A stretch of 64,000 nucleotides of DNA from a virus: the IMG/VR virus record IMGVR_UViG_3300006921_004083, positions 59,783 to 123,782 of that record; one strand, 5' to 3'. How positions within the stretch are numbered: the first letter of the stretch is position 1; every line of letters begins with the position of its first letter. Below the pieces are notes generated by a model. It saw nothing but the letters and a program-made list of their open reading frames with translations. It searched no databases and was not told the origin of the DNA. Shown piece by piece: positions 1 to 64,000 of this stretch. The position numbers and the translations under genes are program-made.

Positions 1-123
1 ATGGATATGGATAGTGAAGAAATACCAAAAGAATACACTCTAACAGTAGGTGACACTGAAAATTGGGACGATAACTCTATTGGAAAATCGTTTAATCCTG
101 ACTTTGACGACGAGACCAACTAA
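1..123 (+). CDS. acidic hypothetical protein, possibly the C-terminal part of a longer gene
   Basis: The first base of the window is in frame with an ATG, and the frame runs to TAA at 121-123, giving 40 residues. The peptide is very acidic (many Asp and Glu) and has no motif I recognise. Because the window begins here, I cannot tell whether this ATG is the start or an internal methionine of a longer protein. A terminator-like hairpin follows about 40 nt later, which fits this being the last gene of an upstream unit. Confidence 0.45.
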   Translation: MDMDSEEIPKEYTLTVGDTENWDDNSIGKSFNPDFDDETN

Positions 124-161
124 GTATATTTGACACTTACAATAAATAATTATAATATTAG

Positions 162-195
162 ACCCAACCCGAATAGAGTTGGGTTTTTATTTATA
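162..195 (+). terminator. Rho-independent terminator
   Basis: The arms ACCCAAC (162-168) and GTTGGGT (178-184) form a 7-bp stem around a 9-nt loop. They are followed by the T-rich run TTTTTATTTAT. The element lies between the acidic protein ending at 123 and the gp32-like gene, so it probably closes the upstream unit. Confidence 0.8.
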
Positions 196-226
196 CAAGC
201 ATCTTTACTTTAATAAAATTGTTTTG

Positions 227-234
227 TATATTTA
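227..234 (+). promoter_or_regulatory. candidate promoter -7 element upstream of the ssDNA-binding protein gene
   Basis: TATATTTA lies 45 nt before the gp32-like ATG and resembles the Bacteroidota -7 consensus TAnnTTTG with a final A. I see no clear TTG -33 element at the usual 19-21 nt distance. A short open frame (MSKKILIN, 235-261) starts directly after it. The leader is A-rich with no Shine-Dalgarno sequence. Confidence 0.35.
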
Positions 235-279
235 ATGAGTAAAAAAATATTAATTAACTAGTTAAAAAAAAAATTAAAA

Positions 280-1101
280 ATGAGTAACGTATTAGATTCA
301 ATTCTTAAACAGTATGAGTCCAACAAGTCTGGAACAGGGACCGAAAAAAAGAAAACAGACCTTAGAAAGTATTTCGCACCTTTTTTACCAAAAGGAGAAA
401 CAAGCGGAGAAAGAACAGTAAGAATTTTACCTCCTGAAGATGGAGCTTCACCATTTACCGAAGCTTGGTTTCATGAGGTACAAATTGATGGTAAGTGGCA
501 AAAACTTTACGATCCAGGTAAGAATGACAATGAAAGAAGTCCTATTACCGAAGTAAATGAGGCGTTATTAATGACAGGAGACGCAGAAGATAAAGTATTG
601 GCTAGGCAGTATAGACCAAGAAAGTTTTATGTAGTGAGAGTTATCGATAGAGATAATGAAGCAGACGGAGTAAAGTTTTGGAGATTCAAACACAACTTCA
701 AAGGAGATGGTATTATGGATAAATTAATTCCTTTATTTCAAAAGAAAGGAGATATTACCAACCCAAGAGAAGGAAGAGATATTAACCTTATCCTTAAAGC
801 TGTTAAATTACCAAGTGGTAATGGTACCTACACAACAGTATCTACAATTATGGCTGAAGACCCTTCTATGTTAACAACAGATGCAGAGAAAGCTAAACTT
901 TGGATGGCGAATAAAGAAACATATAAAGATGTGTATGTAAGAAAAGATGTAGAGTTTCTTGAAAAAGTGGCGAAAGGTGAAAATCCTTATGAAAGAAAAG
1001 AAGAAAGTAGTTCTCCAGTACAAAAGACCTCGGTCAGTGATACTACTTTGTCAGAACTTGACAAAGGAAGTGAGATTAACATGGATGATATGCCATTTTA
1101 A
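280..1101 (+). CDS. 32: single-stranded DNA-binding protein, T4 gp32-like
   Basis: 273 residues, near the 301 of T4 gp32. The protein should coat single-stranded DNA at the replication fork and during recombination. Support comes from a basic, Lys-rich N-terminal arm, an OB-type core at about residues 30-210 with aromatic and basic residues, and an acidic C-terminal tail ending MDDMPF. The next gene, a UvsX-like recombinase, also fits. It has no cysteine at all, so the zinc site of T4 gp32 is absent. The last residues resemble the DDxPF tip of bacterial SSB, a protein-docking signal, more than the T4 tail. The ATG sits behind an A-only leader. Function is inferred from overall resemblance and context. 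Confidence 0.8.
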   Translation: MSNVLDSILKQYESNKSGTGTEKKKTDLRKYFAPFLPKGETSGERTVRILPPEDGASPFTEAWFHEVQIDGKWQKLYDPGKNDNERSPITEVNEALLMTGDAEDKVLARQYRPRKFYVVRVIDRDNEADGVKFWRFKHNFKGDGIMDKLIPLFQKKGDITNPREGRDINLILKAVKLPSGNGTYTTVSTIMAEDPSMLTTDAEKAKLWMANKETYKDVYVRKDVEFLEKVAKGENPYERKEESSSPVQKTSVSDTTLSELDKGSEINMDDMPF

Positions 1102-1112
1102 TAACTATAGAT

Positions 1113-2111
1113 ATGGCGAAATCAATAAAGAAAAAAACATTCTCATTAGAGGACTTACAAGGAAAGTATAGTACAAAGGCAAAATACAAAGAAGATAGTT
1201 TCTTTGATGTTGGTGAAGCATTTTACAAAGCTTGTGGTATACCAGGACCTGCAGAAGGACATATAAATGTATTTTTAGGACATTCTGACACTGGAAAAAC
1301 CACAGCTTTAGTAAAAGCTGCGGTGGATGCCCAAAGAAAAGGTAAATTACCTGTGTTTATAATCACAGAACAAAAATGGGATTTTGAACATGCTAAACTA
1401 ATGGGTTTTGAATGTGACTTAAACGATAATGGTGAATGGAGTGGTACTTTTTTATTTAATGATGGTTTTTCTTATATTGAACAAATCACCGATTACATAA
1501 ATGAGTTAATAGATGAACAACAAAAAGGTAACATTCCTTATGATTTGGTTTTCTTTTGGGATTCTGTTGGTTCAGTACCTTGTAAAATGACTTTTGAAGG
1601 TAAAGGTGGAAAAATGCATAACGCAAGTACCTTAGCCGATAAGATAGGAATGGGTATTAATCAAAGAATCACGGGATCAAGAAAGGAGAGTTCAAAATTT
1701 ACGAATACTCTAATAATTGTTAACCAACCATGGGTTGAATTACCAGATAATCCTTTTAGTCAACCAAGAATTAAGATGAAAGGAGGGGAGGCTATATTCC
1801 TTAATTCGACACTCGTATTCTTATTTGGTAATCAGAAGAATAGTGGAACATCAAAAATTAACGCCACTAAAAATGGTAGAAAAGTGGCTTTTGCGACACG
1901 AACAAAAGTATCGATACTCAAAAATCATGTTAATGGTATTGGTTTTTCCGATGGAAGGGTAATTGTAACCCCACACAATTTCATAAGTGATGATGCTAAT
2001 GAAATTAAAAAATACAAAGAATCACACTCAAGTTATTGGGTTGAACAATTTGAAAAAGCTGGTGAAAAAGTAGAAGACGGCGGCTTTGAACTTATAGAAG
2101 AGAATGTTTAA
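1113..2111 (+). CDS. uvsX: UvsX-like RecA family recombinase
   Basis: 332 residues. RecA/RAD51-type ATPase expected to form filaments on ssDNA and catalyse strand exchange in recombination-dependent replication, working with the gp32-like protein 11 nt upstream. Walker A is GHSDTGKT at about residues 56-63. Walker B is LVFFWDS at about 144-151. An L2-like region with conserved Asn-Gln (IIVNQPW) follows. The C-terminal part is acidic, as in UvsX. The length is a little under T4 UvsX (391). The stop codon is in the same frame as the next gene, separated by six sense codons. Confidence 0.88.
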   Translation: MAKSIKKKTFSLEDLQGKYSTKAKYKEDSFFDVGEAFYKACGIPGPAEGHINVFLGHSDTGKTTALVKAAVDAQRKGKLPVFIITEQKWDFEHAKLMGFECDLNDNGEWSGTFLFNDGFSYIEQITDYINELIDEQQKGNIPYDLVFFWDSVGSVPCKMTFEGKGGKMHNASTLADKIGMGINQRITGSRKESSKFTNTLIIVNQPWVELPDNPFSQPRIKMKGGEAIFLNSTLVFLFGNQKNSGTSKINATKNGRKVAFATRTKVSILKNHVNGIGFSDGRVIVTPHNFISDDANEIKKYKESHSSYWVEQFEKAGEKVEDGGFELIEENV

Positions 2112-2129
2112 CCCTTTAATTACCATGAG

Positions 2130-3161
2130 TTGAGACGAAGAAATAATCAGAAAAAATTTGAAACCCTTATAGTTGACGGAGATGCTCTATTAAAAAGAGC
2201 ATTCTTCGGGGCTAAGAATGTTTTTAACGAAGAAAAAGAACATATTGGAGGATTATTCCAGTTTCTTAATATACTTAGAAAAACCCTTTCCCAGAAACAC
2301 TATAATAAAGTAGTTGTATTTTGGGATGGACAATATGGTAATCTAACTAGAAGAAAGATTTACCCAAACTATAAGATTAATAGAAAAAAATCTAGAAATT
2401 ACGATTCAGAATCTTTTTTAAGACAAAAATTAAGGACCCAACAGTACCTAGAAGAGTTATACGTAAGACAATATGTTAATGAGGATACAGAGGCTGATGA
2501 TCTTATCGCTTATTATTGTCTTAATAGAAAGAAAAATGAACTTATAACAATTTATACGGCAGATAGGGACATTGTACAGTTAGTAAATGAAGGTGTCTAT
2601 GTTTATTTACTAGATAAAAAAGAATTAGTAAAAGAGGATACCGTTTTAACTACTAGAGAGTTAGACTATCTACCTAAAAATGTCTGTTTAGTAAAAATGT
2701 TAATAGGTGATTCTTCAGACAATATTTTAGGTATAAAAGGACTATCTCCTAAAAGATTAGGTGAATTAATGCCAGATCTTAGGACTCGAAAAGTAGAATT
2801 GGATGAGATTAAAGAATTGGAATATGAGGGGGATAATTGGAGAGTAACGAAAGTATTAAATAATATAAAAACAGGAACCAGTAATGGTGGAGTATTCGGT
2901 GACGAACTTTACCAAATAAATAAAAAAATAATTAACTTAAATGAACCTTTAATAAACGAAGGGGCTAGGAAAAACGTAGAAGATTTAGTAAACTTAAATC
3001 TAGATCCAACAGGACGAGACTACAAGAACGTAATTAGAATGATGATTGATGATGGGATAGTAAATATAATACCAGCATCATACGAAGACCAATCAGAATT
3101 TTTAATTCCTTTTATAACATTAAAAAATAACGAAAAAAAAAATGGAGAGAACAAAGAATAA
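2130..3161 (+). CDS. rnh: 5'-3' exonuclease / RNase H of the FEN-1 family (T4 Rnh-like)
   Basis: 343 residues. Expected to remove RNA primers and flaps from lagging strands. Metal-binding acidic residues of the PIN/FEN fold are visible: VDGD (about 15-18), Asp in VFWDG (about 66), EADD (121-124), ADRD (144-147) and GDSSDN (193-198). A helix-hairpin-helix stretch (GIKGLSPKRL) follows. No ATG is available upstream: the frame opens at TTG 2130, since the ATG at 2125 is in another frame and hits TGA after two codons. The true start is therefore uncertain, but it must lie before the VDGD motif. The gene overlaps the next one by 20 nt. Confidence 0.82.
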   Translation: MRRRNNQKKFETLIVDGDALLKRAFFGAKNVFNEEKEHIGGLFQFLNILRKTLSQKHYNKVVVFWDGQYGNLTRRKIYPNYKINRKKSRNYDSESFLRQKLRTQQYLEELYVRQYVNEDTEADDLIAYYCLNRKKNELITIYTADRDIVQLVNEGVYVYLLDKKELVKEDTVLTTRELDYLPKNVCLVKMLIGDSSDNILGIKGLSPKRLGELMPDLRTRKVELDEIKELEYEGDNWRVTKVLNNIKTGTSNGGVFGDELYQINKKIINLNEPLINEGARKNVEDLVNLNLDPTGRDYKNVIRMMIDDGIVNIIPASYEDQSEFLIPFITLKNNEKKNGENKE

Positions 3162-3606
3162 ATACACCGATAAATTTGAGTTTATCTTAAGAATTAATGA
3201 TAACATTATTTGCCAAAGGTACTTTAATATCAGAGGATATAACAATAGAGCGAAAGAGTCTATGGATCTTAGATGGGATTTAGGGGACATTGTAACAACA
3301 ATACAAAGTTATTTACAACAGAAAACAGAAGATTTTCTTTGGTTAAACTATAACCCTTACTCACTAAAAAACTCCGTAGTAAAAGAAGTTGATAAACAAG
3401 AAGAGGACTACTTCACCTTTGAAATTAGAGTCGACGGTAAGGTTATAATTATCGAAAGATTCACAGGAATGGACTTCCCACCGAAGGTAAGGTACTCAGT
3501 AAACATAAAATCCTTGATACCATCTATAATATCAAAGATACAACGAGGATTAAGTCAAAGAAAGTACACAAAAGTAGTAGACCATTACGAATGTAGTACT
3601 AGGTAA
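3142..3606 (+). CDS. hypothetical protein made of two tandem similar domains
   Basis: 154 residues, not recognised. Residues about 11-60 and 90-140 resemble each other: each reads F-x-F-x-x-R-(I/V)-(N/D) followed by a hydrophobic strand, then a helix with an I/V-rich segment ending near a Gln/Arg pair. This suggests an internal duplication of one alpha-beta unit of about 50 residues. It overlaps the exonuclease gene by 20 nt and precedes the helicase gene, so it is probably translated with replication proteins. A role as a helicase loader or other accessory factor is possible but unsupported. Confidence 0.65.
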   Translation: MERTKNKYTDKFEFILRINDNIICQRYFNIRGYNNRAKESMDLRWDLGDIVTTIQSYLQQKTEDFLWLNYNPYSLKNSVVKEVDKQEEDYFTFEIRVDGKVIIIERFTGMDFPPKVRYSVNIKSLIPSIISKIQRGLSQRKYTKVVDHYECSTR

Positions 3607-3620
3607 TTAAGGAGAAATAG

Positions 3621-3637
3621 TATATTTATAATAAAAG
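3621..3637 (+). promoter_or_regulatory. candidate late-type promoter element before the helicase gene
   Basis: TATATTTATAATAAAAG includes TATTTATA at 3623-3630, ending 19 nt before the helicase ATG. The same core recurs before several other transcription blocks in this window. I see no TTG at the -33 distance, so it does not look like the host-type two-part promoter. Confidence 0.45.
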
Positions 3638-3649
3638 AAAATTTATAGA

Positions 3650-5023
3650 ATGACAGATAGAAATTTTGGGTACTTAGGAGATAAATTCCAATTAAAGTTA
3701 CTTTCACTTTTAATAGTGGACAACAAGTTTGCAGACAACATAGTAGAGTCGATAGAACCAACATATTTTGATGACCAATATTGTAGATTATTGATGCAAT
3801 TAATTAAAGAATATTATACAAAATATGAAACGGTTCCTACACATGATTCTTTAGACCAACTTATTAGAATTGAGGTGTCAAACGAAACGGCAAAAGAATA
3901 CTTAAAAGATACCTTAAAAAAATTAAAGGATCAAGATTTTGCAGATGCGGATTTCACCCAACAAACAGCCTTAAAATTTTGTAAACAACAAGAAATAAAA
4001 AAAGCCATTTCTAGTTCAGAAAAAATAATGTCTAACGGTAATTTCGAAGACTATGATAAGATAGAAGATTTGTTTAGAAAGGCACTAAGTGTTGGTAATG
4101 ATAAGGAAGATGGTATTGATGTGTTTACCGCTCTAGAAGATGTATTGGCAGATGACTTTAGACACCCAGTGGCGACAGGAATAACAGGAATCGATAACAT
4201 TACTAATGGAGGACTATCTAAGGGAGAATTAGGTGTTGTATTGGCCCCATTCGGTGTTGGTAAATCTACAGTATTAACTAAATTTGCTAATACTGCATAT
4301 AATTTAGGACATAACGTAGTACAAATAATCTTTGAAGATAATCCCAAGGTAATACAGAGAAAACATATTGCATGTTGGACCGGGATAGAATTAAACGAAT
4401 TGTCCGAAAGAAAAGAAGAGGTTAAAGAAAAATTAAAAGAATTTAAGAAAGATAGAGGTAGTTTGATAATTAAAAAAATGGCCTCCGATGGAACCACAGT
4501 GGGTAAAATAAAACATTATATTAGAAAATTAATTACTAGAGGTATGAGACCAGACATTATTTTATTAGATTATATTGACTGTGTGGTACCAAGTAGAGCA
4601 TTTAACGATGAATACGCTGGGGAAGGTAATGTAATGAGAGAATTTGAAACATTAGTACACGAGTTTGATATGGTTGGATGGACCGCAGTACAAGGTAATA
4701 GAAGTTCAATAGGGGCTGATGTAGTAGAAGCCCACCAAATAGGGGGGTCAATTAAGAAAGGTCAAATAGGACATTTTATAATGTCCATTGCAAAGACACT
4801 AGAACAAAAAGAAAGTGGAAGAGCAACCATAGCAGTCCTCAAATCAAGATTTGGTAAAGACGGTGTAATATTTGAAGACTGTGTTTTTGATAATGGAAGA
4901 GTCCATATCGATACAGATGACCAAGTATCATTCTTAGGATTTGAAGATGTTAAAAAAGAGAAGAAAGCAAACAGAGTTTTGGATGCCATTAAAAAGAGGC
5001 AAGAAAAGTTAAATAATAATTAA
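3650..5023 (+). CDS. 41: replicative DNA helicase, DnaB/T4 gp41-like
   Basis: 457 residues, close to T4 gp41 (475). Hexameric 5'-3' helicase that unwinds the fork and recruits primase. It has an N-terminal helical domain (about 1-130) and a RecA-type ATPase core. Walker A is APFGVGKST at about 199-207. Walker B is ILLDYID at about 304-310, and downstream is a Gln-Gly-Asn-Arg stretch (about 349) typical of DnaB motif 4. The matching primase lies 36 kb away, at 41.3 kb. The gene stands behind its own candidate promoter. Confidence 0.9.
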   Translation: MTDRNFGYLGDKFQLKLLSLLIVDNKFADNIVESIEPTYFDDQYCRLLMQLIKEYYTKYETVPTHDSLDQLIRIEVSNETAKEYLKDTLKKLKDQDFADADFTQQTALKFCKQQEIKKAISSSEKIMSNGNFEDYDKIEDLFRKALSVGNDKEDGIDVFTALEDVLADDFRHPVATGITGIDNITNGGLSKGELGVVLAPFGVGKSTVLTKFANTAYNLGHNVVQIIFEDNPKVIQRKHIACWTGIELNELSERKEEVKEKLKEFKKDRGSLIIKKMASDGTTVGKIKHYIRKLITRGMRPDIILLDYIDCVVPSRAFNDEYAGEGNVMREFETLVHEFDMVGWTAVQGNRSSIGADVVEAHQIGGSIKKGQIGHFIMSIAKTLEQKESGRATIAVLKSRFGKDGVIFEDCVFDNGRVHIDTDDQVSFLGFEDVKKEKKANRVLDAIKKRQEKLNNN

Positions 5024-5040
5024 TAAAAATTTAGTAAAAA

Positions 5041-6954
5041 ATGGACGTATCAAATAGTATTTTGTCGGATATTACTGTGTATATGAAATATGCAAAATAT
5101 ATCCCAGAATTAAACAGAAGAGAAACATGGGACGAGTTAGTTACCAGAAATAAAAAGATGCATATTAAACACTATCCTCATTTGAAGGAAGAGATTGAAG
5201 ATAAATACAAATTTGTTTATGACAAGAAAGTATTACCATCGATGAGAAGCATGCAGTTTGGAGGAAAACCAATTGAAATTTCCCCAAATAGAATTTATAA
5301 TTGTGCTTATATGCCGATCGATAATATAGATTCTTTTAGTGAGTGTATGTTTTTATTATTAGGTGGAACAGGAGTGGGGTATTCAGTACAGAGACACCAT
5401 GTTGCAAAATTACCAATTATACAAAAACCTTATCCTAAAAAGAAAAGAAGATTTTTAATTGGTGATAGTATAGAAGGATGGGCAGATTCAATTAAAGTTC
5501 TTATGAAATCATATATGAATGGTGGTGGTAGTAGAGTAGAGTTTGACTTTTCAGATATTAGACCAAAAGGGGCTAGATTAATAACATCAGGTGGTAAAGC
5601 ACCAGGACCTCAACCACTTAAAGAATGTTTAGTGAAAATAGAAGGTTTATTAAATCAAAAAGAAAATGGAGAAGAACTTACAACAATTGAAGTACATGAT
5701 ATTGTATGTCATATCGCAGACGCGGTACTTGCCGGAGGTATTCGTAGAGCAGCTCTTATTAGTTTATTTAGTGCTGATGACGACGCAATGATAGGATGTA
5801 AAGCTGGTAATTGGTGGGAAACAAACCCACAAAGAGGTAGAGCTAATAACTCAGCAGTACTTATGAGACATAAAATAACTAAAGAGTTTTTTATGGACTT
5901 ATGGAAAAGAGTTGAATTATCAGGAGCTGGCGAACCAGGTATATATCTTAACAATGATAAGGATTGGGGGACTAACCCATGTTGCGAAATAGCTTTAAGA
6001 CCATACCAGTTCTGTAATCTTTGTGAGGTTAATGTCTCAAACATCGAATCCCAAGAAGATTTGAATGAGAGAGTAAAAGTTGCATCTTTTATTGGGACCT
6101 TACAAGCTGGATATACTTCTTTCCATTATTTAAGAGATGTTTGGAGAGAAACTACAGAAAAAGACGCACTGATAGGGGTTTCAATGACAGGTATTGGGTC
6201 AGGGAAAGTTCTTAAATATGATATGTCTAAAGCCGCTAGTCTAGTAAAAAGAGAAAACACTAGAGTATCAAAACTATTAGGAATTAATCAAGCAGCAAGA
6301 ACAACAACAGTTAAACCTGCAGGGACAACATCATTAACATTAGGCACATCATCAGGTATTCATGCGTGGCACAATGATTATTATATAAGAAGAATTAGAG
6401 TTGGTAAAAACGAAGCTATTTATACGTATCTAACCATTAATCATCCAGAATTAGTTGAAGATGAATACTTCAGACCACACGACACCGCAGTGATAAGTAT
6501 ACCACAAAAATCACCTGAAGGGTCAATCCTAAGAACGGAATCGCCATTTCAATTACTAGAAAGAGTTAAAAAAGTTGCTAGTGAATGGGTAAATGCAGGA
6601 CACAGAAAGGGTTCAAATAGTCATAATGTATCAGCCACTATTTCATTAAGAGAACATGAGTGGGATCCAGCAGGAGAGTGGATGTGGGAAAATAGAAAGT
6701 TTTACAATGGTTTATCGGTACTACCATACAATGGAGGGACATATAAACAAGCACCATTTGAAGACATTACAAAAGAAAAGTATGAAGAAATGTTAAAATC
6801 CCTAACCAATGTTGATTTATCCAATGTGATTGAGTTAGATGATAATACAGATTTATCTGGAGAGTTAGCTTGTTCAGGAGGACAATGTGAAATTGATGTT
6901 GATATGGAGTCTATTAAGGAGAAAAAGGATGAAGTGGAGTTAAATGACGCATAA
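5041..6954 (+). CDS. nrdJ: adenosylcobalamin-dependent ribonucleotide reductase, class II (monomeric RTPR type)
   Basis: 637 residues. Reduces ribonucleoside triphosphates to deoxy forms for phage DNA synthesis, using vitamin B12 instead of a metal-radical subunit. The conserved pieces follow the Lactobacillus leichmannii enzyme. They are NCAYMPID (Cys88, one redox Cys), NPCCEI (Cys314 as the thiyl radical Cys, Glu316), Cys325 exactly 11 residues on as the second redox Cys, KPAGT, and a C-terminal CSGGQC pair (611/616) that shuttles electrons. Unusually, the usual Gly of NPCGE is Cys here. It is about 100 residues shorter than the L. leichmannii protein. The gene starts 17 nt after the helicase gene. 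Confidence 0.9.
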   Translation: MDVSNSILSDITVYMKYAKYIPELNRRETWDELVTRNKKMHIKHYPHLKEEIEDKYKFVYDKKVLPSMRSMQFGGKPIEISPNRIYNCAYMPIDNIDSFSECMFLLLGGTGVGYSVQRHHVAKLPIIQKPYPKKKRRFLIGDSIEGWADSIKVLMKSYMNGGGSRVEFDFSDIRPKGARLITSGGKAPGPQPLKECLVKIEGLLNQKENGEELTTIEVHDIVCHIADAVLAGGIRRAALISLFSADDDAMIGCKAGNWWETNPQRGRANNSAVLMRHKITKEFFMDLWKRVELSGAGEPGIYLNNDKDWGTNPCCEIALRPYQFCNLCEVNVSNIESQEDLNERVKVASFIGTLQAGYTSFHYLRDVWRETTEKDALIGVSMTGIGSGKVLKYDMSKAASLVKRENTRVSKLLGINQAARTTTVKPAGTTSLTLGTSSGIHAWHNDYYIRRIRVGKNEAIYTYLTINHPELVEDEYFRPHDTAVISIPQKSPEGSILRTESPFQLLERVKKVASEWVNAGHRKGSNSHNVSATISLREHEWDPAGEWMWENRKFYNGLSVLPYNGGTYKQAPFEDITKEKYEEMLKSLTNVDLSNVIELDDNTDLSGELACSGGQCEIDVDMESIKEKKDEVELNDA

Positions 6955-7120
6955 ATTTAGTAAAGAGATATTATACCACTTTAACTGTGGTAAATGTAGT
7001 AAATGGTGGTCAATTTCTGACTACCATTTATTTTCTAATGACAAATTAAAAAATAAAATAACTTGTCCTTATTGTGGACATAAAGAAGAAGTAAAAGAAG
7101 TGAAAAATGAAAAGAAGTGA
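6944..7120 (+). CDS. small zinc-ribbon protein
   Basis: 58 residues starting at an ATG 11 nt inside the end of the reductase gene and overlapping the next gene by 14 nt. It has two CxxC knuckles, CGKC (about 15-18) and CPYC (about 42-45). Their spacing suits one zinc ribbon, as in many small phage nucleic-acid or redox-associated proteins. The double overlap suggests translational coupling. I do not know its function; proximity to the reductase may be incidental. Confidence 0.65.
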   Translation: MTHKFSKEILYHFNCGKCSKWWSISDYHLFSNDKLKNKITCPYCGHKEEVKEVKNEKK

Positions 7121-7325
7121 CGATTGGATTAGTGAACTACATTATAAAGAATTTGTCAAACCTAAATTTGGGCACAAAGATTTTTATTGGGAAGGTGGAA
7201 AAATGGTAATGACAGAAGAGTACCATAAAAAAAGAGGGAGTTGTTGTGGTAGTGGATGTAAACATTGTCCATTCACCCCCCAACATATAAAAATGAACAA
7301 AAACTTAAGAAAAGATAATAGTTGA
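7107..7325 (+). CDS. DUF5522-like Cys-rich small protein
   Basis: 72 residues. The segment from about residue 28 runs WEGGKMVMTEEYH, then RGSCCGSGCKHCPF. This matches my memory of the DUF5522 family found in Bacteroidota and eukaryotes, with its CCxxGCxHCP signature. The Cys and His cluster could bind a metal. Function is unknown in the family. It is translated with the zinc-ribbon gene before it (14-nt overlap). A host-derived origin is plausible. Confidence 0.7.
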   Translation: MKRSDDWISELHYKEFVKPKFGHKDFYWEGGKMVMTEEYHKKRGSCCGSGCKHCPFTPQHIKMNKNLRKDNS

Positions 7326-7352
7326 TAAAAGGACTACAAATTAAAACGATCA

Positions 7353-7367
7353 ATATTTATATTAAAG
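7353..7367 (+). promoter_or_regulatory. candidate late-type promoter element before the baseplate block
   Basis: ATATTTATATTAAAG contains TATTTATA at 7354-7361, ending 12 nt before the gp25-like ATG. It matches the elements before the helicase and other blocks. It would drive the tail operon that begins here. Confidence 0.5.
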
Positions 7368-7373
7368 AAATAT

Positions 7374-7754
7374 ATGGCAACTAAAAATATAAATATTAAT
7401 TTTCCTTTTCAGACTTCTCCTTTGGGTGATTTTTTAAGGCTTAACGCCACAACTAAAAACGCAATAAAGGCGGACATAACTCATTTACTTTTAACTAGAA
7501 AAGGAGATAGGTTATATAACCCAGAATTTGGTTCTGGACTTTATGATTATTTATTTGAACAAATAGATGAGACAACTATTGGAGATGTGAAAAATGAGTT
7601 GGAAGTTAATATTGGAAAATATATACCTAATGTGACAATTAATGAGATAAAAATTACACCTAATCCTGATGAAAATCATATAAAGGTTAATTTAGATTAT
7701 TCTGTTAATAGTGCTTCATTTCAGGAAAATGACAATATTGAAATTATTTTATAA
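7374..7754 (+). CDS. 25: baseplate wedge protein, T4 gp25-like (GPW/gp25 family)
   Basis: 126 residues, like T4 gp25 (132). A sheath-proximal wedge component that helps initiate sheath polymerisation in contractile tails. The sequence has the family layout: a TSPLGDF stretch near the N-terminus, a central helix, the RKGDRLYNPEFGSGLYDYLFE core with the conserved Glu and Gly, and a C-terminal beta segment. It is followed after 2 nt by the gp6-like gene, as in contractile-tail loci. Confidence 0.9.
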   Translation: MATKNININFPFQTSPLGDFLRLNATTKNAIKADITHLLLTRKGDRLYNPEFGSGLYDYLFEQIDETTIGDVKNELEVNIGKYIPNVTINEIKITPNPDENHIKVNLDYSVNSASFQENDNIEIIL

Positions 7755-7756
7755 AA

Positions 7757-9565
7757 ATGGCAAAACGTATTAATTATAACGCACGTAACTTTTTAGAGGT
7801 AAGATCTGAACTAATAAATTTTGTTAAACAATATTATCCAGAATTATTTAGTGATTTTAACGATGCGTCGGTTGGACAAATGTTATTGGAATTAAATGCT
7901 GCGGTTGCGGACATGCTTTCCTTTAATACAGATAGAGCTTTTCAAGAAACACAAATTGATTACGCTCAAGAAAAATCTTCTTTATTAGGTATAGGAAGAA
8001 CTTTAGGTTTGAATATTCCAGGAGTAAGACCAAGTATCTGTCTTGTTGACTTTAGAGTTACAGTCCCTCCAAAAGGAGATACTTTTGACAATTCTTATTG
8101 TCCTATATTAAAATATGGATCACAAGTACAGGGAGGTGGACAAACTTTTGAAGTAAATGACGATATCGACTTTTCTTCACCTCTTTCAGTAGGAGGTATA
8201 CCTAATAGAAAAGTTAGACCCAATGTTGATACAAACGGTGTCATCGTCTCATACTATATTACCAAACGAGAATTAGTTGTTAATGGTACGACTAAAATAT
8301 TAAAACGAAATATAAGACCTGAAGACCTTAAACCATTTTTACAAATAGTTTTACCAGACACTAATGTTATTGGTGTTGAGCAAATTAAAATGGTTGATGG
8401 TATAGACGCCGCTCAACCAACACTAAGTGAGTTTATTTCTTTTGAAAACAGATTTTATGAGGTTGAATCCTTAGCAGAAAACCAAATATTTTTAGATGAT
8501 TATAGTAGGAATACGGATAATTCATCTATTACTCCGGGAAAATGGGTAAATACAGATAAGAAATTTATTAAGGAATACACAGATAAAGGTTTTTGTAAAG
8601 TTACTTTTGGAAGTGGTACATCCGACGCTTCACCTATAAACAATTACCTAGATAATGGATTTACTCAACAAGTACAAACTCTTGTTAATAATAAAAGCTT
8701 AGGGGAGTTGCCTAAAGCAAATTCAACAATTTACATGAGATATAGGGTAGGAGGTGGACAACAGTCAAACATAGGACCCAACGTCCTTAATACGACAGGT
8801 ATTGTAGAACTCACCAACCTTGGGAGTAATGCTAACACAGTAGAGTTGGTCAATAGTACTTTAGTTGCGAATAATCCTGTTGCTGCCATTGGTGGTGCTG
8901 ACACACCAACCATAGAAGAACTAAGATATCTTATAAAATATAATTTTGCTACTCAAAATAGAGCAGTCACGGTGAGAGATTATCTTTCACTTTTAAGTAA
9001 AATGGGGAGTAAATTTGGAGTTCCATTTAGAGTTGGAGTCTCTGAGTCACAAAATAAAATAGACATAGCAACACTAGGATTAAGTCCTTCCAAAAAATTA
9101 TCTAATGAAGCAACGCTAACCTTACAAGAAAATATTTCTAGATATTTGGCGAATTATCGTATGATTAACGATTATGTGACTATAAGTGGAGGAAGAATAC
9201 TTAATATAGGTTTTGAGATATATGCTTATTTAGATGATAATTTTAATAGATCTTTAGTGTCTGGTGAAATGATAAATGCGGTAAGAAATTACATGAACAT
9301 AAACAACCAAGAGATGGGGCAAAATATCTACCTTGCCGACCTTTCTAGAACCATAAACTCAATAGACGGAGTATTGAACGTAACAGAAATGAAAGTTTTT
9401 AATCGAGTAGGGGGAGAGTATTCTATAGATGAAGTACCACAACCTTATATAGTACAAGAAACACGAGAAATTAATACACAAAATAATTTAACATTGTTTG
9501 GTGACTTTAACACAATGTTTGAAATTAAGTACCCAGAAAACGATATTAAAGTTATTGCTAAGTAA
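7757..9565 (+). CDS. 6: baseplate wedge protein, T4 gp6-like (baseplate J family)
   Basis: 602 residues, near T4 gp6 (660). It forms the inner ring of the baseplate with gp25 and gp7-type partners. The N-terminal segment with NDASVGQMLLELNA and a Phe/Asp-rich helix is characteristic. A baseplate-J-like central part follows, with PTIEELRYLIKYNFATQNRAVT at about 384-405 (shortened here: PTIEELR..NRAVT), then a C-terminal part rich in beta strands. The gene pairs with gp25 2 nt upstream. Confidence 0.85.
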   Translation: MAKRINYNARNFLEVRSELINFVKQYYPELFSDFNDASVGQMLLELNAAVADMLSFNTDRAFQETQIDYAQEKSSLLGIGRTLGLNIPGVRPSICLVDFRVTVPPKGDTFDNSYCPILKYGSQVQGGGQTFEVNDDIDFSSPLSVGGIPNRKVRPNVDTNGVIVSYYITKRELVVNGTTKILKRNIRPEDLKPFLQIVLPDTNVIGVEQIKMVDGIDAAQPTLSEFISFENRFYEVESLAENQIFLDDYSRNTDNSSITPGKWVNTDKKFIKEYTDKGFCKVTFGSGTSDASPINNYLDNGFTQQVQTLVNNKSLGELPKANSTIYMRYRVGGGQQSNIGPNVLNTTGIVELTNLGSNANTVELVNSTLVANNPVAAIGGADTPTIEELRYLIKYNFATQNRAVTVRDYLSLLSKMGSKFGVPFRVGVSESQNKIDIATLGLSPSKKLSNEATLTLQENISRYLANYRMINDYVTISGGRILNIGFEIYAYLDDNFNRSLVSGEMINAVRNYMNINNQEMGQNIYLADLSRTINSIDGVLNVTEMKVFNRVGGEYSIDEVPQPYIVQETREINTQNNLTLFGDFNTMFEIKYPENDIKVIAK

Positions 9566-9599
9566 AGCGCATTTACTTTTGAAAAAATATCATTAAAAA

Positions 9600-9612
9600 T
9601 ATTTATTAATAA
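9600..9612 (+). promoter_or_regulatory. candidate late-type promoter element before the large tail genes
   Basis: TATTTATTAATAA, with core TATTTATT at 9600-9607, ends 13 nt before the ATG at 9621. It differs from the core TATTTATA by one base. It lies in a 55-nt AT-rich gap, one of the few gaps in the tail block. Confidence 0.4.
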
Positions 9613-9620
9613 ATGATTTA

Positions 9621-12600
9621 ATGAAAGAGTCCAAAGTAATAAGAATTCTACCTAAAGAAGGTAATCAAACTATCAATGTTGATCTAGAACAAGATTTTGA
9701 TTACCTAGAGATTCTTAGTCTTAAAATTTTACAAAAAGAAGCTTATAGAATATTTTGTTCCGATAAAGGAGTGTTGGTCGGTAAAGTTACTTCTAACGGG
9801 AATTTTCCAATACAAAATGCTAAAATTTCTGTTTTTATTCCACTAGACGCTAAGGACGCTAGGAATGAGACCATAAGACAGTTATACCCTTTTAATACCC
9901 CAAATGATACCCTTTCCAGTGGTAAGAGATATAACTTATTACCACGTGATAAACAATTAGCAACACCGGCGGATCACGTACCAGTTGGAACTTTTCCATC
10001 TAAGTACGATATTATGACGAATCCCGACCTAAAATATATCCATGAAAAATATTATAAATACACCACAACAACTAATGAAAATGGGGATTATATGTTTTTT
10101 GGTTTACCTAGTGGAACACATATTGTTCACGTAGATGTTGATTTAAGTGATATCGGTACAAATTCGGTAACACCATCAGACCTAATTAATTTAGGGTATT
10201 CCCCTTACCTGTTTGACTCAGAATCACAGTTCAAATACTCAGATGATTTGAATCAACTTGCACAAATTGTGGGATTAAATAGTACCGCATATGTTAATCC
10301 TTTTTGGGGAGACATTGACCAATGTGAATTTGGTTTAACTAGATTAGATTTTGCAATTGCTAGATTCGTCAACCCTAAGGCTTATTTTATTGGTAGTTTT
10401 TATACCGATGGGACTATAGGGACAGATAACGCTTTTGTTCCTAGTGCGTGTTGGCAAGAATACGCGTCATATAACTCTTCTATGAAAGGATTTAAGAATG
10501 GGGTATCACGAATAGTTAGAGCTGATAATCTAAGAACACCAAGACAAGTTAAAGCGGACGGTGAGTCTTTTGGACATGTTGGTATAATAGAGGCTATTAG
10601 GTTAGATGAAGATGGAGTACCAGAATATGTAGGTAAATGGAAAACTGACATGGATGGAAACTTTGTTATACCTTTACCCTTAAACTTAGGAAAAAAAGTA
10701 TGGGACGAAGATTTACAAGGTTGGAGAGATGATGACGAAAATGGGGTTGCCACATATGCTGATTATAGATTTAAGTTTTATTTTGAAGGACAGGGGGACT
10801 TTAATGATTATGGATTCCCAGAAATACAATTCCAAAGTATAACAAATAGAGGAATATTTTTCGCACCCAATCGTATGGACGATAGCCAAAATAGAATAGC
10901 ATATGATTCGGCTTCAGATACCTATACGACCGCATCCGAAGAGAATAAATATAGTTTCCACGCCACACCTGCCTATGGTTCTACTTCTGAATATACCTAT
11001 AATATGTTAGACCAATTTGGAGTTAGGGTTAAAGAACACACTAATTACGCTAGAATTAGAATGAGTGGTTTTTATACGATGGGACAATCTTTTAATTATT
11101 ATGCGGATTATGATAATGCTATTAATGATATCGGTGCCGGAACGCAACAAACTACTGGTCAATTTGGGACACTAGATTGGTTTTTCCAACAAAATCAGGA
11201 CGGTATTCCCGATCGAAGTGATAGATATGATAATTATTACAACAATACTTCACCAGATTGGATGAATAATAGTATAGGGACCAATCCTTGGATCATTAGT
11301 AGAAGTTATGTTTATACGGATTTATACTCTACCGGAGACGTTACCAGTAGAAACATGTTTCCAATTAATTACTTATTCGCTGACTATTATATGAAAGCAC
11401 CTTCTCGTCAAAAAGACTTAATAGATGTTAATATAAATGATTATGGTGGTTTCGTATCCAATTACTTCATTAATAGAAGAGTTGAGGCGAGTTATCGAGG
11501 ACTCGGATACAATTCACTAGGTGGGGGAACAATTGAATTAGTAAATGGAGCAGGAGACCCCGGTATGGGTAACTCAACTAATATTGCTACGTGTGATAAT
11601 CTACCTTCTGCAGGGTGGAGACAAGGTGAGTTAATAACAAACTATATTGATACGGTAGCCAACCCCGATTTCTATAGTGACGGTACAATGGATAATTGTG
11701 TTGGGTGTTTAACTTTTGGGTCTTATAATGATTCAGGACTTTATCTGATGCATAACTCATCAAACGGTTCTTGGTATAATGAAGATGCAATTCCTTATTA
11801 TGGGGATGCTACATATACATTAATAAACCCCGCCAATACTATAGGTACTACCGCTGCGGACACTATTACGGGAAATATAATGATGGGGGGGTTTGTTGCC
11901 CCTTATGCCGCGGCTTATGATTTGGGTGCACAATTAGTTACCACATGTACAAATGGGGAAAATGATTGGATTGTGGCCGGACTTTCCTATTGTGACGCAA
12001 CGGTTTACGATTGTAATAATAACAACAATTGGTCTTTTTCAGGACACACAGCATATTTTGGTGACACTAATACGGATGGAACCTGTATTGCTGGAGGTAC
12101 TAATGCAGGTATAGCTGTTGTTGATTTTGATAATACTGCTGGGGCGGTTAATCCTGGTGGAAATGTCACAATAAAAGGATATGAGAACGGGATAGTTCTT
12201 TGGCAAAATATACAACTTAAAGAGGGAATGGGAGTTAGAGTAACAGTTAGACCAACCAATTCTGATGAGGGTAGTACTCCATTTAATAATGATCGTGCAG
12301 ATTCTAGAGTGGGAGTTTGTTATTATTGTACACAAGGATATGGTGGTGGCGGTTGTAGTGATACAGAATTTTCAGCCTTTTGGGTTCAAGAAGTTAATAC
12401 TATAAGAAATTATGACAATAGAACTATAAGTGAACCTTTAATTGGTTCATTATATTTTCCACAATATTATGTGGGTGAAGAAGCTTCAGAATGTTGTAGT
12501 CGTAGTAATTACATTACCGAACAATCATGGGACGAGTATCAAAATTTATCAGTATGGAATAGAACATCAAGTTGGATAAACCATTCATTACTTTATGCTG

Positions 12601-13451
12601 GAACTTATGGAGATCCACTATCACTTACTTATAGGTATTATGTAGATGACTTTCCTGGAGATCCTCTAGCAGGTCAGGTAATAACGAATGCTAAATATTA
12701 TAATGTAAACACAATTGGGGAGATACAAATAAAAGAAATAACTAAAGATATCCCTAACTTTCAACTAGGGATAAACCAATGGTCAAGTATAGATAGACAT
12801 CTACCTTCTTCCTCTGCACATCCTAGTGCTGAAATGGACGAAGGGTTTACAACTAGAGAAACTAATCATGAAGACTTTGACACAAATGGAAATGGAACTG
12901 GTGTTTCTTTTATACAACATAAATATTTTGCACCATACGATAATCTTTTATTTAGAACAGGGCAACAATGGCCTAGAGATTTAGATGAAGACGGAACTGA
13001 ATTATTGGCGTTAGAGACAACCATACCAGGATGGTATGATTGGACATCTTCAGCTTGGTATGGTAATTTATTGTACCCTGTCCAACCTCTATACAACCCT
13101 AATGGGTATAAAACATATTCTAATTATCATGTGTTTAGATACGCTCCAACAGATATGGACACAAGTGCGTCCTGGAAACCTTGGTTAAGAAGAGTACCAA
13201 AAGAATGGTATGATACTAATACTTTCTGGTGGTCATCATTACAAGTAGTACAGACTACCGCTTGGACTGGGTTCCAAACCTCACCTTGGTCAGTAGGTAA
13301 TAATTTTAATAATGATAAAGGGGCGGATAATACAGCGGTTAGAGCTTATCCATATAGAGGGTATTACTTTTTTAGTTTATATCATAATTTAAGTCCAGCA
13401 GAGAAAATAAAAAGAATACTGGGTTATAAAACAGGTTTAATTTCAGAATAA
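9621..13451 (+). CDS. large baseplate/tail structural protein with carboxypeptidase-regulatory-like domains
   Basis: 1276 residues. Residues about 48-76 (GVLVGKVTSNG..PIQNAKISVFIP) and 147-180 (NENGDYMFFGLPSG..HVDVDL) form a carboxypeptidase-regulatory-like beta domain split by an insert. A similar DMDGNFVIPLPL segment occurs near residue 340. The rest is rich in Tyr, Asn, Gly and Trp, as in phage fibres. Its position after gp6 is where T4 has gp7 and gp8, so a wedge or periphery role is likely, but I see no direct gp7 similarity. It is followed after 2 nt by the next giant gene. Confidence 0.7.
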   Translation: MKESKVIRILPKEGNQTINVDLEQDFDYLEILSLKILQKEAYRIFCSDKGVLVGKVTSNGNFPIQNAKISVFIPLDAKDARNETIRQLYPFNTPNDTLSSGKRYNLLPRDKQLATPADHVPVGTFPSKYDIMTNPDLKYIHEKYYKYTTTTNENGDYMFFGLPSGTHIVHVDVDLSDIGTNSVTPSDLINLGYSPYLFDSESQFKYSDDLNQLAQIVGLNSTAYVNPFWGDIDQCEFGLTRLDFAIARFVNPKAYFIGSFYTDGTIGTDNAFVPSACWQEYASYNSSMKGFKNGVSRIVRADNLRTPRQVKADGESFGHVGIIEAIRLDEDGVPEYVGKWKTDMDGNFVIPLPLNLGKKVWDEDLQGWRDDDENGVATYADYRFKFYFEGQGDFNDYGFPEIQFQSITNRGIFFAPNRMDDSQNRIAYDSASDTYTTASEENKYSFHATPAYGSTSEYTYNMLDQFGVRVKEHTNYARIRMSGFYTMGQSFNYYADYDNAINDIGAGTQQTTGQFGTLDWFFQQNQDGIPDRSDRYDNYYNNTSPDWMNNSIGTNPWIISRSYVYTDLYSTGDVTSRNMFPINYLFADYYMKAPSRQKDLIDVNINDYGGFVSNYFINRRVEASYRGLGYNSLGGGTIELVNGAGDPGMGNSTNIATCDNLPSAGWRQGELITNYIDTVANPDFYSDGTMDNCVGCLTFGSYNDSGLYLMHNSSNGSWYNEDAIPYYGDATYTLINPANTIGTTAADTITGNIMMGGFVAPYAAAYDLGAQLVTTCTNGENDWIVAGLSYCDATVYDCNNNNNWSFSGHTAYFGDTNTDGTCIAGGTNAGIAVVDFDNTAGAVNPGGNVTIKGYENGIVLWQNIQLKEGMGVRVTVRPTNSDEGSTPFNNDRADSRVGVCYYCTQGYGGGGCSDTEFSAFWVQEVNTIRNYDNRTISEPLIGSLYFPQYYVGEEASECCSRSNYITEQSWDEYQNLSVWNRTSSWINHSLLYAGTYGDPLSLTYRYYVDDFPGDPLAGQVITNAKYYNVNTIGEIQIKEITKDIPNFQLGINQWSSIDRHLPSSSAHPSAEMDEGFTTRETNHEDFDTNGNGTGVSFIQHKYFAPYDNLLFRTGQQWPRDLDEDGTELLALETTIPGWYDWTSSAWYGNLLYPVQPLYNPNGYKTYSNYHVFRYAPTDMDTSASWKPWLRRVPKEWYDTNTFWWSSLQVVQTTAWTGFQTSPWSVGNNFNNDKGADNTAVRAYPYRGYYFFSLYHNLSPAEKIKRILGYKTGLISE

Positions 13452-13453
13452 TT

Positions 13454-16400
13454 ATGGAAAGAAAAAAAATAGTTGGTACACCTTTTAAGACAGCGGCGGG
13501 AATAAATGTTGGTTATGATATAAATGTAGACCTTAATCAAAATAATAAAACACTACCAACTGGAGAAGAAATTCGTATAGTTAGTGCTTCAGAACAGTTT
13601 GCAAAAGAGAGAAATGAATCCACAAAGTATAGACTAACGGCCAACATAAACCCTATAATTTATTACCCACAAGAATATTATTGGTTAGGTAATTTATTAA
13701 ATGCTAACTTTACTTTTGTAACAGGGGCTACATCGACATCCCAAACAAATGCTTTAGCCACCGTAAATTACGACTTACCTAATATTTTAACCTTAAATGG
13801 GCCAAATCCAAACGTTGAAAATTTTGAAGTACATAACAAAGATAATTGGGTAGGACAAATAATCTATCCTTTTCAAAATGAATATACTCTTAAGTATAAT
13901 ATCCCTCAATTTAATGCTAACCTAGCTTTTTCTATAGATATTGAAGATGCACGTTTTTATCTTGATACTGGTATTGATAAGTTATTATATGATAAAATAA
14001 CTGATTATCTAAATTTGATGAATAATGCGATAACTCCTCAGGACTGGTTTATACAATCAAATTTCATAGTACAAGAACCAGTTGAGTATAATGAAACATT
14101 AATTATATCTAATCAACAGTTTACAGGATATGTTCAGGACGGAATACCTTTTTTATTTACAGTTCCCTTAAAAACAGAACGGGGATGGTTTACTGCCATA
14201 TATATACCATATGAACATAATTTTGAAGAAGGTGATTATATTTTTATTAAACCCATTGCATCAACAGGATATCAGGTAGCCAATAATCAATACGATACTT
14301 GTGACCCTTCATTATATGGTTTTAAGCGTGTAATTGGAACACAATGGAATAGTGTGTTAAATAATAAAGGAAAACATTACGTTATTATTGAACATAAGTC
14401 TGAGTATCATGATGAATGGACAAACTCACCAGCACCTAATAGTAATTCTTGGAAGGTAGTATCTTCCCAAGGATTTATTAAAAAAGTAAAAAACTATTCA
14501 GATACGGGAGTTTTAGAAATATCTAGTGAACCTTTACAAAATACTACTTTTACTATTCAGCCAGAAGGTACGATGGTTACCTTAATTACAGAACATGGGT
14601 TAAAAAAAGAAGATGATATTTTATTAACACTTTCAGAAGATGCTGCTGACACAATGTTTCCTAATGAACTTAGACCTTTATTATATAATTTAAGTGGAAC
14701 ATACGAAGTTTTAGATATAGTTAATGATTTTTCTTTTATTATAAGATCAACAGAATTGGCGGATGGGATTGCCTATTATGACGGACAATATACGTTTGCA
14801 ACACTCCCACAGGCTACATTTATAACAATCTCCAAACTAAATCCATACCCTTCAGAATATTATTTAAGACGAGGAAAAATATTAACAACAATTAATGAAT
14901 TTGAAGTTAGTAGGTTACCAATGAGTAACAGTATATTTAATGACCCTAATTCTAATTTGGTTATTGAACAAGATATTGACCTTAAGGGGTTAAAAGATAA
15001 TCTTAATAGACCCATAAGTCAGTTGTATCTCATTATGACTAAAAGAGCAGGTAAGGAAAATTATGATTTTACTGATGTGGAATCTTTTTTCTCATGGATG
15101 TTTGAATATAGTCAAATACTGGTAAAAACAGGAGATGGGTTAGAAATAGAGTCAAAAAGATGTAAAGAAACAGATGATTATGTAGGATATGTTAAAGACG
15201 TTACAGGGGGATGGATGGAAGCTTATGGAGAATTTTTAGGAGATAGTTATTTTATTGATTTTACTGAGTATAATAAAGCGGATCTTCAAGAAACAAAAAT
15301 TGAAAAATTAAAACATAGATTTAATACTAGTTATCGTGAATGTGGTAATGGAATTTGTGATGAATTTTTATTAGATGTCACAGATGACAATTTTGGTGGA
15401 TGGTCATACTATAATGGAAACACATCAAATTTAACATTAGGCACAACAGGACCTGGAAATGGTGCCACCCTAACATCATCAAATTCTTGGGTAGGGCCTT
15501 CGGAAAATAATGCAGTTAGTGGGAATTTTATTGAACAAACTTTTATTGTAACACCCGAGTATCTTGGACAAGAACTGTATATGACTTTTGAATACACTCA
15601 AGTAACGTCTACAGGTATTGTTAAAATTTTAGACCCAGGTGGGGCACAAGTGACCACGGCATTATTATATCCAGGAGACGCGACTGCAATATACGGATTT
15701 GCTCAACAAGGAACTTACTCCGCAGTTTTTATACCATCTACCTTAGGAGTGTATACAATATTACTAGGTTTAAGTAATTTTCCAGAGACATACGACTTTA
15801 ATGGGGTGACTTACACAACCACAACTTTTGAAGGAAAGTTTAGTAATTTACAAATTCTAAAATATTATGGAACTCCACAATATGCGGGGTGGGTATATGA
15901 CCCTTTTGCTGAATATACAGTGAGAAAATATTCTCAGTTTATTGAAAGTGCGGATCCAAATGTCTTAGGAATTCCTGATTATGCCACATTTATAGATGGT
16001 TTATGGTTTTGGAGAGATTTGTTAGATGTGGGGTATTTTGAAGACACTGATTTTACAATTGGTGTCGATTATCCTTTTTTGAATGGGTACCATTACATGG
16101 ACCAATCTAAAAACTTAGATGTGGGGATAACACCAAATAGATTAGGTGGAACAAATGGAAGTGGTAACGGATCAACAATATTTGGGTGTACAGACTTCCA
16201 AGCGGCTAATTATAATCCCTTTGCAACAGTTCCTTGTGGAGACGACCCACTGCAAGGAGGACCTTGTATTCCAGATGCCCTGGGGGTTATGCAAGATTTA
16301 ACTAATAATCCATTAGGTTGTTGTTGTTTTTATGAATCTGACCCTATAAGTTCGGTGGATGCCACAAAATTTGCAGTAATGACTGTGGCGGCTAACAAAA

Positions 16401-18727
16401 GTGCCGTTTTTTATGATTATGGAAATATTAATAGTGGGTATAATAGATGTTATGGGAGGTATCCTTTTTGGAAAACAGGTACTTATTTTGGTTCTCAAGC
16501 CCTTGACCACCCTCTTTTGGCTAGTGAGATATCTTATGATTTTTACGGGGTAAGTGTAGGGGTAGAAAATCCCGCAGCGAGATTTGCTAGGGAAACGGGT
16601 ACCGCGAGAAATGATATATTTACATTCCAAAACTATGGTAGTACTGCCGGAACAATTTTGAACTTTGAAAATAATTTTGGTACCACACTTGGAGATGGCA
16701 CGGGTAATGATCTTTATGGTCCTTTAGTGGGACAAGACCAAGCATTGGCCGATCCAGACAATGAAGTTTTCCACCCAACAGGTTCTGAGTTTGGAGGAGA
16801 CTGGGGAAGTACACCTAGTGAAACGGCGGGAGAAAATAAACTAGAAGATTGGCCTTCATCAGAAAATATAGTGTGGAATGGCACCTCATATGTTGCAGAC
16901 AATGTTTATTTTAATCATTCAGGTATTTTAGAATTTTATAAGTTTGATACCAGTACTTGTAACACTTGTTTTGACAAAGGTCTTAATAGTGGTACTAATG
17001 ACTATTTTGCCCCTAGACATAATTGGCCCTTATTAGACCCACTAGCTCTTACGGGTGGTGGTACGGGTACTTTAGATACTTTTACAAATGGTAATGGGGT
17101 TGTTATGGACATGCCTATTCTTTATAAAGGTATGATGATGGGTAAAAATGCAGGAATGACATGGAACCCAGTTAGAAAATTTGAGAGAGGTAGTAACACT
17201 CCTAGTCCTGGACATAGTATTAATTTTTCTGATTGGGGTTCGGCGGGACTAATAGAAAGAGACTCTACTTACGGTAGTTTTCAAACCAATATTGTGGCTC
17301 ACAGAAGACCTGAAGACCCAGATAATTGGAGATTTTTCTATGGTCAATGTAGTGCCACATGGGGGTGTAGAAGTGGTAGTGGTAATTTTGGTGGTGGACT
17401 AGGTGTTGGGTCTAATTATCCAGGAGAAGCTCCGGCTGGAACTAGTTTTGGAACCATACCCAACGGAGTGGCAGTCACAGACTATACTGGAGCTGAAAGT
17501 CAATTTGTGGATTTTGGATTTGCTGAATGTGAAAATTCAGAAATGCAAGGAAGTGCAGGGGAAACTTGTAGGTATTGTTCTTGTTTAGTTCCTCATGGTG
17601 GAATTGACGGAGGAGGTGCTTCCACACTATACGGATATGACCTAGGAGGTAATAACACTTATGGGGGTTTTAATTTTGAATCGAACCAACCGAGTTATTT
17701 TGCTCCAGTCATACCAGCTGGGGAAACTCATAATTATAGATTTAGGGGAAGAGTAAATATAGAAATGGGTATTAATCATAACGCCTTTGAGTTCTACTAT
17801 AATTCTCTTAATTGGAATGGTGGTATGCAATTTGCGATGAGTCCAGAATTTGCTTATACAGGCGGACCCCCACTAACCTACCTTAATCCTTTTTGGTTTC
17901 CAAATAGTCAATGCTACGGACCAACTGAATGGTTACAATATTCACAATGGGTTGCTGGAGAAATGTCAGTATCCGAGGCATATCTAGACTATACTAGACA
18001 ATACGCTGGATTTTGGATTGCGGTAGTATCTGAGACTGCTAAGGTAACCTATATTTATGACCCTGACAACGGTAGTTCAGGGTTGTCTAGCTCACCCAAC
18101 CCTAAACAATCCCAAGGACCAGGAGGATTTAATAATGTAGACTGGAATCAAGGTTGTGGAGGTTGGAAAGTAGACGGAGTAACTCAAGCAACCAATAAAA
18201 TGTCATATACGCCTTGTATGGATGTTGGGGGAGGTCCTGGAACTACTATTGTTGGAAATTGTGGAATTGGAGCACCTAACCCATGTCCTAATTGTTCTAG
18301 TAGTTGGAACTATGTTAATCTTAATTTTGATTGTGGAGATACGGATTATGCGGCCGGTGGTGGAAGTAATGGCGGATCGGAATATTATCATCCAAGGTAT
18401 GATAGGTTAGTAGCTACTGGTAATTACGTACCAAGTTGTGGTGAACAAAACAGTGGCACAGATAAAGGAGATTTCCAAAAAATATTTTCTCAAAGTTTTG
18501 TTTCGGAAGACATACCATTAAAAACAGGTGACAAGGTTTTTATATATGTAAAATCAATTAATGGGGCTTTCAAAACAAACTTCAAAGGAGGAACAGAGTG
18601 GAAAACAAATGTAGGTTCTAGCACAGGGCCAATTGCTTCAGGATATGCGAATTGGGACACATTAGGTACAAACGAGGCTAATCACTTACCTTCGTATTTG
18701 ACGGCACAGTTTTTATCAATTACTTAA
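13454..18727 (+). CDS. giant tail/baseplate-associated structural protein with one GCTD-type repeat
   Basis: 1757 residues, the largest protein here. The N-terminal part (about 1-620) looks like a beta-rich phage structural protein without a family I can name. Near residue 911 there is a GCTDFQAANYNPFA segment followed by a Cys-rich patch (GCCCF). This is a degenerate copy of a repeat common in secreted Bacteroidota proteins. The C-terminal half is very Gly, Asn, Ser and Tyr rich with scattered Cys pairs, as expected of an exposed fibre or adhesin. The segment around 650-810 resembles a jelly-roll carbohydrate-binding fold, by feel only. Confidence 0.65.
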   Translation: MERKKIVGTPFKTAAGINVGYDINVDLNQNNKTLPTGEEIRIVSASEQFAKERNESTKYRLTANINPIIYYPQEYYWLGNLLNANFTFVTGATSTSQTNALATVNYDLPNILTLNGPNPNVENFEVHNKDNWVGQIIYPFQNEYTLKYNIPQFNANLAFSIDIEDARFYLDTGIDKLLYDKITDYLNLMNNAITPQDWFIQSNFIVQEPVEYNETLIISNQQFTGYVQDGIPFLFTVPLKTERGWFTAIYIPYEHNFEEGDYIFIKPIASTGYQVANNQYDTCDPSLYGFKRVIGTQWNSVLNNKGKHYVIIEHKSEYHDEWTNSPAPNSNSWKVVSSQGFIKKVKNYSDTGVLEISSEPLQNTTFTIQPEGTMVTLITEHGLKKEDDILLTLSEDAADTMFPNELRPLLYNLSGTYEVLDIVNDFSFIIRSTELADGIAYYDGQYTFATLPQATFITISKLNPYPSEYYLRRGKILTTINEFEVSRLPMSNSIFNDPNSNLVIEQDIDLKGLKDNLNRPISQLYLIMTKRAGKENYDFTDVESFFSWMFEYSQILVKTGDGLEIESKRCKETDDYVGYVKDVTGGWMEAYGEFLGDSYFIDFTEYNKADLQETKIEKLKHRFNTSYRECGNGICDEFLLDVTDDNFGGWSYYNGNTSNLTLGTTGPGNGATLTSSNSWVGPSENNAVSGNFIEQTFIVTPEYLGQELYMTFEYTQVTSTGIVKILDPGGAQVTTALLYPGDATAIYGFAQQGTYSAVFIPSTLGVYTILLGLSNFPETYDFNGVTYTTTTFEGKFSNLQILKYYGTPQYAGWVYDPFAEYTVRKYSQFIESADPNVLGIPDYATFIDGLWFWRDLLDVGYFEDTDFTIGVDYPFLNGYHYMDQSKNLDVGITPNRLGGTNGSGNGSTIFGCTDFQAANYNPFATVPCGDDPLQGGPCIPDALGVMQDLTNNPLGCCCFYESDPISSVDATKFAVMTVAANKSAVFYDYGNINSGYNRCYGRYPFWKTGTYFGSQALDHPLLASEISYDFYGVSVGVENPAARFARETGTARNDIFTFQNYGSTAGTILNFENNFGTTLGDGTGNDLYGPLVGQDQALADPDNEVFHPTGSEFGGDWGSTPSETAGENKLEDWPSSENIVWNGTSYVADNVYFNHSGILEFYKFDTSTCNTCFDKGLNSGTNDYFAPRHNWPLLDPLALTGGGTGTLDTFTNGNGVVMDMPILYKGMMMGKNAGMTWNPVRKFERGSNTPSPGHSINFSDWGSAGLIERDSTYGSFQTNIVAHRRPEDPDNWRFFYGQCSATWGCRSGSGNFGGGLGVGSNYPGEAPAGTSFGTIPNGVAVTDYTGAESQFVDFGFAECENSEMQGSAGETCRYCSCLVPHGGIDGGGASTLYGYDLGGNNTYGGFNFESNQPSYFAPVIPAGETHNYRFRGRVNIEMGINHNAFEFYYNSLNWNGGMQFAMSPEFAYTGGPPLTYLNPFWFPNSQCYGPTEWLQYSQWVAGEMSVSEAYLDYTRQYAGFWIAVVSETAKVTYIYDPDNGSSGLSSSPNPKQSQGPGGFNNVDWNQGCGGWKVDGVTQATNKMSYTPCMDVGGGPGTTIVGNCGIGAPNPCPNCSSSWNYVNLNFDCGDTDYAAGGGSNGGSEYYHPRYDRLVATGNYVPSCGEQNSGTDKGDFQKIFSQSFVSEDIPLKTGDKVFIYVKSINGAFKTNFKGGTEWKTNVGSSTGPIASGYANWDTLGTNEANHLPSYLTAQFLSIT
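16184..16335 (+). repeat. single degenerate GCTD..NYNP repeat in the 1757-residue tail protein
   Basis: It encodes GCTDFQAANYNPFA followed by a Cys-rich insertion ending GCCCFYE. It fits the first half of the GCTDPxAxNYDPxA..DDGSC unit seen in the two downstream tail proteins. The second half is replaced by a longer Cys-containing loop. Confidence 0.6.
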
Positions 18728-18740
18728 TTAATAATTTATT

Positions 18741-19793
18741 ATGGGAAATAAAATAACATACAAATTAAAACTTAACGATAAGACTAATGTAATTAACGTA
18801 CCGATAGGAAATGAATTTTTTCCTGTCGATAACACAGAATTGGTTAATGAAAAAGTTGAAAAAATAGTACAAAAATCCATTAATAATATCGATGATTGGG
18901 AAAAAACAATGTATAGGGTTAAATGTGATGGAGAAGTAGAAGGAACCTGTTTTGAATTAAGTTTGGATTTATGGGATAAAATTAATGGATCCACTACAGA
19001 TGATTGGGTAGGAGGAGGAATGTTTCTACAAGAGGATGTAGATTTTAAGTCACAAAGATTTAGAGGAAGTTTTTTTAGAATATCGTATTTTACAACCCCT
19101 CACAGAGAAACACAAAAATTAGTTAGTTATGCGAATATTCCCCTACTTAACCAAACTACAGCATCATTCAAGATATGCAATGAAACACCCGGAGGGTCAT
19201 TATTTTTTTGGAAATCAGAAAAAAAATTAAATATAACGCAGAATAGACTTTATATGAAAGTTGAGTTTTTTAATTCTGCAGATGGAGGAGTTGATATTTT
19301 TTCTACCCTTTTACCAGACTCCACAGGATCTTTCCCAATTGAGTACTATAATGAAAGTATGGATTACATACCCGTATTATTAAACCACAAAACAAGAACA
19401 TTTCAGTATGAACCTGTGGCTTATTGGTACGATGACATCACTACCCAAGAATTATATACTATACAATTAATAGGTTTATGTAGTTTAACCCTAATAATTA
19501 AGAGTCTTCACTCCATAACAGGAGGTGCGGTAAATCTTCCACCATTAAACCAACTTAGAATGGGGAGTACCACAAATAATTATAGTGTACCACCACTTCC
19601 ACAACAACAGGTTTTAGAGGAAGTTATTTCCACACCACAACCTACAATACCTAATAACTTAATGTCCTCTTTACCGCGAGGTTGTGTGAGAAGTATAAGG
19701 AGAATAAGAAAAATGTTCCCAACGTTTGGTACAAAAAGTTTAATAACAAGTTATTCCGGAGGTACAATAACACAAGAAACAGCTAATTATTAG
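18741..19793 (+). CDS. tail/baseplate structural protein, unrecognised
   Basis: 350 residues in the middle of the tail operon, 13 nt after the giant gene and 2 nt before the next. The N-terminal half has charged strands and a conserved-looking EGTCFELSLDLWDKI stretch. The C-terminal 100 residues are Pro-, Gln- and Ser-rich (PPLPQQQ), then basic (RSIRRIRKMFP). No signal peptide or membrane segment is visible. By context it is a virion component, perhaps a connector between wedge and fibre. I cannot name a family. Confidence 0.6.
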   Translation: MGNKITYKLKLNDKTNVINVPIGNEFFPVDNTELVNEKVEKIVQKSINNIDDWEKTMYRVKCDGEVEGTCFELSLDLWDKINGSTTDDWVGGGMFLQEDVDFKSQRFRGSFFRISYFTTPHRETQKLVSYANIPLLNQTTASFKICNETPGGSLFFWKSEKKLNITQNRLYMKVEFFNSADGGVDIFSTLLPDSTGSFPIEYYNESMDYIPVLLNHKTRTFQYEPVAYWYDDITTQELYTIQLIGLCSLTLIIKSLHSITGGAVNLPPLNQLRMGSTTNNYSVPPLPQQQVLEEVISTPQPTIPNNLMSSLPRGCVRSIRRIRKMFPTFGTKSLITSYSGGTITQETANY

Positions 19794-19795
19794 TA

Positions 19796-22700
19796 ATGGA
19801 GATAATTAAGAAAAAAATATCACGAGGTAGTCTTTTAGGGGATAGAACTAACGCAAGAAGACCAGTTCTTGACCCAGAACCATTAATTTCAAACGGAATC
19901 ATGCCATATGCATGTCCTGATACAAATATGAGTTTTGATGATTGTGTTACTACTATATTAGACCCTTTATATATCCCCGGTATGGGACCTGATTGGATGG
20001 AAGAGTTTATCGATGGACCAATCATAGAACTATTTGGAGAATTCATATCAAAAATATTTGTTGACGACTTTTCACAAGGAAGTCAAAATTGGGTAGTTAA
20101 TACTATAGATTTCCCCCTAGTTTTATATTGGAATACTACGGTTCCATATGTTGAAGACATTGGTAACAATTCTTTACGAATTGAAATTGGAGGTCCTGGA
20201 CCCATTAACACCAACGGATACGTTATATTACACACAGTCAATAATTATAATTTAATTACAGGAGAGAATTATAATATTAGTGTAAAGCTGAGCTCTAATA
20301 TACTTTCTCATATTAATATGGTAACCAATCCAGGAATAAACCAACCAAGTATGTTGTACGTTTGGGCGAGTAATGTGGATACAGGGACTTTCGAATATGG
20401 TCAGTTTAATGAAAATGAAGTGGAATTATTCACTTCACGAGGGGTAGTGAATACTACATTTACCGTTGTGGATGGAGGAAACTACATGTTTGGTATCTCT
20501 CAATATATTGATGACACCTTTGGAACTCCAGCACAAATAGGAGATTTTCTTATTGTAGACGACTTCCAAGTCACAAAAGAAACATCAAGTGTCGATACTA
20601 ATAGTTTTATAGGGGTAAAAAGAAAAATTCTTGGATTTTTTAAGAGTTTTAATATTGAATTCACTCCTTATAATTTACATCTATATCGATATAATATAAC
20701 TAACTACTTACTGAGTCAAGATGCGGTAGATGTAGATGACATTAACTTAGGAGTATATGGGACCCAAGAAATTGACCCCAATACAGGATTTCAGACGGGA
20801 CAATATTTAATTTTTTCACCACCTGTTGGAGTTATCCCATTTTATTATTTAGGGTGGAATCTCTATGGTGCGATAACTAACATACAAAATGATATTGTAA
20901 CAAACAATGGATTTCTTTACTGCCAAGGACCAGATTTAGGACCTTGGGACGGGACAAATCAAAACTACAATACAGGTGATGTGGTAGAAGCAGGGGATGG
21001 GTCACTTTGGTATTGTAATCAGACTCCAGACGAAACATGTAATACGTGCGCACCAGAGGACGCTTGTGCGTGGATACCTTGTATTAATGTCGTAGGTAAT
21101 AGACCACCCGTATTAAATATAAACTTTCCACTCTACCAAGACATTAAAGATATTGGAATATATAGAGACTTACTTCACCCTGGTATTGCTGAGGAATGTA
21201 GTGGATCAACTAAAACTTTAACACAGAGTTACAAGTGTCCAGTTCCTTGGTTTACTAATAGTGATGGAGAGGTGACTTTTTATGACTATGAGACAGATAG
21301 TGAAGTTTTTGTAGAACGAAAGTGTTGCGAAGACTATAGCGAGTATGGTTTTGTTTGGTGGAAAAAGAAATGTTATAGAGATTACGGTAATAAAGACCAA
21401 GGACAAGGACTAGAGTTATTTAACTTTCCTTATGACGTATTATTTTACGGAATAGGAGATAACTGGGTAGAATTTTATGAAGGTAATGCGATGTCACCAA
21501 CGGAAAGCTATGTTATGGCAGGAGCAGGAGGGAGTATGGGGACCATAGAAGGAGTCTCTGGGAAAAGAACACTTATATATACACCAATAATCTCGGGATT
21601 GATAGACGGGGAGACCTATATCATAAAATCAAAAATGGTGATGAAAAACTATCCTAGTTCTACTTTAGCAAATATAATGTGGGGTGGTACTTCTACATTA
21701 GATCCAAACTGGGGTTATTTATATTTTGAAAATTTTGAACTAGGGGAAGCTCTTGGGTTTACAAACCCAATATCTTGTATTAATGGAGGTGTAACAACAG
21801 TAGATTTTATAAATGGGGATTATAGGTTAGTTACTAATAACTGTAATCAAGCCACAATTAACATACCAATTAGTTTGGCACAAGGGATGGATTATCGATT
21901 CACAACACGTTATGTTGCTTGTACTGTTCCAGAAGTTAGTCAAATCTTAACTCTACCTGCCCAACTTAATTTCAAACTATTTGACCCTCTAGGTAATATG
22001 GTAATAGATGAAGATATTGCATCTGGTAATATTTTTGATATGGATGTAGATTATACCGCACTCCTTAACGGGGCGTATATGATGGAGTTTATCGTGTTCA
22101 ACCCTGCAGGTAGTGGTACTTGTGTTGGTGGGGGTAGTCCCTGTGATAATGGAAATGTTCCGGTGAGTACTTATGGGTTTAAGTTAGAGCATTTATCGGT
22201 TGAAGAAAAACCTTGGAATTGGACTACAGATGAAGATGTAAAAGTAACCCCAGTTAAATATTGGACAAGTAATTCATATGACGCCGCAGATGATGTAGTT
22301 GAAGTAGAGTTAGAGAGTGAAATTACGATGGAAGGGGCAACATCTGTAAGTTTACGTTTAATATGTGACGTAAAGGAAGAAATTATAGTCTCTCCACTAG
22401 AGTTTGACTTAGTAAACACGGAAATATCATTCAAGTACTACCAAAAACCTAATTTTTTAGGGTGTGACGAAACCCATTTCCTTAGTACAATTAGAAACGA
22501 ATATGGGGCAATAGAAAATACAACAGTACCATATGTTAACACAGTAATAGCTACCGACCCACAACTTCCAGTCATCCAAGGAGTGGAATCAAATGCAGAT
22601 TGTGATTACACACCAAGTGTACTAGGTTGGTATTGTGACTTAAATTATGTTTTAGAGATGGGACCACCTACTGGAGATATTACTATACAAGGGTGTTTAA

Positions 22701-23389
22701 GTACATCAACTCTTATTCCAGGAGTTACCCTATACTCAACACCTGAAGCTTGTATGCAAGCTAGTGGTTGTAACCTTATTGTAGGGTGTATGGATCCAGA
22801 TGCAATTAACTATAATCCACAAGCACAAGAACCCTGTTGGTTAAATTATGGTAACGATTGTTGTTTATTACCTTTAGGTGGTTGTACAGATATATCTGCC
22901 AATAACTATTGGCCCGCAGCAACATTCGATGATGGTTCATGTCACTATCATAATGGATGTCCTGATCCAACAGCGTCTAATCCATGTGTACCAACTAACT
23001 CTATGACTATTAATAGTAATATTATAAGTTGTACGGATTGTATGGGTAACCCACCAGCAACACAATATAATAATCCACTATACCCAAATGCGATAATTCC
23101 AGGAACGTTTGGTGACATTACTTGTTGTTATTTTGACCCAATAAATAATTTAAGTATAGGTTGTACTGACGTAAATGCGGTGAACTATGATCCTCTAGCA
23201 CAAGTAGACGATGGTAGTTGCAGTTATGTGACATTTTATGATGTGTATTGTTGTTTCCCAATCACACCAGGTTCAACATGTCAACAGTTTAGTACTACTA
23301 GTGTGAATGATTATAATCTTTTCTTGGCGGATCCTAGATGTGAGACCAACTTTGGGGATTGTACGAATAATAACTCAAATTGTGTGTAG
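19796..23389 (+). CDS. modular Cys-rich tail fibre/adhesin-like protein with GCTD repeats
   Basis: 1197 residues. The order of modules is as follows. First come beta-rich regions (about 80-280), including jelly-roll-like stretches. Near residue 380 is WDGTNQNYNTGDVV..GDGSLWYC, which resembles a CBM5/12-type chitin- or carbohydrate-binding module. Near 508 is a CC..YGFVWWKKKCY module shared with the next protein. Further jelly-roll-like domains follow, then a C-terminal GCTD repeat array (about 996-1145). The composition suggests an exposed receptor-binding or decoration protein stabilised by disulphides or metal. Such Cys content is unusual for a tail protein assembled in the cytoplasm. Confidence 0.65.
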   Translation: MEIIKKKISRGSLLGDRTNARRPVLDPEPLISNGIMPYACPDTNMSFDDCVTTILDPLYIPGMGPDWMEEFIDGPIIELFGEFISKIFVDDFSQGSQNWVVNTIDFPLVLYWNTTVPYVEDIGNNSLRIEIGGPGPINTNGYVILHTVNNYNLITGENYNISVKLSSNILSHINMVTNPGINQPSMLYVWASNVDTGTFEYGQFNENEVELFTSRGVVNTTFTVVDGGNYMFGISQYIDDTFGTPAQIGDFLIVDDFQVTKETSSVDTNSFIGVKRKILGFFKSFNIEFTPYNLHLYRYNITNYLLSQDAVDVDDINLGVYGTQEIDPNTGFQTGQYLIFSPPVGVIPFYYLGWNLYGAITNIQNDIVTNNGFLYCQGPDLGPWDGTNQNYNTGDVVEAGDGSLWYCNQTPDETCNTCAPEDACAWIPCINVVGNRPPVLNINFPLYQDIKDIGIYRDLLHPGIAEECSGSTKTLTQSYKCPVPWFTNSDGEVTFYDYETDSEVFVERKCCEDYSEYGFVWWKKKCYRDYGNKDQGQGLELFNFPYDVLFYGIGDNWVEFYEGNAMSPTESYVMAGAGGSMGTIEGVSGKRTLIYTPIISGLIDGETYIIKSKMVMKNYPSSTLANIMWGGTSTLDPNWGYLYFENFELGEALGFTNPISCINGGVTTVDFINGDYRLVTNNCNQATINIPISLAQGMDYRFTTRYVACTVPEVSQILTLPAQLNFKLFDPLGNMVIDEDIASGNIFDMDVDYTALLNGAYMMEFIVFNPAGSGTCVGGGSPCDNGNVPVSTYGFKLEHLSVEEKPWNWTTDEDVKVTPVKYWTSNSYDAADDVVEVELESEITMEGATSVSLRLICDVKEEIIVSPLEFDLVNTEISFKYYQKPNFLGCDETHFLSTIRNEYGAIENTTVPYVNTVIATDPQLPVIQGVESNADCDYTPSVLGWYCDLNYVLEMGPPTGDITIQGCLSTSTLIPGVTLYSTPEACMQASGCNLIVGCMDPDAINYNPQAQEPCWLNYGNDCCLLPLGGCTDISANNYWPAATFDDGSCHYHNGCPDPTASNPCVPTNSMTINSNIISCTDCMGNPPATQYNNPLYPNAIIPGTFGDITCCYFDPINNLSIGCTDVNAVNYDPLAQVDDGSCSYVTFYDVYCCFPITPGSTCQQFSTTSVNDYNLFLADPRCETNFGDCTNNNSNCV
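22784..23230 (+). repeat. GCTD-type repeat array in the 1197-residue tail protein
   Basis: Copies begin with GCMDPDAINYNPQA (22784), GCTDISANNYWPAATF with DDGSC (about 22880), GCPDPTASNPC (about 22959) and GCTDVNAVNYDPLA with DDGSC (23159). The first and third are degenerate. The units are separated by Cys-containing linkers of variable length. Confidence 0.75.
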
Positions 23390-23392
23390 AAT

Positions 23393-26300
23393 ATGAAAAT
23401 TAAAAATAAAATAGGGTGTTTAGATAAAAAAGCTATTAATTACGATAGTACGTCTGATATTGCTTGTAAAAATTGTTGTGTAAGTGAAAAAGGTCAAAAA
23501 ACTTTACAAAATTTGATTGAAAGGATAAGCCCAAAAAACCTAAAATCATTACAAAGTTATTCTTCCTATGCTCTTGGTTATCTAGATAATAGACCGTTTT
23601 TTAATTACATAACGCAGGCTGAAAAATATGGTTTACAAATAGGTTGTGAAGGTTACCATGAACATGAATTTGAGGGGAAAACTGTTTATATGGCTTGTGA
23701 AAATCACGAACCAATAACAAATCAAAAAGAAAATACTCTTTCCTGTGAAGATTATATTGAAGGGGTAACAGAGAATGGAATAGTAATATGGAGTAATATA
23801 ACCGAATTAGAAAAACAAAAAGATTGTTGTAAAAAAAGAAGTAAAGAAGGTTATCAGTGGGATGATATCACTAGAAAGTGTTATTTGAGGAAAAGTGATA
23901 ATAAAAAGATTATAGGTAATCACAGTGTGTTATCTTTTATAAACACTGTACCAGTTTGGTATACCCAAGGGGCTGCCAATGAATATGCTAATATAATAGA
24001 ATGTACAGGTACTCACACACATGATGTTAATGGAAGAACGGGATATATGGCTTGTAGTGATCATACTACAGCCGAATCCCAATTCGCACCTTCATGTTTT
24101 AATACCGAAACAAGAGTAGATGGTAGTCTAGTATTCACCAATACCAACACTACTAATACCGTAATGACGAACCAAGCTTGTTGTCAACAGTGGATACAAT
24201 ATAGTTTTATGTGGAATGGAGAAGATTGCCAACCTCTAGAAAACTCTTTAACTTGGCAATGTATTGACGGTATAGTTACTGAAGTTTTAGATGGTAGCGG
24301 ATATTACCAAAACTTTAATGATGCGATAACTTATTGTGAAAGTAGTTCATATGGTGAACTTACATACGATTGTGAAAATAATAATTGTGAAGTTAATCCT
24401 GTAGGGGATGGACAATATAGAGGACCCAATGCACTTACTGATTGTTTAATTTATTGTAAAGATTGTAATGAGAATCCAGTGTGTTGTGATACAATGGCAA
24501 CAAATTGTGACAGTAAATGTCAAACAGCATCCATTCACAATAATTGTGGATGTGATAACAGTTACTGTATCTATAATGTTGGGAATGTACAATTAAGAGG
24601 AACAACAAATCGTAGTGGTTCACAGTTAATGGCACGAGTTGGTAACCCAAGTTTACCAGGAGACACGAATTGTGATGGTATTGTTAATCTTGATGATTTG
24701 TTTAGTGTATTGGATAATTGGCTACAAACAGGACCAAATTTACCAGGAGATACTAACGATGATAATATTGTTAATCTTGATGATTTGTTTAGTGTATTGG
24801 ATAATTGGCTACAAACAGGACCTCCATGTAATAGTAGAGATAATACACCTCAAGGGACATTTACCCCAACCATAGTACCAAATGGATGTTCGGATTTATG
24901 TTTAACTTTTGACTTCCAATCCATTATTACACAATTCGACCTAAATACAAATCTTAATGGGACAGGTATTTGGAGAGATTTTATAGACATACAAGTTCCA
25001 AACTACTGGTCTAACGTTGACCCATCTAGTGGAGTGTATAATATATTTACTTTACCCGATTCAAATGGCTTTATTCAATTATATGATAGTAATAATACAA
25101 ATGTAGGAGTTGCGTCACATCAACAATCAGGAATCCCATCTAATTTTACATATACACTTCATTGGTTTGATTCAGGAGTTTTAACAGAAATCGTAGACCC
25201 AACGACGGACACTACAGTGTTACCTCCTAATTCTTATCTAATTAAAATAATTGATAATAACGCGATAAATGTAGATACAGGGTTACCGTGTGAATATTCT
25301 TATAATTTTGCAATAAACAACTCAAATCACTTTATCATGAATACGTCCATTGGAGGTAGTTTATGTGCCATTTGGGGGTGTACAGATGCCGCGGCTGCTA
25401 ACTATGAACCTACAGCTAATGCTGAAAATAATTCTTGTAGTTACGTATTCAGTCAATCAGTTCCAGGATGTACTGACCCACTAGCATGTAATTATGACTC
25501 TTTAGCCACGTTTGATAATGGAAGTTGTACATATAATTGTTATGGTTGTACAGACCCAGTTGCTCTTAATTTTAATACAAATGCAACAATTCCATGTAAT
25601 GGAAATTATGGAAATTATTGTGACACACCAGGACCATCCAACTGTTGTTGTGAATATCATTTAATGGTCTATGGTTGTACGGATCCATATGCACAAAATT
25701 ACGACCCAAGCGCAGATACAGACGATGGTTCGTGTGATTATACAATAGTTGGTTGTACTAATCCTTTGGCTAATAATTTTGACCCAGGGGCGACAGTAGA
25801 TAACGGGACTTGTGAAATACCAGGATGTACTGATGATGGTACGGATTTGGCATTTCCAGGGAGACCAAATGGGTTTTTAGGTACGGCATCCAACTACGAC
25901 CCAAATGCGACGATAAATGATGATTCTTGTGTTTATGTGGATTGTGTTTATGGTTGTACGGACCCAACCTCAACTAACTATGATCCAGACGCAACATGTG
26001 ATGATGATTCATGTTACGGAGGATGTTGTGGTGTCCAAGACGGGATTAAAGGACAAGAATATGTTATAACTGGGTTTACAGATAGTAAACTTAGTGATAT
26101 TTTATGGCCCGGTTATAGTAACGCTTCTAGTGTATCAGAGGCAACCACAAATCCTGCTATGACAGACAAATACGGAGTTAATCCGTATTATCCATTAATA
26201 AAAAGAGTACCTTCATTAGGAATGAATGATGGGTGGACCGTTATAAATGAGAATCTATTTACGGCATACACTATTAATAATATACATTATTGGGATTACA

Positions 26301-26566
26301 GCACCATACCGACACCTTCACCTATAGGTGAAAATGTTATTACTCGTTTTGCAATACAAATGACAAATTGTTGTCCAGGATGTTTATATCCCGATATAAA
26401 AGAAGAATGGACTTTAGGTCATGTATTCCCTCCACAAATAGAAAATAATGTATTTATAGATAGAGGTCAGATATCTATTTTTGAAGACTACTATAGAATA
26501 ACAGAAGTTGATAGACTTGAAGATTTTGACCTTTACCAAGGAGGATTCTTTAATATAATAAGTTAA
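23393..26566 (+). CDS. modular Cys-rich tail adhesin-like protein with dockerin-like and GCTD repeats
   Basis: 1057 residues. It opens with a partial GCTD unit (GCLDKKAINYD). Two copies follow of a His/Cys module (HEHEFEGKTVYMACENH and HTHDVNGRTGYMACSDH), each followed by a CC..W..C module. Then comes a tandem dockerin-like calcium loop (GDTNCDGIVNLDDLF and GDTNDDNIVNLDDLF) at about 422-475. A beta domain and seven GCTD units at about 662-880 follow, then a C-terminal beta region. The mosaic looks assembled from host-surface protein modules. It is likely an exposed host-contact component, but no family assigns a phage role. Confidence 0.65.
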   Translation: MKIKNKIGCLDKKAINYDSTSDIACKNCCVSEKGQKTLQNLIERISPKNLKSLQSYSSYALGYLDNRPFFNYITQAEKYGLQIGCEGYHEHEFEGKTVYMACENHEPITNQKENTLSCEDYIEGVTENGIVIWSNITELEKQKDCCKKRSKEGYQWDDITRKCYLRKSDNKKIIGNHSVLSFINTVPVWYTQGAANEYANIIECTGTHTHDVNGRTGYMACSDHTTAESQFAPSCFNTETRVDGSLVFTNTNTTNTVMTNQACCQQWIQYSFMWNGEDCQPLENSLTWQCIDGIVTEVLDGSGYYQNFNDAITYCESSSYGELTYDCENNNCEVNPVGDGQYRGPNALTDCLIYCKDCNENPVCCDTMATNCDSKCQTASIHNNCGCDNSYCIYNVGNVQLRGTTNRSGSQLMARVGNPSLPGDTNCDGIVNLDDLFSVLDNWLQTGPNLPGDTNDDNIVNLDDLFSVLDNWLQTGPPCNSRDNTPQGTFTPTIVPNGCSDLCLTFDFQSIITQFDLNTNLNGTGIWRDFIDIQVPNYWSNVDPSSGVYNIFTLPDSNGFIQLYDSNNTNVGVASHQQSGIPSNFTYTLHWFDSGVLTEIVDPTTDTTVLPPNSYLIKIIDNNAINVDTGLPCEYSYNFAINNSNHFIMNTSIGGSLCAIWGCTDAAAANYEPTANAENNSCSYVFSQSVPGCTDPLACNYDSLATFDNGSCTYNCYGCTDPVALNFNTNATIPCNGNYGNYCDTPGPSNCCCEYHLMVYGCTDPYAQNYDPSADTDDGSCDYTIVGCTNPLANNFDPGATVDNGTCEIPGCTDDGTDLAFPGRPNGFLGTASNYDPNATINDDSCVYVDCVYGCTDPTSTNYDPDATCDDDSCYGGCCGVQDGIKGQEYVITGFTDSKLSDILWPGYSNASSVSEATTNPAMTDKYGVNPYYPLIKRVPSLGMNDGWTVINENLFTAYTINNIHYWDYSTIPTPSPIGENVITRFAIQMTNCCPGCLYPDIKEEWTLGHVFPPQIENNVFIDRGQISIFEDYYRITEVDRLEDFDLYQGGFFNIIS
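24680..24822 (+). repeat. direct 56-bp duplication encoding tandem dockerin-like loops
   Basis: The 56 bases at 24680-24735 recur identically at 24767-24822, with an 87-bp period (29 codons). Each copy encodes IVNLDDLFSVLDNWLQTG, preceded by GDTNCDG or GDTNDDN. Perfect identity over 56 bases while the flanks differ suggests a recent duplication or gene conversion. Confidence 0.9.
25376..26022 (+). repeat. seven-unit GCTD..NYDP..DDGSC repeat array
   Basis: Units start near 25376, 25469, 25546, 25675, 25753, 25824 and 25963. Most read GCTDPxAxNYDPxA followed by (D/N)(D/N)G(S/T)C. Unit 3 ends in IPC with a Cys-rich linker, and unit 6 carries a 15-residue insertion. The core length is about 20-25 residues with two conserved Cys per unit. 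Confidence 0.85.
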
Positions 26567-26583
26567 AATAAAAAAATTAATAA

Positions 26584-27477
26584 ATGGCAACAGGTAATTA
26601 CGGAATAAAGAGACCAGCAGATGTACTTCCAGAGGACATAGACATCTTTTTACATTACACACCAAGTAGAGATACGGGTTTTGAAGATACGTTTGTAAAA
26701 TTAACCCCTAGCAATGAGTATATAAGACAATATACAAAACCTACAGAAGGGGCAGTAGGTATTGGGATATTAGAAGGTATGTATAACCTTTCCCTACCAC
26801 CAAGTATCTTTAATTCTAAAGGTATATATACAGTGGTGTTAAAACCTAGGGAAATAATAAAAGAAGTAGTTGATTGTGGAAACTTAGCGGCAATGCCCGA
26901 AGTAAAAGGAATTGTTATGGATCAAACTTTATTAGGTAGTGCTGGGATTAATGGAGGATTGGTTGGATATAGACTAGAATATTACGAAGAAGCAACAAAT
27001 AGAAAGATTCCAAACTTCTTTAGAATTGTAACATCTTCAAATTTATGTGAACCAGTAAATCAACAACTCTCTAATACAACACAAAAAGCAATAAGATATA
27101 ATTTTAACGACAATGGGAGTTTATTATTTCTTACCCTAACACCTAGTTCTGCACCAAACGTAAAACCTAATGCAGAACCATTCCTAGGAAGAACAGGACA
27201 AAAACTAAGTATAACAAACACATTCTTTAATCCAATATCAATAGAAATTGAAATAACAGAACATGATTTTGATACATTAGGGTATGGATTATTTGGTAAT
27301 CAGACTAAGTCTATACAAGACGGAATTTATACTATATATGACACAGATAATAACATCTATAGACAATATAACTTATATGAAATTAAAGATAATTTTGATG
27401 ATTCTTTATATGAGGTGAGACAACAAAGAAGCGACATAGACTTCACCAAAGATTTCAATAACATAAACGTATTATAA
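26584..27477 (+). CDS. tail/baseplate structural protein, unrecognised
   Basis: 297 residues. It begins MATGNYGIKRPADVLPEDID, followed by beta-rich sequence with few Cys, unlike its upstream neighbours. Such low-Cys, strand-rich proteins of about 300 residues often join large fibre components to the baseplate, but I recognise no family. The stop overlaps the next ATG by one base, so it is probably coupled to the 1354-residue gene. Confidence 0.6.
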   Translation: MATGNYGIKRPADVLPEDIDIFLHYTPSRDTGFEDTFVKLTPSNEYIRQYTKPTEGAVGIGILEGMYNLSLPPSIFNSKGIYTVVLKPREIIKEVVDCGNLAAMPEVKGIVMDQTLLGSAGINGGLVGYRLEYYEEATNRKIPNFFRIVTSSNLCEPVNQQLSNTTQKAIRYNFNDNGSLLFLTLTPSSAPNVKPNAEPFLGRTGQKLSITNTFFNPISIEIEITEHDFDTLGYGLFGNQTKSIQDGIYTIYDTDNNIYRQYNLYEIKDNFDDSLYEVRQQRSDIDFTKDFNNINVL

Positions 27478-30400
27478 TGGCGTACAAAAAAGTAATAGGT
27501 AATTATCAATCTAATTTTGATTTTTCTCCAGATCTAGTAGGATTTCAGATCACCGAGGGGAGTCCCTTAATGACGCTTACCAATTTCTATACAACACCAG
27601 TCCCATCGGCGAAAAGTAGTGTTTTTTATGATACTGAGGGGTTTTCCCAACCAGTTACACTAAGTGATCTTAACTTGACTACATCACAAGGTGCAGAATT
27701 ATTAAATAATAATCTAAATCTAGTGTTAAATTTGGATGAGTCTGATTTATTTCATTATACATTATTTGGTAGTTTGAGAGAACATATAAAAGCTTCGGTA
27801 AAGAAAATTATTATAAATTGGCCAGCTTCACTATTCATAAATAAAGTTAATATTAGTGGGTCCACAACATTTACCGCAATAAACTACATATACAATAGTG
27901 AAACTAACAGCTCAACGTTTAAGATACCGGCAGGAAATATAAGAAATAAATTTTTCATTAATCTCGATAATATTCCCAACACTTTCCAACAAGAACCAGG
28001 GAAAAAGTCAATGGCCTCAAGTTTTTATGATTATACCGTTCAATACCCAATTGCTAGTGCACAAACAATTACTAATTCTCCTGGTTATTATTCTCCTAAT
28101 CAAGAATTTAGAGTAATTGGTTTTACTGGTTTTTCCTCACAAGAAACAGGATATATTGGAATAAAAGTAGTAGGAAATCCATTTACAGGGGCCACTAACG
28201 GGGCAATAAGACAAAATTTCCATATAAAACCTCAGGTTAATATAAGGGAAAGATATTTTAATAGATTAAAAGGACTCGATAGATTCTTACTTAATAGAGA
28301 TTTTTACCCTATATACACTTCAGAGTTTACCGTACCAGTTAAAGGTGAAGATCAAACCTTTACAGAAATAAAGAAAAAATTTACTTGGCCAGTATCAGAC
28401 GGATATAATATAGATATAGACACTACCTTATATGGGGATTTTCTTTCATCACTTTTAGAGTTGGCCGATTCATATGATGACTACAAAACAGACTTAGTTG
28501 CCAGATTTTTTACCACAGACTCAATAAAAGAATTTGACACGGACGATAAAAGAGTAGAAAAACTTTTAAGAATTTACGGAAGAGAATTTGATGAGGTAAA
28601 AAGATATATTGATGGTATTGCGTTTGCTTCGAGAGTATCTTATGATAAAAATGATAATATTCCAGATAAGTTAATTAAGAATTTTGCACGTACACTTGGA
28701 TTCGAAACTCTAGATTTTGCAAATCAAGAGAATCTTCTCGAATCTTTCTTTGGTGGGACTAATACGAATGTATTTTCAGGAACTTCTATAGGTATGACAC
28801 CTGTAGAGTTTGATATTGAATTATGGCGAAGACTTGTATTAAATGCTGGGTATCTCTTCAGGGCAAAGGGAACAAGAAAAGTAATTGAGTTCTTTTTAAG
28901 ATTTATTGGGGCACCAGAGTCATTAATAGAGTTTAATGAATACGTTTATACGGTAAAAGAAAAATTAGATATAAATAAAGTTGAGACTACTTTAACTTAT
29001 TTAGATGCAAATAGAGGTGGAGAAGACGATGAAACGGCAGGAATCGACTTATCATACTACCCTATCGATAATGATGGATATCCTAAAGTATTACGTAATA
29101 CAGAAGAGTACTATTTCCAAATGCAGGGAGGGTGGTATAGAGAAACTAATTTTATTGGTGCTAATAATCCACATTTTGGACCTTATGATGGTGGGCAAGC
29201 ATATTTTAATAGATTTAGAAAATTTTCAGAGTCTTCCGGAGGAACCTTTACAATACCTTCAGTAGTTTCAGGTACTGTACCAGAAAATGAATTAGTGCCC
29301 GTATTAGTTTCTAATTCCGTAACTACTGATAATTTTAACTTTTTAACTGGTACCTTAGGGTATATTAATTCTTTACAAGGGGCAAGTCCTGGTTTAGGTT
29401 CGGCTTGGGCAACAGTAAGTGATGCTATAACTCAGGGACCCGCAGCGGTTTATGTTTTTGAACATATTGGAGAAAGTATACCAGCAGATAAACAAATATT
29501 GGCTAAAGCTCTTTACGACGCTGGTTATGCAGTATTAACCATAAGTAACTACGCAACTTCGTCACTTTACCCTATTAATAATACCTCAGTTCATGCGAGT
29601 GGAGTACCTTGGGGGTTTGAACAAAACCCATTTGTTGATCCAAGTAATCCACTAACCCAAGGATGGTCCAATACCCCATCCTTTAACACTATGGACGGTT
29701 TTGATATAGTGACAGCAGGGGGCGATGCAAATATATTATCTTATAATGAAACACCAAATAATGATAAAATTAACACCCTTTATTTATATAATGTAAATGG
29801 TGGTAGATGGGTACACTGTCAAAACCCTAACTTATATAATTCCTCACAATTATTTACTAATATTATGGATTTCTTAACCATGAGAAATGAAAATAATAGG
29901 TATTATTATGATTTTGACTGGTCTGAGTTTTATGAATCTAATGTTTTTGTAGGTAGTCCAGGCTTTGTTCTTTATCCACAAATTGATAATAAAAAATCTT
30001 GGGTAAATAATACAGGAACAACAATAAATGCGTACAGAGAATGGGGACTAACAGATTCCCAGGCGAGTTCTACCACCACTACTAGAGATACTAATTATTT
30101 TGTTGGGGATGATGAAAGGTTAGTATTAAATACGAAAATGGTAGACTCCCATCTTAACATCGCAAAGGCTATGGAAACCGACATGTACAACTATAATAAA
30201 ATGAGTGGTTTCCCGATTACTATAAAGTATGATTACAATCCAAACATACTTGAAAATCTGTGGCCAGTTCAGAGTACTGGAAGGGGTTATAATAGACAAA
30301 ACTTAGGTACTAATATATATTATGGGTCTTCTATGAGTGGATCAGGTTTTGCTGTGAGTGCGACTACATTTGCGCAGTATTTAGACAGAGTAAAAACACA

Positions 30401-31541
30401 ATTTATTAATGTTAAAAACAGAAAGACCATTGGTGGAGGAGGATTCGGATTCCAACCTAATTGGCCGGCATACCCTTTATTAAGAAATATTTTCGAGTCT
30501 TATGTGTCTGGAGGGACCTCTAGTACCGATAACGCTGGGGTAATTGTTCCACTTAATATCGGAAGTAACCAACTAAATTATCAAAAAATGTTAGGGTTTG
30601 TAAAAAAGATACAACCTTATTGGTCTAGACTTTTAGAACAATTTATACCCGCAACTACGATTATAGGGATGGGAACCAAATACTCTAATACTGTTTTTGA
30701 TAGACAAAAATTTGTTTATAGACATGGACAAAGATCAGTAATTGATATAGATTCTGAAGACCAATCAGAATTAAAAAGCCAATGGTATAAGAAATATAGA
30801 TTCATTTCTCAAGATATTGGACCTTGCGGAAACTCGACATACGCAGAACCACTTACTTTAAGAAATAATGATGGCTCAAATACTGCGCCAGGTGTTGGGA
30901 GTTTAGTTAGTGTTTTAACTACAGGAAAAGAGTACTATTTTAGAATAGGATTAAAATTTAATTCAGGAAGATTAGGTAGACAACCCAACCAACAAATATC
31001 TTATAATGGTGGGGGTTTAATTGGAGACCCATTAAACCAAGGAGGATGTGCCGGGGTTGGGGCAAATGGAATGTCTATGGGATATGCAGAAAGACAAGGA
31101 AGGGTGTATCTAAAAACCGCATCTTCGGGGAGTCAAGATATTATTATAAACGTAAATGGACCTGGATTTTACGATGTTAAGTTTACACCGATAGCGGGGG
31201 CAAACCAATATTTACAAATTAGTACAGACATCAATGGGTTAATAATTGAAAGTGTAAAGTTATATAATGTAACAGATTCTACTTATGTAGTTGATAATAT
31301 GGTAAGAAATGGTAACTTCACCGAAGGGCTAGAATATGTTAATTATGGTTCCGCGGATCAAAGTAGAATGAGATACTGGTCTGGTGTTAATGGAAGTGGG
31401 GCCCCTCCAGCAAATCACTCGAAGTGGTTAATAGAGGCCTCACCAATATATGATTGGCCAGGAACAGACGGTTCCGAGTCTGTAACTTTAGGTAATGATT
31501 GGTACTGCCAAGGAGTACAACCATGGTGTGGTACAAACTAA
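27477..31541 (+). CDS. large baseplate/tail protein with a Tail_P2_I-like segment
   Basis: 1354 residues. Residues about 330-490 contain FFTTDSIKEFDTDDKRVEKLL, then a helical run and LWRRLVLNAGYLFRAKGTRK followed by VIEFFLRFIGAP. This 'LxRRxLxxxxxLxxxKGT' pattern recalls P2 gpI-type baseplate proteins that link the wedge to tail fibres, and related stretches in marine T4-like phages. The N-terminal part is beta-rich. A Tyr/Asn-rich region follows, and the C-terminal ~230 residues look like a jelly-roll binding domain (PCGNSTYAEPLTL, then a GFYDVKFTP strand). A wedge-to-fibre adaptor is the best inference. Confidence 0.65.
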   Translation: MAYKKVIGNYQSNFDFSPDLVGFQITEGSPLMTLTNFYTTPVPSAKSSVFYDTEGFSQPVTLSDLNLTTSQGAELLNNNLNLVLNLDESDLFHYTLFGSLREHIKASVKKIIINWPASLFINKVNISGSTTFTAINYIYNSETNSSTFKIPAGNIRNKFFINLDNIPNTFQQEPGKKSMASSFYDYTVQYPIASAQTITNSPGYYSPNQEFRVIGFTGFSSQETGYIGIKVVGNPFTGATNGAIRQNFHIKPQVNIRERYFNRLKGLDRFLLNRDFYPIYTSEFTVPVKGEDQTFTEIKKKFTWPVSDGYNIDIDTTLYGDFLSSLLELADSYDDYKTDLVARFFTTDSIKEFDTDDKRVEKLLRIYGREFDEVKRYIDGIAFASRVSYDKNDNIPDKLIKNFARTLGFETLDFANQENLLESFFGGTNTNVFSGTSIGMTPVEFDIELWRRLVLNAGYLFRAKGTRKVIEFFLRFIGAPESLIEFNEYVYTVKEKLDINKVETTLTYLDANRGGEDDETAGIDLSYYPIDNDGYPKVLRNTEEYYFQMQGGWYRETNFIGANNPHFGPYDGGQAYFNRFRKFSESSGGTFTIPSVVSGTVPENELVPVLVSNSVTTDNFNFLTGTLGYINSLQGASPGLGSAWATVSDAITQGPAAVYVFEHIGESIPADKQILAKALYDAGYAVLTISNYATSSLYPINNTSVHASGVPWGFEQNPFVDPSNPLTQGWSNTPSFNTMDGFDIVTAGGDANILSYNETPNNDKINTLYLYNVNGGRWVHCQNPNLYNSSQLFTNIMDFLTMRNENNRYYYDFDWSEFYESNVFVGSPGFVLYPQIDNKKSWVNNTGTTINAYREWGLTDSQASSTTTTRDTNYFVGDDERLVLNTKMVDSHLNIAKAMETDMYNYNKMSGFPITIKYDYNPNILENLWPVQSTGRGYNRQNLGTNIYYGSSMSGSGFAVSATTFAQYLDRVKTQFINVKNRKTIGGGGFGFQPNWPAYPLLRNIFESYVSGGTSSTDNAGVIVPLNIGSNQLNYQKMLGFVKKIQPYWSRLLEQFIPATTIIGMGTKYSNTVFDRQKFVYRHGQRSVIDIDSEDQSELKSQWYKKYRFISQDIGPCGNSTYAEPLTLRNNDGSNTAPGVGSLVSVLTTGKEYYFRIGLKFNSGRLGRQPNQQISYNGGGLIGDPLNQGGCAGVGANGMSMGYAERQGRVYLKTASSGSQDIIINVNGPGFYDVKFTPIAGANQYLQISTDINGLIIESVKLYNVTDSTYVVDNMVRNGNFTEGLEYVNYGSADQSRMRYWSGVNGSGAPPANHSKWLIEASPIYDWPGTDGSESVTLGNDWYCQGVQPWCGTN

Positions 31542-31552
31542 TAAATTAAAAT

Positions 31553-31873
31553 ATGTTAAAAAAAGGTAAATTAGATATAAATGTGACACTTACAACCAAC
31601 TCGACTGTAGTTGGTTACGAAAGATCACCAAATGAAGAAGTTTTAATGGAAAAACAAACTGCGGCTTATAAAAGTGGTAGTGGAACACTGGACAATAGAA
31701 TTAATAATGGTACATTAATACTAGGACAAAATATTGAAACTGATGGTGTGGTAGGTAGAAAGGATAAAAAACTATACGGCGGAAAATTAATGGGTATGAA
31801 AAGTGTGAATAACACAAATACTATTAGAAGAATAAAAGGAACAATAAATTCATCACAGAACTCAAATGGATAG
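31553..31873 (+). CDS. small hypothetical tail-operon protein
   Basis: 106 residues, Gly-, Asn- and Lys-rich with many Thr. It has short beta-prone stretches (KLDINVTLTTNSTVVGYE) and a GRKDKKLYGGKLMG segment near residue 65. No family is recognised. It sits 11 nt after the 1354-residue gene and overlaps the next by 8 nt, so it belongs to the tail operon. It may be a small virion protein or assembly factor. Confidence 0.6.
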   Translation: MLKKGKLDINVTLTTNSTVVGYERSPNEEVLMEKQTAAYKSGSGTLDNRINNGTLILGQNIETDGVVGRKDKKLYGGKLMGMKSVNNTNTIRRIKGTINSSQNSNG

Positions 31874-34127
31874 ATGTAGATATAAAACATTATTAAGAAA
31901 CTCGGCAAAATTAAAGAGTAATTCTCAGTATACTAATCAAAATACTAGTTACTTACCTTTAGATGTTTATACTTGCTATGACTATTTCCAACCACCATCA
32001 TTTACAATGAGTGGGGCGACTAAAATTAACCCTTATGGTGTATATGACTATAATGGAAGTCCTTACACAACACAAGGAATGTCCCATATTGGCTTAGGAC
32101 CTAGTGGATCAACACAAAACTCCGTATGGAATACGAGTCAATCGGGAGTAACATTAGAATATTACTTTCCTTATGAAAAAATGAGTGGTTATACCGGTAA
32201 GTTTAGGAGTTCGGTTTATAAATTTGATGATGAAAAAAATGGATTTAGTTACCCTCCTATCCACGAAAGATATTTTAAGTCATTTCCTCTTACACCTGAT
32301 TTGACTTGTGAGGCTCAAACTACCGCAACAACTTTTAGTGTGTTTTTTAGTATATCGGCCACTTCTGAAGGGTCAACACTTCCATCAGGTACCCATAAAC
32401 AGTCTTGGTATTGGTTTGGACAAGATACTACTCGTTCAGATGGAGCTGGGGGTCATCTTGAGCCGATATGGCCCGGATTTTATACGGCCTACACCCTAAC
32501 CAACTTTTTCAATAGTGTATATATTTCAACAGGTGGTACAATAGGAGGTGCAGGGACTACAGGAACAACATATGAATATACTAGAGTATATAAACAAGCA
32601 GTTAAAAACGGATGGATAATCCCAACAGGAAATACAAATGTAACCAATGCTGGGGTTACAGGTAACGCCGGATATTGGCAGAATGGGGAGTGTTATATGA
32701 CAGGAATAACCTGGAATATGGCAATCGGTGCAGGAAATAACGGACCAACAGGACAATTAAATTTATCAGGGGCTCCCCAGTTAATTAGTTCTAGTGGTGG
32801 ACCATATAGTGGTTTGTACACTGGTTTTGCTACTGGAAATGCCTATGTATATACCGCATGTTGCTCCAGTAAACTAATAGATAGTATTAGTAGTTCAGAA
32901 CTTAACACATCAAGAGGAGAAGGCCAACCAGAGGCAAGTAATAATTATTTAGTGAAAGGTTCTTTTGTGTATTCAGGGGATGGTGGAACAGAAGCTTGTT
33001 ATTTAACATCGGGAAACACATATGATACTTTAATAGATGACCCTAATAACAAAAATTTTGAAGGAGTTAAAGATAATTTTTATCATTATAATTTATATTA
33101 TCCTGAAAAAGATTTTAGTTTTATCGCAGTTTCTGACCCACCTAGACCAGTGATAAAATATGACCGTAATCTCCTTAATATTGAATCTAGTGAGGTTAGT
33201 GTAACGTCAGGGTCAACAACAGACATAGAATTTGTTGTAGAAAATTTACCAGTAACGAGTGAGGGACAATCGGTGTTTTATTTAAGTGAAGACCCAATTG
33301 GAGATATTACACTAAGTGTTAATGGGGTTGTATTAAAAAATAATTTTGAGTTTATACAAGATAAAAGAGAAGTAGAAATAAAAGTTATAGTAAAAGGAGG
33401 TAGTACAATTGATATTGAAACCAGTGATACTTTAGTTGCTGCGTATGTTAAAGGAAACGGAGTAAAGGGATTAATTACAGAGGGTGATACAGTACCTAGT
33501 ACCGGAGTTGTAACTGGGGCAACAACATTTTCCAGTGCCAACCAACTCTATAATAAGTTTAATTATAATTCAGGTACCACAACATTTGAGTATTATACGA
33601 ATCAACCGTTAAATGAGGCTAAAGAGAATGATTTGTCTAATTTAATTGTCTTAGTTAACGGAGTGAGACAAAAACCTAATAATGATTATTATCGTTCAAG
33701 AAGAAATAATAGATTAGTTATATTTAACCCGAATATTACTTTGGTTGCCGGAGATTCAGTTAATTTATTTTATCTAACAAATTTACAAGGTATTGAGAAT
33801 CAAAGTCTAGGTAGTACCCACAAACAAATAACTTGGGAAGTTGCGCCACAACCACAATCTAACCAAGGGTTTTTTGAAGTACAAGTGACAAATAGTGCAG
33901 ACACTACTTTCGTTGCAGCTTCAACATATAGTACAATAAAATATAAAGAAGGGATAGGTACCTATACAACCAGTATTGGACCGTTCAATACTCTAAATCA
34001 AAAGTATTTATATAGGGTAGTTAATAATCGTAATTATATTGGGATAAGCGGATCTAGTATTACGACCACAGCAACTAGTATAACTAATAAGTTCGATACG
34101 GATAGTCCGTACTTATTAAGTTACTAG
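31866..34127 (+). CDS. tail fibre-like structural protein, unrecognised
   Basis: 753 residues, rich in Gly, Ser, Thr and Tyr. The first ~350 residues look like a repetitive beta fibre. From about 440 onward there are repeated strand patterns such as VLKNNFEFIQDKREVEIKV and VRQKPNNDYYRSRRNNRLVIF. These recall phage tail-fibre repeat domains of the type 'vNGvrqk..dY......i.F'. The two cited stretches may be copies of one domain. The start overlaps the previous gene by 8 nt. It ends the first tail unit before a 63-nt gap with a candidate promoter. Confidence 0.6.
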   Translation: MDRCRYKTLLRNSAKLKSNSQYTNQNTSYLPLDVYTCYDYFQPPSFTMSGATKINPYGVYDYNGSPYTTQGMSHIGLGPSGSTQNSVWNTSQSGVTLEYYFPYEKMSGYTGKFRSSVYKFDDEKNGFSYPPIHERYFKSFPLTPDLTCEAQTTATTFSVFFSISATSEGSTLPSGTHKQSWYWFGQDTTRSDGAGGHLEPIWPGFYTAYTLTNFFNSVYISTGGTIGGAGTTGTTYEYTRVYKQAVKNGWIIPTGNTNVTNAGVTGNAGYWQNGECYMTGITWNMAIGAGNNGPTGQLNLSGAPQLISSSGGPYSGLYTGFATGNAYVYTACCSSKLIDSISSSELNTSRGEGQPEASNNYLVKGSFVYSGDGGTEACYLTSGNTYDTLIDDPNNKNFEGVKDNFYHYNLYYPEKDFSFIAVSDPPRPVIKYDRNLLNIESSEVSVTSGSTTDIEFVVENLPVTSEGQSVFYLSEDPIGDITLSVNGVVLKNNFEFIQDKREVEIKVIVKGGSTIDIETSDTLVAAYVKGNGVKGLITEGDTVPSTGVVTGATTFSSANQLYNKFNYNSGTTTFEYYTNQPLNEAKENDLSNLIVLVNGVRQKPNNDYYRSRRNNRLVIFNPNITLVAGDSVNLFYLTNLQGIENQSLGSTHKQITWEVAPQPQSNQGFFEVQVTNSADTTFVAASTYSTIKYKEGIGTYTTSIGPFNTLNQKYLYRVVNNRNYIGISGSSITTTATSITNKFDTDSPYLLSY

Positions 34128-34143
34128 AAATATTGTAAGTTAA

Positions 34144-34157
34144 TATTTATAATAAAA
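34144..34157 (+). promoter_or_regulatory. candidate late-type promoter element before the second structural unit
   Basis: TATTTATAATAAAA, with core TATTTATA at 34144-34151, ends 39 nt before the ATG at 34191. A ten-codon open frame (MKDNILKKIN, 34157-34189) lies between the element and the gene and ends 1 nt before it. Confidence 0.45.
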
Positions 34158-34190
34158 TGAAAGATAATATATTAAAGAAAATAAATTAAA

Positions 34191-36578
34191 ATGGGATATA
34201 TACAAAAAGATAATGTTGCATATGTAAGTGCAAAACTAACAGATTACGGTAGAAGACAATTAGCCATAGGACAATTAAATTTTTCTTACTGGGGTTTTGG
34301 TGATTCAGAAATAGACTACGGTAGCTTTGATAATACATATTCTTGGTCTGATGTTGTTGATTTAGGCAACTTGGAAATTTTAAGACCAGCCGATAACCCA
34401 GCAGGTATTAAATACCCACTACTCAGAATCGCCGGTAATAGTGGTAGTACTTACAGTGCCGTAAACAATGTAGCTCTTAATGAAACAGTTATTAATAATC
34501 AAGCATTACTAAGAGGGTTTTTTACTGGGGAAACAAAAGATGCTACAAATTATCCAGAACGTAAGTATGATTATTCACTTAGGACAGCTACTACGTACAC
34601 AAAAGCGGTAGGAAAACTTAACCTAGCTAATATTGTGAGGGCTGGTAGTAATCTTACTCAAAATCCAGTACCTGGAAGTACAGGAATAGACATCAATAAG
34701 GGACAAACTGGAGATATCACAGATGTAAGTGTAAACGGGGTAGAGCCAGAGGCAGGAGATTTTATGTTGTTACTACCGAACGAGTTTTATGGAGCGGCAG
34801 GAGAAGCGGAAGGTGTTATGGATCCAGGACCAGGTCCAGGTTATGTAGACCAAAGAAACCCACAAGCATATTTGTGGTATAGAATACAGGAGGTAACAGG
34901 TACATTAGCCGGTAATAACCTAAAAGTTACAGTAGATAGGTCAATACCTAATTTTACGGGAGGTACTACACATCAATACAGAGACTCTAGTGTATTTTTC
35001 TATGATGGGAGTGACCCAATCAACACATATTATGGAACAGGAACTACTATACCTTATTGGAATGAATTAAGTTTAACTTTTGATAGTAATTGTGATGTTT
35101 CAGTAACAGATGTGAAAGTTTGGAATATGAACATTCCGTGGACACAGACGGTCGCGGGAATAAGTGCAACAACTCATGGAGACTATGCTACCTATGGGTC
35201 AACAGGTTACACTGGTACAAAAGAATATCTTAATTACACAGTGCCAACAGATTCAGAATCATACGGAGGGATAGTTGATGATTACAGACAAAAATCTATA
35301 GCTGTTATACACTATAGTAACAATTCAATTTCTAATTTCTATGGAGAAGGGTTCTACTGGGATGCTGACGGAAGTAACAACTTCCAGTTAACAATGCCGA
35401 CAGTAATGTATCACTATACTGGTAATACAAGTATTGGGTTATTATTAACAGGAGAGACTAGAACAACTCCTCGTAAAATGACATCCGTATATAATTCTAA
35501 TAGTGAGATAGAATACTATCAATTACATACTTCAGGTGGTACTAGTGGGATCGACACACCATCTTATACTGAACCAACAAGTGTTGGTAAAATCTTCCCG
35601 GAATTAAAAATGGCTGTTATTGACGATGAAGAAATTGTTGCTTCACTATCCTATAAATCAAATAGGAATTGGACATTACCACAACTACAAGCTAGTTACT
35701 ACAGTCCTTCAGGTTCAACTTCATTAATGTCATCAGGGGACCAGTTATGGATTTCGTACTTGTTCACAACAACTAGTGGATACACAACTGGATTACACTG
35801 TAACAAATACACGTTCTTATCAGAAAACTCAACCAATTGTACAGATTGTGACGGTAATGGTAAAAACGTAAAAGTTAAGTTCCCTTACGGAAGTTTACCT
35901 TTTATGAGACGAGGAGGAATTAGTTCAACTTTAGGTACACCTGGACCTAACGACGAATATGAGTATATAGGGTGGGACGCTACGTCATTTGATATATTAG
36001 TACAAAAAGTACAAAATAATACACAACCAGACCCAGCTGCTTGGAGAAGAATACCAGTGGCGGTCAATTCAGTAGGAACATCAATCTATAATACACACAA
36101 TGGTAAAAATTGGGTTGACTATGAAATACTATATAACTCAGAATTTATAATAACCAATGAATATTATGACGCAGTAACAGGAAATTATGCACCTGATGGA
36201 GGTAACTATAGTTTATGTGATTGGATAAGTATGCCAACCTTAACAGAGTTAACAACTTCTCCTAATATTCCGGGAGGTAGTGCTAACACAACACTTACAT
36301 TTGGTGACGAAAGATTTTTCTTTGGTAATGTAGATACTAATATTAAAGCAACGGTATTTAGAAGTACCTTCTCATTCACTGCTGGTCCTAGTGAGTTTAA
36401 TACTTCACAAAACCCAACTTTTGGAACTGGTGCGGCAGTACCATCACACAATGTTAGAGTTGCAGAAGTGGCGGTGTATGATTCTAATTATAATGAGGTA
36501 ATAATGGGGAAAATAAGTAATCCGATCGAAAAAACGTTTGGTGATCAATTTACTCTAGTAATGGGATTAGATTTTTAG
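34191..36578 (+). CDS. structural protein with shared 'LTxxGRxxL' N-terminal module (paralogue 1)
   Basis: 795 residues. Residues about 14-45 read AKLTDYGRRQLAIGQ, then NFSYWGFGDSEIDY. The two following genes carry the same module, which is also familiar from virion proteins of other large phages. The C-terminal ~40 residues (VRVAEVAVYDSNYNEVIMG) match the end of the protein at 39249 (VYITKIGLWDDNYNLLGVA), similar to the 'EIGLYD' endings of tail-fibre proteins. The middle is Thr-, Gly- and Tyr-rich. A tail or fibre component is likely; the exact location in the virion is unknown. Confidence 0.65.
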   Translation: MGYIQKDNVAYVSAKLTDYGRRQLAIGQLNFSYWGFGDSEIDYGSFDNTYSWSDVVDLGNLEILRPADNPAGIKYPLLRIAGNSGSTYSAVNNVALNETVINNQALLRGFFTGETKDATNYPERKYDYSLRTATTYTKAVGKLNLANIVRAGSNLTQNPVPGSTGIDINKGQTGDITDVSVNGVEPEAGDFMLLLPNEFYGAAGEAEGVMDPGPGPGYVDQRNPQAYLWYRIQEVTGTLAGNNLKVTVDRSIPNFTGGTTHQYRDSSVFFYDGSDPINTYYGTGTTIPYWNELSLTFDSNCDVSVTDVKVWNMNIPWTQTVAGISATTHGDYATYGSTGYTGTKEYLNYTVPTDSESYGGIVDDYRQKSIAVIHYSNNSISNFYGEGFYWDADGSNNFQLTMPTVMYHYTGNTSIGLLLTGETRTTPRKMTSVYNSNSEIEYYQLHTSGGTSGIDTPSYTEPTSVGKIFPELKMAVIDDEEIVASLSYKSNRNWTLPQLQASYYSPSGSTSLMSSGDQLWISYLFTTTSGYTTGLHCNKYTFLSENSTNCTDCDGNGKNVKVKFPYGSLPFMRRGGISSTLGTPGPNDEYEYIGWDATSFDILVQKVQNNTQPDPAAWRRIPVAVNSVGTSIYNTHNGKNWVDYEILYNSEFIITNEYYDAVTGNYAPDGGNYSLCDWISMPTLTELTTSPNIPGGSANTTLTFGDERFFFGNVDTNIKATVFRSTFSFTAGPSEFNTSQNPTFGTGAAVPSHNVRVAEVAVYDSNYNEVIMGKISNPIEKTFGDQFTLVMGLDF

Positions 36579-36580
36579 TA

Positions 36581-37066
36581 ATGGGATTCGCAACAGGAAA
36601 TACTAATAGTTTTAATGTGTATCTAACACCTATGGCTCGTAAAAGATTATATACGGGTAAAGGAGGGGACATTAGTTTTAAGTATTTTAGTTTACACGAT
36701 AGTGATATAAATTACACTAAATCCGGAACTACAGCTCCATTGAGTGGGACCCCCGCAGGACTTTACACTAAAGTGCCTGACCTAAGAGGAGTAACCCAAA
36801 CCATTGGTATTAATGGGTGTGCAGTTGAAGGGTTAGAAGATTTTATTATTAGAGATAATGATGAATTAAGTCCTTGTCCTCCTGGTCTGAGTAGAAATAT
36901 TAATGGAGATTGTGTAGAGACAAAATTTATTAGACAAAGGTCAAGACAAATAACAAAAAGAAGAATAAATAATAATTTTACAACATCTTCCTCTTCAGTA
37001 AGAGTTGGCGCTGGCACTTCAGGTGGGGCGACTTCCAGCGGTGGAGGAGGTGGTGGAGGTTACTAA
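36581..37066 (+). CDS. short structural protein with shared N-terminal module and Gly-rich tail (paralogue 2)
   Basis: 161 residues. The N-terminus (VYLTPMARKRLYTG, then YFSLHDSDINY) matches paralogues at 34191 and 37092. A conserved-looking middle (DLRGVTQTIGINGC) follows, then a basic stretch rich in Arg and Lys. The C-terminus is low-complexity Ser/Gly ending in seven Gly and a Tyr. The gene starts 2 nt after its neighbour. It looks like a truncated or minimal version of the module. Virion role is inferred from context. Confidence 0.65.
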   Translation: MGFATGNTNSFNVYLTPMARKRLYTGKGGDISFKYFSLHDSDINYTKSGTTAPLSGTPAGLYTKVPDLRGVTQTIGINGCAVEGLEDFIIRDNDELSPCPPGLSRNINGDCVETKFIRQRSRQITKRRINNNFTTSSSSVRVGAGTSGGATSSGGGGGGGY

Positions 37067-37091
37067 TAAAAATAAATAAAAAATTAGATAA

Positions 37092-38663
37092 ATGGGATTT
37101 TTACCATCAGGAAGTACAACAAACGCAGTTACTATGAACGTAAAACTTACTAAAAAGGGTAGGGAAAAATTAGTTTATGGTACTGGTACTAATATTAGAT
37201 ATTTTACATTACACGATGAAGGAATTAACTATACTTCTACAGTTAAACCAGTGAGAGGAGAAGTTCCAGCAGTTGCAGGGTCTTCTAACACAAATATTGC
37301 CATTGCAGATGGAAAAGGTTTTAGGGATGTAATACTAAAAGACGTACCGTCAAACATGAATGACCTTATTAGACAAACAGGGGTAAAGAAAGTTAAGGCT
37401 AGACCTTCATCTAAAGGATGGGGTTCAGAATTAGGAATAAGTGCTGATACGGCTGGATATAATAAATTGAATGTAACTGTTAATTTAGATTACGCACTTA
37501 ATTTTATGTATTGGCAAGCACAACAGATTCAAACCCAACAAACACTTGACTATAGTATATTTTATGAAACAAATAATCACCCAGCTTCTTCTATTAGAGA
37601 CGGATTTTTGAATTTCTTAGATAATATGGTTGTAGATACCGATGATGAAAATAGCCAAGTAACTTTAGATACACAAAAAGATGAAATTGATATTTGTTTT
37701 TTAGGGGAGAATGACAGGATTTTAACTACTAGTACTAACAAATATAGTTCTGACTTACAAAAATATATTTTAATGTCCAAAGAGATGTTATACAATAGTG
37801 GAGGGAGTCCGATCAACGTAAGTTATAATGAAAATTCTATTGATAGTCCATTTAAGTTTGCATTCTCTTCAGGGAGAGAACTTAACCAATATACTGAATC
37901 AATTAATAAACTAACAGATAATCCACCACAACAGAAACAAACTGGTAAGTTGTTTGGTGGGGCAGGAACTTGGGGAGTGACTTTAGGTATAACAGATTTT
38001 GTTTATGGAATTAGAAGAAGAGATTGGTTTAATGACACAATAAACGGAACATTTGATTCGGGAATAGTCCAAGGGAATGGAAGTCAATCACCAGTCATAA
38101 GTTATTTTGATATGGTGAGCTTCATGGATGGTAAAAGTGCAATTAATACCGACAATGATTTTATTGAGGTAGATCCAGGAAGTTATGAGGGATTAAACGC
38201 TCCAGTTGCCGTCACAAACAACGCTACGGTAGTACCTCTTTATCCAGGTATTTCTATTGTTACTAATCATAATAGAGCGTTTTACCCAAGAGTTAGAACG
38301 GGGAGTTTTCCGCTAGCTATTCCATTGTTAGAAATGTGTGCATTTGGTACTCAACCAATAGAAGTACAAAATGACATTATAGAATCTTTTTTTAGAAAAA
38401 CAAGTATTTCACCTTATCAGTTTACTAATAAAGATGGTTCGGATAATTATAGAACTACCCTTACTTTAGTGGCTAAACCAAGAAATATTAAAACATCTAG
38501 ATCTAATCCAGTAAAAGATGCGGAGATAACGATAACCTTTAAGTATAATAAATCAGTTGCGGAAGATAGAACGATTGATTGGAGTCTTTCACAGTTTAAT
38601 AGTAACTACAATTATAATAGTTTTGTAGTAAAAGAAAGATTTGATAATTCGATAGCTCACTAA
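37092..38663 (+). CDS. structural protein with shared N-terminal module (paralogue 3)
   Basis: 523 residues. The N-terminus (VKLTKKGREKLVYG, then YFTLHDEGINY) matches the two preceding proteins. The middle contains a GKGFRDVILKDVPSN segment and a long alpha-beta stretch; the C-terminal part (KDAEITITFKYNKS) is beta-rich. Unlike the upstream giants it has almost no Cys. It lies in the unit of four to five structural genes between 34.2 and 40.7 kb. Its role could be tail, neck or fibre; I cannot choose. Confidence 0.6.
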   Translation: MGFLPSGSTTNAVTMNVKLTKKGREKLVYGTGTNIRYFTLHDEGINYTSTVKPVRGEVPAVAGSSNTNIAIADGKGFRDVILKDVPSNMNDLIRQTGVKKVKARPSSKGWGSELGISADTAGYNKLNVTVNLDYALNFMYWQAQQIQTQQTLDYSIFYETNNHPASSIRDGFLNFLDNMVVDTDDENSQVTLDTQKDEIDICFLGENDRILTTSTNKYSSDLQKYILMSKEMLYNSGGSPINVSYNENSIDSPFKFAFSSGRELNQYTESINKLTDNPPQQKQTGKLFGGAGTWGVTLGITDFVYGIRRRDWFNDTINGTFDSGIVQGNGSQSPVISYFDMVSFMDGKSAINTDNDFIEVDPGSYEGLNAPVAVTNNATVVPLYPGISIVTNHNRAFYPRVRTGSFPLAIPLLEMCAFGTQPIEVQNDIIESFFRKTSISPYQFTNKDGSDNYRTTLTLVAKPRNIKTSRSNPVKDAEITITFKYNKSVAEDRTIDWSLSQFNSNYNYNSFVVKERFDNSIAH

Positions 38664-38673
38664 AAATAAAATT

Positions 38674-39237
38674 ATGGCAATACTAAATAAAATACCAACA
38701 TTTAATTCAGGAAATTATAAAAATCTTAATGCTTATTTTGATGAGTCCACTACAAGAGGACAAGTACAATATAAGTTACACTCTAAGGTAGAGGTAACGG
38801 CAGAAGACGGAGTTTATACTACAATTTTAGGGAATCTAACTAGTGATAATCCTTATGCTGATTATACTTCGGCGTATGTTAAAACATTTATTAACCTTCC
38901 ATTTAAGAACAATGTAGAATATGACCCCAGTCTAATAGAGATAAAATCAACTACGGAGGGAACAATAACTAACCAAACTCCACCAAATGAGAGTAACCCC
39001 GTATATATGGCACAACCTACATATGTTGCGGCAATGCCTGGTAGAGACACATTAGTATTAGACCCTAAAACTAAAATGTTAACAAACACTAGGGTGGCAC
39101 AAGGAGGTATAACAAATAATGGAACAAGAAATAACAACCAAAATCAAACTTCAAACTCAGGAACAGTAAGACAAAACACTACCATGGGAAGTAGAAGTAC
39201 CGGAGGTTCATCAATGGGATCTTCAGGAGGATATTAA
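38674..39237 (+). CDS. structural protein with Ser/Gly/Asn-rich C-terminus
   Basis: 187 residues. The N-terminal ~90 residues look folded (LHSKVEVTAEDGVYTTILG, then YADYTSAYVKTFINLPF). The C-terminal ~50 are low-complexity Asn, Thr, Gly and Ser ending SSGGY. That ending resembles the Gly-run-plus-Tyr ending of the protein at 36581, which suggests a shared tail type. No family is recognised. It is translated from an A-rich leader 10 nt after the previous gene. Confidence 0.6.
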   Translation: MAILNKIPTFNSGNYKNLNAYFDESTTRGQVQYKLHSKVEVTAEDGVYTTILGNLTSDNPYADYTSAYVKTFINLPFKNNVEYDPSLIEIKSTTEGTITNQTPPNESNPVYMAQPTYVAAMPGRDTLVLDPKTKMLTNTRVAQGGITNNGTRNNNQNQTSNSGTVRQNTTMGSRSTGGSSMGSSGGY

Positions 39238-39248
39238 AATAAAAAACT

Positions 39249-40658
39249 ATGGCAATCAATACAGGATTTTTCAAACAAGTAGAGGATGGTTCCTCAGTAA
39301 TAAAACCAATAACAGTTCATACTAATAGTGTTACCAATAGTGGTACTGCTTGTAAATATTATGTGGCAGATAGGAGAAATTTAACTAACTCACAGAATAA
39401 TATATTCATGACGATGAACTTACCTCTTACACCTACTCAACAAACAGTATTTCAAGGAAATTTTGCAACAGGAACTAGTTATAATTTTTCGGGAACTAGT
39501 GGATTTAATCAAAATGTAATTATTTATACACCGATCACGGGAACAAGTTATGGGGAGTTAGTTGTAGGGCATTCTATACATATGAAAGTACCAGTTCAGT
39601 CAGCAGCGACAACATTTGGTCCTGTAGCAACCACTACTTGTGGAGTAATTCCTTGTGTACAAACACTAGATATATATGGGTCTTATGAATACCAAGGAGG
39701 ATACCAAAATAGTTTCGATAACTTAACATCGGAAAGTAGTATTAACGCGGTAGAGTACGGACAACCAATATATAATATCAATAACGAACTTACCAATTAT
39801 AACCCATATAAAAGTAATGTCGTATTCTTATTTTCAGATTTTGTAAGAAGACCAAATAATGACAGTTCAAAGTCTTGGGCAACACAATCAACAAATGCTT
39901 TAATAAACACTAATAAAGTTTTTAAGGACGGTAAAGATACGTTTAATTATGAATCACTTCCTTTAACAGGAAGAGATAAAATAGATGTTCCAGTTGGATT
40001 ATGTATGTTAGACGCTGGATTTTGTGCCATTACTCACCCTTACATAGTTAATATTATGGCATTAACTGCAGGGACTGTAACAGGAGCAGGTTGGGTAACA
40101 CCTTCTGATGGTACTTATTCAGGACCAGGGAATATACAATCTGATAATGGGGCTTCAGGAGATGCAGTAGGGGTGGCTTGGTCAAATGCGAATAGTGCAG
40201 ATGCGTATGGAGAAACTAACTTTTTACCTCTTTTACCTATTGGTGGTGCAACTGGGGTTTCCCCATGGGTACCAGGACCAATACTTCCGACAGGATGGAG
40301 CAATCAAGGAGATAGTGGAACACCATTTACTGCTGTTTATTTTACAGGTGGTACAACTAATGGGGGTACGGCAGACCAAATTACAGCAGTGTCAGCATCA
40401 ACTTCTTTTAGAACAGTTAGTACGGACTACATCCAAAGCATAACCTGTGTAGCGGAGGCGGGATCATGGGGAACCTCCACTAACCCAACATGGGTAGAGG
40501 AATATTCTGAATCTGGATCTAATAATGCGGGTGTGTATATAACTAAAATTGGACTATGGGACGATAATTATAATTTATTGGGAGTGGCGGTACCAGATGT
40601 ACCAATCTTAAAAACACAAACACAATATTTAACAGCAACCCTTAACTTAACTAGATAA
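39249..40658 (+). CDS. structural / fibre-like protein ending in an 'IGLWD' domain
   Basis: 469 residues. It is beta-rich with Gly, Thr and Ser, as in fibres. The C-terminal 40 residues (ITKIGLWDDNYNLLGVAVP, then ILKTQTQYLTATLNLTR) resemble both the end of the 795-residue protein and the 'EIGLYD' signature of tail-fibre proteins. It closes the structural block: 18 nt later the recombination block starts with a promoter of another type. No chaperone or receptor domain is evident. Confidence 0.62.
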   Translation: MAINTGFFKQVEDGSSVIKPITVHTNSVTNSGTACKYYVADRRNLTNSQNNIFMTMNLPLTPTQQTVFQGNFATGTSYNFSGTSGFNQNVIIYTPITGTSYGELVVGHSIHMKVPVQSAATTFGPVATTTCGVIPCVQTLDIYGSYEYQGGYQNSFDNLTSESSINAVEYGQPIYNINNELTNYNPYKSNVVFLFSDFVRRPNNDSSKSWATQSTNALINTNKVFKDGKDTFNYESLPLTGRDKIDVPVGLCMLDAGFCAITHPYIVNIMALTAGTVTGAGWVTPSDGTYSGPGNIQSDNGASGDAVGVAWSNANSADAYGETNFLPLLPIGGATGVSPWVPGPILPTGWSNQGDSGTPFTAVYFTGGTTNGGTADQITAVSASTSFRTVSTDYIQSITCVAEAGSWGTSTNPTWVEEYSESGSNNAGVYITKIGLWDDNYNLLGVAVPDVPILKTQTQYLTATLNLTR

Positions 40659-40664
40659 TCTGCG

Positions 40665-40672
40665 TATATTGG
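40665..40672 (+). promoter_or_regulatory. candidate host-type promoter -7 element before the RuvC-like gene
   Basis: TATATTGG ends 4 nt before the ATG at 40677 and resembles TAnnTTTG with one mismatch. If used, it would make a nearly leaderless mRNA, as at the primase and PcfJ-like genes. A clear TTG -33 element is not visible. Confidence 0.35.
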
Positions 40673-40676
40673 TCCT

Positions 40677-41267
40677 ATGGAAAAAAAGAAAACTATATTA
40701 GGACTGGATATATCTACTAAAACTATTGGTGTGGCACTATTTGAAGAAGATGGTAACCTACTTGAGTTAACCCATATTTCACCAAGACCTAAACCAAAGG
40801 CAGAAAGTAAAATTGGTGAGTTAATTGGAAAAGCAGAAGCATTCAAAACATTTATAGGAAAGTACGAAAACCTAAATATTTCTAAAATTATCATAGAAGA
40901 ACCTTTATTAAGAAGTAACAATGTAAATACGGTAGGTACCCTACTAAGATACAATGGAATGGTGTCAAAAATATGTTTTGATGTTTTAGGAGTTATCCCA
41001 GTATACATATCAACATATAATTCCAGAAAATTCGCATTTCCTGAATTAATGGTTCCAAGAAAAAAAGGTTTGAAACCCGTTCTTTTTGGGGGTCACGACA
41101 CTAAGGCCGATAAAAAAATGATAATATGGGAAAAAGTAGCTTTACTCGAACCTCAAATTGTGTGGCTCTACACAAAAAACCAAACTCTTAAAAAAGAATC
41201 TTTTGATATGACAGACGCTTATGCATGTGTTTTAGGTCATATGAAACAAGAAGGACTCTGGTCTTAA
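40677..41267 (+). CDS. ruvC: RuvC-like Holliday junction resolvase / RNase H-fold nuclease
   Basis: 196 residues. The RNase H-type acidic set is visible: Asp11 in GLDIST, Glu74/75 in IIIEEPL, and Asp177/Asp180 in FDMTDAYAC. This arrangement fits phage RuvC-like resolvases that cut four-way junctions or branched DNA before packaging. T4 uses an unrelated fold (gp49) for this task, so this may be a functional replacement. It heads the second replication and recombination block and sits right behind a short promoter-like element. Substrate specificity cannot be read from sequence. Confidence 0.8.
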   Translation: MEKKKTILGLDISTKTIGVALFEEDGNLLELTHISPRPKPKAESKIGELIGKAEAFKTFIGKYENLNISKIIIEEPLLRSNNVNTVGTLLRYNGMVSKICFDVLGVIPVYISTYNSRKFAFPELMVPRKKGLKPVLFGGHDTKADKKMIIWEKVALLEPQIVWLYTKNQTLKKESFDMTDAYACVLGHMKQEGLWS

Positions 41268-41298
41268 TTGACATAGTCACCACATATTCGTATCTTTA
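41268..41298 (+). promoter_or_regulatory. host-type promoter before the primase gene
   Basis: TTGACA (41268-41273) and TATCTTTA (41291-41298) are separated by 20 nt measured from the TTG. This matches the Bacteroidota -33/-7 layout. Only 4 nt lie between the -7 element and the ATG at 41303, so the transcript would be leaderless or nearly so. Confidence 0.6.
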
Positions 41299-41302
41299 AT
41301 TT

Positions 41303-42259
41303 ATGGTAAATGAATTCATAATTGATATCCTTGATGAAATCTTGGGAGAGAGAAGAAAATCTAACGAAGGTAAACAACAAGTTAGTTATGACTGTCCTGT
41401 ATGCTCAGAAGATATAAAAGGATTGAGTGAAGGTGATGGTAAGGGTAATTTTGAAATTAATTATCGTTTAGGTGTTTATAAGTGTTGGGCTTGTAGTGAG
41501 ACACATGGTACTCATGGAAGTTTAAGGAAGTTAATGAATATTTACGCACCAAAAAGAATAAAGGAAAGATATTTTTCTTTGGTTGATGGTAGCGATTTTG
41601 AATACTCTGAAGCTAATGTAGTAACAGAGAAGATAGGACTACCAAAAGAATATATAACCTTAAGTGGAGAAGTTAAGAAAGACTACCAAACTATAAAAGT
41701 AATAAGGTACCTTGAAAGTCGCGCCATAACTTCTGAGATTATTAAAAAACATAAGATCGGTTTTTGTAAGAGTGGTAAGTATTCCGGTAGGGTTATAATT
41801 CCTTCATACGACAAATATGGAGAGTTAAATTACTTCATAAGTAGAAGTTACGTTAATCATAAAATGAAATATCTTAATCCAGTCACCGCTAAAGAAGGAA
41901 TAATTTTTAATGAAGATAAGATAGACTGGAATAAAAATTTATTTTTAGTAGAAGGTGTATTCGATTCCCTGTTCATCCCCAACTCAATTCCCATGCTTGG
42001 AAAAGTTATGAGTGATAAATTATGGGAGGTGATATATAAAAAATTAACTAAAAAAATATTCATAGTTTTGGATTCTGATGCATGGAATGACTCAGTTAAG
42101 TTATATAAGAAATTAGATGGTGGTAAATTAAAAGAAAGAGTCTTTTTAACAAAGGTGCCAGAAAATACCGACGTGGCAGATATCGTTAAAAATTACGGAA
42201 TAAAAGAATTAAAGAAGATTTTATTATCTTCAGGTAGATTAAAAGAAAGTATGTTATAA
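41303..42259 (+). CDS. 61: DNA primase, T4 gp61-like
   Basis: 318 residues (T4 gp61: 342). Makes RNA primers for lagging-strand synthesis and acts with the gp41-like helicase. An N-terminal zinc-binding domain has CPVC (31-34) and CWAC (61-64). A TOPRIM fold follows, with LVEGVFDSLF at about 215-224 (catalytic Glu) and IVLDSDAW at about 255-262 (metal-binding Asp pair). The stop codon shares a base with the next ATG, so the genes are coupled. Confidence 0.85.
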   Translation: MVNEFIIDILDEILGERRKSNEGKQQVSYDCPVCSEDIKGLSEGDGKGNFEINYRLGVYKCWACSETHGTHGSLRKLMNIYAPKRIKERYFSLVDGSDFEYSEANVVTEKIGLPKEYITLSGEVKKDYQTIKVIRYLESRAITSEIIKKHKIGFCKSGKYSGRVIIPSYDKYGELNYFISRSYVNHKMKYLNPVTAKEGIIFNEDKIDWNKNLFLVEGVFDSLFIPNSIPMLGKVMSDKLWEVIYKKLTKKIFIVLDSDAWNDSVKLYKKLDGGKLKERVFLTKVPENTDVADIVKNYGIKELKKILLSSGRLKESML

Positions 42260-43023
42260 TGGAAACAATAAGAGAACTAGCAAAATTTAATCATATTAAA
42301 TATTATGATAAACCTCACAAATATTATATTGATGGGGAGGAAATGATTTCGGCGACAACCTTTATAGGAAAATTTAAGGAAAAATTTGAAGAAGATTATT
42401 GGTCTAAGAGAAAGGCTAAAGAAAGGGGTATAACCCAAAAAGAAATATTGGCAGAGTGGAAACACAAAGCCTTAACATCAACAGAGAAAGGTACCGCCTT
42501 TCACGAATACGCGGAAAACTATCTAACTAATAGAATTTTTCCCTATCCAGAAAAACGAATTAACTCAGTTCTGGGAGAAGGTAATGATGTTAAAGAAAGA
42601 TTCGATAAACTGGTTAAGTTATTTGATAAATTCTATGAAGATTCATATGGTAGACTAATCCCAATTAGAGCTGAGTTGGTTGTTGGGGATAAGGAGTTAG
42701 GTATATGTGGGATGGTTGACCAATTATTCTTTAATGAAAAAAGTAACAAATTAGAAATATGGGACTGGAAAACAAATAAAAAGATAGATAAAAGTAATAG
42801 GTGGCAAAACTTCAAAGAACCAGTCTCACATCTAGATGTTTGTGAGCTTAACACATATTCTTTACAATTATCCCTATACAAATACATAATAGGGAGAAAT
42901 ACAAATATTGAACTCGGAGATTGTTACATTGTGTGGTTTAATGAAAAAAATGATAAGTATTTTCCAATAAAGTGTCATGATTACACAGAAGAGATAAAAT
43001 TAATGATAAAATCATCAAAATGA
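42259..43023 (+). CDS. PD-(D/E)XK superfamily nuclease (RecB/Cas4-like exonuclease)
   Basis: 254 residues. Motifs typical of the RecB-type nuclease fold occur in order: GTAFHEYAENYL (His-containing helix, about 77-88), IRAELVV (Glu, about 137), GMVDQLFF (Asp), LEIWDWKT (the D..(D/E)xK core) and a QLSLYKY helix carrying the Gln-x3-Tyr motif. There is no Cas4-type Cys cluster. It is sandwiched between primase and gp47, pointing to DNA end processing or recombination. It overlaps both neighbours (1 and 4 nt). Confidence 0.8.
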   Translation: METIRELAKFNHIKYYDKPHKYYIDGEEMISATTFIGKFKEKFEEDYWSKRKAKERGITQKEILAEWKHKALTSTEKGTAFHEYAENYLTNRIFPYPEKRINSVLGEGNDVKERFDKLVKLFDKFYEDSYGRLIPIRAELVVGDKELGICGMVDQLFFNEKSNKLEIWDWKTNKKIDKSNRWQNFKEPVSHLDVCELNTYSLQLSLYKYIIGRNTNIELGDCYIVWFNEKNDKYFPIKCHDYTEEIKLMIKSSK

Positions 43024-43829
43024 TAAAAGTAATATATCACATAGCGGATGTCCACATAAGACTTTTTAAGAGACACGAAGAATATCAAGATGTAATAAAC
43101 CAATTCTATAAAGAGGTTATGGGGGATATAGAAAAACGTAAATTAAAGCGAGAAGAAGTTAGAATTGCGATTGCTGGAGACTTAGTACATTCAAAGAATC
43201 AAATGACACCTGAATTAGTTAGTTTTGTAATTAAAATGATTAATGACTGCACTAAAATATGTAAAACAGTCATTATTTTAGGTAATCATGATTTTCTAGC
43301 CAATAATTTAGATAGAATGGATGCACTTTCCCCACTTATAGAATCGTTAGATAATGAAGATATACTATTTTATAAAGATACGGGATGTTATAAAGACAAT
43401 AATGTTGTTTGGTGTGTTTATTCACAAGTAACCGGATCAGATAGACCAGAAATAGAGAAATCAAAAGAAAAATATCCAGATAAAAAACATATTGGACTAT
43501 ATCATGACCCTATAGTTGGGTTAAAAACTGATGTAGGTTATGAATTTGAGGATGGACAAGAAGTTAGTATCTTTGAAGGTTTAGACTGGACATTGTGTGG
43601 GGATATCCATAAAAGAAAGGTACTAAAGGTTAATAAAAGACCAGTAATTATGGTCGGTTCCCTAATCCAACAAAATTTTGGTGAGAGTATAGGAAAACAT
43701 GGAATGTGCATCATAGATATAGAGAAGGATAAATATAAATTTAAGGATATACAAAACCAATGGGGGTTTTACACGTTCAAAATAAAGTCAATGGAAGACA
43801 TTGAAAACGAAAAAGAGAAATTACAATGA
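43020..43829 (+). CDS. 47: recombination nuclease subunit, SbcD/Mre11, T4 gp47-like
   Basis: 269 residues, shorter than T4 gp47 (339). Calcineurin-type phosphoesterase: DVH (about 9-11), GDLVHSKN, GNHDF, a His in YHDP, and GDIHKR. These supply the two-metal site. With the SbcC-like partner two genes downstream it should resect double-strand ends. The capping domain after GDIHKR is short, so the C-terminal contact region of Mre11 seems reduced. The start overlaps the previous stop (ATGA). Confidence 0.85.
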   Translation: MIKVIYHIADVHIRLFKRHEEYQDVINQFYKEVMGDIEKRKLKREEVRIAIAGDLVHSKNQMTPELVSFVIKMINDCTKICKTVIILGNHDFLANNLDRMDALSPLIESLDNEDILFYKDTGCYKDNNVVWCVYSQVTGSDRPEIEKSKEKYPDKKHIGLYHDPIVGLKTDVGYEFEDGQEVSIFEGLDWTLCGDIHKRKVLKVNKRPVIMVGSLIQQNFGESIGKHGMCIIDIEKDKYKFKDIQNQWGFYTFKIKSMEDIENEKEKLQ

Positions 43830-44299
43830 AAATAGAAATACCATACAATACAAAGGAGGAATTTGAAAAGTATTGCGAACTCAATAAGATAGAAGATATA
43901 GAGGGGATGGCTTACAGATGTTTTACTACGGGGTTTAATATTGAAAAATATGGACCAACACCGATGGGACAAAAAGAGGTAGTAGAAAAGGTTGTTGAAG
44001 TAGAAAAAATAATAGAAAAAATAGTTGAGAAAGAAGTACCAATTACAGACGATAGTAAAATACAAGAATTTTTAACTGAAATTCAAAATCTAAAAGATAA
44101 ATATAGAAATTTAGAAGACATCACCCAAGACAAAGATACTAAGTTGTTAACGTTAAGTTCACAGACTGAATTTTACCAAACACAGATAAAAGGTTTACAA
44201 AAAGAAATTAATAAACAAAAGGAGGGTCCATTAAAAAAATTAATGAGAGGAGATTTCTTAAGAGGTTCCAAATTAAACAAAAAATTATACGATGAGTAA
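43826..44299 (+). CDS. coiled-coil hypothetical protein between gp47 and gp46
   Basis: 157 residues. The N-terminal ~55 residues may fold. After that comes a Val/Glu/Lys run (about 52-75) of repeating EK and VE pairs, then a long heptad-like coiled coil (about 80-135). A basic C-terminus follows (KKLMRGDFLRGSKLN). It overlaps both neighbours (4 and 8 nt), so it is translated with the gp47/gp46 pair and could be a subunit or regulator of that complex. No family is recognised. Confidence 0.65.
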   Translation: MKIEIPYNTKEEFEKYCELNKIEDIEGMAYRCFTTGFNIEKYGPTPMGQKEVVEKVVEVEKIIEKIVEKEVPITDDSKIQEFLTEIQNLKDKYRNLEDITQDKDTKLLTLSSQTEFYQTQIKGLQKEINKQKEGPLKKLMRGDFLRGSKLNKKLYDE

Positions 44300-46637
44300 A
44301 GTTAGTGTCCCTAAAAATGCCCAGATTAGAGTTTTATGGGAGGATAAGGCAGAGAATTACACCCAACAAAAAAGAAAAAAAGTAGAATCTTACTTTAAGA
44401 ACAAATACGGGGTTAAAAAAGTAAATGTCATATTCAAACCTACTAAATTTAATGAAGTTACAGGTGAAGTAGAAATAGATATTTCTGAGAACATTATGGA
44501 CGACAATTACCAAAAGAAGTTATTTGCTTCTTGGTTAGGTTTAACTAATCATGAAGTAGAATGGGATAGATTATTGGCGTTAAATAAGAAAGTACAAGAA
44601 AAACTAGAACAAGAGAGGGATGTAGATTATAGACATCGTACTTGGAAAATAAAAAAAATAGAGTTTGATAATTTTCTTTCTTTTGGAGAAGGAAATGTAG
44701 TCGACTATCAAAAATTAAATGGTATTACAGTAGTTTCCTCTAATCCTCCTAATTTTGGGGGTAAAACTATTTTTTGTTTAGATCTTTTACTTTTTTTACT
44801 TTTTAATACTACTACTCGTACATCAAAAACAATAGAAATCTTTAATAGACATTCAGACAAGGATAGAGTAAGAGTTAAGGGATACCTAGTTATTGATAAC
44901 GAACAATACTCCATAGAAAGAGGGATAATACGAAAAAAAACAAAAAAAGGAGACTGGTCAGTAAAGACCGAATTAAGATTTGAGAAAATTATGAAAGATG
45001 GTACAGTCTTAAATCTAGAAGGGGAACAAAGAAGAGAAACAGATGAATTAATAAGAAAAAGTATTGGTACTTACGACGATTTTATGTCCACAATAATCTC
45101 AACAGCCTCGAATTTAGAAAATTTAATTGAAACAAAACCCACTGAAAGGGGAAAGATACTATCTAAGTTTATTGGATTGGAGATATTGGAAAATAAAGAA
45201 AAGATTGCTAAAGAGATGTATTCTAATTGGAATAAAACTCTTAAAATGAATGCCTATAACACCGAAGATCTAAAAAATGATAATAAAGTCTTAGAACAAG
45301 ACACACAAGGATTAGAAACAAGTAAAAGTCAAAGTGAAGAAAAATTAAATAATTTAGAAAGTATAATTAAACTAATAGATGAAGAAAAAGATGGATACAT
45401 CTCACAAAAGACTAAAATAGATGAAAATTTAACTAAAGTTAAACCAGAAGAAATTGAAGAGGAAATACAAAAAATTGAAAAAAAAGTAACAACAACTAAA
45501 GAACTATATAAAGACCGAGAAAAAGAAATAAAAGATATTGGGGGAACAAATTATGATATTGAGAGGTATTCATCTTTAATTAAAGAAGAAAAAGATATTG
45601 AGATAATATTAATTAAGATAGTCACAGAGATTAAAAATAAAGAAACACAAATTAAAAATTTAGAAAATAGTGAGTTTTGTCCAGTGTGTAAAAGAGCAAT
45701 GGAAGAAATTGATCATAGTAAGGAAATAGAAACACTTAATAAGGAAATTACGGTGTCGAAAGAGAAAAAAGAAAAAGAAAATAATAAATTACAAGAGACA
45801 CAAAAGGAATTAGAAAAAGAAAAAAAATTAAAGAGCAATTTTGATGAGGTAGAAAAAATTAAAATAACTTTAAGTCGCATAGAGATTGATTTGGAAAGGT
45901 GGGATCTAGAAATACTAAAAAAGAAAGAAGTAATAAAAAAATATAATTCTAACCTACAAGCCATTCAAAATAATATTTCTCTTGAGGAAAAAATTGTCGA
46001 TGCAAATTATAGAAAAAGTAAAAAATCTTTAGATCGAGATGAGGTAATGAGAAGTATAACAACCAACACCACTAAGATATCATATAATAAAAATCAAATC
46101 ACAAATAATGCGAAAATAATTGAAATTATTAAGAAAGAAGAGGAAATAGATAATGTGTTTAGAGTCTACATTCAAATGGTAGGGAAAAATGGGATAGGTA
46201 AAATTGTCATGAATAATATCATACCTTCTATTAATAATGAATTAGAGAGACTTTTAAGTGACACCACAGAATTTGATGTGATGTTAGAACTTAATGAAAA
46301 AAAGGAAGTTGAGTTTCATATGACAGATAGAAAAACTAATATAACTAAACCTTTATTCGCTGGTAGTGGATTCGAGAAAACTTTAGCTTCCTTAGCTCTA
46401 AGATGTGTATTAACTAGAATTAGTTGTTTACCAAAACCTAACGTTATCGTACTAGATGAGGTGTTAGGGAAGGTATCAAATGAGAACCTTGAAAGAGTAT
46501 CCCAGTTCTTTGGTAAAGTAAAAGATTATTTTCCAATAGTAATGTTAATAACACATAATGATATGGTAAAAGATTGGTCAGAAAAAATAATTACTATCAC
46601 TAAAAAAGAAAATATAAGTTCTCTTTGTAGGTTGTAA
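44292..46637 (+). CDS. 46: recombination ATPase subunit, SbcC/Rad50, T4 gp46-like, with an N-terminal extension
   Basis: 781 residues versus 560 for T4 gp46. Residues 1-115 form an extra domain, before the usual WKIKKIEFDNFLSFGEGN start. Walker A is a variant, NPPNFGGKT (151-159). A long coiled coil (about 300-640) carries a zinc hook, CPVC (about 462-465). The signature region SGFEKTLASLAL is at about 690 and Walker B VIVLDEVLG near 720. With the gp47-like subunit it forms a DNA end-processing complex that links recombination to replication. Confidence 0.85.
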   Translation: MSKVSVPKNAQIRVLWEDKAENYTQQKRKKVESYFKNKYGVKKVNVIFKPTKFNEVTGEVEIDISENIMDDNYQKKLFASWLGLTNHEVEWDRLLALNKKVQEKLEQERDVDYRHRTWKIKKIEFDNFLSFGEGNVVDYQKLNGITVVSSNPPNFGGKTIFCLDLLLFLLFNTTTRTSKTIEIFNRHSDKDRVRVKGYLVIDNEQYSIERGIIRKKTKKGDWSVKTELRFEKIMKDGTVLNLEGEQRRETDELIRKSIGTYDDFMSTIISTASNLENLIETKPTERGKILSKFIGLEILENKEKIAKEMYSNWNKTLKMNAYNTEDLKNDNKVLEQDTQGLETSKSQSEEKLNNLESIIKLIDEEKDGYISQKTKIDENLTKVKPEEIEEEIQKIEKKVTTTKELYKDREKEIKDIGGTNYDIERYSSLIKEEKDIEIILIKIVTEIKNKETQIKNLENSEFCPVCKRAMEEIDHSKEIETLNKEITVSKEKKEKENNKLQETQKELEKEKKLKSNFDEVEKIKITLSRIEIDLERWDLEILKKKEVIKKYNSNLQAIQNNISLEEKIVDANYRKSKKSLDRDEVMRSITTNTTKISYNKNQITNNAKIIEIIKKEEEIDNVFRVYIQMVGKNGIGKIVMNNIIPSINNELERLLSDTTEFDVMLELNEKKEVEFHMTDRKTNITKPLFAGSGFEKTLASLALRCVLTRISCLPKPNVIVLDEVLGKVSNENLERVSQFFGKVKDYFPIVMLITHNDMVKDWSEKIITITKKENISSLCRL

Positions 46638-46654
46638 TTAAATCCCTATATTTG
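46624..46654 (+). promoter_or_regulatory. host-type promoter before the 170-residue hypothetical gene
   Basis: TTTG (46624-46627) and TATATTTG (46647-46654), spaced 19 nt, match the Bacteroidota consensus TTTG-N19-TAnnTTTG exactly. The -33 element lies inside the last codons of the gp46-like gene. The ATG is 19 nt downstream. Confidence 0.7.
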
Positions 46655-46673
46655 TGGAATAAAATAAAATAAC

Positions 46674-47186
46674 ATGAAGAAATACATACTATTCATTTTT
46701 GGACTAACGGAAGAACAACTTATAGTTGAAACATTATCTGATTTAGAAAAGATAAGTGATGAAATAAAATTTTTTAGTGGTCCCACCTATAGTATTTATC
46801 ATTTCGAAAGTAAGGATAGTGTTGAAGAGATTAAACAAATTTTATTGGAGTATTTAGATGAAATGATAGAGTCATTTTTTGTATTCTCGTTAGAAGGAGA
46901 ACATGCGATAGAAATGGATGAACAACTAAAGGCTTATTTTTTAGATACTAAGTTTACTAATATCTCTGACGATCTAAAACTACGAAAAGAATATAAAGGA
47001 GAAAAAGATATCGGGATAATACCAATAAAAGAACTTTTGGAAGCTTATTTGAGTAAACTACCAAAACGAAAAATGACTGTTAATGAGATACTAGATAAAA
47101 TTTTAGAAAAAGGCATAGAGTCATTAACTCAGGAAGAGAGAGAATTTTTAGACAACCAAGATAAATTAATAGATGGAGAGAAATAA
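46674..47186 (+). CDS. hypothetical protein
   Basis: 170 residues, acidic, alpha-beta in appearance. The N-terminal half reads MKKYILFIFGLTEEQL, then a FHFES-like hydrophobic strand pattern (YSIYHFESKDSVEEIKQIL), as in small ferredoxin-like folds. The C-terminal 40 residues are a charged helix pair. I recognise no family. It has its own host-type promoter and overlaps the methyltransferase gene by 14 nt, so it may be an early gene acting with it. Confidence 0.65.
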   Translation: MKKYILFIFGLTEEQLIVETLSDLEKISDEIKFFSGPTYSIYHFESKDSVEEIKQILLEYLDEMIESFFVFSLEGEHAIEMDEQLKAYFLDTKFTNISDDLKLRKEYKGEKDIGIIPIKELLEAYLSKLPKRKMTVNEILDKILEKGIESLTQEEREFLDNQDKLIDGEK

Positions 47187-48000
47187 AGTATATAATATAG
47201 ACGCAATCGATGGGTTACGTAAACTAGAGGATAATGTAGTGGATTTGGTTATTACGTCCCCTCCTTACGCAGACATGAAAAAATATGCGGACGGTAGTAA
47301 TGGAATACCAGTTAAACAATATGTTGCTTGGTTATTACCATTTATTGAGGAGATAAGTAGAGTACTAAAACCAACAGGGAGCTTTATATTAAATATAAAT
47401 GATAAAGTTAGTAACAAATTTAGAGACCCTTACGTATATGAACTAGTGTATAAGATAACATCTTCTACAGGACTAAAGTTATACGAAAGACTATTTTGGA
47501 ATAAAGGAAAAGGACTATCACACCCTAAGAGATTCGGAGATAAAATTGAATACATCTTTTGGTTTGCTAAAACAGATAAATTTACTATAAATATTGATGA
47601 GATGAGAGTTCCGTATAGTAAGTCCTCCCTTAAAAGATTCAATAAACCCATTAAGAAAAGATTTAATAGAACCGAAGGTGATGAAAAGATTGAGTATAAA
47701 GAGTGGGGACCAAATCCTAAGGGGGCTCTTCCATCAACACTAATAAACATCGGATCTGAATCTAAAAGAATTTCAGATAATCACATCGCTGTTTATCCGG
47801 AAGCACTAAGTGACTACTTTATAAAAGGTTCAACAAATGAAGGGGATTTAGTTATTGATCCATTTATGGGAAGTGGGACAACCGGAGTTTCAGCTAAAAA
47901 ACATAAAAGACATTGGATTGGTTTTGATAATATTGAAGAATATGTTAATTTTGCCAATCAAAGAATAAAAAACACAAAAATTAATGACAAAGTGTCATAA
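47173..48000 (+). CDS. DNA methyltransferase, N4-cytosine or N6-adenine type (beta class)
   Basis: 275 residues. Catalytic motif IV TSPPY lies at residues 28-32. The SAM-binding motif I (DPFMGSGTTG, about 229-238) comes near the C-terminus. That order defines the beta class, typical of type II solitary methylases in phages. No restriction partner is nearby, so it is probably used to mask phage DNA or for regulation. The target site cannot be read. It overlaps the gene before. Confidence 0.85.
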   Translation: MERNKVYNIDAIDGLRKLEDNVVDLVITSPPYADMKKYADGSNGIPVKQYVAWLLPFIEEISRVLKPTGSFILNINDKVSNKFRDPYVYELVYKITSSTGLKLYERLFWNKGKGLSHPKRFGDKIEYIFWFAKTDKFTINIDEMRVPYSKSSLKRFNKPIKKRFNRTEGDEKIEYKEWGPNPKGALPSTLINIGSESKRISDNHIAVYPEALSDYFIKGSTNEGDLVIDPFMGSGTTGVSAKKHKRHWIGFDNIEEYVNFANQRIKNTKINDKVS

Positions 48001-48013
48001 TATATAGTACGGC

Positions 48014-48029
48014 ATACTATTTGAAGTAT
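48014..48029 (+). promoter_or_regulatory. short inverted repeat before the sigma factor gene
   Basis: ATACT (48014-48018) and AGTAT (48025-48029) flank a 6-nt centre, 20 nt before the sigma ATG. A TACTATTTG stretch within it is one base longer than TAnnTTTG. It could be an operator or promoter, but the match is weak. Confidence 0.25.
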
Positions 48030-48048
48030 AATAATAAAAATAAAAATT

Positions 48049-48849
48049 ATGAGTAGATTTATAAATAACGACGAAGATTCAATATCACAGTATTTTAAGG
48101 ACGTAAGAAAAGAAAAACTTTTAACTCCTGAACAAGAAGTGGATTTAGCAAAACAAATTGCCGAAGGAGATGAGGGGGCAATAGATAAGATGGTTAGAGC
48201 AAATCTAAGGTTTGTTATTTCAGTGGCTAAACAGTACCAGAATAAAGGACTTACATTAAGTGACTTAATAGCGGAAGGTAATCACGGATTAATGAAGGCA
48301 GCCACTAGATTTGACCACACAAAGGGATTTAGATTTATCTCCTATGCAGTTTGGTGGATTAAACAAACTATAGTACAATCACTTAATGAAAATTCTAGAA
48401 CGATTAGAGTACCCGTTAATGTTATAACAGAAAACCAAAAACTTTATAAAGAATTGCAAAAAGCGTCATCCAAAGAAGAAGAGGAGGAACTAAGAGAACT
48501 TTTTAATGTTAAACATATACCACAAACCACTTCTCTTTTCACTAAGATAGACGATGAAGGGTCTGAACTAATTGATTTAATAGCAGATGAGGATTGTAAA
48601 AGACCAGATTATTGTGCAGACGAAGAAGTACAACTAAAAAAAGAATTGGATCAAGTCCTATCTATATTATCACCTAGGGAACAAGATATAATTAAAAGGT
48701 ATTTTGGTCTACAGGGAGAAAGTCAAACTTTGGAGGCTATTGGTGAGGCATATTCTCTAACCAAAGAAAGAATAAGACAAATAAAAGAGAAATCTATTCG
48801 TAAACTTAGAAATAATTCATTTTCATTATTTAGGTTCATGGAAGACTAG
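48049..48849 (+). CDS. sigma-70 family factor resembling the primary sigma of Bacteroidota
   Basis: 266 residues. Region 1.2 (SISQYFKDVRKEKLLTPEQE), region 2 (NLRFVISVAKQYQNKG, then FDHTKGFRFISYAVWWIKQ) and region 4 (LSPREQDIIKRYFGL, then ERIRQIKEKSIRKLR) are all present. This is the compact domain order of Bacteroidota RpoD. The segment between regions 2 and 4 is short, acidic and poorly conserved. T4's late factor gp55 is far more divergent, so this looks like a host-derived gene put in the late-sigma role. It should direct host RNA polymerase to phage promoters. Confidence 0.88.
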   Translation: MSRFINNDEDSISQYFKDVRKEKLLTPEQEVDLAKQIAEGDEGAIDKMVRANLRFVISVAKQYQNKGLTLSDLIAEGNHGLMKAATRFDHTKGFRFISYAVWWIKQTIVQSLNENSRTIRVPVNVITENQKLYKELQKASSKEEEEELRELFNVKHIPQTTSLFTKIDDEGSELIDLIADEDCKRPDYCADEEVQLKKELDQVLSILSPREQDIIKRYFGLQGESQTLEAIGEAYSLTKERIRQIKEKSIRKLRNNSFSLFRFMED

Positions 48850-48850
48850 G

Positions 48851-48860
48851 TATTTATATA
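48851..48860 (+). promoter_or_regulatory. candidate late-type promoter element before the membrane/lysis block
   Basis: TATTTATATA, with core TATTTATA at 48851-48858, ends 18 nt before the ATG at 48877. It directly follows the sigma factor stop codon. No TTG is seen at the -33 distance. Confidence 0.5.
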
Positions 48861-48876
48861 GTAAAATAAATACATT

Positions 48877-50088
48877 ATGAAAAAAAGATTCTTTCCCGTA
48901 TTAATAGGACTAGCGGCATTATTAGTATCTGGTTCGGCGGCTTTCTACTCAGTGTTTGGGTTAAGTAAGTTGTTCGCAGGGGCAAGTACACAAGTTATTA
49001 TAATGGCGGGGTCTTTAGAGTTTGCTAAATTGGTTGTTGCTTCATTACTATACCAGTATTGGGGTACTATAAATAAGTGGTTACGAGCATATCTTTCTAT
49101 CGCTGTGTTTGTATTAATGGTTATAACAAGTGGAGGTATATATGGATTCTTATCTGGAGCCTATCAAGAAACGGCAACCAAGTCAGAATTTTTAGATAAG
49201 TCACTTGCGGTGTTAGAACAAAAACAGGTAAGGTTTGAAGAAAACAAAACAGATCTAACCATAGAAAAAACACAATTAAATAAAACTATATCAGAATTAA
49301 GGACATCATTATCTAACCCAACTCAAGTATCTTATTATTCAGAAGAGGCAGGACAAGTTATCACAACATCTTCATCATCCGCAAGACGAGCATTACAATC
49401 AGAATTAACAACAACAATTGGAGATAGGGATAAACTAAATCTAAAGTTGGAAGCAGTACAAGATTCTATAATGAGACTTGATACGGAACTTTTAGAGTTA
49501 GAAATAGGAAATGAAGAACAAAGAGAATTAGGACCTTTGAAGTATCTATCCGAAACAACAGGTTATCCTATGGGACAAGTGGTTAATTGGTTCTTGTTAT
49601 TAATTATATTTGTATTCGACCCATTAGCAATTGCCATGGTAGTGGCGGCAAATTTTGCTTTCGCACAAATAAATCCAAAAAAAGAAGAAGTTCCTTCACC
49701 ATATTATTCACCACAACCAATTATTCCTAGAGAAGTTATAATGGAAGAACTAAGTCAAACAGAAATATCTAGAGAGTTAGATAAAAATGATGAGGAACCC
49801 AAAGAAGAATTATACACAGAAGAAGACGAGAAACGAATGGATGTAATTGGGCAAAACGGAAATGATGGAATACATTATGATAATAAAAAAGAAAATGAAA
49901 AGGAGATAATGATTACACCTGAAGAGGAAAAAGTAGAGTTATCTATTGAAAAAGAAGATAAAGATACTATAGTTGATAGAAGAGATGGAGGATGGGTAGA
50001 TCAACCATTAACAGCTAAAGAAAGGATTAAAATAAAACAACAGACTAAATTACAAGAACAAAGATTGATCTATAGAAATAATAGATAG
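48877..50088 (+). CDS. multi-span membrane protein with periplasmic or cytoplasmic coiled coil
   Basis: 403 residues. Predicted membrane spans are at about 7-30, 37-60, 68-92 and 232-262. Between the third and fourth lies a long coiled coil (about 100-220). The C-terminal 140 residues are charged and acidic, then basic at the end. I know similar architecture from host-like membrane proteins and from other large phages, but not a named function. Because an amidase-like gene follows 2 nt later, a role in lysis or in envelope remodelling is possible. It is larger than typical holins. Confidence 0.65.
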   Translation: MKKRFFPVLIGLAALLVSGSAAFYSVFGLSKLFAGASTQVIIMAGSLEFAKLVVASLLYQYWGTINKWLRAYLSIAVFVLMVITSGGIYGFLSGAYQETATKSEFLDKSLAVLEQKQVRFEENKTDLTIEKTQLNKTISELRTSLSNPTQVSYYSEEAGQVITTSSSSARRALQSELTTTIGDRDKLNLKLEAVQDSIMRLDTELLELEIGNEEQRELGPLKYLSETTGYPMGQVVNWFLLLIIFVFDPLAIAMVVAANFAFAQINPKKEEVPSPYYSPQPIIPREVIMEELSQTEISRELDKNDEEPKEELYTEEDEKRMDVIGQNGNDGIHYDNKKENEKEIMITPEEEKVELSIEKEDKDTIVDRRDGGWVDQPLTAKERIKIKQQTKLQEQRLIYRNNR

Positions 50089-50089
50089 A

Positions 50090-50719
50090 ATGAAGATAAA
50101 CAAAACCAAATTTAGATTAACAGAAAATAACTTTTTTTCTAAACCTCAAACAAAGAATAAAATAGTCTTAAGAAATTCAAGTACAAAAGACATGAAGTTT
50201 TTTAATGGTTGGTTGTTAAGACGCAATGGAGAATACAAAAAAGTAACACCATACACGGTAGACAGAGATGGTAGAGTTTATGAACATTATGACCCAAATT
50301 ATTATTCTGAATTCATGGGAACCAAGACCCTGGACAAAGAAACCATAGGAATAACACTGGTTAACCAAGGGTGGTTAAAAAAAGATTCACTAACCAATAA
50401 GTATAAAGACTGGGTTGGTAATATTTATAAAGGAACCGATGTTTTTAAGAAGCAGTGGAGAGGACATTTCTTTTGGGCACCCTATACTGAAAAACAAATG
50501 AAAGTAGTGGGGGAACTAATTGAAAAGTTATGTGAGGAATATAATATAGAAAAAAATTCTTTATCACATAATGTTATGTTTTCAGAAGCCCCTTCATTTA
50601 ACGGAGTTTTAAGTAAGAGTAATTTTTCTAGGGACTTTACTGATATTTCTCCGTCATTTGAGTTTGATTATATCGATAACAAATTATTAAAAGAAAAAAA
50701 TGATGAGCAATCAATATGA
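50090..50719 (+). CDS. N-acetylmuramoyl-L-alanine amidase-like protein (Amidase_2/PGRP fold), altered zinc site
   Basis: 209 residues. Family features: YTVDRDGRVYEHYDP (about 64-78), TIGITLVNQGWL, YKG...WRGHFFWAPYTEKQ (about 117-143), then LSHNVMF and a C-terminal RDFTDISP segment. These match cytosolic phage amidases that cut stem peptides from glycan strands. The first zinc ligand, normally His in a VLHHT-type motif, appears as Arg in IVLRNSS. Activity is therefore uncertain; the protein may be a non-catalytic peptidoglycan binder, or the ligand may have moved. There is no signal peptide, so a holin would be needed. Confidence 0.72.
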   Translation: MKINKTKFRLTENNFFSKPQTKNKIVLRNSSTKDMKFFNGWLLRRNGEYKKVTPYTVDRDGRVYEHYDPNYYSEFMGTKTLDKETIGITLVNQGWLKKDSLTNKYKDWVGNIYKGTDVFKKQWRGHFFWAPYTEKQMKVVGELIEKLCEEYNIEKNSLSHNVMFSEAPSFNGVLSKSNFSRDFTDISPSFEFDYIDNKLLKEKNDEQSI

Positions 50720-51170
50720 CGAAATAAAAAATCTTCTTTCTAGAAGTAGAAACATGAGATATGTTATTAAAGAAGAGGAAGGAAGAGAACTAACACCCGA
50801 AGAACAAAAAAGAGAGGAAGAGGATTTTCGTAGGGCTGTTTCGGATAGAGTTAAATTTGGTAAGATAAGAATTTATGAAAGTGGAGGATTACCAAAAGTA
50901 GAATGGATGGGAGAATTAATAAGAGAACGAATGGAATTTGTTTTCTCTTTGGATGATACAGTTGGTTGTTATATAAGTGCTGATCTTTTACAATTAAGAG
51001 ATGAAACATTAAAAACATTAGAAAAGTTAAGAGCGTATTATGATGGGTGGGCTAAAAAATGGTCCGAGGAAACATCTACAGAGTTTGAAGAAATGGAAGA
51101 AACTGAAGAAGAGCAAGAAGACTTTGATGATATGGGTGTTACTGACCCCGGAGATGATATAGAAATGTAA
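50700..51170 (+). CDS. acidic hypothetical protein in the lysis block
   Basis: 156 residues. The N-terminus has an Arg/Glu-rich helix (KEEEGRELTPEEQKREEED); the centre (WMGELIRERMEFVFSLDDTVGCY) looks folded; the last 30 residues are mostly Glu and Asp. No membrane span is visible. It overlaps the amidase-like gene by 20 nt and is followed after 2 nt by a small membrane gene. Function is unknown. Confidence 0.6.
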   Translation: MMSNQYDEIKNLLSRSRNMRYVIKEEEGRELTPEEQKREEEDFRRAVSDRVKFGKIRIYESGGLPKVEWMGELIRERMEFVFSLDDTVGCYISADLLQLRDETLKTLEKLRAYYDGWAKKWSEETSTEFEEMEETEEEQEDFDDMGVTDPGDDIEM

Positions 51171-51172
51171 TT

Positions 51173-51481
51173 ATGGAGTTTATTAAAAAGTTTTGGAAAT
51201 TTATTGTTGGGTTTTTTGGATTTATTATAGGTCTAGTGTGGTTTATGAACGCTAACTCTAATAAAAAAGTCAAAAGGATTAAAAAGAACATTAAAAAAAA
51301 TAAGAAAAAAACAAAAGAAGTAGAAAAGAAAATCCAACAAATTAAAAAAGAAAAAAAAGTTACTAAAAAGAAAATAAAAAAAACTGACCAACAATTAAAA
51401 GAAATAAAAAAGAAAAAACCAGTTGTTAAAAAGAAAACAGCATCACAAGCGGTTAACTCCTTAAAAAATCGTCTTAAATAA
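51173..51481 (+). CDS. small membrane-anchored, Lys-rich coiled-coil protein (spanin- or holin-like candidate)
   Basis: 102 residues. One N-terminal hydrophobic segment (about 6-28, with FIVGFFGFIIGLVWFM) precedes a long, extremely Lys-rich coiled coil (about 32-80). That is the layout of an inner-membrane spanin, and a lipoprotein gene follows directly. Against this, such strong positive charge usually stays in the cytoplasm (positive-inside rule), so the C-terminus might instead face DNA. The call rests on context. Confidence 0.55.
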   Translation: MEFIKKFWKFIVGFFGFIIGLVWFMNANSNKKVKRIKKNIKKNKKKTKEVEKKIQQIKKEKKVTKKKIKKTDQQLKEIKKKKPVVKKKTASQAVNSLKNRLK

Positions 51482-51621
51482 TGAAAAATTTTACAGAAAA
51501 ATCAGGGGGAGTATTACTTATCACTCTTATGTTTTTACTTGTAATTTTTAATTCTTGTGGGGTTACCAAAACTGTAGAAAAGTGTGACACAGAAAAAAAA
51601 GAATGTTGTTCTAAAAAATAG
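51481..51621 (+). CDS. small lipoprotein (o-spanin candidate)
   Basis: 46 residues, starting on the last base of the previous stop codon (TAATG overlap). A signal sequence (SGGVLLITLMFLLVIFNSC) ends in a lipobox with Cys at position 26, giving a mature lipoprotein of about 21 residues rich in Cys, Lys and Glu. Size and position after a membrane coiled-coil gene fit an outer-membrane spanin subunit. Only sequence pattern and context support this. Confidence 0.6.
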   Translation: MKNFTEKSGGVLLITLMFLLVIFNSCGVTKTVEKCDTEKKECCSKK

Positions 51622-51625
51622 TTAT

Positions 51626-52030
51626 ATGAAAAAATTAAATTATTATGAAGTTTTAATTTGGACCTTTGTTATCGGAGTGATGTTAACCATGACTATCCCA
51701 GCTCAGGCCCAAAACCACGTATTCACCGAACAACAAGTTATCGAAATGGATTCATTATTTCAAGTGTATGAACAAACTGATAGTTTACAAAAAATAGAAA
51801 TTAAATTACTTAACCAACAGTTATTGAATTATAGGACTTTACAAAAACAGGATAGTTTACATCTAATGTATCTAGACCAAAATATAGTCTTATTAAATGA
51901 AAGAATAGATTTATATATAGACCTCACCAAAGAGTTAGAACCTAAATGGTATAAAAAACCAGCGGTACACTTTTTTCTAGGGGCCGCCACCATCGTAACT
52001 TCATCCTGGGTAGTTTCAAATATTAAGTAA
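51626..52030 (+). CDS. exported coiled-coil protein with C-terminal membrane anchor
   Basis: 134 residues from the ATG at 51626. An upstream GTG at 51584 is in frame but lies within the lipoprotein gene and would put a polar leader before the signal. A hydrophobic N-terminus ends in the signal peptidase-like site AQA-QN. A Gln/Leu/Asp-rich coiled coil (about 35-105) follows, then a hydrophobic C-terminal segment (about 112-132). An envelope-spanning lysis protein or a superinfection-exclusion protein are both possible. Confidence 0.6.
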   Translation: MKKLNYYEVLIWTFVIGVMLTMTIPAQAQNHVFTEQQVIEMDSLFQVYEQTDSLQKIEIKLLNQQLLNYRTLQKQDSLHLMYLDQNIVLLNERIDLYIDLTKELEPKWYKKPAVHFFLGAATIVTSSWVVSNIK

Positions 52031-52045
52031 TTATCTTTATTTCGT

Positions 52046-52060
52046 TATATTTATATATAA
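52046..52060 (+). promoter_or_regulatory. candidate late-type promoter element before the 52-56 kb block
   Basis: TATATTTATATATAA, with core TATTTATA at 52048-52055. The gap to the ATG at 52061 is only 5 nt, but 17 nt to the ATG at 52073. If this is a promoter, the second ATG is the better start for the next gene. Confidence 0.45.
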
Positions 52061-52072
52061 ATGAAATATAAC

Positions 52073-52396
52073 ATGGATAATATACGCAAATCACTACGTC
52101 AAAATTTATTAAAAGAAAGAAGAAGAAGATCTCCTGAAATAGAAGATATTGAGATTGAGACGGGTACCCGTCAAGACGAAGAGATGACTCTACTATTACA
52201 TGACATCAACCAACTGAATCAAAGAGTACAATATCTAACCAGTCTTAACACAGATTTAATAGAGTTTCTACATACCTTAGTTAAAAGTTTAGACCATAAT
52301 AATGATATAGATATAAGTGACGCTAGAAAAGATTTCACAGTTTTATTAAATAGATCAGGTAGACGTAAATTCTATCAACAAACAAAAAGACTATAA
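52073..52396 (+). CDS. basic small protein with 'LRxxL' N-terminal motif
   Basis: 107 residues from the ATG at 52073; starting at 52061 would add MKYN. I prefer 52073 because the promoter-like element ends at 52055 and the protein would then begin MDNIRKSLRQNLL. That closely matches the start of the next protein (MNLRKTLRKTLL). The middle is a heptad-like helix (about 38-75); both ends are Arg/Lys-rich. An IxE/LxE site near the N-terminus hints at a prohead-protease target. Function otherwise unknown. Confidence 0.6.
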   Translation: MDNIRKSLRQNLLKERRRRSPEIEDIEIETGTRQDEEMTLLLHDINQLNQRVQYLTSLNTDLIEFLHTLVKSLDHNNDIDISDARKDFTVLLNRSGRRKFYQQTKRL

Positions 52397-52397
52397 A

Positions 52398-53885
52398 ATG
52401 AATTTAAGAAAAACACTACGAAAAACATTATTAGAAAACACCTCCAATACTACAGCTTATTATTGTTGTGATGATAGTGATTTATTGGCTTGTAATGCAG
52501 GGGGACCATACTATGACCCATATATTAATCAAAACAATGTAATCGCATTAAATATGTATTCACCAGGAAGTCCTCTGAATATAATTTATGGGACGGCTTT
52601 TCCACAAGGTTACCCATACAATCCGTGGTCAAGTATACAGGACTATCAAGATTGGTGTAATGACCCAATGGTGTCAAATCAAAGTGGACAAGTAGGGGCT
52701 TGGTGCGATGTAGTAGTAGACTCAGTAACATCATATCCAGTAAAGTGCGGTGGAATTGGAATAGATACTTTTGGAGATACCGTTAGCATGAAAAAACCCG
52801 AAACTAGAAAAGGATTCCAAGATGACGTAGAGGAATTAAGACGTAAAGGAAGGAGAAGATCACAGAGTCATGGATATGGTTGTGATTGTGGCGATGGTAA
52901 TTATGATAAAACATGTTGCACTGGGTTAAGTGAATCTAAACAATGTAAATCAGGTATGTATTGGTGTAAAAAATCTGAGAAATGTAAACCAATAAATAAA
53001 AGTAAAAGAAAAAGAGAACAAACCACTTCAGGTGCGGCAGGAGCTTTTAGTCAACCAGTTTTCGGCAAACCAATAAAGAGAAGTATTGGGGAACAAACCC
53101 TTAACCCTGGAGCAGGAACTAATACACAAACAATTCAAGGGGGACAATGTGATGGAGATATAATTGCAGACTATACAATTACTGATTATACATCATTAAT
53201 AGGTGCATTTGTCCATCTTGTAAACAACTATGGAATGTCTGCTGATTTTAGAGACTATGCTTTTACAAAATCTAATGGTGATTATGTTAATCTAGAAATA
53301 GACATACATGAGGATGGCGGTGTAGTCGAATATTTTTCAATAGATGAAATTCATGAAACATACGGAACAGGTCCATTTACTACTGTACAAGAATTATTTC
53401 AATTTTTTCAAGGTCCAAAATCACCAGGGTCAATATCTTTAGGAACATTATTATGTACCGGAGTACAAGGAGTAGATAATTCATTACCTACAGTAGGATT
53501 AGACTCAACAGGTATGGGAGACGGTCCAGGAATGCCTGAATCACCAAATAAAAAAATAAGAAGAGGAAAAATGAAAATAGGTGAGTCTGAATTTATTAAA
53601 TTAATTGAAAAATCAGTTTACGCAGCAACTCATGGAAAAATAATTAAAGAGGCACTTACTGATGCAGATGAAAAAAGAATAGGGGTTTTAGCTAGAAAGG
53701 AACTAAAAGATTATGAAACTAAATTAGAAAAAAAGGTTGACCAAGCAATTAAAAAAGCGTTAAAAGGAAAAGATTTTGAAACTAGCACTCTTAAGATTAC
53801 CAGAAATGCAATTATACAACTATATAAAGCATTATGGATTAGAAGAAGTTTTTGGACGGACTATATCAAAAATACACCATCCTAG
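52398..53885 (+). CDS. modular virion-associated protein candidate with Cys-rich and helical C-terminal modules
   Basis: 495 residues. N-terminal MNLRKTLRKTLLENTSN contains LLE before Asn, like the T4 gp21 cleavage rule. A Cys-rich patch (about 155-205: GCDCGDG, CCTG, KQCKSGMYWCKKSEKC) looks like a small disulphide or metal knot. Then comes a beta-rich middle (about 255-340). The C-terminus (about 395-490) is helical and begins with another SEFIKLIEKSVY segment. No family is named. The gene overlaps the next by its final bases. Confidence 0.6.
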   Translation: MNLRKTLRKTLLENTSNTTAYYCCDDSDLLACNAGGPYYDPYINQNNVIALNMYSPGSPLNIIYGTAFPQGYPYNPWSSIQDYQDWCNDPMVSNQSGQVGAWCDVVVDSVTSYPVKCGGIGIDTFGDTVSMKKPETRKGFQDDVEELRRKGRRRSQSHGYGCDCGDGNYDKTCCTGLSESKQCKSGMYWCKKSEKCKPINKSKRKREQTTSGAAGAFSQPVFGKPIKRSIGEQTLNPGAGTNTQTIQGGQCDGDIIADYTITDYTSLIGAFVHLVNNYGMSADFRDYAFTKSNGDYVNLEIDIHEDGGVVEYFSIDEIHETYGTGPFTTVQELFQFFQGPKSPGSISLGTLLCTGVQGVDNSLPTVGLDSTGMGDGPGMPESPNKKIRRGKMKIGESEFIKLIEKSVYAATHGKIIKEALTDADEKRIGVLARKELKDYETKLEKKVDQAIKKALKGKDFETSTLKITRNAIIQLYKALWIRRSFWTDYIKNTPS

Positions 53886-55228
53886 TGGAAGAAGTAGTAA
53901 AACACGATCTGATAAGTGCTTTTAGTGGGGGTACAACTTCCATAGAAGAACAAACAACCTCTTCTGACGCGGGTCAATATGTAACACCACAAGTTTGGGC
54001 AAAGGATGCTAGTAGTTGGAGAGCGATGAATGATCCAGACTTCCCTATGTATGGAGGACCAGGAGGGAGATTTGTTAAGGTAAAGAAAAAGTGTTCAACG
54101 TTCCCTTATTGTAATCAAGGAGACATTAACGCTTTAGATTTTTATGAAAAACCTAAGAAAAAAAGAAAAAGTAAAAAAAGAATCAAGAAAAAGAAAAAAA
54201 ATAAATTAACTCCTTTAGGTATAAGAAAAAGAAAAATAGCTAAAGATTTAGTGAGGACACAACGAATAAAAACACCGAGAGGTAAACATTATAATATAGG
54301 TAAGCGAATATCTGAAGATACTGGATATTTATATTATAATAACTTATTGACCGTACAAGAGGTTGAAAAAGCAATATTAGAGAATACTATGAAAAATAAA
54401 TTTAGAAAAACCGGAAAAATGTTAGAGGAATCTGTTAAAAAACATTTAATAAATGAGATAGAGACCCACCAAGCTCAAAAATTATATGCTAAGTTAGATA
54501 AACAACAAGGTAAGAGCAATGCAGAAGGGTTGAAACTGGCGGCGGATAAAATTAAAAAATTTATGACAGACGACAAAGGAGTTGAAATGAATCCACCGAT
54601 GTATAGAAATACGAAACCACAAGATGAATATGTGGAGGAAATTAACTACAGTTCAGGACAAACAGGTATTAAATATGATCAGCCCCTAAGTGATGAACAA
54701 AAGAAAAGACATACGGATTATCTTGAAGGATCGATAACTACTGGTAACAACACAGGGAAGGGTGTTGATGGACAACAAGTTGCTAATATCACAATGACCA
54801 ACTCTGAGGGGGGTGCGAATACAACTGGTGAGTTATTAAAAAAGGCAGCAGAACGAAGAATGAAAAATAGAGCGAAAGGTATGGAGATGATGAATAATGA
54901 TAGACGATATTCACCAGATGTACAAGCTACTACATCGGCTGGAAAATTAAAAGAAAATCTTATTACAATCCATGAGCATTCGATTGATACCCCTGAACAA
55001 ATTTTAACTTTAACTCCTCGTGTTTACAAAGTAGACGGCAGAGAATTTAATATTAGTAATGGAAAAGAAACTAAAAAAGTAAGATATGAAAGTTTTATAG
55101 GTGGAAAGAAAGGAGGAACAATTGTAATTTTAGAGGAAAGTAATAAAAAAGGTCTAAGTGAAGAATTAAGTAGGATTAAAAATATGTTTAGTCATAATAC
55201 AAACACGAGACACAATAAATTTATATAA
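53852..55228 (+). CDS. basic virion-associated protein candidate with LxE/IxE motifs
   Basis: 458 residues if TTG 53852 is used. No ATG exists near the 5' end; GTG 53885 overlaps the previous TAG and would give 447 residues. Residues about 100-145 are almost pure Lys/Arg (KKKRKSKKRIKKKKKNK), a likely DNA-binding or condensing patch. A helical stretch (about 165-205) carries VEKAILEN, KMLEESV and HLINEI. The C-terminal end reads GLSEELSRIKNMF, which resembles the start of the next protein (ILREELARMRQLM). Possible internal head protein; inferred only. Confidence 0.6.
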   Translation: MDGLYQKYTILVEEVVKHDLISAFSGGTTSIEEQTTSSDAGQYVTPQVWAKDASSWRAMNDPDFPMYGGPGGRFVKVKKKCSTFPYCNQGDINALDFYEKPKKKRKSKKRIKKKKKNKLTPLGIRKRKIAKDLVRTQRIKTPRGKHYNIGKRISEDTGYLYYNNLLTVQEVEKAILENTMKNKFRKTGKMLEESVKKHLINEIETHQAQKLYAKLDKQQGKSNAEGLKLAADKIKKFMTDDKGVEMNPPMYRNTKPQDEYVEEINYSSGQTGIKYDQPLSDEQKKRHTDYLEGSITTGNNTGKGVDGQQVANITMTNSEGGANTTGELLKKAAERRMKNRAKGMEMMNNDRRYSPDVQATTSAGKLKENLITIHEHSIDTPEQILTLTPRVYKVDGREFNISNGKETKKVRYESFIGGKKGGTIVILEESNKKGLSEELSRIKNMFSHNTNTRHNKFI

Positions 55229-55229
55229 A

Positions 55230-55751
55230 ATGAAAAGTAACGATATTTTAAGAGAAGAATTGGCTCGTATGAGACAACTAATGGGAATGAGTGGTTCCTT
55301 ATACCAAAAACCTATAATGGAAGATGAGTCTAAATCTCATGGAGATGCGGAACCGAACCCGGCAGATTATAAAGGAGGGGAATCAAATCCAGAATATAGA
55401 ACAGCTTATGAACACTGGAGAGAGGCACACCAAGCTAGACCACCAGCTAGACCACCAGCTAGACCACCAGCAAAAGGTGGTCCATCACCAGCACCAGGAC
55501 CTAAACCACCTTCACCACCAGCTTCACCACCAGCTTCACCACCAGCTTCACCACCAGCTTCACCACCATCTTCTTCCAGTGATAAAGGAAAAGGAAAAGA
55601 TGTTAAAAAAAGAGGAACAGGAAGCTTACCAGGAGACTTTATGTTACCAATTGGTATGATTCCAGGTATGGATAAAGGACCTAATAAAGGAGGAAAAAAA
55701 GGAGGAAAAAAAGGTAAAAGAGGTAAGAAGAAAAAAAGAGATGAAGAGTAA
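55230..55751 (+). CDS. Pro/Ala/Ser-repeat protein with Lys/Gly-rich C-terminus
   Basis: 173 residues. N-terminal MKSNDILREELARMRQLMG matches the end of the previous protein. The centre is built of ARPP and ASPP repeats encoded by two 12-bp tandem repeats. The C-terminal 50 residues are Gly/Lys runs (GGKKGGKKGKRGKKKK). It looks like a disordered, DNA-binding linker protein. The coding frame is supported by the repeat unit being a multiple of three and by tight gene spacing; a frame shifted by one also stays open through the repeats but lacks gene context. Confidence 0.6.
   Translation: MKSNDILREELARMRQLMGMSGSLYQKPIMEDESKSHGDAEPNPADYKGGESNPEYRTAYEHWREAHQARPPARPPARPPAKGGPSPAPGPKPPSPPASPPASPPASPPASPPSSSSDKGKGKDVKKRGTGSLPGDFMLPIGMIPGMDKGPNKGGKKGGKKGKRGKKKKRDEE
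55434..55469 (+). repeat. three 12-bp tandem repeats (GCTAGACCACCA)
   Basis: Three exact copies encode Ala-Arg-Pro-Pro. They are in frame, so copy-number change would not break the gene. Confidence 0.9.
55511..55570 (+). repeat. 4.8 copies of a 12-bp tandem repeat (TTCACCACCAGC)
   Basis: Copies start at 55511, 55523, 55535, 55547 and 55559; the last changes AGC to ATC. They encode Ser-Pro-Pro-Ala. The unit shares CACCA with the upstream 12-bp repeat, so both may derive from one Ala-x-Pro-Pro ancestor. Confidence 0.9.
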
Positions 55752-56472
55752 AAAAATATACTTAACACAAGAACAACTTGGAAAAGTAGTTGAGAATCTT
55801 ATTAAAGAAGCAACAGGAACTGATGCGTTGCAAGCTATGGACCCTAAAAAAGGTGTGGTAAAAGGAAAATATACCCCCACAGTTAAAGTACCAGTTAAAG
55901 GACCAGTTAAAGGACCGGGTAAAGTAACAGGAGGACCCACAGGTACAGGAGTTATAACTAACTTTGGTTCACCAAATCAAGTTAGTACAAGTACAAGCGG
56001 AGAGGGAGTACCAAACACAACTAGTAGTAGTACAACTATTGGACTAAATGATATGTTCGGCCCTATGTTTAGTAATGATATAGGATATGATCAATCAATT
56101 AGTAATAATATGAAGTGGCAACAACCAACAGACTTCAAAGGAGTTAACCCAACTTATTTACCAGGTACGTCAAACGATCCAGGGGCTAACTTAAAACTAA
56201 CAGGTGATTTTGGAGTTGACGGAGTTAAATTAAATACCATGAGTGGAGAATATGATATTAAACTAGGTAAACAATTTACTAAAGATATGAAAAAAGGAAA
56301 AATGCCTAAGAAATCTAAAGTAAAACACGCAGAACTTCATCCTAGTAGACATAAAAATAAGTCAAGAATTAAAAATGTGGTACATCCCGATGGTATAACA
56401 AGAGGGGGCGTAACTTTTGACTCTTCATTTAAGGCAGGAAAAGGAGGAGACCCATTTACAGTTAAATCATAA
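55741..56472 (+). CDS. Gly/Lys/Pro-rich virion-associated protein candidate
   Basis: 243 residues. It starts MKSKKIYLTQEQLGKVVENLIKEATG (shortened: LTQEQLGKVV..IKEATG). This has the 'LT..QL.K.V....I.E' form seen at the N-termini of many small proteins in marine T4-like phages, with IKE before Ala as a possible prohead-protease site. KGPVKGP repeats (about 44-60), a Thr/Ser/Gly linker and a basic C-terminal half follow. It overlaps the previous gene by 11 nt. It closes the 52-56 kb cluster. Confidence 0.6.
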   Translation: MKSKKIYLTQEQLGKVVENLIKEATGTDALQAMDPKKGVVKGKYTPTVKVPVKGPVKGPGKVTGGPTGTGVITNFGSPNQVSTSTSGEGVPNTTSSSTTIGLNDMFGPMFSNDIGYDQSISNNMKWQQPTDFKGVNPTYLPGTSNDPGANLKLTGDFGVDGVKLNTMSGEYDIKLGKQFTKDMKKGKMPKKSKVKHAELHPSRHKNKSRIKNVVHPDGITRGGVTFDSSFKAGKGGDPFTVKS

Positions 56473-56504
56473 TAAAAATTAGTTTACTTAAGGAACTCCC
56501 ATTC

Positions 56505-56512
56505 TATATTTA
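56505..56512 (+). promoter_or_regulatory. candidate promoter -7 element before the 158-residue gene
   Basis: TATATTTA ends 6 nt before the ATG at 56519. It could be read as host-type TAnnTTTA or as the late core TATTTATC (56507-56514). Either way the leader would be very short. Confidence 0.4.
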
Positions 56513-56518
56513 TCTTAT

Positions 56519-56995
56519 ATGGAACAAGATAATAAAGGAGGACTAACCCCACGAGAATTTTTTGAATACGTATCAACACCAGTAACTGAAGATTTTACTA
56601 AGTTTTTTTATCGTGCGCATAATATAACATTAGAGAAGAGTGATCTCTATAATGAATATCTCCTTTCTTTTTTTGAAATAGTTTTTAGTACATACTTAGG
56701 ACCAGAACATATAAACACAAAACAAAAGATGGAGGAACATTTTAAGTGGTGTTGGGAAAAGAATAATAATAATTTCGCTAAGGAGGGTATTGAAATAAAG
56801 AATAGTAAGGAAATTATTGATTATTTTAGAGAGTTTGCTTTAGAGTCTTATTATAGTGTACAAAAAGAAAGTAATGTAGAAACAAAGATAAAGTGGTTCT
56901 GGAAGAAATGTTTCGACTATCATGGGGCGAGAACAAGAAGTGAGTTAGATATTTTAGGAGAAGTGTACACAATTTTTGAAAAAGCCATCCAATAG
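56519..56995 (+). CDS. hypothetical helical protein
   Basis: 158 residues, mainly helical, rich in Phe, Trp, Tyr, Glu and Lys, with recurring W/F-K-W patterns (EHFKWCWEKN; KIKWFWKKCF). The two cited segments suggest an internal repeat. No membrane span and no family recognised. A short gap follows before the next group of small genes. Confidence 0.6.
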   Translation: MEQDNKGGLTPREFFEYVSTPVTEDFTKFFYRAHNITLEKSDLYNEYLLSFFEIVFSTYLGPEHINTKQKMEEHFKWCWEKNNNNFAKEGIEIKNSKEIIDYFREFALESYYSVQKESNVETKIKWFWKKCFDYHGARTRSELDILGEVYTIFEKAIQ

Positions 56996-56997
56996 AC

Positions 56998-57029
56998 TTG
57001 ATTTCCCACATTATTATTAATAACTTTTG
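56998..57029 (+). promoter_or_regulatory. host-type promoter before the small accessory gene group
   Basis: TTG (56998-57000) and TAACTTTTG (57021-57029) are spaced 20 nt, resembling TTG-N20-TAnnTTT. The ATG of the first small gene is 16 nt downstream. Confidence 0.45.
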
Positions 57030-57045
57030 TTAAAACTTATATAAT

Positions 57046-57276
57046 ATGAAAATAATGAGAGTAGTTGAAGTTGGTCTAATCGCAGATAAAGAAAGATTAG
57101 AATATAGCTTAGAGGAAATTATAAATGATAAGGAACTTGATCCTACAGAAAGAGTTAATAAGATAAAAAGTATTTTATTAGAACTTACACAAATAATGAA
57201 CGCCACACAACTTTGGTCTTCATATATACAGGGATTAAATAATAATAACAAAGACGAAGAAAATATTGAAAAATGA
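57046..57276 (+). CDS. small helical hypothetical protein
   Basis: 76 residues, acidic and helical, with Asn/Lys/Glu-rich C-terminus. No family recognised. It starts a chain of five overlapping small genes (ATGA-type overlap with the histone-like gene), so these are probably translated together from the promoter at about 57.0 kb. Confidence 0.6.
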   Translation: MKIMRVVEVGLIADKERLEYSLEEIINDKELDPTERVNKIKSILLELTQIMNATQLWSSYIQGLNNNNKDEENIEK

Positions 57277-57452
57277 ACACGTATTTTGAATTAAAAAAAC
57301 TAATAGAAGAATTAGAAGATGATGTAACAAAAGTTTACACCAAGAATAATAAAGCAGCCGCAGTTAGGGTAAGAAAAAATCTCCAGGAGGTGAAAAATAT
57401 CGCCCAAACACTTAGATTAGAGGTTAATGAAACTAGAAAACAATGGGATTAA
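57273..57452 (+). CDS. histone H1-like small protein of the type found in Bacteroidota
   Basis: 59 residues. The pattern F-E-L-K-K-L-I-E-x-L-E-x-D near the start, then VYTKNNKAAAVRVRKNLQEV and KNIAQTLRLEV, closely follows my memory of the Bacteroidota histone H1-like (Hc1-type) short proteins, which carry an AAGTRVRK.MQDLK core. Such proteins are thought to bind DNA. It could compact phage DNA or alter host nucleoid or transcription. The gene lies within an overlapping set (4 nt before, 10 nt after). Confidence 0.75.
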   Translation: MNTYFELKKLIEELEDDVTKVYTKNNKAAAVRVRKNLQEVKNIAQTLRLEVNETRKQWD

Positions 57453-57649
57453 TCTTATTAAATAAATTTTTACTATTAATATTATTTCTTTCTTTACTTA
57501 ACGTACTGAAGGAGATTGGAATGTTTTTGTGGAATTGGTTAGCTAAGGCAACACCTACCCCACTAAACTTAAGTAGTAAAAGAGTATTTTTATTAGGATT
57601 ATCATTTTCATATATATTACTTTGGATATTTAATGGGATAAAGATATGA
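57443..57649 (+). CDS. small two-span membrane protein
   Basis: 68 residues with hydrophobic segments at about 3-22 and 46-66 joined by a short polar part (WLAKATPTPLNLSSKR). The size and two spans would suit a holin or an envelope-modifying early protein, but it is far from the amidase-like gene and no family is recognised. It overlaps both neighbours. Confidence 0.6.
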   Translation: MGLILLNKFLLLILFLSLLNVLKEIGMFLWNWLAKATPTPLNLSSKRVFLLGLSFSYILLWIFNGIKI

Positions 57650-58038
57650 GAGTTAGTGATAGATTAAATACATTATTACCGTATTTACAGGAAATAAAAT
57701 TCAGTCAAAACATAATTTTAGTTGGGGGTCTGTTCTATCCAAAATGGGTAGTGAAAGATTCACCATCTCCTGATATTAAATCTCATAAAACCGGACCTAA
57801 TGAAGAGGGTAAAGTAGTGTATCACTTTTACGGAGAAAAGAACAAACTCAATGTTGATACATTACTAGACTTTCTAGAAGAAGTAATAAATGAAAATCTA
57901 GATAGGGAAAGAAAAGAGGATTTATTTAAGAAAAAAGTTGAAGAACTTAAAACTGTTTTTAAGTCTAGTACTCTAACAGACTTAGAAAACCTTTTAATAA
58001 AAGTTGAAGAAGAAAAAAAGATAAAGGAAGATGAGTAA
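57646..58038 (+). CDS. hypothetical protein
   Basis: 130 residues. The N-terminal half is alpha-beta (KFSQNIILVGGLFYPKWVV) and the C-terminal half a long charged helix. I recognise no family. Start overlaps the previous stop (ATGA) and it overlaps the DUF1360-like gene by 8 nt. Confidence 0.6.
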   Translation: MRVSDRLNTLLPYLQEIKFSQNIILVGGLFYPKWVVKDSPSPDIKSHKTGPNEEGKVVYHFYGEKNKLNVDTLLDFLEEVINENLDRERKEDLFKKKVEELKTVFKSSTLTDLENLLIKVEEEKKIKEDE

Positions 58039-58360
58039 CGCATTAATATACATATTACTTACATACGGATTAACCAATATTGTAGTTTACGGAAGTATTT
58101 TCGAAAAACCACGAACTTGGTTAAAATCCAAATCAAAATGGATAGAAGACCTACTTTCTTGTATGATGTGTTCGTCATTTTGGGTTGGTGCCATTCTGGG
58201 ATGGTTTGTAAAAAACCCAGTCAATAAGATTATTAATTTTGAAGAACAGTTATGGTTTATCCCAATCACTGCTTTATTATATGGAGTATTCACCTCAGGA
58301 AGTGTGTGGTTAATCCATACGATACAAGAATACTTTGAAAGGTCGAACCCCGCTAAATAA
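58031..58360 (+). CDS. DUF1360-like membrane protein
   Basis: 109 residues. Two or three membrane segments (about 4-20, 45-60, 75-97). The stretch WIEDLLSCMMCSSFWVGAIL, with its Cys-x-x-Cys next to a span, fits the DUF1360 family of small phage and Bacillus membrane proteins. Function unknown; perhaps an envelope or superinfection role. It ends 27 nt before a strong terminator. Confidence 0.68.
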   Translation: MSNALIYILLTYGLTNIVVYGSIFEKPRTWLKSKSKWIEDLLSCMMCSSFWVGAILGWFVKNPVNKIINFEEQLWFIPITALLYGVFTSGSVWLIHTIQEYFERSNPAK

Positions 58361-58387
58361 AATTTTAATTAATATTGGTTTTTATTA

Positions 58388-58424
58388 AAATGAGAGGATT
58401 AATGTTTATTCTCTCATTTTTTTT
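58388..58424 (+). terminator. Rho-independent terminator
   Basis: AAATGAGAG (58388-58396) pairs with CTCTCATTT (58411-58419) across a 14-nt loop, followed by a T run. It ends the small-gene unit at 58.36 kb. Confidence 0.85.
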
Positions 58425-58439
58425 GCTTAATTATAACTA

Positions 58440-58667
58440 ATGGAAATAAATGAAAAACATCTCGAACGACTTGTAAATGATCAAAGAAGAATTGATGCTA
58501 ATTTAGAAATGCATAAGAATAAATTCATTAAGGAAATGAGAGGAGGATTAGGAGAAAAGATAAAAGAAGAAATTAATAAACCAAAAAAAGAAATTAAAGA
58601 GGAAGATCAAACCAAAGGTTTGTTTAGGACATTAAAAAAATGGATTTCGAAGATATCAAAAAAATAG
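58440..58667 (+). CDS. small charged hypothetical protein
   Basis: 75 residues, helical, with a Lys/Glu-rich central region and a basic C-terminus (FRTLKKWISKISKK). No family recognised. It overlaps the next gene by 28 nt in another frame. First of four small genes after the terminator. Confidence 0.55.
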   Translation: MEINEKHLERLVNDQRRIDANLEMHKNKFIKEMRGGLGEKIKEEINKPKKEIKEEDQTKGLFRTLKKWISKISKK

Positions 58668-58852
58668 CAACATTCTTAACCAACGATATAAACCATACGG
58701 GGGTAAACATAGAATTATTATTAGATGAAGAGTCACATAAGACACTACATAGAGAGATTTGGGAACTCAATAGGTGGGGAGATCTTAACTATACTGAAGA
58801 ATTTGAAATGACAATAGGTGAAATAAAATTTAGATTCCTAATTAAAAAATAG
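58640..58852 (+). CDS. small hypothetical protein
   Basis: 70 residues, acidic alpha-beta, with IKKIATFLTNDINHTGVNIE near the start and a C-terminal strand (GEIKFRFLIKK). I recognise no family. The long overlap with the gene before suggests coupling, but the start could lie later; no better ATG is evident. Confidence 0.55.
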   Translation: MDFEDIKKIATFLTNDINHTGVNIELLLDEESHKTLHREIWELNRWGDLNYTEEFEMTIGEIKFRFLIKK

Positions 58853-58857
58853 AATAA

Positions 58858-59064
58858 ATGTTTACATATAAGTTACATAAAAAAATTTTAGGGGATGGGG
58901 TGAAACTCACAATAAAAGGAGAAAAGCAAAACTTAAAACACGAGTTTACAACCAAAATCTCCTATAAGGAATTACAAAAAATTAAATACGAAGATTTTGT
59001 AGAGAATATGTTATTCGGATTAGAGAAAAAAATAGATATGATGTTAATTGATAATATTTATTAA
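58858..59064 (+). CDS. small hypothetical protein
   Basis: 68 residues, mixed strand and helix, basic at the N-terminus (YKLHKKILGDGVKLTIKG). No family recognised. It is followed after 3 nt by the next small gene. Tight spacing and frame length support a real gene. Confidence 0.55.
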   Translation: MFTYKLHKKILGDGVKLTIKGEKQNLKHEFTTKISYKELQKIKYEDFVENMLFGLEKKIDMMLIDNIY

Positions 59065-59067
59065 TAC

Positions 59068-59379
59068 ATGACACTAAAAGAATACCTTGATCGTATGGAA
59101 GAAAAACTAGAACAATCTTTAGGAAAAGAACTAAAGGAGTTTATTCCCAGAATATTAAAAAATATTGAAAAAATATCATTAGAAAAATTCATAAATGATG
59201 GTGACCCAGTATTAGACCTCGTAGAATTCAAAAAAATATTTGACGATACTCTTAGTGAGGGACTTAATAATAGATTAACAGATAAAGGAATGATATCATT
59301 CATTGAGAAAGAATTCCAAACAATTGTTATAAAAGATAAAGAAGGTAATAACATAGAGTTTACGATAGGGTTAAATTAA
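59068..59379 (+). CDS. small helical hypothetical protein
   Basis: 103 residues, mostly helical with Leu/Lys/Glu heptads (EYLDRMEEKLEQSLGKELKE) and Ile/Phe-rich patches. The C-terminal strand pair (FQTIVIKDKEGNNIEFTIG) is more hydrophobic. It ends 4 nt before the 3' end of the opposite-strand gene, so the two converge. Confidence 0.6.
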   Translation: MTLKEYLDRMEEKLEQSLGKELKEFIPRILKNIEKISLEKFINDGDPVLDLVEFKKIFDDTLSEGLNNRLTDKGMISFIEKEFQTIVIKDKEGNNIEFTIGLN

Positions 59380-59383
59380 AACT

Positions 59384-60043
59384 CTATCTGGTCATACTTC
59401 TCCATAGGTAATCTCGATCAATCCCCAATGAACTACCTAATTTAGTATAGAGACCACTTCGTTTAGATTTAGGGACCTCCCCAGAAAACAATACACGTAA
59501 ATTCTTTTTTCTCATATACAAATCTTTTAACTTTTCATAAACTCTAATAGAATCATAACGATTTTTCGTAACAAGAAGATTAATAGTGCCACCAACTTCA
59601 ACACATAACTTATTGTGGAATCTATAGATATGTCCAGTATCTTTTTTATTCTCATTAAGAAGAGGAGTAATAATTTTAGAAATCACATCAACTAAACATA
59701 GACGCTCATCAAAACCATGAACCTTAAAAGACTCTTCATATTCATATGGTTTATGTTTAATCAATACCCATTCATCATTATTAAATATTGGTTGTTGGAT
59801 GCGTCCCATATTATCTCTAACTGAAAGGTTGGAGTCCATTTTAGAAGAACGTTTTTTAAGTAATAAAAGTTCGAACTTTACTTCTACTGGATTTTTATTA
59901 CTTATAAATCTAACAGGGAAGAGTACTTTATTGTTTCTCATTAACTTATTAAAACGCTGTGTTGCGTTCTTTTTTACATTAGTTTCAAAAACAAGCTTTT
60001 TTTTCTTCCGATTCTTTGTTATTATTATACGATATGTCTTCAT
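59384..60043 (-). CDS. hypothetical protein on the opposite strand
   Basis: 219 residues from the ATG at 60043; the frame stays open upstream to 60082, but that would add a hydrophobic leader running into the dnaJ-like start. It is basic (KNRKKKKL at 9-16) with alpha-beta patterns (KVLFPVRFIS; VLIKHKPYEYEE). I do not recognise the family. It is the only confident minus-strand gene and sits in an otherwise plus-only genome region. A late-type element lies just upstream on its strand. Confidence 0.7.
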   Translation of the reverse strand: MKTYRIIITKNRKKKKLVFETNVKKNATQRFNKLMRNNKVLFPVRFISNKNPVEVKFELLLLKKRSSKMDSNLSVRDNMGRIQQPIFNNDEWVLIKHKPYEYEESFKVHGFDERLCLVDVISKIITPLLNENKKDTGHIYRFHNKLCVEVGGTINLLVTKNRYDSIRVYEKLKDLYMRKKNLRVLFSGEVPKSKRSGLYTKLGSSLGIDRDYLWRSMTR

Positions 60044-60047
60044 ATTA

Positions 60048-60057
60048 AATAAATATA
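60048..60057 (-). promoter_or_regulatory. candidate promoter element for the minus-strand gene
   Basis: Read on the minus strand, TATATTTATT (60057-60048) contains TATTTATT and ends 4 nt before the ATG at 60043. The divergent 31-bp gap to the DnaJ-like gene is pure AT-rich sequence. Confidence 0.35.
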
Positions 60058-60074
60058 AAATAAAATAAATAAAA

Positions 60075-61010
60075 ATGAACAATTACTACGATATACTTGG
60101 CGTAAGGGAGGATTCTACACCGGAGGAAATTAAGAAGGCCTATAGAAAATTATCCAAAGAACACCATCCAGATATGGGCGGAGACACCGAAAAATTCAAA
60201 AATATCTCTGAGGCTTATGGTATTTTAGGTGATAAAAATAAAAAAAATGATTACGATAATAAGAGAAAAAATCCATTTTTTGGTGGTAATATGGGTTCAG
60301 ATGACTTATTTGATCAATTTTTTAATAGAACACAAGGAGGTGGTAGAAGACAACAAACAGAAAATCTAAACGCAAATGTAGAGGTCACATTAGAAGAAAT
60401 AAATGAAGGTGTAACAAAAACCATAAGATTTAATAGGGTGGTTGTAGATAAAAGTAGAAATATGACAGTATGTTCACAATGTAATGGTAGTGGACATATT
60501 ACATTAATGGGGCCTTTTAGGAGTAGATGTAATACGTGTAATGGGGTTGGTAGACAATATCACTATAAAAAATTTGGACAAGAAATTACATTTGATGTGC
60601 CTAGAGGGGCAAAAGATGGTGAAACAATATTTTACCCAGGATTAGGTAATGAAACTCCAGGTGGACCAGGTAACCTGTTCATCAAACTAGTTCAAAAACC
60701 ACACCCAAACTTCAGACGTGAAGGCGACAACCTAATTACTAATAAGGAAGTACCATTCCCAATACTAATATTGGGTGGTACAATGGAAATTAATACACTA
60801 AAAGGAAGAATATCAATTAAGATAGGAAAAAACTCCAAACCAAATCATAGACTTAGAGTGGCGGGTAAGGGATTAAATAATGAAGAAGGATATAGAGTAG
60901 GTGATTTAATAGTTGAATTAGTGCCGGTTATACCTAATGATATTAACGAGAAAGAAAGAAAACTCTTAGAGGAGTTGAAAAGTTCTGAGAATTTTACTAT
61001 AATTAAATAA
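60075..61010 (+). CDS. dnaJ: DnaJ-like co-chaperone with a shortened zinc domain
   Basis: 311 residues. The J domain (about 1-65) keeps the HPD motif (HHPDMGGD at about 34-41) that stimulates DnaK. A Gly/Arg-rich linker follows. Only two CxxCxGxG motifs are present (CSQCNGSG at about 133-140, CNTCNGVG at about 153-160) instead of the usual four, so only one zinc site can form. The C-terminal substrate domain (FDVPRGAKDGE, then a PHPNFRREGDNL stretch) is typical of DnaJ. It probably recruits host DnaK for phage protein folding, or for replication-complex remodelling. Confidence 0.88.
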   Translation: MNNYYDILGVREDSTPEEIKKAYRKLSKEHHPDMGGDTEKFKNISEAYGILGDKNKKNDYDNKRKNPFFGGNMGSDDLFDQFFNRTQGGGRRQQTENLNANVEVTLEEINEGVTKTIRFNRVVVDKSRNMTVCSQCNGSGHITLMGPFRSRCNTCNGVGRQYHYKKFGQEITFDVPRGAKDGETIFYPGLGNETPGGPGNLFIKLVQKPHPNFRREGDNLITNKEVPFPILILGGTMEINTLKGRISIKIGKNSKPNHRLRVAGKGLNNEEGYRVGDLIVELVPVIPNDINEKERKLLEELKSSENFTIIK

Positions 61011-61025
61011 TAAAATAAATTAACA

Positions 61026-61238
61026 ATGGAAGAATCTAAATACTACTTGGTAAAAGTAAAAGAAAAGTTTGTAGACGCGGAGTCAAACAAAGTAAAAACA
61101 ACAACCAGACAAAAATTAGTAGACGCTATGTCTATAACAGAGGCTGAAGTTAAAACAGTTAAGTTATACGAAGGGTGTACTTTTGAATGGAAAATAACAA
61201 GTGTCGCTGAAAGTCCAATCGACGAAATAATATCTTAA
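61026..61238 (+). CDS. DUF4494-like small protein
   Basis: 70 residues. The pattern YYLVKVKEKFVDAE, then a KLVDAMSITEAEVK core, resembles DUF4494 proteins of Bacteroidota (family core LVDA.S.TEAE). Function unknown in that family. It lies 15 nt after the DnaJ-like gene with an A-rich leader. I am moderately sure of the family. Confidence 0.6.
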   Translation: MEESKYYLVKVKEKFVDAESNKVKTTTRQKLVDAMSITEAEVKTVKLYEGCTFEWKITSVAESPIDEIIS

Positions 61239-61239
61239 A

Positions 61240-61461
61240 ATGCAAGGAAAAAAATTAATGTACGATGCCTTAATGGCACAATGTGGAGCTGAAAAAACTG
61301 AAGCTCTTTTTACTCTTAATAACTATATGGAAAATAGTGTAGGTATTGGAGAACACCCACAACAAGTGGAAGAGGCAATGAAAGCTTTGAGTAAATTATC
61401 AGAAGCTGAAGATAAAATGTCAAAATTAGAAAAATATTTTAACGAAAAAGAAAATCTGTAA
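61240..61461 (+). CDS. small helical hypothetical protein
   Basis: 73 residues, helical and acidic, with a Leu/Glu/Lys-rich C-terminal half (ALSKLSEAEDKMSKLEKYF). No family recognised. It follows the DUF4494-like gene after 1 nt and precedes the methylase by 2 nt. Confidence 0.6.
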   Translation: MQGKKLMYDALMAQCGAEKTEALFTLNNYMENSVGIGEHPQQVEEAMKALSKLSEAEDKMSKLEKYFNEKENL

Positions 61462-61463
61462 TT

Positions 61464-62282
61464 ATGTGTTTAAGTTATATAGGTGGAAAAAGTAGGATAG
61501 GTAAATGGATTGCGGGTTACATACCTTCAGATATTGAAACTTATGTGGAACCGTTTGGAGGGATGTACTGGGTCTTTTTTAAGATGAATCCAGATTCCCT
61601 AATGAACCTAAAGACAGTTGTATATAATGACTTTAATCCATTAAACACCAATTTCTTCAAATGCATTTCTAAAAAGCATAAAGAAATGTTACAATACATG
61701 CAAAATATCCCAGCACAAGAAAAGGATAGATTTTATGAGTACCAAAAAGAAATATTTTCAGATAATTTAGAAATGAATGATGATGGAGATGTATCAATAG
61801 CTGTTAAGTATGCATATGTACTAACACAGGTCTGGAGTGGAACTAATCCAGATGGTGCATCTTTTATCGATCTCAAAGGTAAATACAAATCTAAGTTTGA
61901 TACATTTAGAGATAAGTTAGCAAATCCTAAATGGACCAAATTATTTGAAATGATAACATTTGTAGAGAATATGGACTTTCAAAAAGTTGTTGAAAAGTAT
62001 GACTCACCAACAACTTATGTTTACTTAGATCCACCATATTGGAAAACAGAAGATTATTATTCTAATCATGATTTCGATCGAGCAGACCATGAAAGAGTTG
62101 CAGAGACTTTACATAAAATGGAAGGAAAGTTTTCATTAAGTTATTATGATTTTGAATTATTACATACATGGTTCCCACAAACCAACTACAAATGGGAACG
62201 AAGAGAGTTTGCAAAAGCGGCCGGAGCCAAGGCAGGTAAAAAACAATCCAAAGGAGAAGAACTTTTAATTATGAATTATTAA
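61464..62282 (+). CDS. dam: Dam-like N6-adenine DNA methyltransferase (D12 class)
   Basis: 272 residues. SAM-binding motif YVEPFGGMYWVFF (about 27-39) near the N-terminus and catalytic DPPY (about 189-192) later give the alpha-class order of Dam/T4 Dam. A GGKSRIGKW stretch (about 7-15) is the typical D12 N-terminal motif. It probably methylates adenine in phage DNA to evade restriction or to mark DNA. It is the second methylase in this window and of a different class from that at 47.2 kb. Confidence 0.85.
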   Translation: MCLSYIGGKSRIGKWIAGYIPSDIETYVEPFGGMYWVFFKMNPDSLMNLKTVVYNDFNPLNTNFFKCISKKHKEMLQYMQNIPAQEKDRFYEYQKEIFSDNLEMNDDGDVSIAVKYAYVLTQVWSGTNPDGASFIDLKGKYKSKFDTFRDKLANPKWTKLFEMITFVENMDFQKVVEKYDSPTTYVYLDPPYWKTEDYYSNHDFDRADHERVAETLHKMEGKFSLSYYDFELLHTWFPQTNYKWERREFAKAAGAKAGKKQSKGEELLIMNY

Positions 62283-62292
62283 TTTTTTTTAG

Positions 62293-62300
62293 TATCTTTG
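62293..62300 (+). promoter_or_regulatory. host-type promoter -7 element before the PcfJ-like gene
   Basis: TATCTTTG matches TAnnTTTG exactly and ends 4 nt before the ATG at 62305, implying a nearly leaderless mRNA. A TTG -33 element is not clear. Confidence 0.55.
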
Positions 62301-62304
62301 TCGT

Positions 62305-64000
62305 ATGAAAGATAATGAAAAAGTTATATTAAGGTATTCATGGGAAAATCTGTGTTCAACAGAGTACCATAACTATATGCCTATTGATGGTGATAGAGTC
62401 AAAAATGAGGATATAGTAAGTGACGTAAGTCCAGAGTGGATAACCTTTAACAATTCATTAGTAAAGAAGAGTAAAGAAGGGGTTGACCTGTTTAACTCTA
62501 CACAAGTACCCGATAATTCTTTATTATATTATAAAAAATCTGAAAAATGTCAGATGAATGAGAAAGAGTGGAATGAAAAGGCATTTAATAAGTTAACTCA
62601 TAATATGGTTAATAGGGTAACTCTTGTATTATCTGAGTTACCAGGAAATAAACTAAAACTTTCATTATTTAGATTTAGAAAAGAAAAAAGAGCAGGTTTC
62701 CAAAACTTTAAGAAAAGTAATGATGATGTTCACATCACAATCAATCGAGATACTAAGAACTGGTTCTATACAAAAACTTCATTCTTAAATAGAAAAAGAA
62801 CTGTTCGTACATCTAAAAATCCTTTTATTTGGGTTGAGAATAATTTAGAAAATTCCTTCAAATTAGATAATATTTTTGGGTGGTATAGAGTAGTTACTCA
62901 TGTGGAGGCAGTGGATTCACAAGATCCAATCAGAAAAGAAATGGTAACAGCACTCCTTACAGTTCATAATAAAATTGCTAAACTACTTAAACAAGATACA
63001 GACTCAACCCTATCACATAATATTATACAAGGTACACCAGTAACATTTGGTTATAGTTTAGGGGTGGTAATTGCAAAATGGTTCTGCAATCAACACGGTA
63101 TAAAGTTACCCGACTATTGGCAAAATTACTTTTTTAATTTCTATCCAGGTATTAAAAAAATGAGAAGAACAAACATGAAGTTATTGCCAGCGATTATACG
63201 AGGGTATGGGATAAAATCAAAATATCTAAATCAACTATTAAATGAAAATCCAACATTAAACATTAATGATATAGCTCTTTGGTTTGGTATCTTAGGTCCA
63301 GATTTCTTTAGACAAATACCTAAACACTTATTAACAACAACTTCATCCTCCGACTGTTACAGAGTAGTAAGTCCACATTCACCAAAATCTGCTCATAAGT
63401 TTCTAGCAGACGTGGAGGACATTACCCAGAGTTTAACAACACAAGAAAAAAGAAATATCATATCAATAACTAAAACTATGGATAAGGATTCGCCTTATGT
63501 TTATTTTTTGAGTGAATTAAGAGACCATATGTACACAAAAAGAAGGTTGGCCAAGGTAAATGAAAAAGTATCAATTGTAGCAAAAACAATAGAGGAGTTT
63601 AAGACGGAACATCGCGAGTGGTCGGCTCTTTTACACTACCTAATGTCGGATCAATCCACAAAGTATTACTATAGTCCGGAAGCAATAGAAGACATAGAAA
63701 AAGACTATAATGACTATAAAATATTTTTATTAAAAGATGAGGAAGAATATTTTGAAGAGGGTCAGTCACAAAAAAATTGTGTTAGAAGTTACCTTCCACA
63801 ATATAATAGTATGATATTTTCCATTAGAAATACGGAGGATAGGAGACTAACCTGTGAAGTCCAAGGAGGGAAAGTAATTCAGATAAGAGAAGTTTGTAAT
63901 GGGGAACCTGGAGAAGAATGGGACGAAGTAATACTAGAAATGAAAAATAGAGTAGATAAATTATTTAGAAAAGATTTACTAAAACCATCTATTAAGAAAA
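62305..64000 (+). CDS. PcfJ-like protein (cut by the window end)
   Basis: The frame is open from the ATG at 62305 to the window end (565 residues visible). Near residues 483-500 there is EEGQSQKNCVRSYLPQY, followed by a SIRNT strand and GGKVIQIREVCNG. This matches the PcfJ domain core (EG..Q.HCV..Y, then Q...N), except that the conserved His before CV is Asn here. PcfJ proteins come from conjugative plasmids and phages; their biochemical role is not clear to me. The N-terminal ~480 residues have no domain I recognise. Confidence 0.7.
   Translation, partial: MKDNEKVILRYSWENLCSTEYHNYMPIDGDRVKNEDIVSDVSPEWITFNNSLVKKSKEGVDLFNSTQVPDNSLLYYKKSEKCQMNEKEWNEKAFNKLTHNMVNRVTLVLSELPGNKLKLSLFRFRKEKRAGFQNFKKSNDDVHITINRDTKNWFYTKTSFLNRKRTVRTSKNPFIWVENNLENSFKLDNIFGWYRVVTHVEAVDSQDPIRKEMVTALLTVHNKIAKLLKQDTDSTLSHNIIQGTPVTFGYSLGVVIAKWFCNQHGIKLPDYWQNYFFNFYPGIKKMRRTNMKLLPAIIRGYGIKSKYLNQLLNENPTLNINDIALWFGILGPDFFRQIPKHLLTTTSSSDCYRVVSPHSPKSAHKFLADVEDITQSLTTQEKRNIISITKTMDKDSPYVYFLSELRDHMYTKRRLAKVNEKVSIVAKTIEEFKTEHREWSALLHYLMSDQSTKYYYSPEAIEDIEKDYNDYKIFLLKDEEEYFEEGQSQKNCVRSYLPQYNSMIFSIRNTEDRRLTCEVQGGKVIQIREVCNGEPGEEWDEVILEMKNRVDKLFRKDLLKPSIKK

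Follow-up and report, generated by a model that had tools for sequence, protein, structure and literature searches.

Large environmental phages carry mainly genes to which no function has been assigned, and the locus considered here, five consecutive open reading frames (A–E) downstream of a sigma factor gene, raises the question of what these proteins do and where in the phage they end up. The window, by which we mean the whole stretch of DNA analysed, is 64 kb long and comprises bases 59783–123782 of a 123,782-base virus record, that is, its final 64 kb. A sequence-only reading had proposed that the five proteins may be internal head proteins cut by a prohead protease after (L/I)xE. The features needed below are as follows, a slash marking a predicted cut.

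48049..48849, plus strand: gp55-type sigma factor (PHROG 351, E 1e-60), a syntenic anchor outside the proposed system
50700..51170, plus strand: neighbouring acidic protein with an N-terminal ...RYVIKE/EEGREL site, a possible sixth member
52073..52396, plus strand: protein A (107 aa), N-terminal tag MDNIRKSLRQNLLKE and helical remainder, its start set by relatives
52398..53885, plus strand: protein B (495 aa), comprising tag, insert 1, Cys motif, EQTTSGAAGAF stretch, insert 2 and conserved helical domain
52398..52436, plus strand: N-terminal tag of B, MNLRKTLRKTLLE/N, a predicted capsid-targeting and cleavage peptide
53571..53885, plus strand: core of B, FIKLIEKSVYAATHGKIIKE/ALTDADEKRIG..., the helical domain conserved in the B family (48-sequence alignment)
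53885..55228, plus strand: protein C (447 aa from GTG), defined by synteny and homology with L005, L006 and about 60 loci
53885..53980, plus strand: predicted prohead-protease site in C, ...TSIEE/QTTSSDAGQYV, cut after base 53950 (gp23-site match and gp23-matrix tests)
55151..55198, plus strand: C-terminal peptide of C, GLSE/ELSRIKNMFSHN, resembling the scaffold C-terminus (gp22-derived matrix and regex scans)
55230..55751, plus strand: protein D (173 aa), N-terminal ILRE/ELARMRQLMGM peptide, then Pro/Lys-rich low-complexity sequence
55741..56472, plus strand: protein E (243 aa), N-terminal tag KKIYLTQEQLGKVVENLIKE/A

Judged by its genes, the phage, represented by a fragment of 124 kb, is a T4-superfamily myovirus: it carries two sheath genes, a gp19-type tube, baseplate wedge and baseplate proteins and the gp55-type sigma factor, and the gp23 of its relatives matches T4 gp23 structures. 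Its host probably belongs to the Bacteroidota, since Flavobacterium phages are among the closest cultured relatives by capsid and sheath, and T9SS-like tails occur in relatives. A search for related loci with C itself as query found nothing; the sigma factor, used as syntenic anchor, yielded 80 related loci in IMG/VR. Two of these, L005 (231-kb record) and L006 (79-kb record), encode a sigma factor 83% identical to that of the window and are syntenic with the cluster. Both contain homologues of A (beginning MDPIQKSLRKNLLERR and MDPIKKSIRQQLIERR, respectively), B and C, while of these two only L006 contains a homologue of E, beginning RRIVLTEQQLSRIVKLITEES; no homologue of D was found among the loci compared. 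B and C homologues occupy the same position in about 60 further loci; B there is mostly free-standing (76–116 aa), with C usually divided into two proteins. In most loci the acidic protein is kept as well, immediately ahead of the cluster and in many cases with [LIV]KE at its N-terminus. Direct comparison of B and C with isolate phages gave no homologues beyond chance-level matches for B, and comparison of A–E with PHROG and Pfam gave no significant match naming an internal protein. The mechanically called TTG start of C at 53852 is probably wrong; a GTG overlapping the stop of B is preferred because it agrees with the relatives.

The peptides on which the earlier reading was built are all present (LRKTLLEN at B 7–14, VEKAILEN at C 160–167, NLIKEA at E 19–24 and ILREEL at D 6–11), as are the like motifs at the end of one protein and the start of the next (GLSEELSRIKNMF at the C-terminus of C, ILREELARMRQLM at the N-terminus of D). 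Their placement mostly near a terminus holds in that each protein has a site within its first ~25 residues (at residues 15, 13, 22, 9 and 23 for A to E), although VEKAILEN is internal; (L/I)xE occurs within the first 30 residues in 31% of other ORFs, compared with five of five in the cluster (P about 0.003). An excess of such sites is clear only in B (9 sites vs 3.0 in shuffles, P 0.002) and C (10 vs 4.0, P 0.0025); D has 2 vs 0.6, and the numbers in A and E are at chance. Likewise, the description of the set as Lys/Arg-rich suits C, D and E (net charge +29, +13 and +16) but not A and B, which are near neutral (+1 and +2), and B and C are large proteins; low complexity applies to D and the Lys-rich stretch of C.

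Two kinds of peptide can be distinguished in these sequences, a basic amphipathic tag at the N-terminus and a KMKxL peptide common to the scaffold C-terminus. The tag is best followed in the B family, where [LIV]xE stands near the start of the conserved domain in 52 of 53 distinct homologues (IKE, LNE, INE, LKE, IRE and others). In the 48-sequence alignment, with a mean column identity of 31%, conservation of E27 of the fragment, the P1 Glu, reaches at least 90%, and P2 is free. In most relatives this Glu closes a basic N-terminal peptide of about 5–15 residues, as in MKNLIKQILKE/ELTRADK and MNDIELKHIIKE/ALTKTDENK, the same layout as the capsid-targeting sequence (CTS) of T4 internal proteins. 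Versions of B in relatives that lack inserts are 171–175 aa or 76–116 aa long, whereas B of the window has two added inserts (residues 14–179 and roughly 233–396), each flanked by (L/I)xE, and a second tag at its own N-terminus; the Cys motif of window B is C..GMYWC....KC. B of L005 and L006 has this type of N-terminus too, as do proteins encoded between the protease and gp22 of relatives. Structure prediction for the B domain was of low confidence (pLDDT 66, pTM 0.29). The idea that domains are systematically inserted at cleavage sites was examined separately: 48% of insert ends lie within 8 aa of a site compared with 30% at random (intein-like inserts counted), a modest enrichment only, and the idea survives only within the polyprotein reading discussed below.

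The protease that the proposal calls for was sought elsewhere in the genome. No match to an S77 protease or to gp23 was obtained in the phage's own 124-kb record, which is a fragment whose contig does not reach the head module. The protease is, however, encoded beside gp22 and gp23 in the closest syntenic relative, of 231 kb and with the 83% identical sigma factor. Overall, an S77 (PF03420) protease was found in 11 of 30 related records, that relative included, and PF07068/gp23 matches in 18 of 31 records (our own counted among them), some via short fragments only. In the closest relative (L116) the gene order is gp21-type (S77) protease (L116:9684-10373), three tagged proteins, gp22-like acidic protein and gp23; one relative's protease matches the T4 gp21 structure 5jbl at 4e-20, and gp22 in relatives lies directly upstream of gp23 and is distinct from B and C.

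T4 gp21 cleaves after L/I-X-E and takes 65 residues off gp23 (PMC9026906; PMC9958956). In ten relatives the gp23 precursor starts with a propeptide of ~60 residues that ends in (L/I)xE and is followed by a Ser/Thr/Gly stretch and SFETVVFP. We place the cleavage site of these precursors at the junction (L/I)xE/(Q/T/S/A/G)..SGSF on the basis of T4 gp21 specificity, the 65-residue T4 propeptide and alignment to T4 gp23, with which the segment behind the junction aligns. The presumptive junction of the closest relative's gp23 precursor, SYLINE/QTTSTDSGSFE, is matched by TSIEE/QTTSSDAGQYV in C of the window, and the corresponding sites are YLVDE/QTTSGDAGQYV in L006 and QIEE/QTTSGDAGSYV in L005. In C of the window this N-terminal site, SIEE/QTTSSDAGQYVTP, is followed by a C.TFPYCNQG domain, the Lys-rich stretch and a C2 domain; C of L005 has a Cys-rich insert of about 600 aa.

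When all ORFs were scanned with a matrix from nine gp23 sites alone, the C family provided most of the top non-gp23 matches. The family was then set by position, as the ORF following B, which gave 49 non-redundant proteins; 254 others no shorter than 300 aa served as comparison. The median best score was 9.9 for the C family, 3.6 for the comparison set and 3.7 for shuffles (p 9e-17). A second gp23 matrix guarded against circularity by using the P' side only, holding out the P side and then inspecting the three upstream residues: the 49 C proteins included 33 with [LIV]xE at the junction, the 254 others 4 (p 1e-27). These sites are not independent events because the C proteins are homologous, and 16 of 49 lacked the site. 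Its position among C proteins ranges from about residue 21 to 665. The gp23-like cleavage context, as defined with the relatives' gp23, was found in the C family. A further reservation is that the sites adjoin a fast-evolving Ser/Thr/Gly linker.

The second kind of peptide links the cluster to the scaffold. In relatives, the gp22-like scaffold has a C-terminus of the form (L/I)xE...YVDPELEKMKKLWDYQYKH or similar, and comparable C-termini are RWQKLAGIIK in Flavobacterium phage immuto and RMKKLAGIVK in Microcystis phage Mel-JY01. A matrix of the gp22 C-terminus retrieved 40 non-gp22 proteins at scores of at least 12, compared with 4 in shuffles, most of them from the C2 family ([LIV]NED.QKMKHLMGYK) and, in this phage, D (ILREELARMRQLMGM, score 12.4) and a protein of the tail region, G000:41764-43401. 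The combined pattern of a Glu site and KMKxL ([LIV]xE-..KMKxLxxY) occurs in 61 of 1,873 proteins and in 0–3 in shuffles. The P1 Glu of the C-terminal peptide of C is kept in L005 (LNE/QLSRMKTLI) and L006 (LTE/QMVRMKQLF), and in genome G015 the sequence IEKMKKLWG[YF] is common to scaffold and C2. The scaffold-like peptide would represent either docking mimicry or common descent, and this apparent sharing suggests how cargo gets recruited; structure prediction for the C2 family was of low confidence (pLDDT 60, pTM 0.28).

N-terminal tags also occur beyond the cluster. A regex for the basic amphipathic tag matched the N-termini of 2.5% of 1,654 non-redundant proteins (an excess of which the B family itself is part), compared with 0.34% of shuffled sequences and 0.53% of internal windows. 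Head-module proteins of relatives begin MNLIENIKKELRLLTE, MNLRKNIKKQLRLLKE, MNIRKIIKEELLKE and MKKVIKLNEADLEKLVQKIIREE, the types found on B and E, and E-like N-termini adjoin the protease in L118 and L119 (MKKVIKLNEADLEKLVQKIIREE). In the cultured phage immuto a looser tag rule matched 14 of 31 ORFs of the head region (101–128.6 kb) and 26 of 194 elsewhere (p 1e-4). Predicted N-termini after cleavage would be ANVTGVNAIGAAGG for immuto gp23 and ALDASTPAPNEIPGG, NKLTTNSK and ARMQHPQ for its tagged proteins, and cleaved proteins of the cluster would yield peptides starting with QTTSSDAGQYVTPQVWAK or ALTDADEK.

We therefore consider it likely that the cluster encodes proteins that are targeted to the prohead, docked to its core and cleaved by the S77 protease, at least some of them being retained and probably ejected with the DNA. 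The proposal of cleaved internal head proteins is thus supported at the level of sequence by the protease of relatives, the gp23-site match and the conservation of sites in B and C. Because the cleavage signal is the same short one as in the precursor of the major capsid protein, loading into the immature head and trimming are probable. The terminal peptides (N-terminal tag, KMKxL type or both) would dock the proteins onto the gp22-like core during prohead assembly; the gp21-type S77 protease would then cut after (L/I/V)xE, the site type of gp23 propeptide removal, and free mature proteins inside the head, whose fragments would stay with the DNA or leave. Some would be retained and probably ejected with the DNA, like the internal proteins and Alt of T4. 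Docking, cleavage, packaging, ejection and DNA binding are what we infer for the cluster proteins from their sequences. B-type proteins resemble retained internal proteins, and C could be either retained or shredded.

The last point bears on an alternative that we judge somewhat unlikely, namely that B and C are core or scaffold proteins of the prohead (gp67/gp68-like or partners of gp22) that are shredded and expelled, as T4 gp22, gp67 and gp68 are shredded (PMC9958956). The sites of B and C (9 and 10 vs 3 and 4 expected) lie along the whole chain, several are kept in L005 and L006, and the C2 part carries a peptide of the scaffold C-terminus, all of which a disposable core would explain; however, B in most relatives is a small domain that resembles a T4 internal protein, its single site being N-terminal, and the conserved Cys-containing domain of C and the ~600-aa insert in L005 are unlike disposable scaffold. 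Less likely still is that the peptides stay uncut and serve to dock the proteins to some other partner, for example in tail or baseplate assembly, on host RNA polymerase or at the membrane, their likeness to protease sites being incidental. This would suit a cluster that sits beside the genes for the sigma factor and a cell-wall hydrolase, outside the head module, and a similarly tagged protein (RMKELMGLEPINLSEQ; G000:41764-43401) that sits among tail genes of the same phage, but it does not account for how specifically the gp23 precursor site is matched, P' side included, or for the tagged proteins between protease and gp22 in relatives. In addition, protease specificity fits better than a docking face because P1 Glu and P3 L/I/V are conserved while P2 is free.

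Least credible of all, to the point of being very improbable, is that Glu/Leu/Lys-rich proteins of AT-rich genes simply yield many LxE tripeptides by chance. A and E do lack an excess of LxE, and 31% of other ORFs have one within their first 30 residues, but the sites are conserved in 52 of 53 B and 33 of 49 C homologues with controls at background, and the KMKxL motif was found in 61 proteins vs 0–3. The conservation tests contradict chance for B, C and C2, and in A chance may still account for the site.

Returning to prohead-targeted, cleaved proteins as the preferred reading, a broader proposal is offered tentatively, as possible rather than probable: large T4-like phages, probably of Bacteroidota, may use a two-signal import code together with prohead polyproteins of the type of window B and L005 C. 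The two signals would be the basic N-terminal helix and the mimic of the scaffold KMKxL peptide, borne by many proteins, including enzyme-like ones, and removed at gp23-like sites, while in the polyproteins foreign domains inserted between cleavage sites would be released inside the head. Should so simple a terminal signature indicate which proteins travel in the head and reach the host at infection, a testable role, whether in early takeover, counter-defence or DNA packing, could be assigned to many 'hypothetical' genes of each genome.

Among known systems, the CTS and internal proteins of T4 provide a precedent working alike (PMC9026906). T4 IPI–III likewise have a short N-terminal propeptide ending in (L/I)xE, a tag shared by diverse bodies; they are small, as is the B family, and a gp21-type protease is also present in the closest relatives here. 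No sequence homology between IPI–III and the cluster proteins was detected, internal proteins being poorly conserved even among T-even relatives (PMC9026906), and the system described here differs in having many more tagged proteins, some enzyme-like, in tags that are also internal and C-terminal and in the context QTTSxDxG. Both termini of T4 Alt are reported to be processed by gp21 (PMC9026906), and C likewise has a site near each terminus, but Alt is an ADP-ribosyltransferase and no Pfam match to such a domain above cut-off was obtained in A–E. Like T4 gp22, gp67 and gp68, B and C have many (L/I)xE sites, and the C-terminal KMKxL peptide of gp22-like proteins (relatives, immuto and Mel-JY01) is also present in C2 and D; however, the cluster proteins are not homologous overall to these core proteins and their genes are not adjacent to gp23. 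The inner-body and ejection proteins of phiKZ and SPN3US, cut by diverged gp21-like proteases, resemble the proposed system in belonging to large phage heads with many processed internal proteins (PMC5694885, PMC9026906), but come from another phage lineage and are other proteins than those of the cluster. For large phages predicted to infect Bacteroidetes, genes for terminase, portal, prohead protease and capsid have been reported among hypotheticals (PMC9723584). No description of such tagged proteins was found in the literature on Bacteroidota phages, and a search for virion proteomics of this phage or its relatives found none. The cluster most likely belongs to a variant of the T4 capsid-targeting system that is both new and large.

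A short Cys motif recurs in differing tagged proteins, i.e. those with a terminal (L/I/V)xE peptide predicted to target the capsid, and is similar to phrog_30733. A Cys-rich domain is common to the ~600-aa insert of protein C in L005, a relative's locus syntenic with the cluster, and to a tagged protein encoded in that genome's head module (L116); GC.D..A.NYNP.A...DGSC repeats also lie within this insert.

C..G.(Y/H)WC....(K/S)C: window 52935-52990 (protein B), L005:16880, L116:10378 and Prochlorococcus phage P-HM1
CKHLQNVVNWLTNQLNSGVTG...CGC: L005:17395-20592 (protein C with its insert) and L116:7443-9080

Two further features lie left of the window in its own record (G000).

G000:39323-40105: HAD-phosphatase-like protein, YSFDWDDNILHMPT
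G000:739-7554, minus strand: sugar/surface-glycan biosynthesis-like genes

The phosphatase-like protein, whose gene adjoins the tail tube gene, has a tag-like N-terminus (MKRRLLYE) and is possibly a packaged enzyme. Candidates among the glycan biosynthesis-like genes, assigned from N-termini alone, are an amidotransferase, HisF/HisH-like proteins and an epimerase.

In-frame inserts of 147–335 aa, whose ends (...VTHN^T or ...VSHN^T) resemble those of inteins, occur in other relatives (L064:784, L064:6516, L075:3622 and L081:3571), in proteins 68–96% identical apart from the insert; the first residue is Gly, not Cys/Ser, in three of the four. Profile searches also matched the gp23 major capsid protein in short separate frames, covering only parts of the profile (positions 132-195, 304-366 and 143-196) and distant from any full-length gp23 gene, in nine related records (G003, G004, G006, G007, G012, G015, G016, G019 and G023).

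Directly upstream of the cluster, the syntenic loci L005 and L006 encode signal-peptide proteins, at least one with a thioredoxin-like part.

L005:13541-15641 and L006:13527-14183: signal-peptide proteins with a T9SS-like C-terminus

This C-terminus (NRIFDMLGREW...GMYIINNNKIFKTK) resembles the type IX secretion C-terminal sorting signal, so that the host T9SS is apparently the destination of these phage proteins, which hints at a Bacteroidota host.
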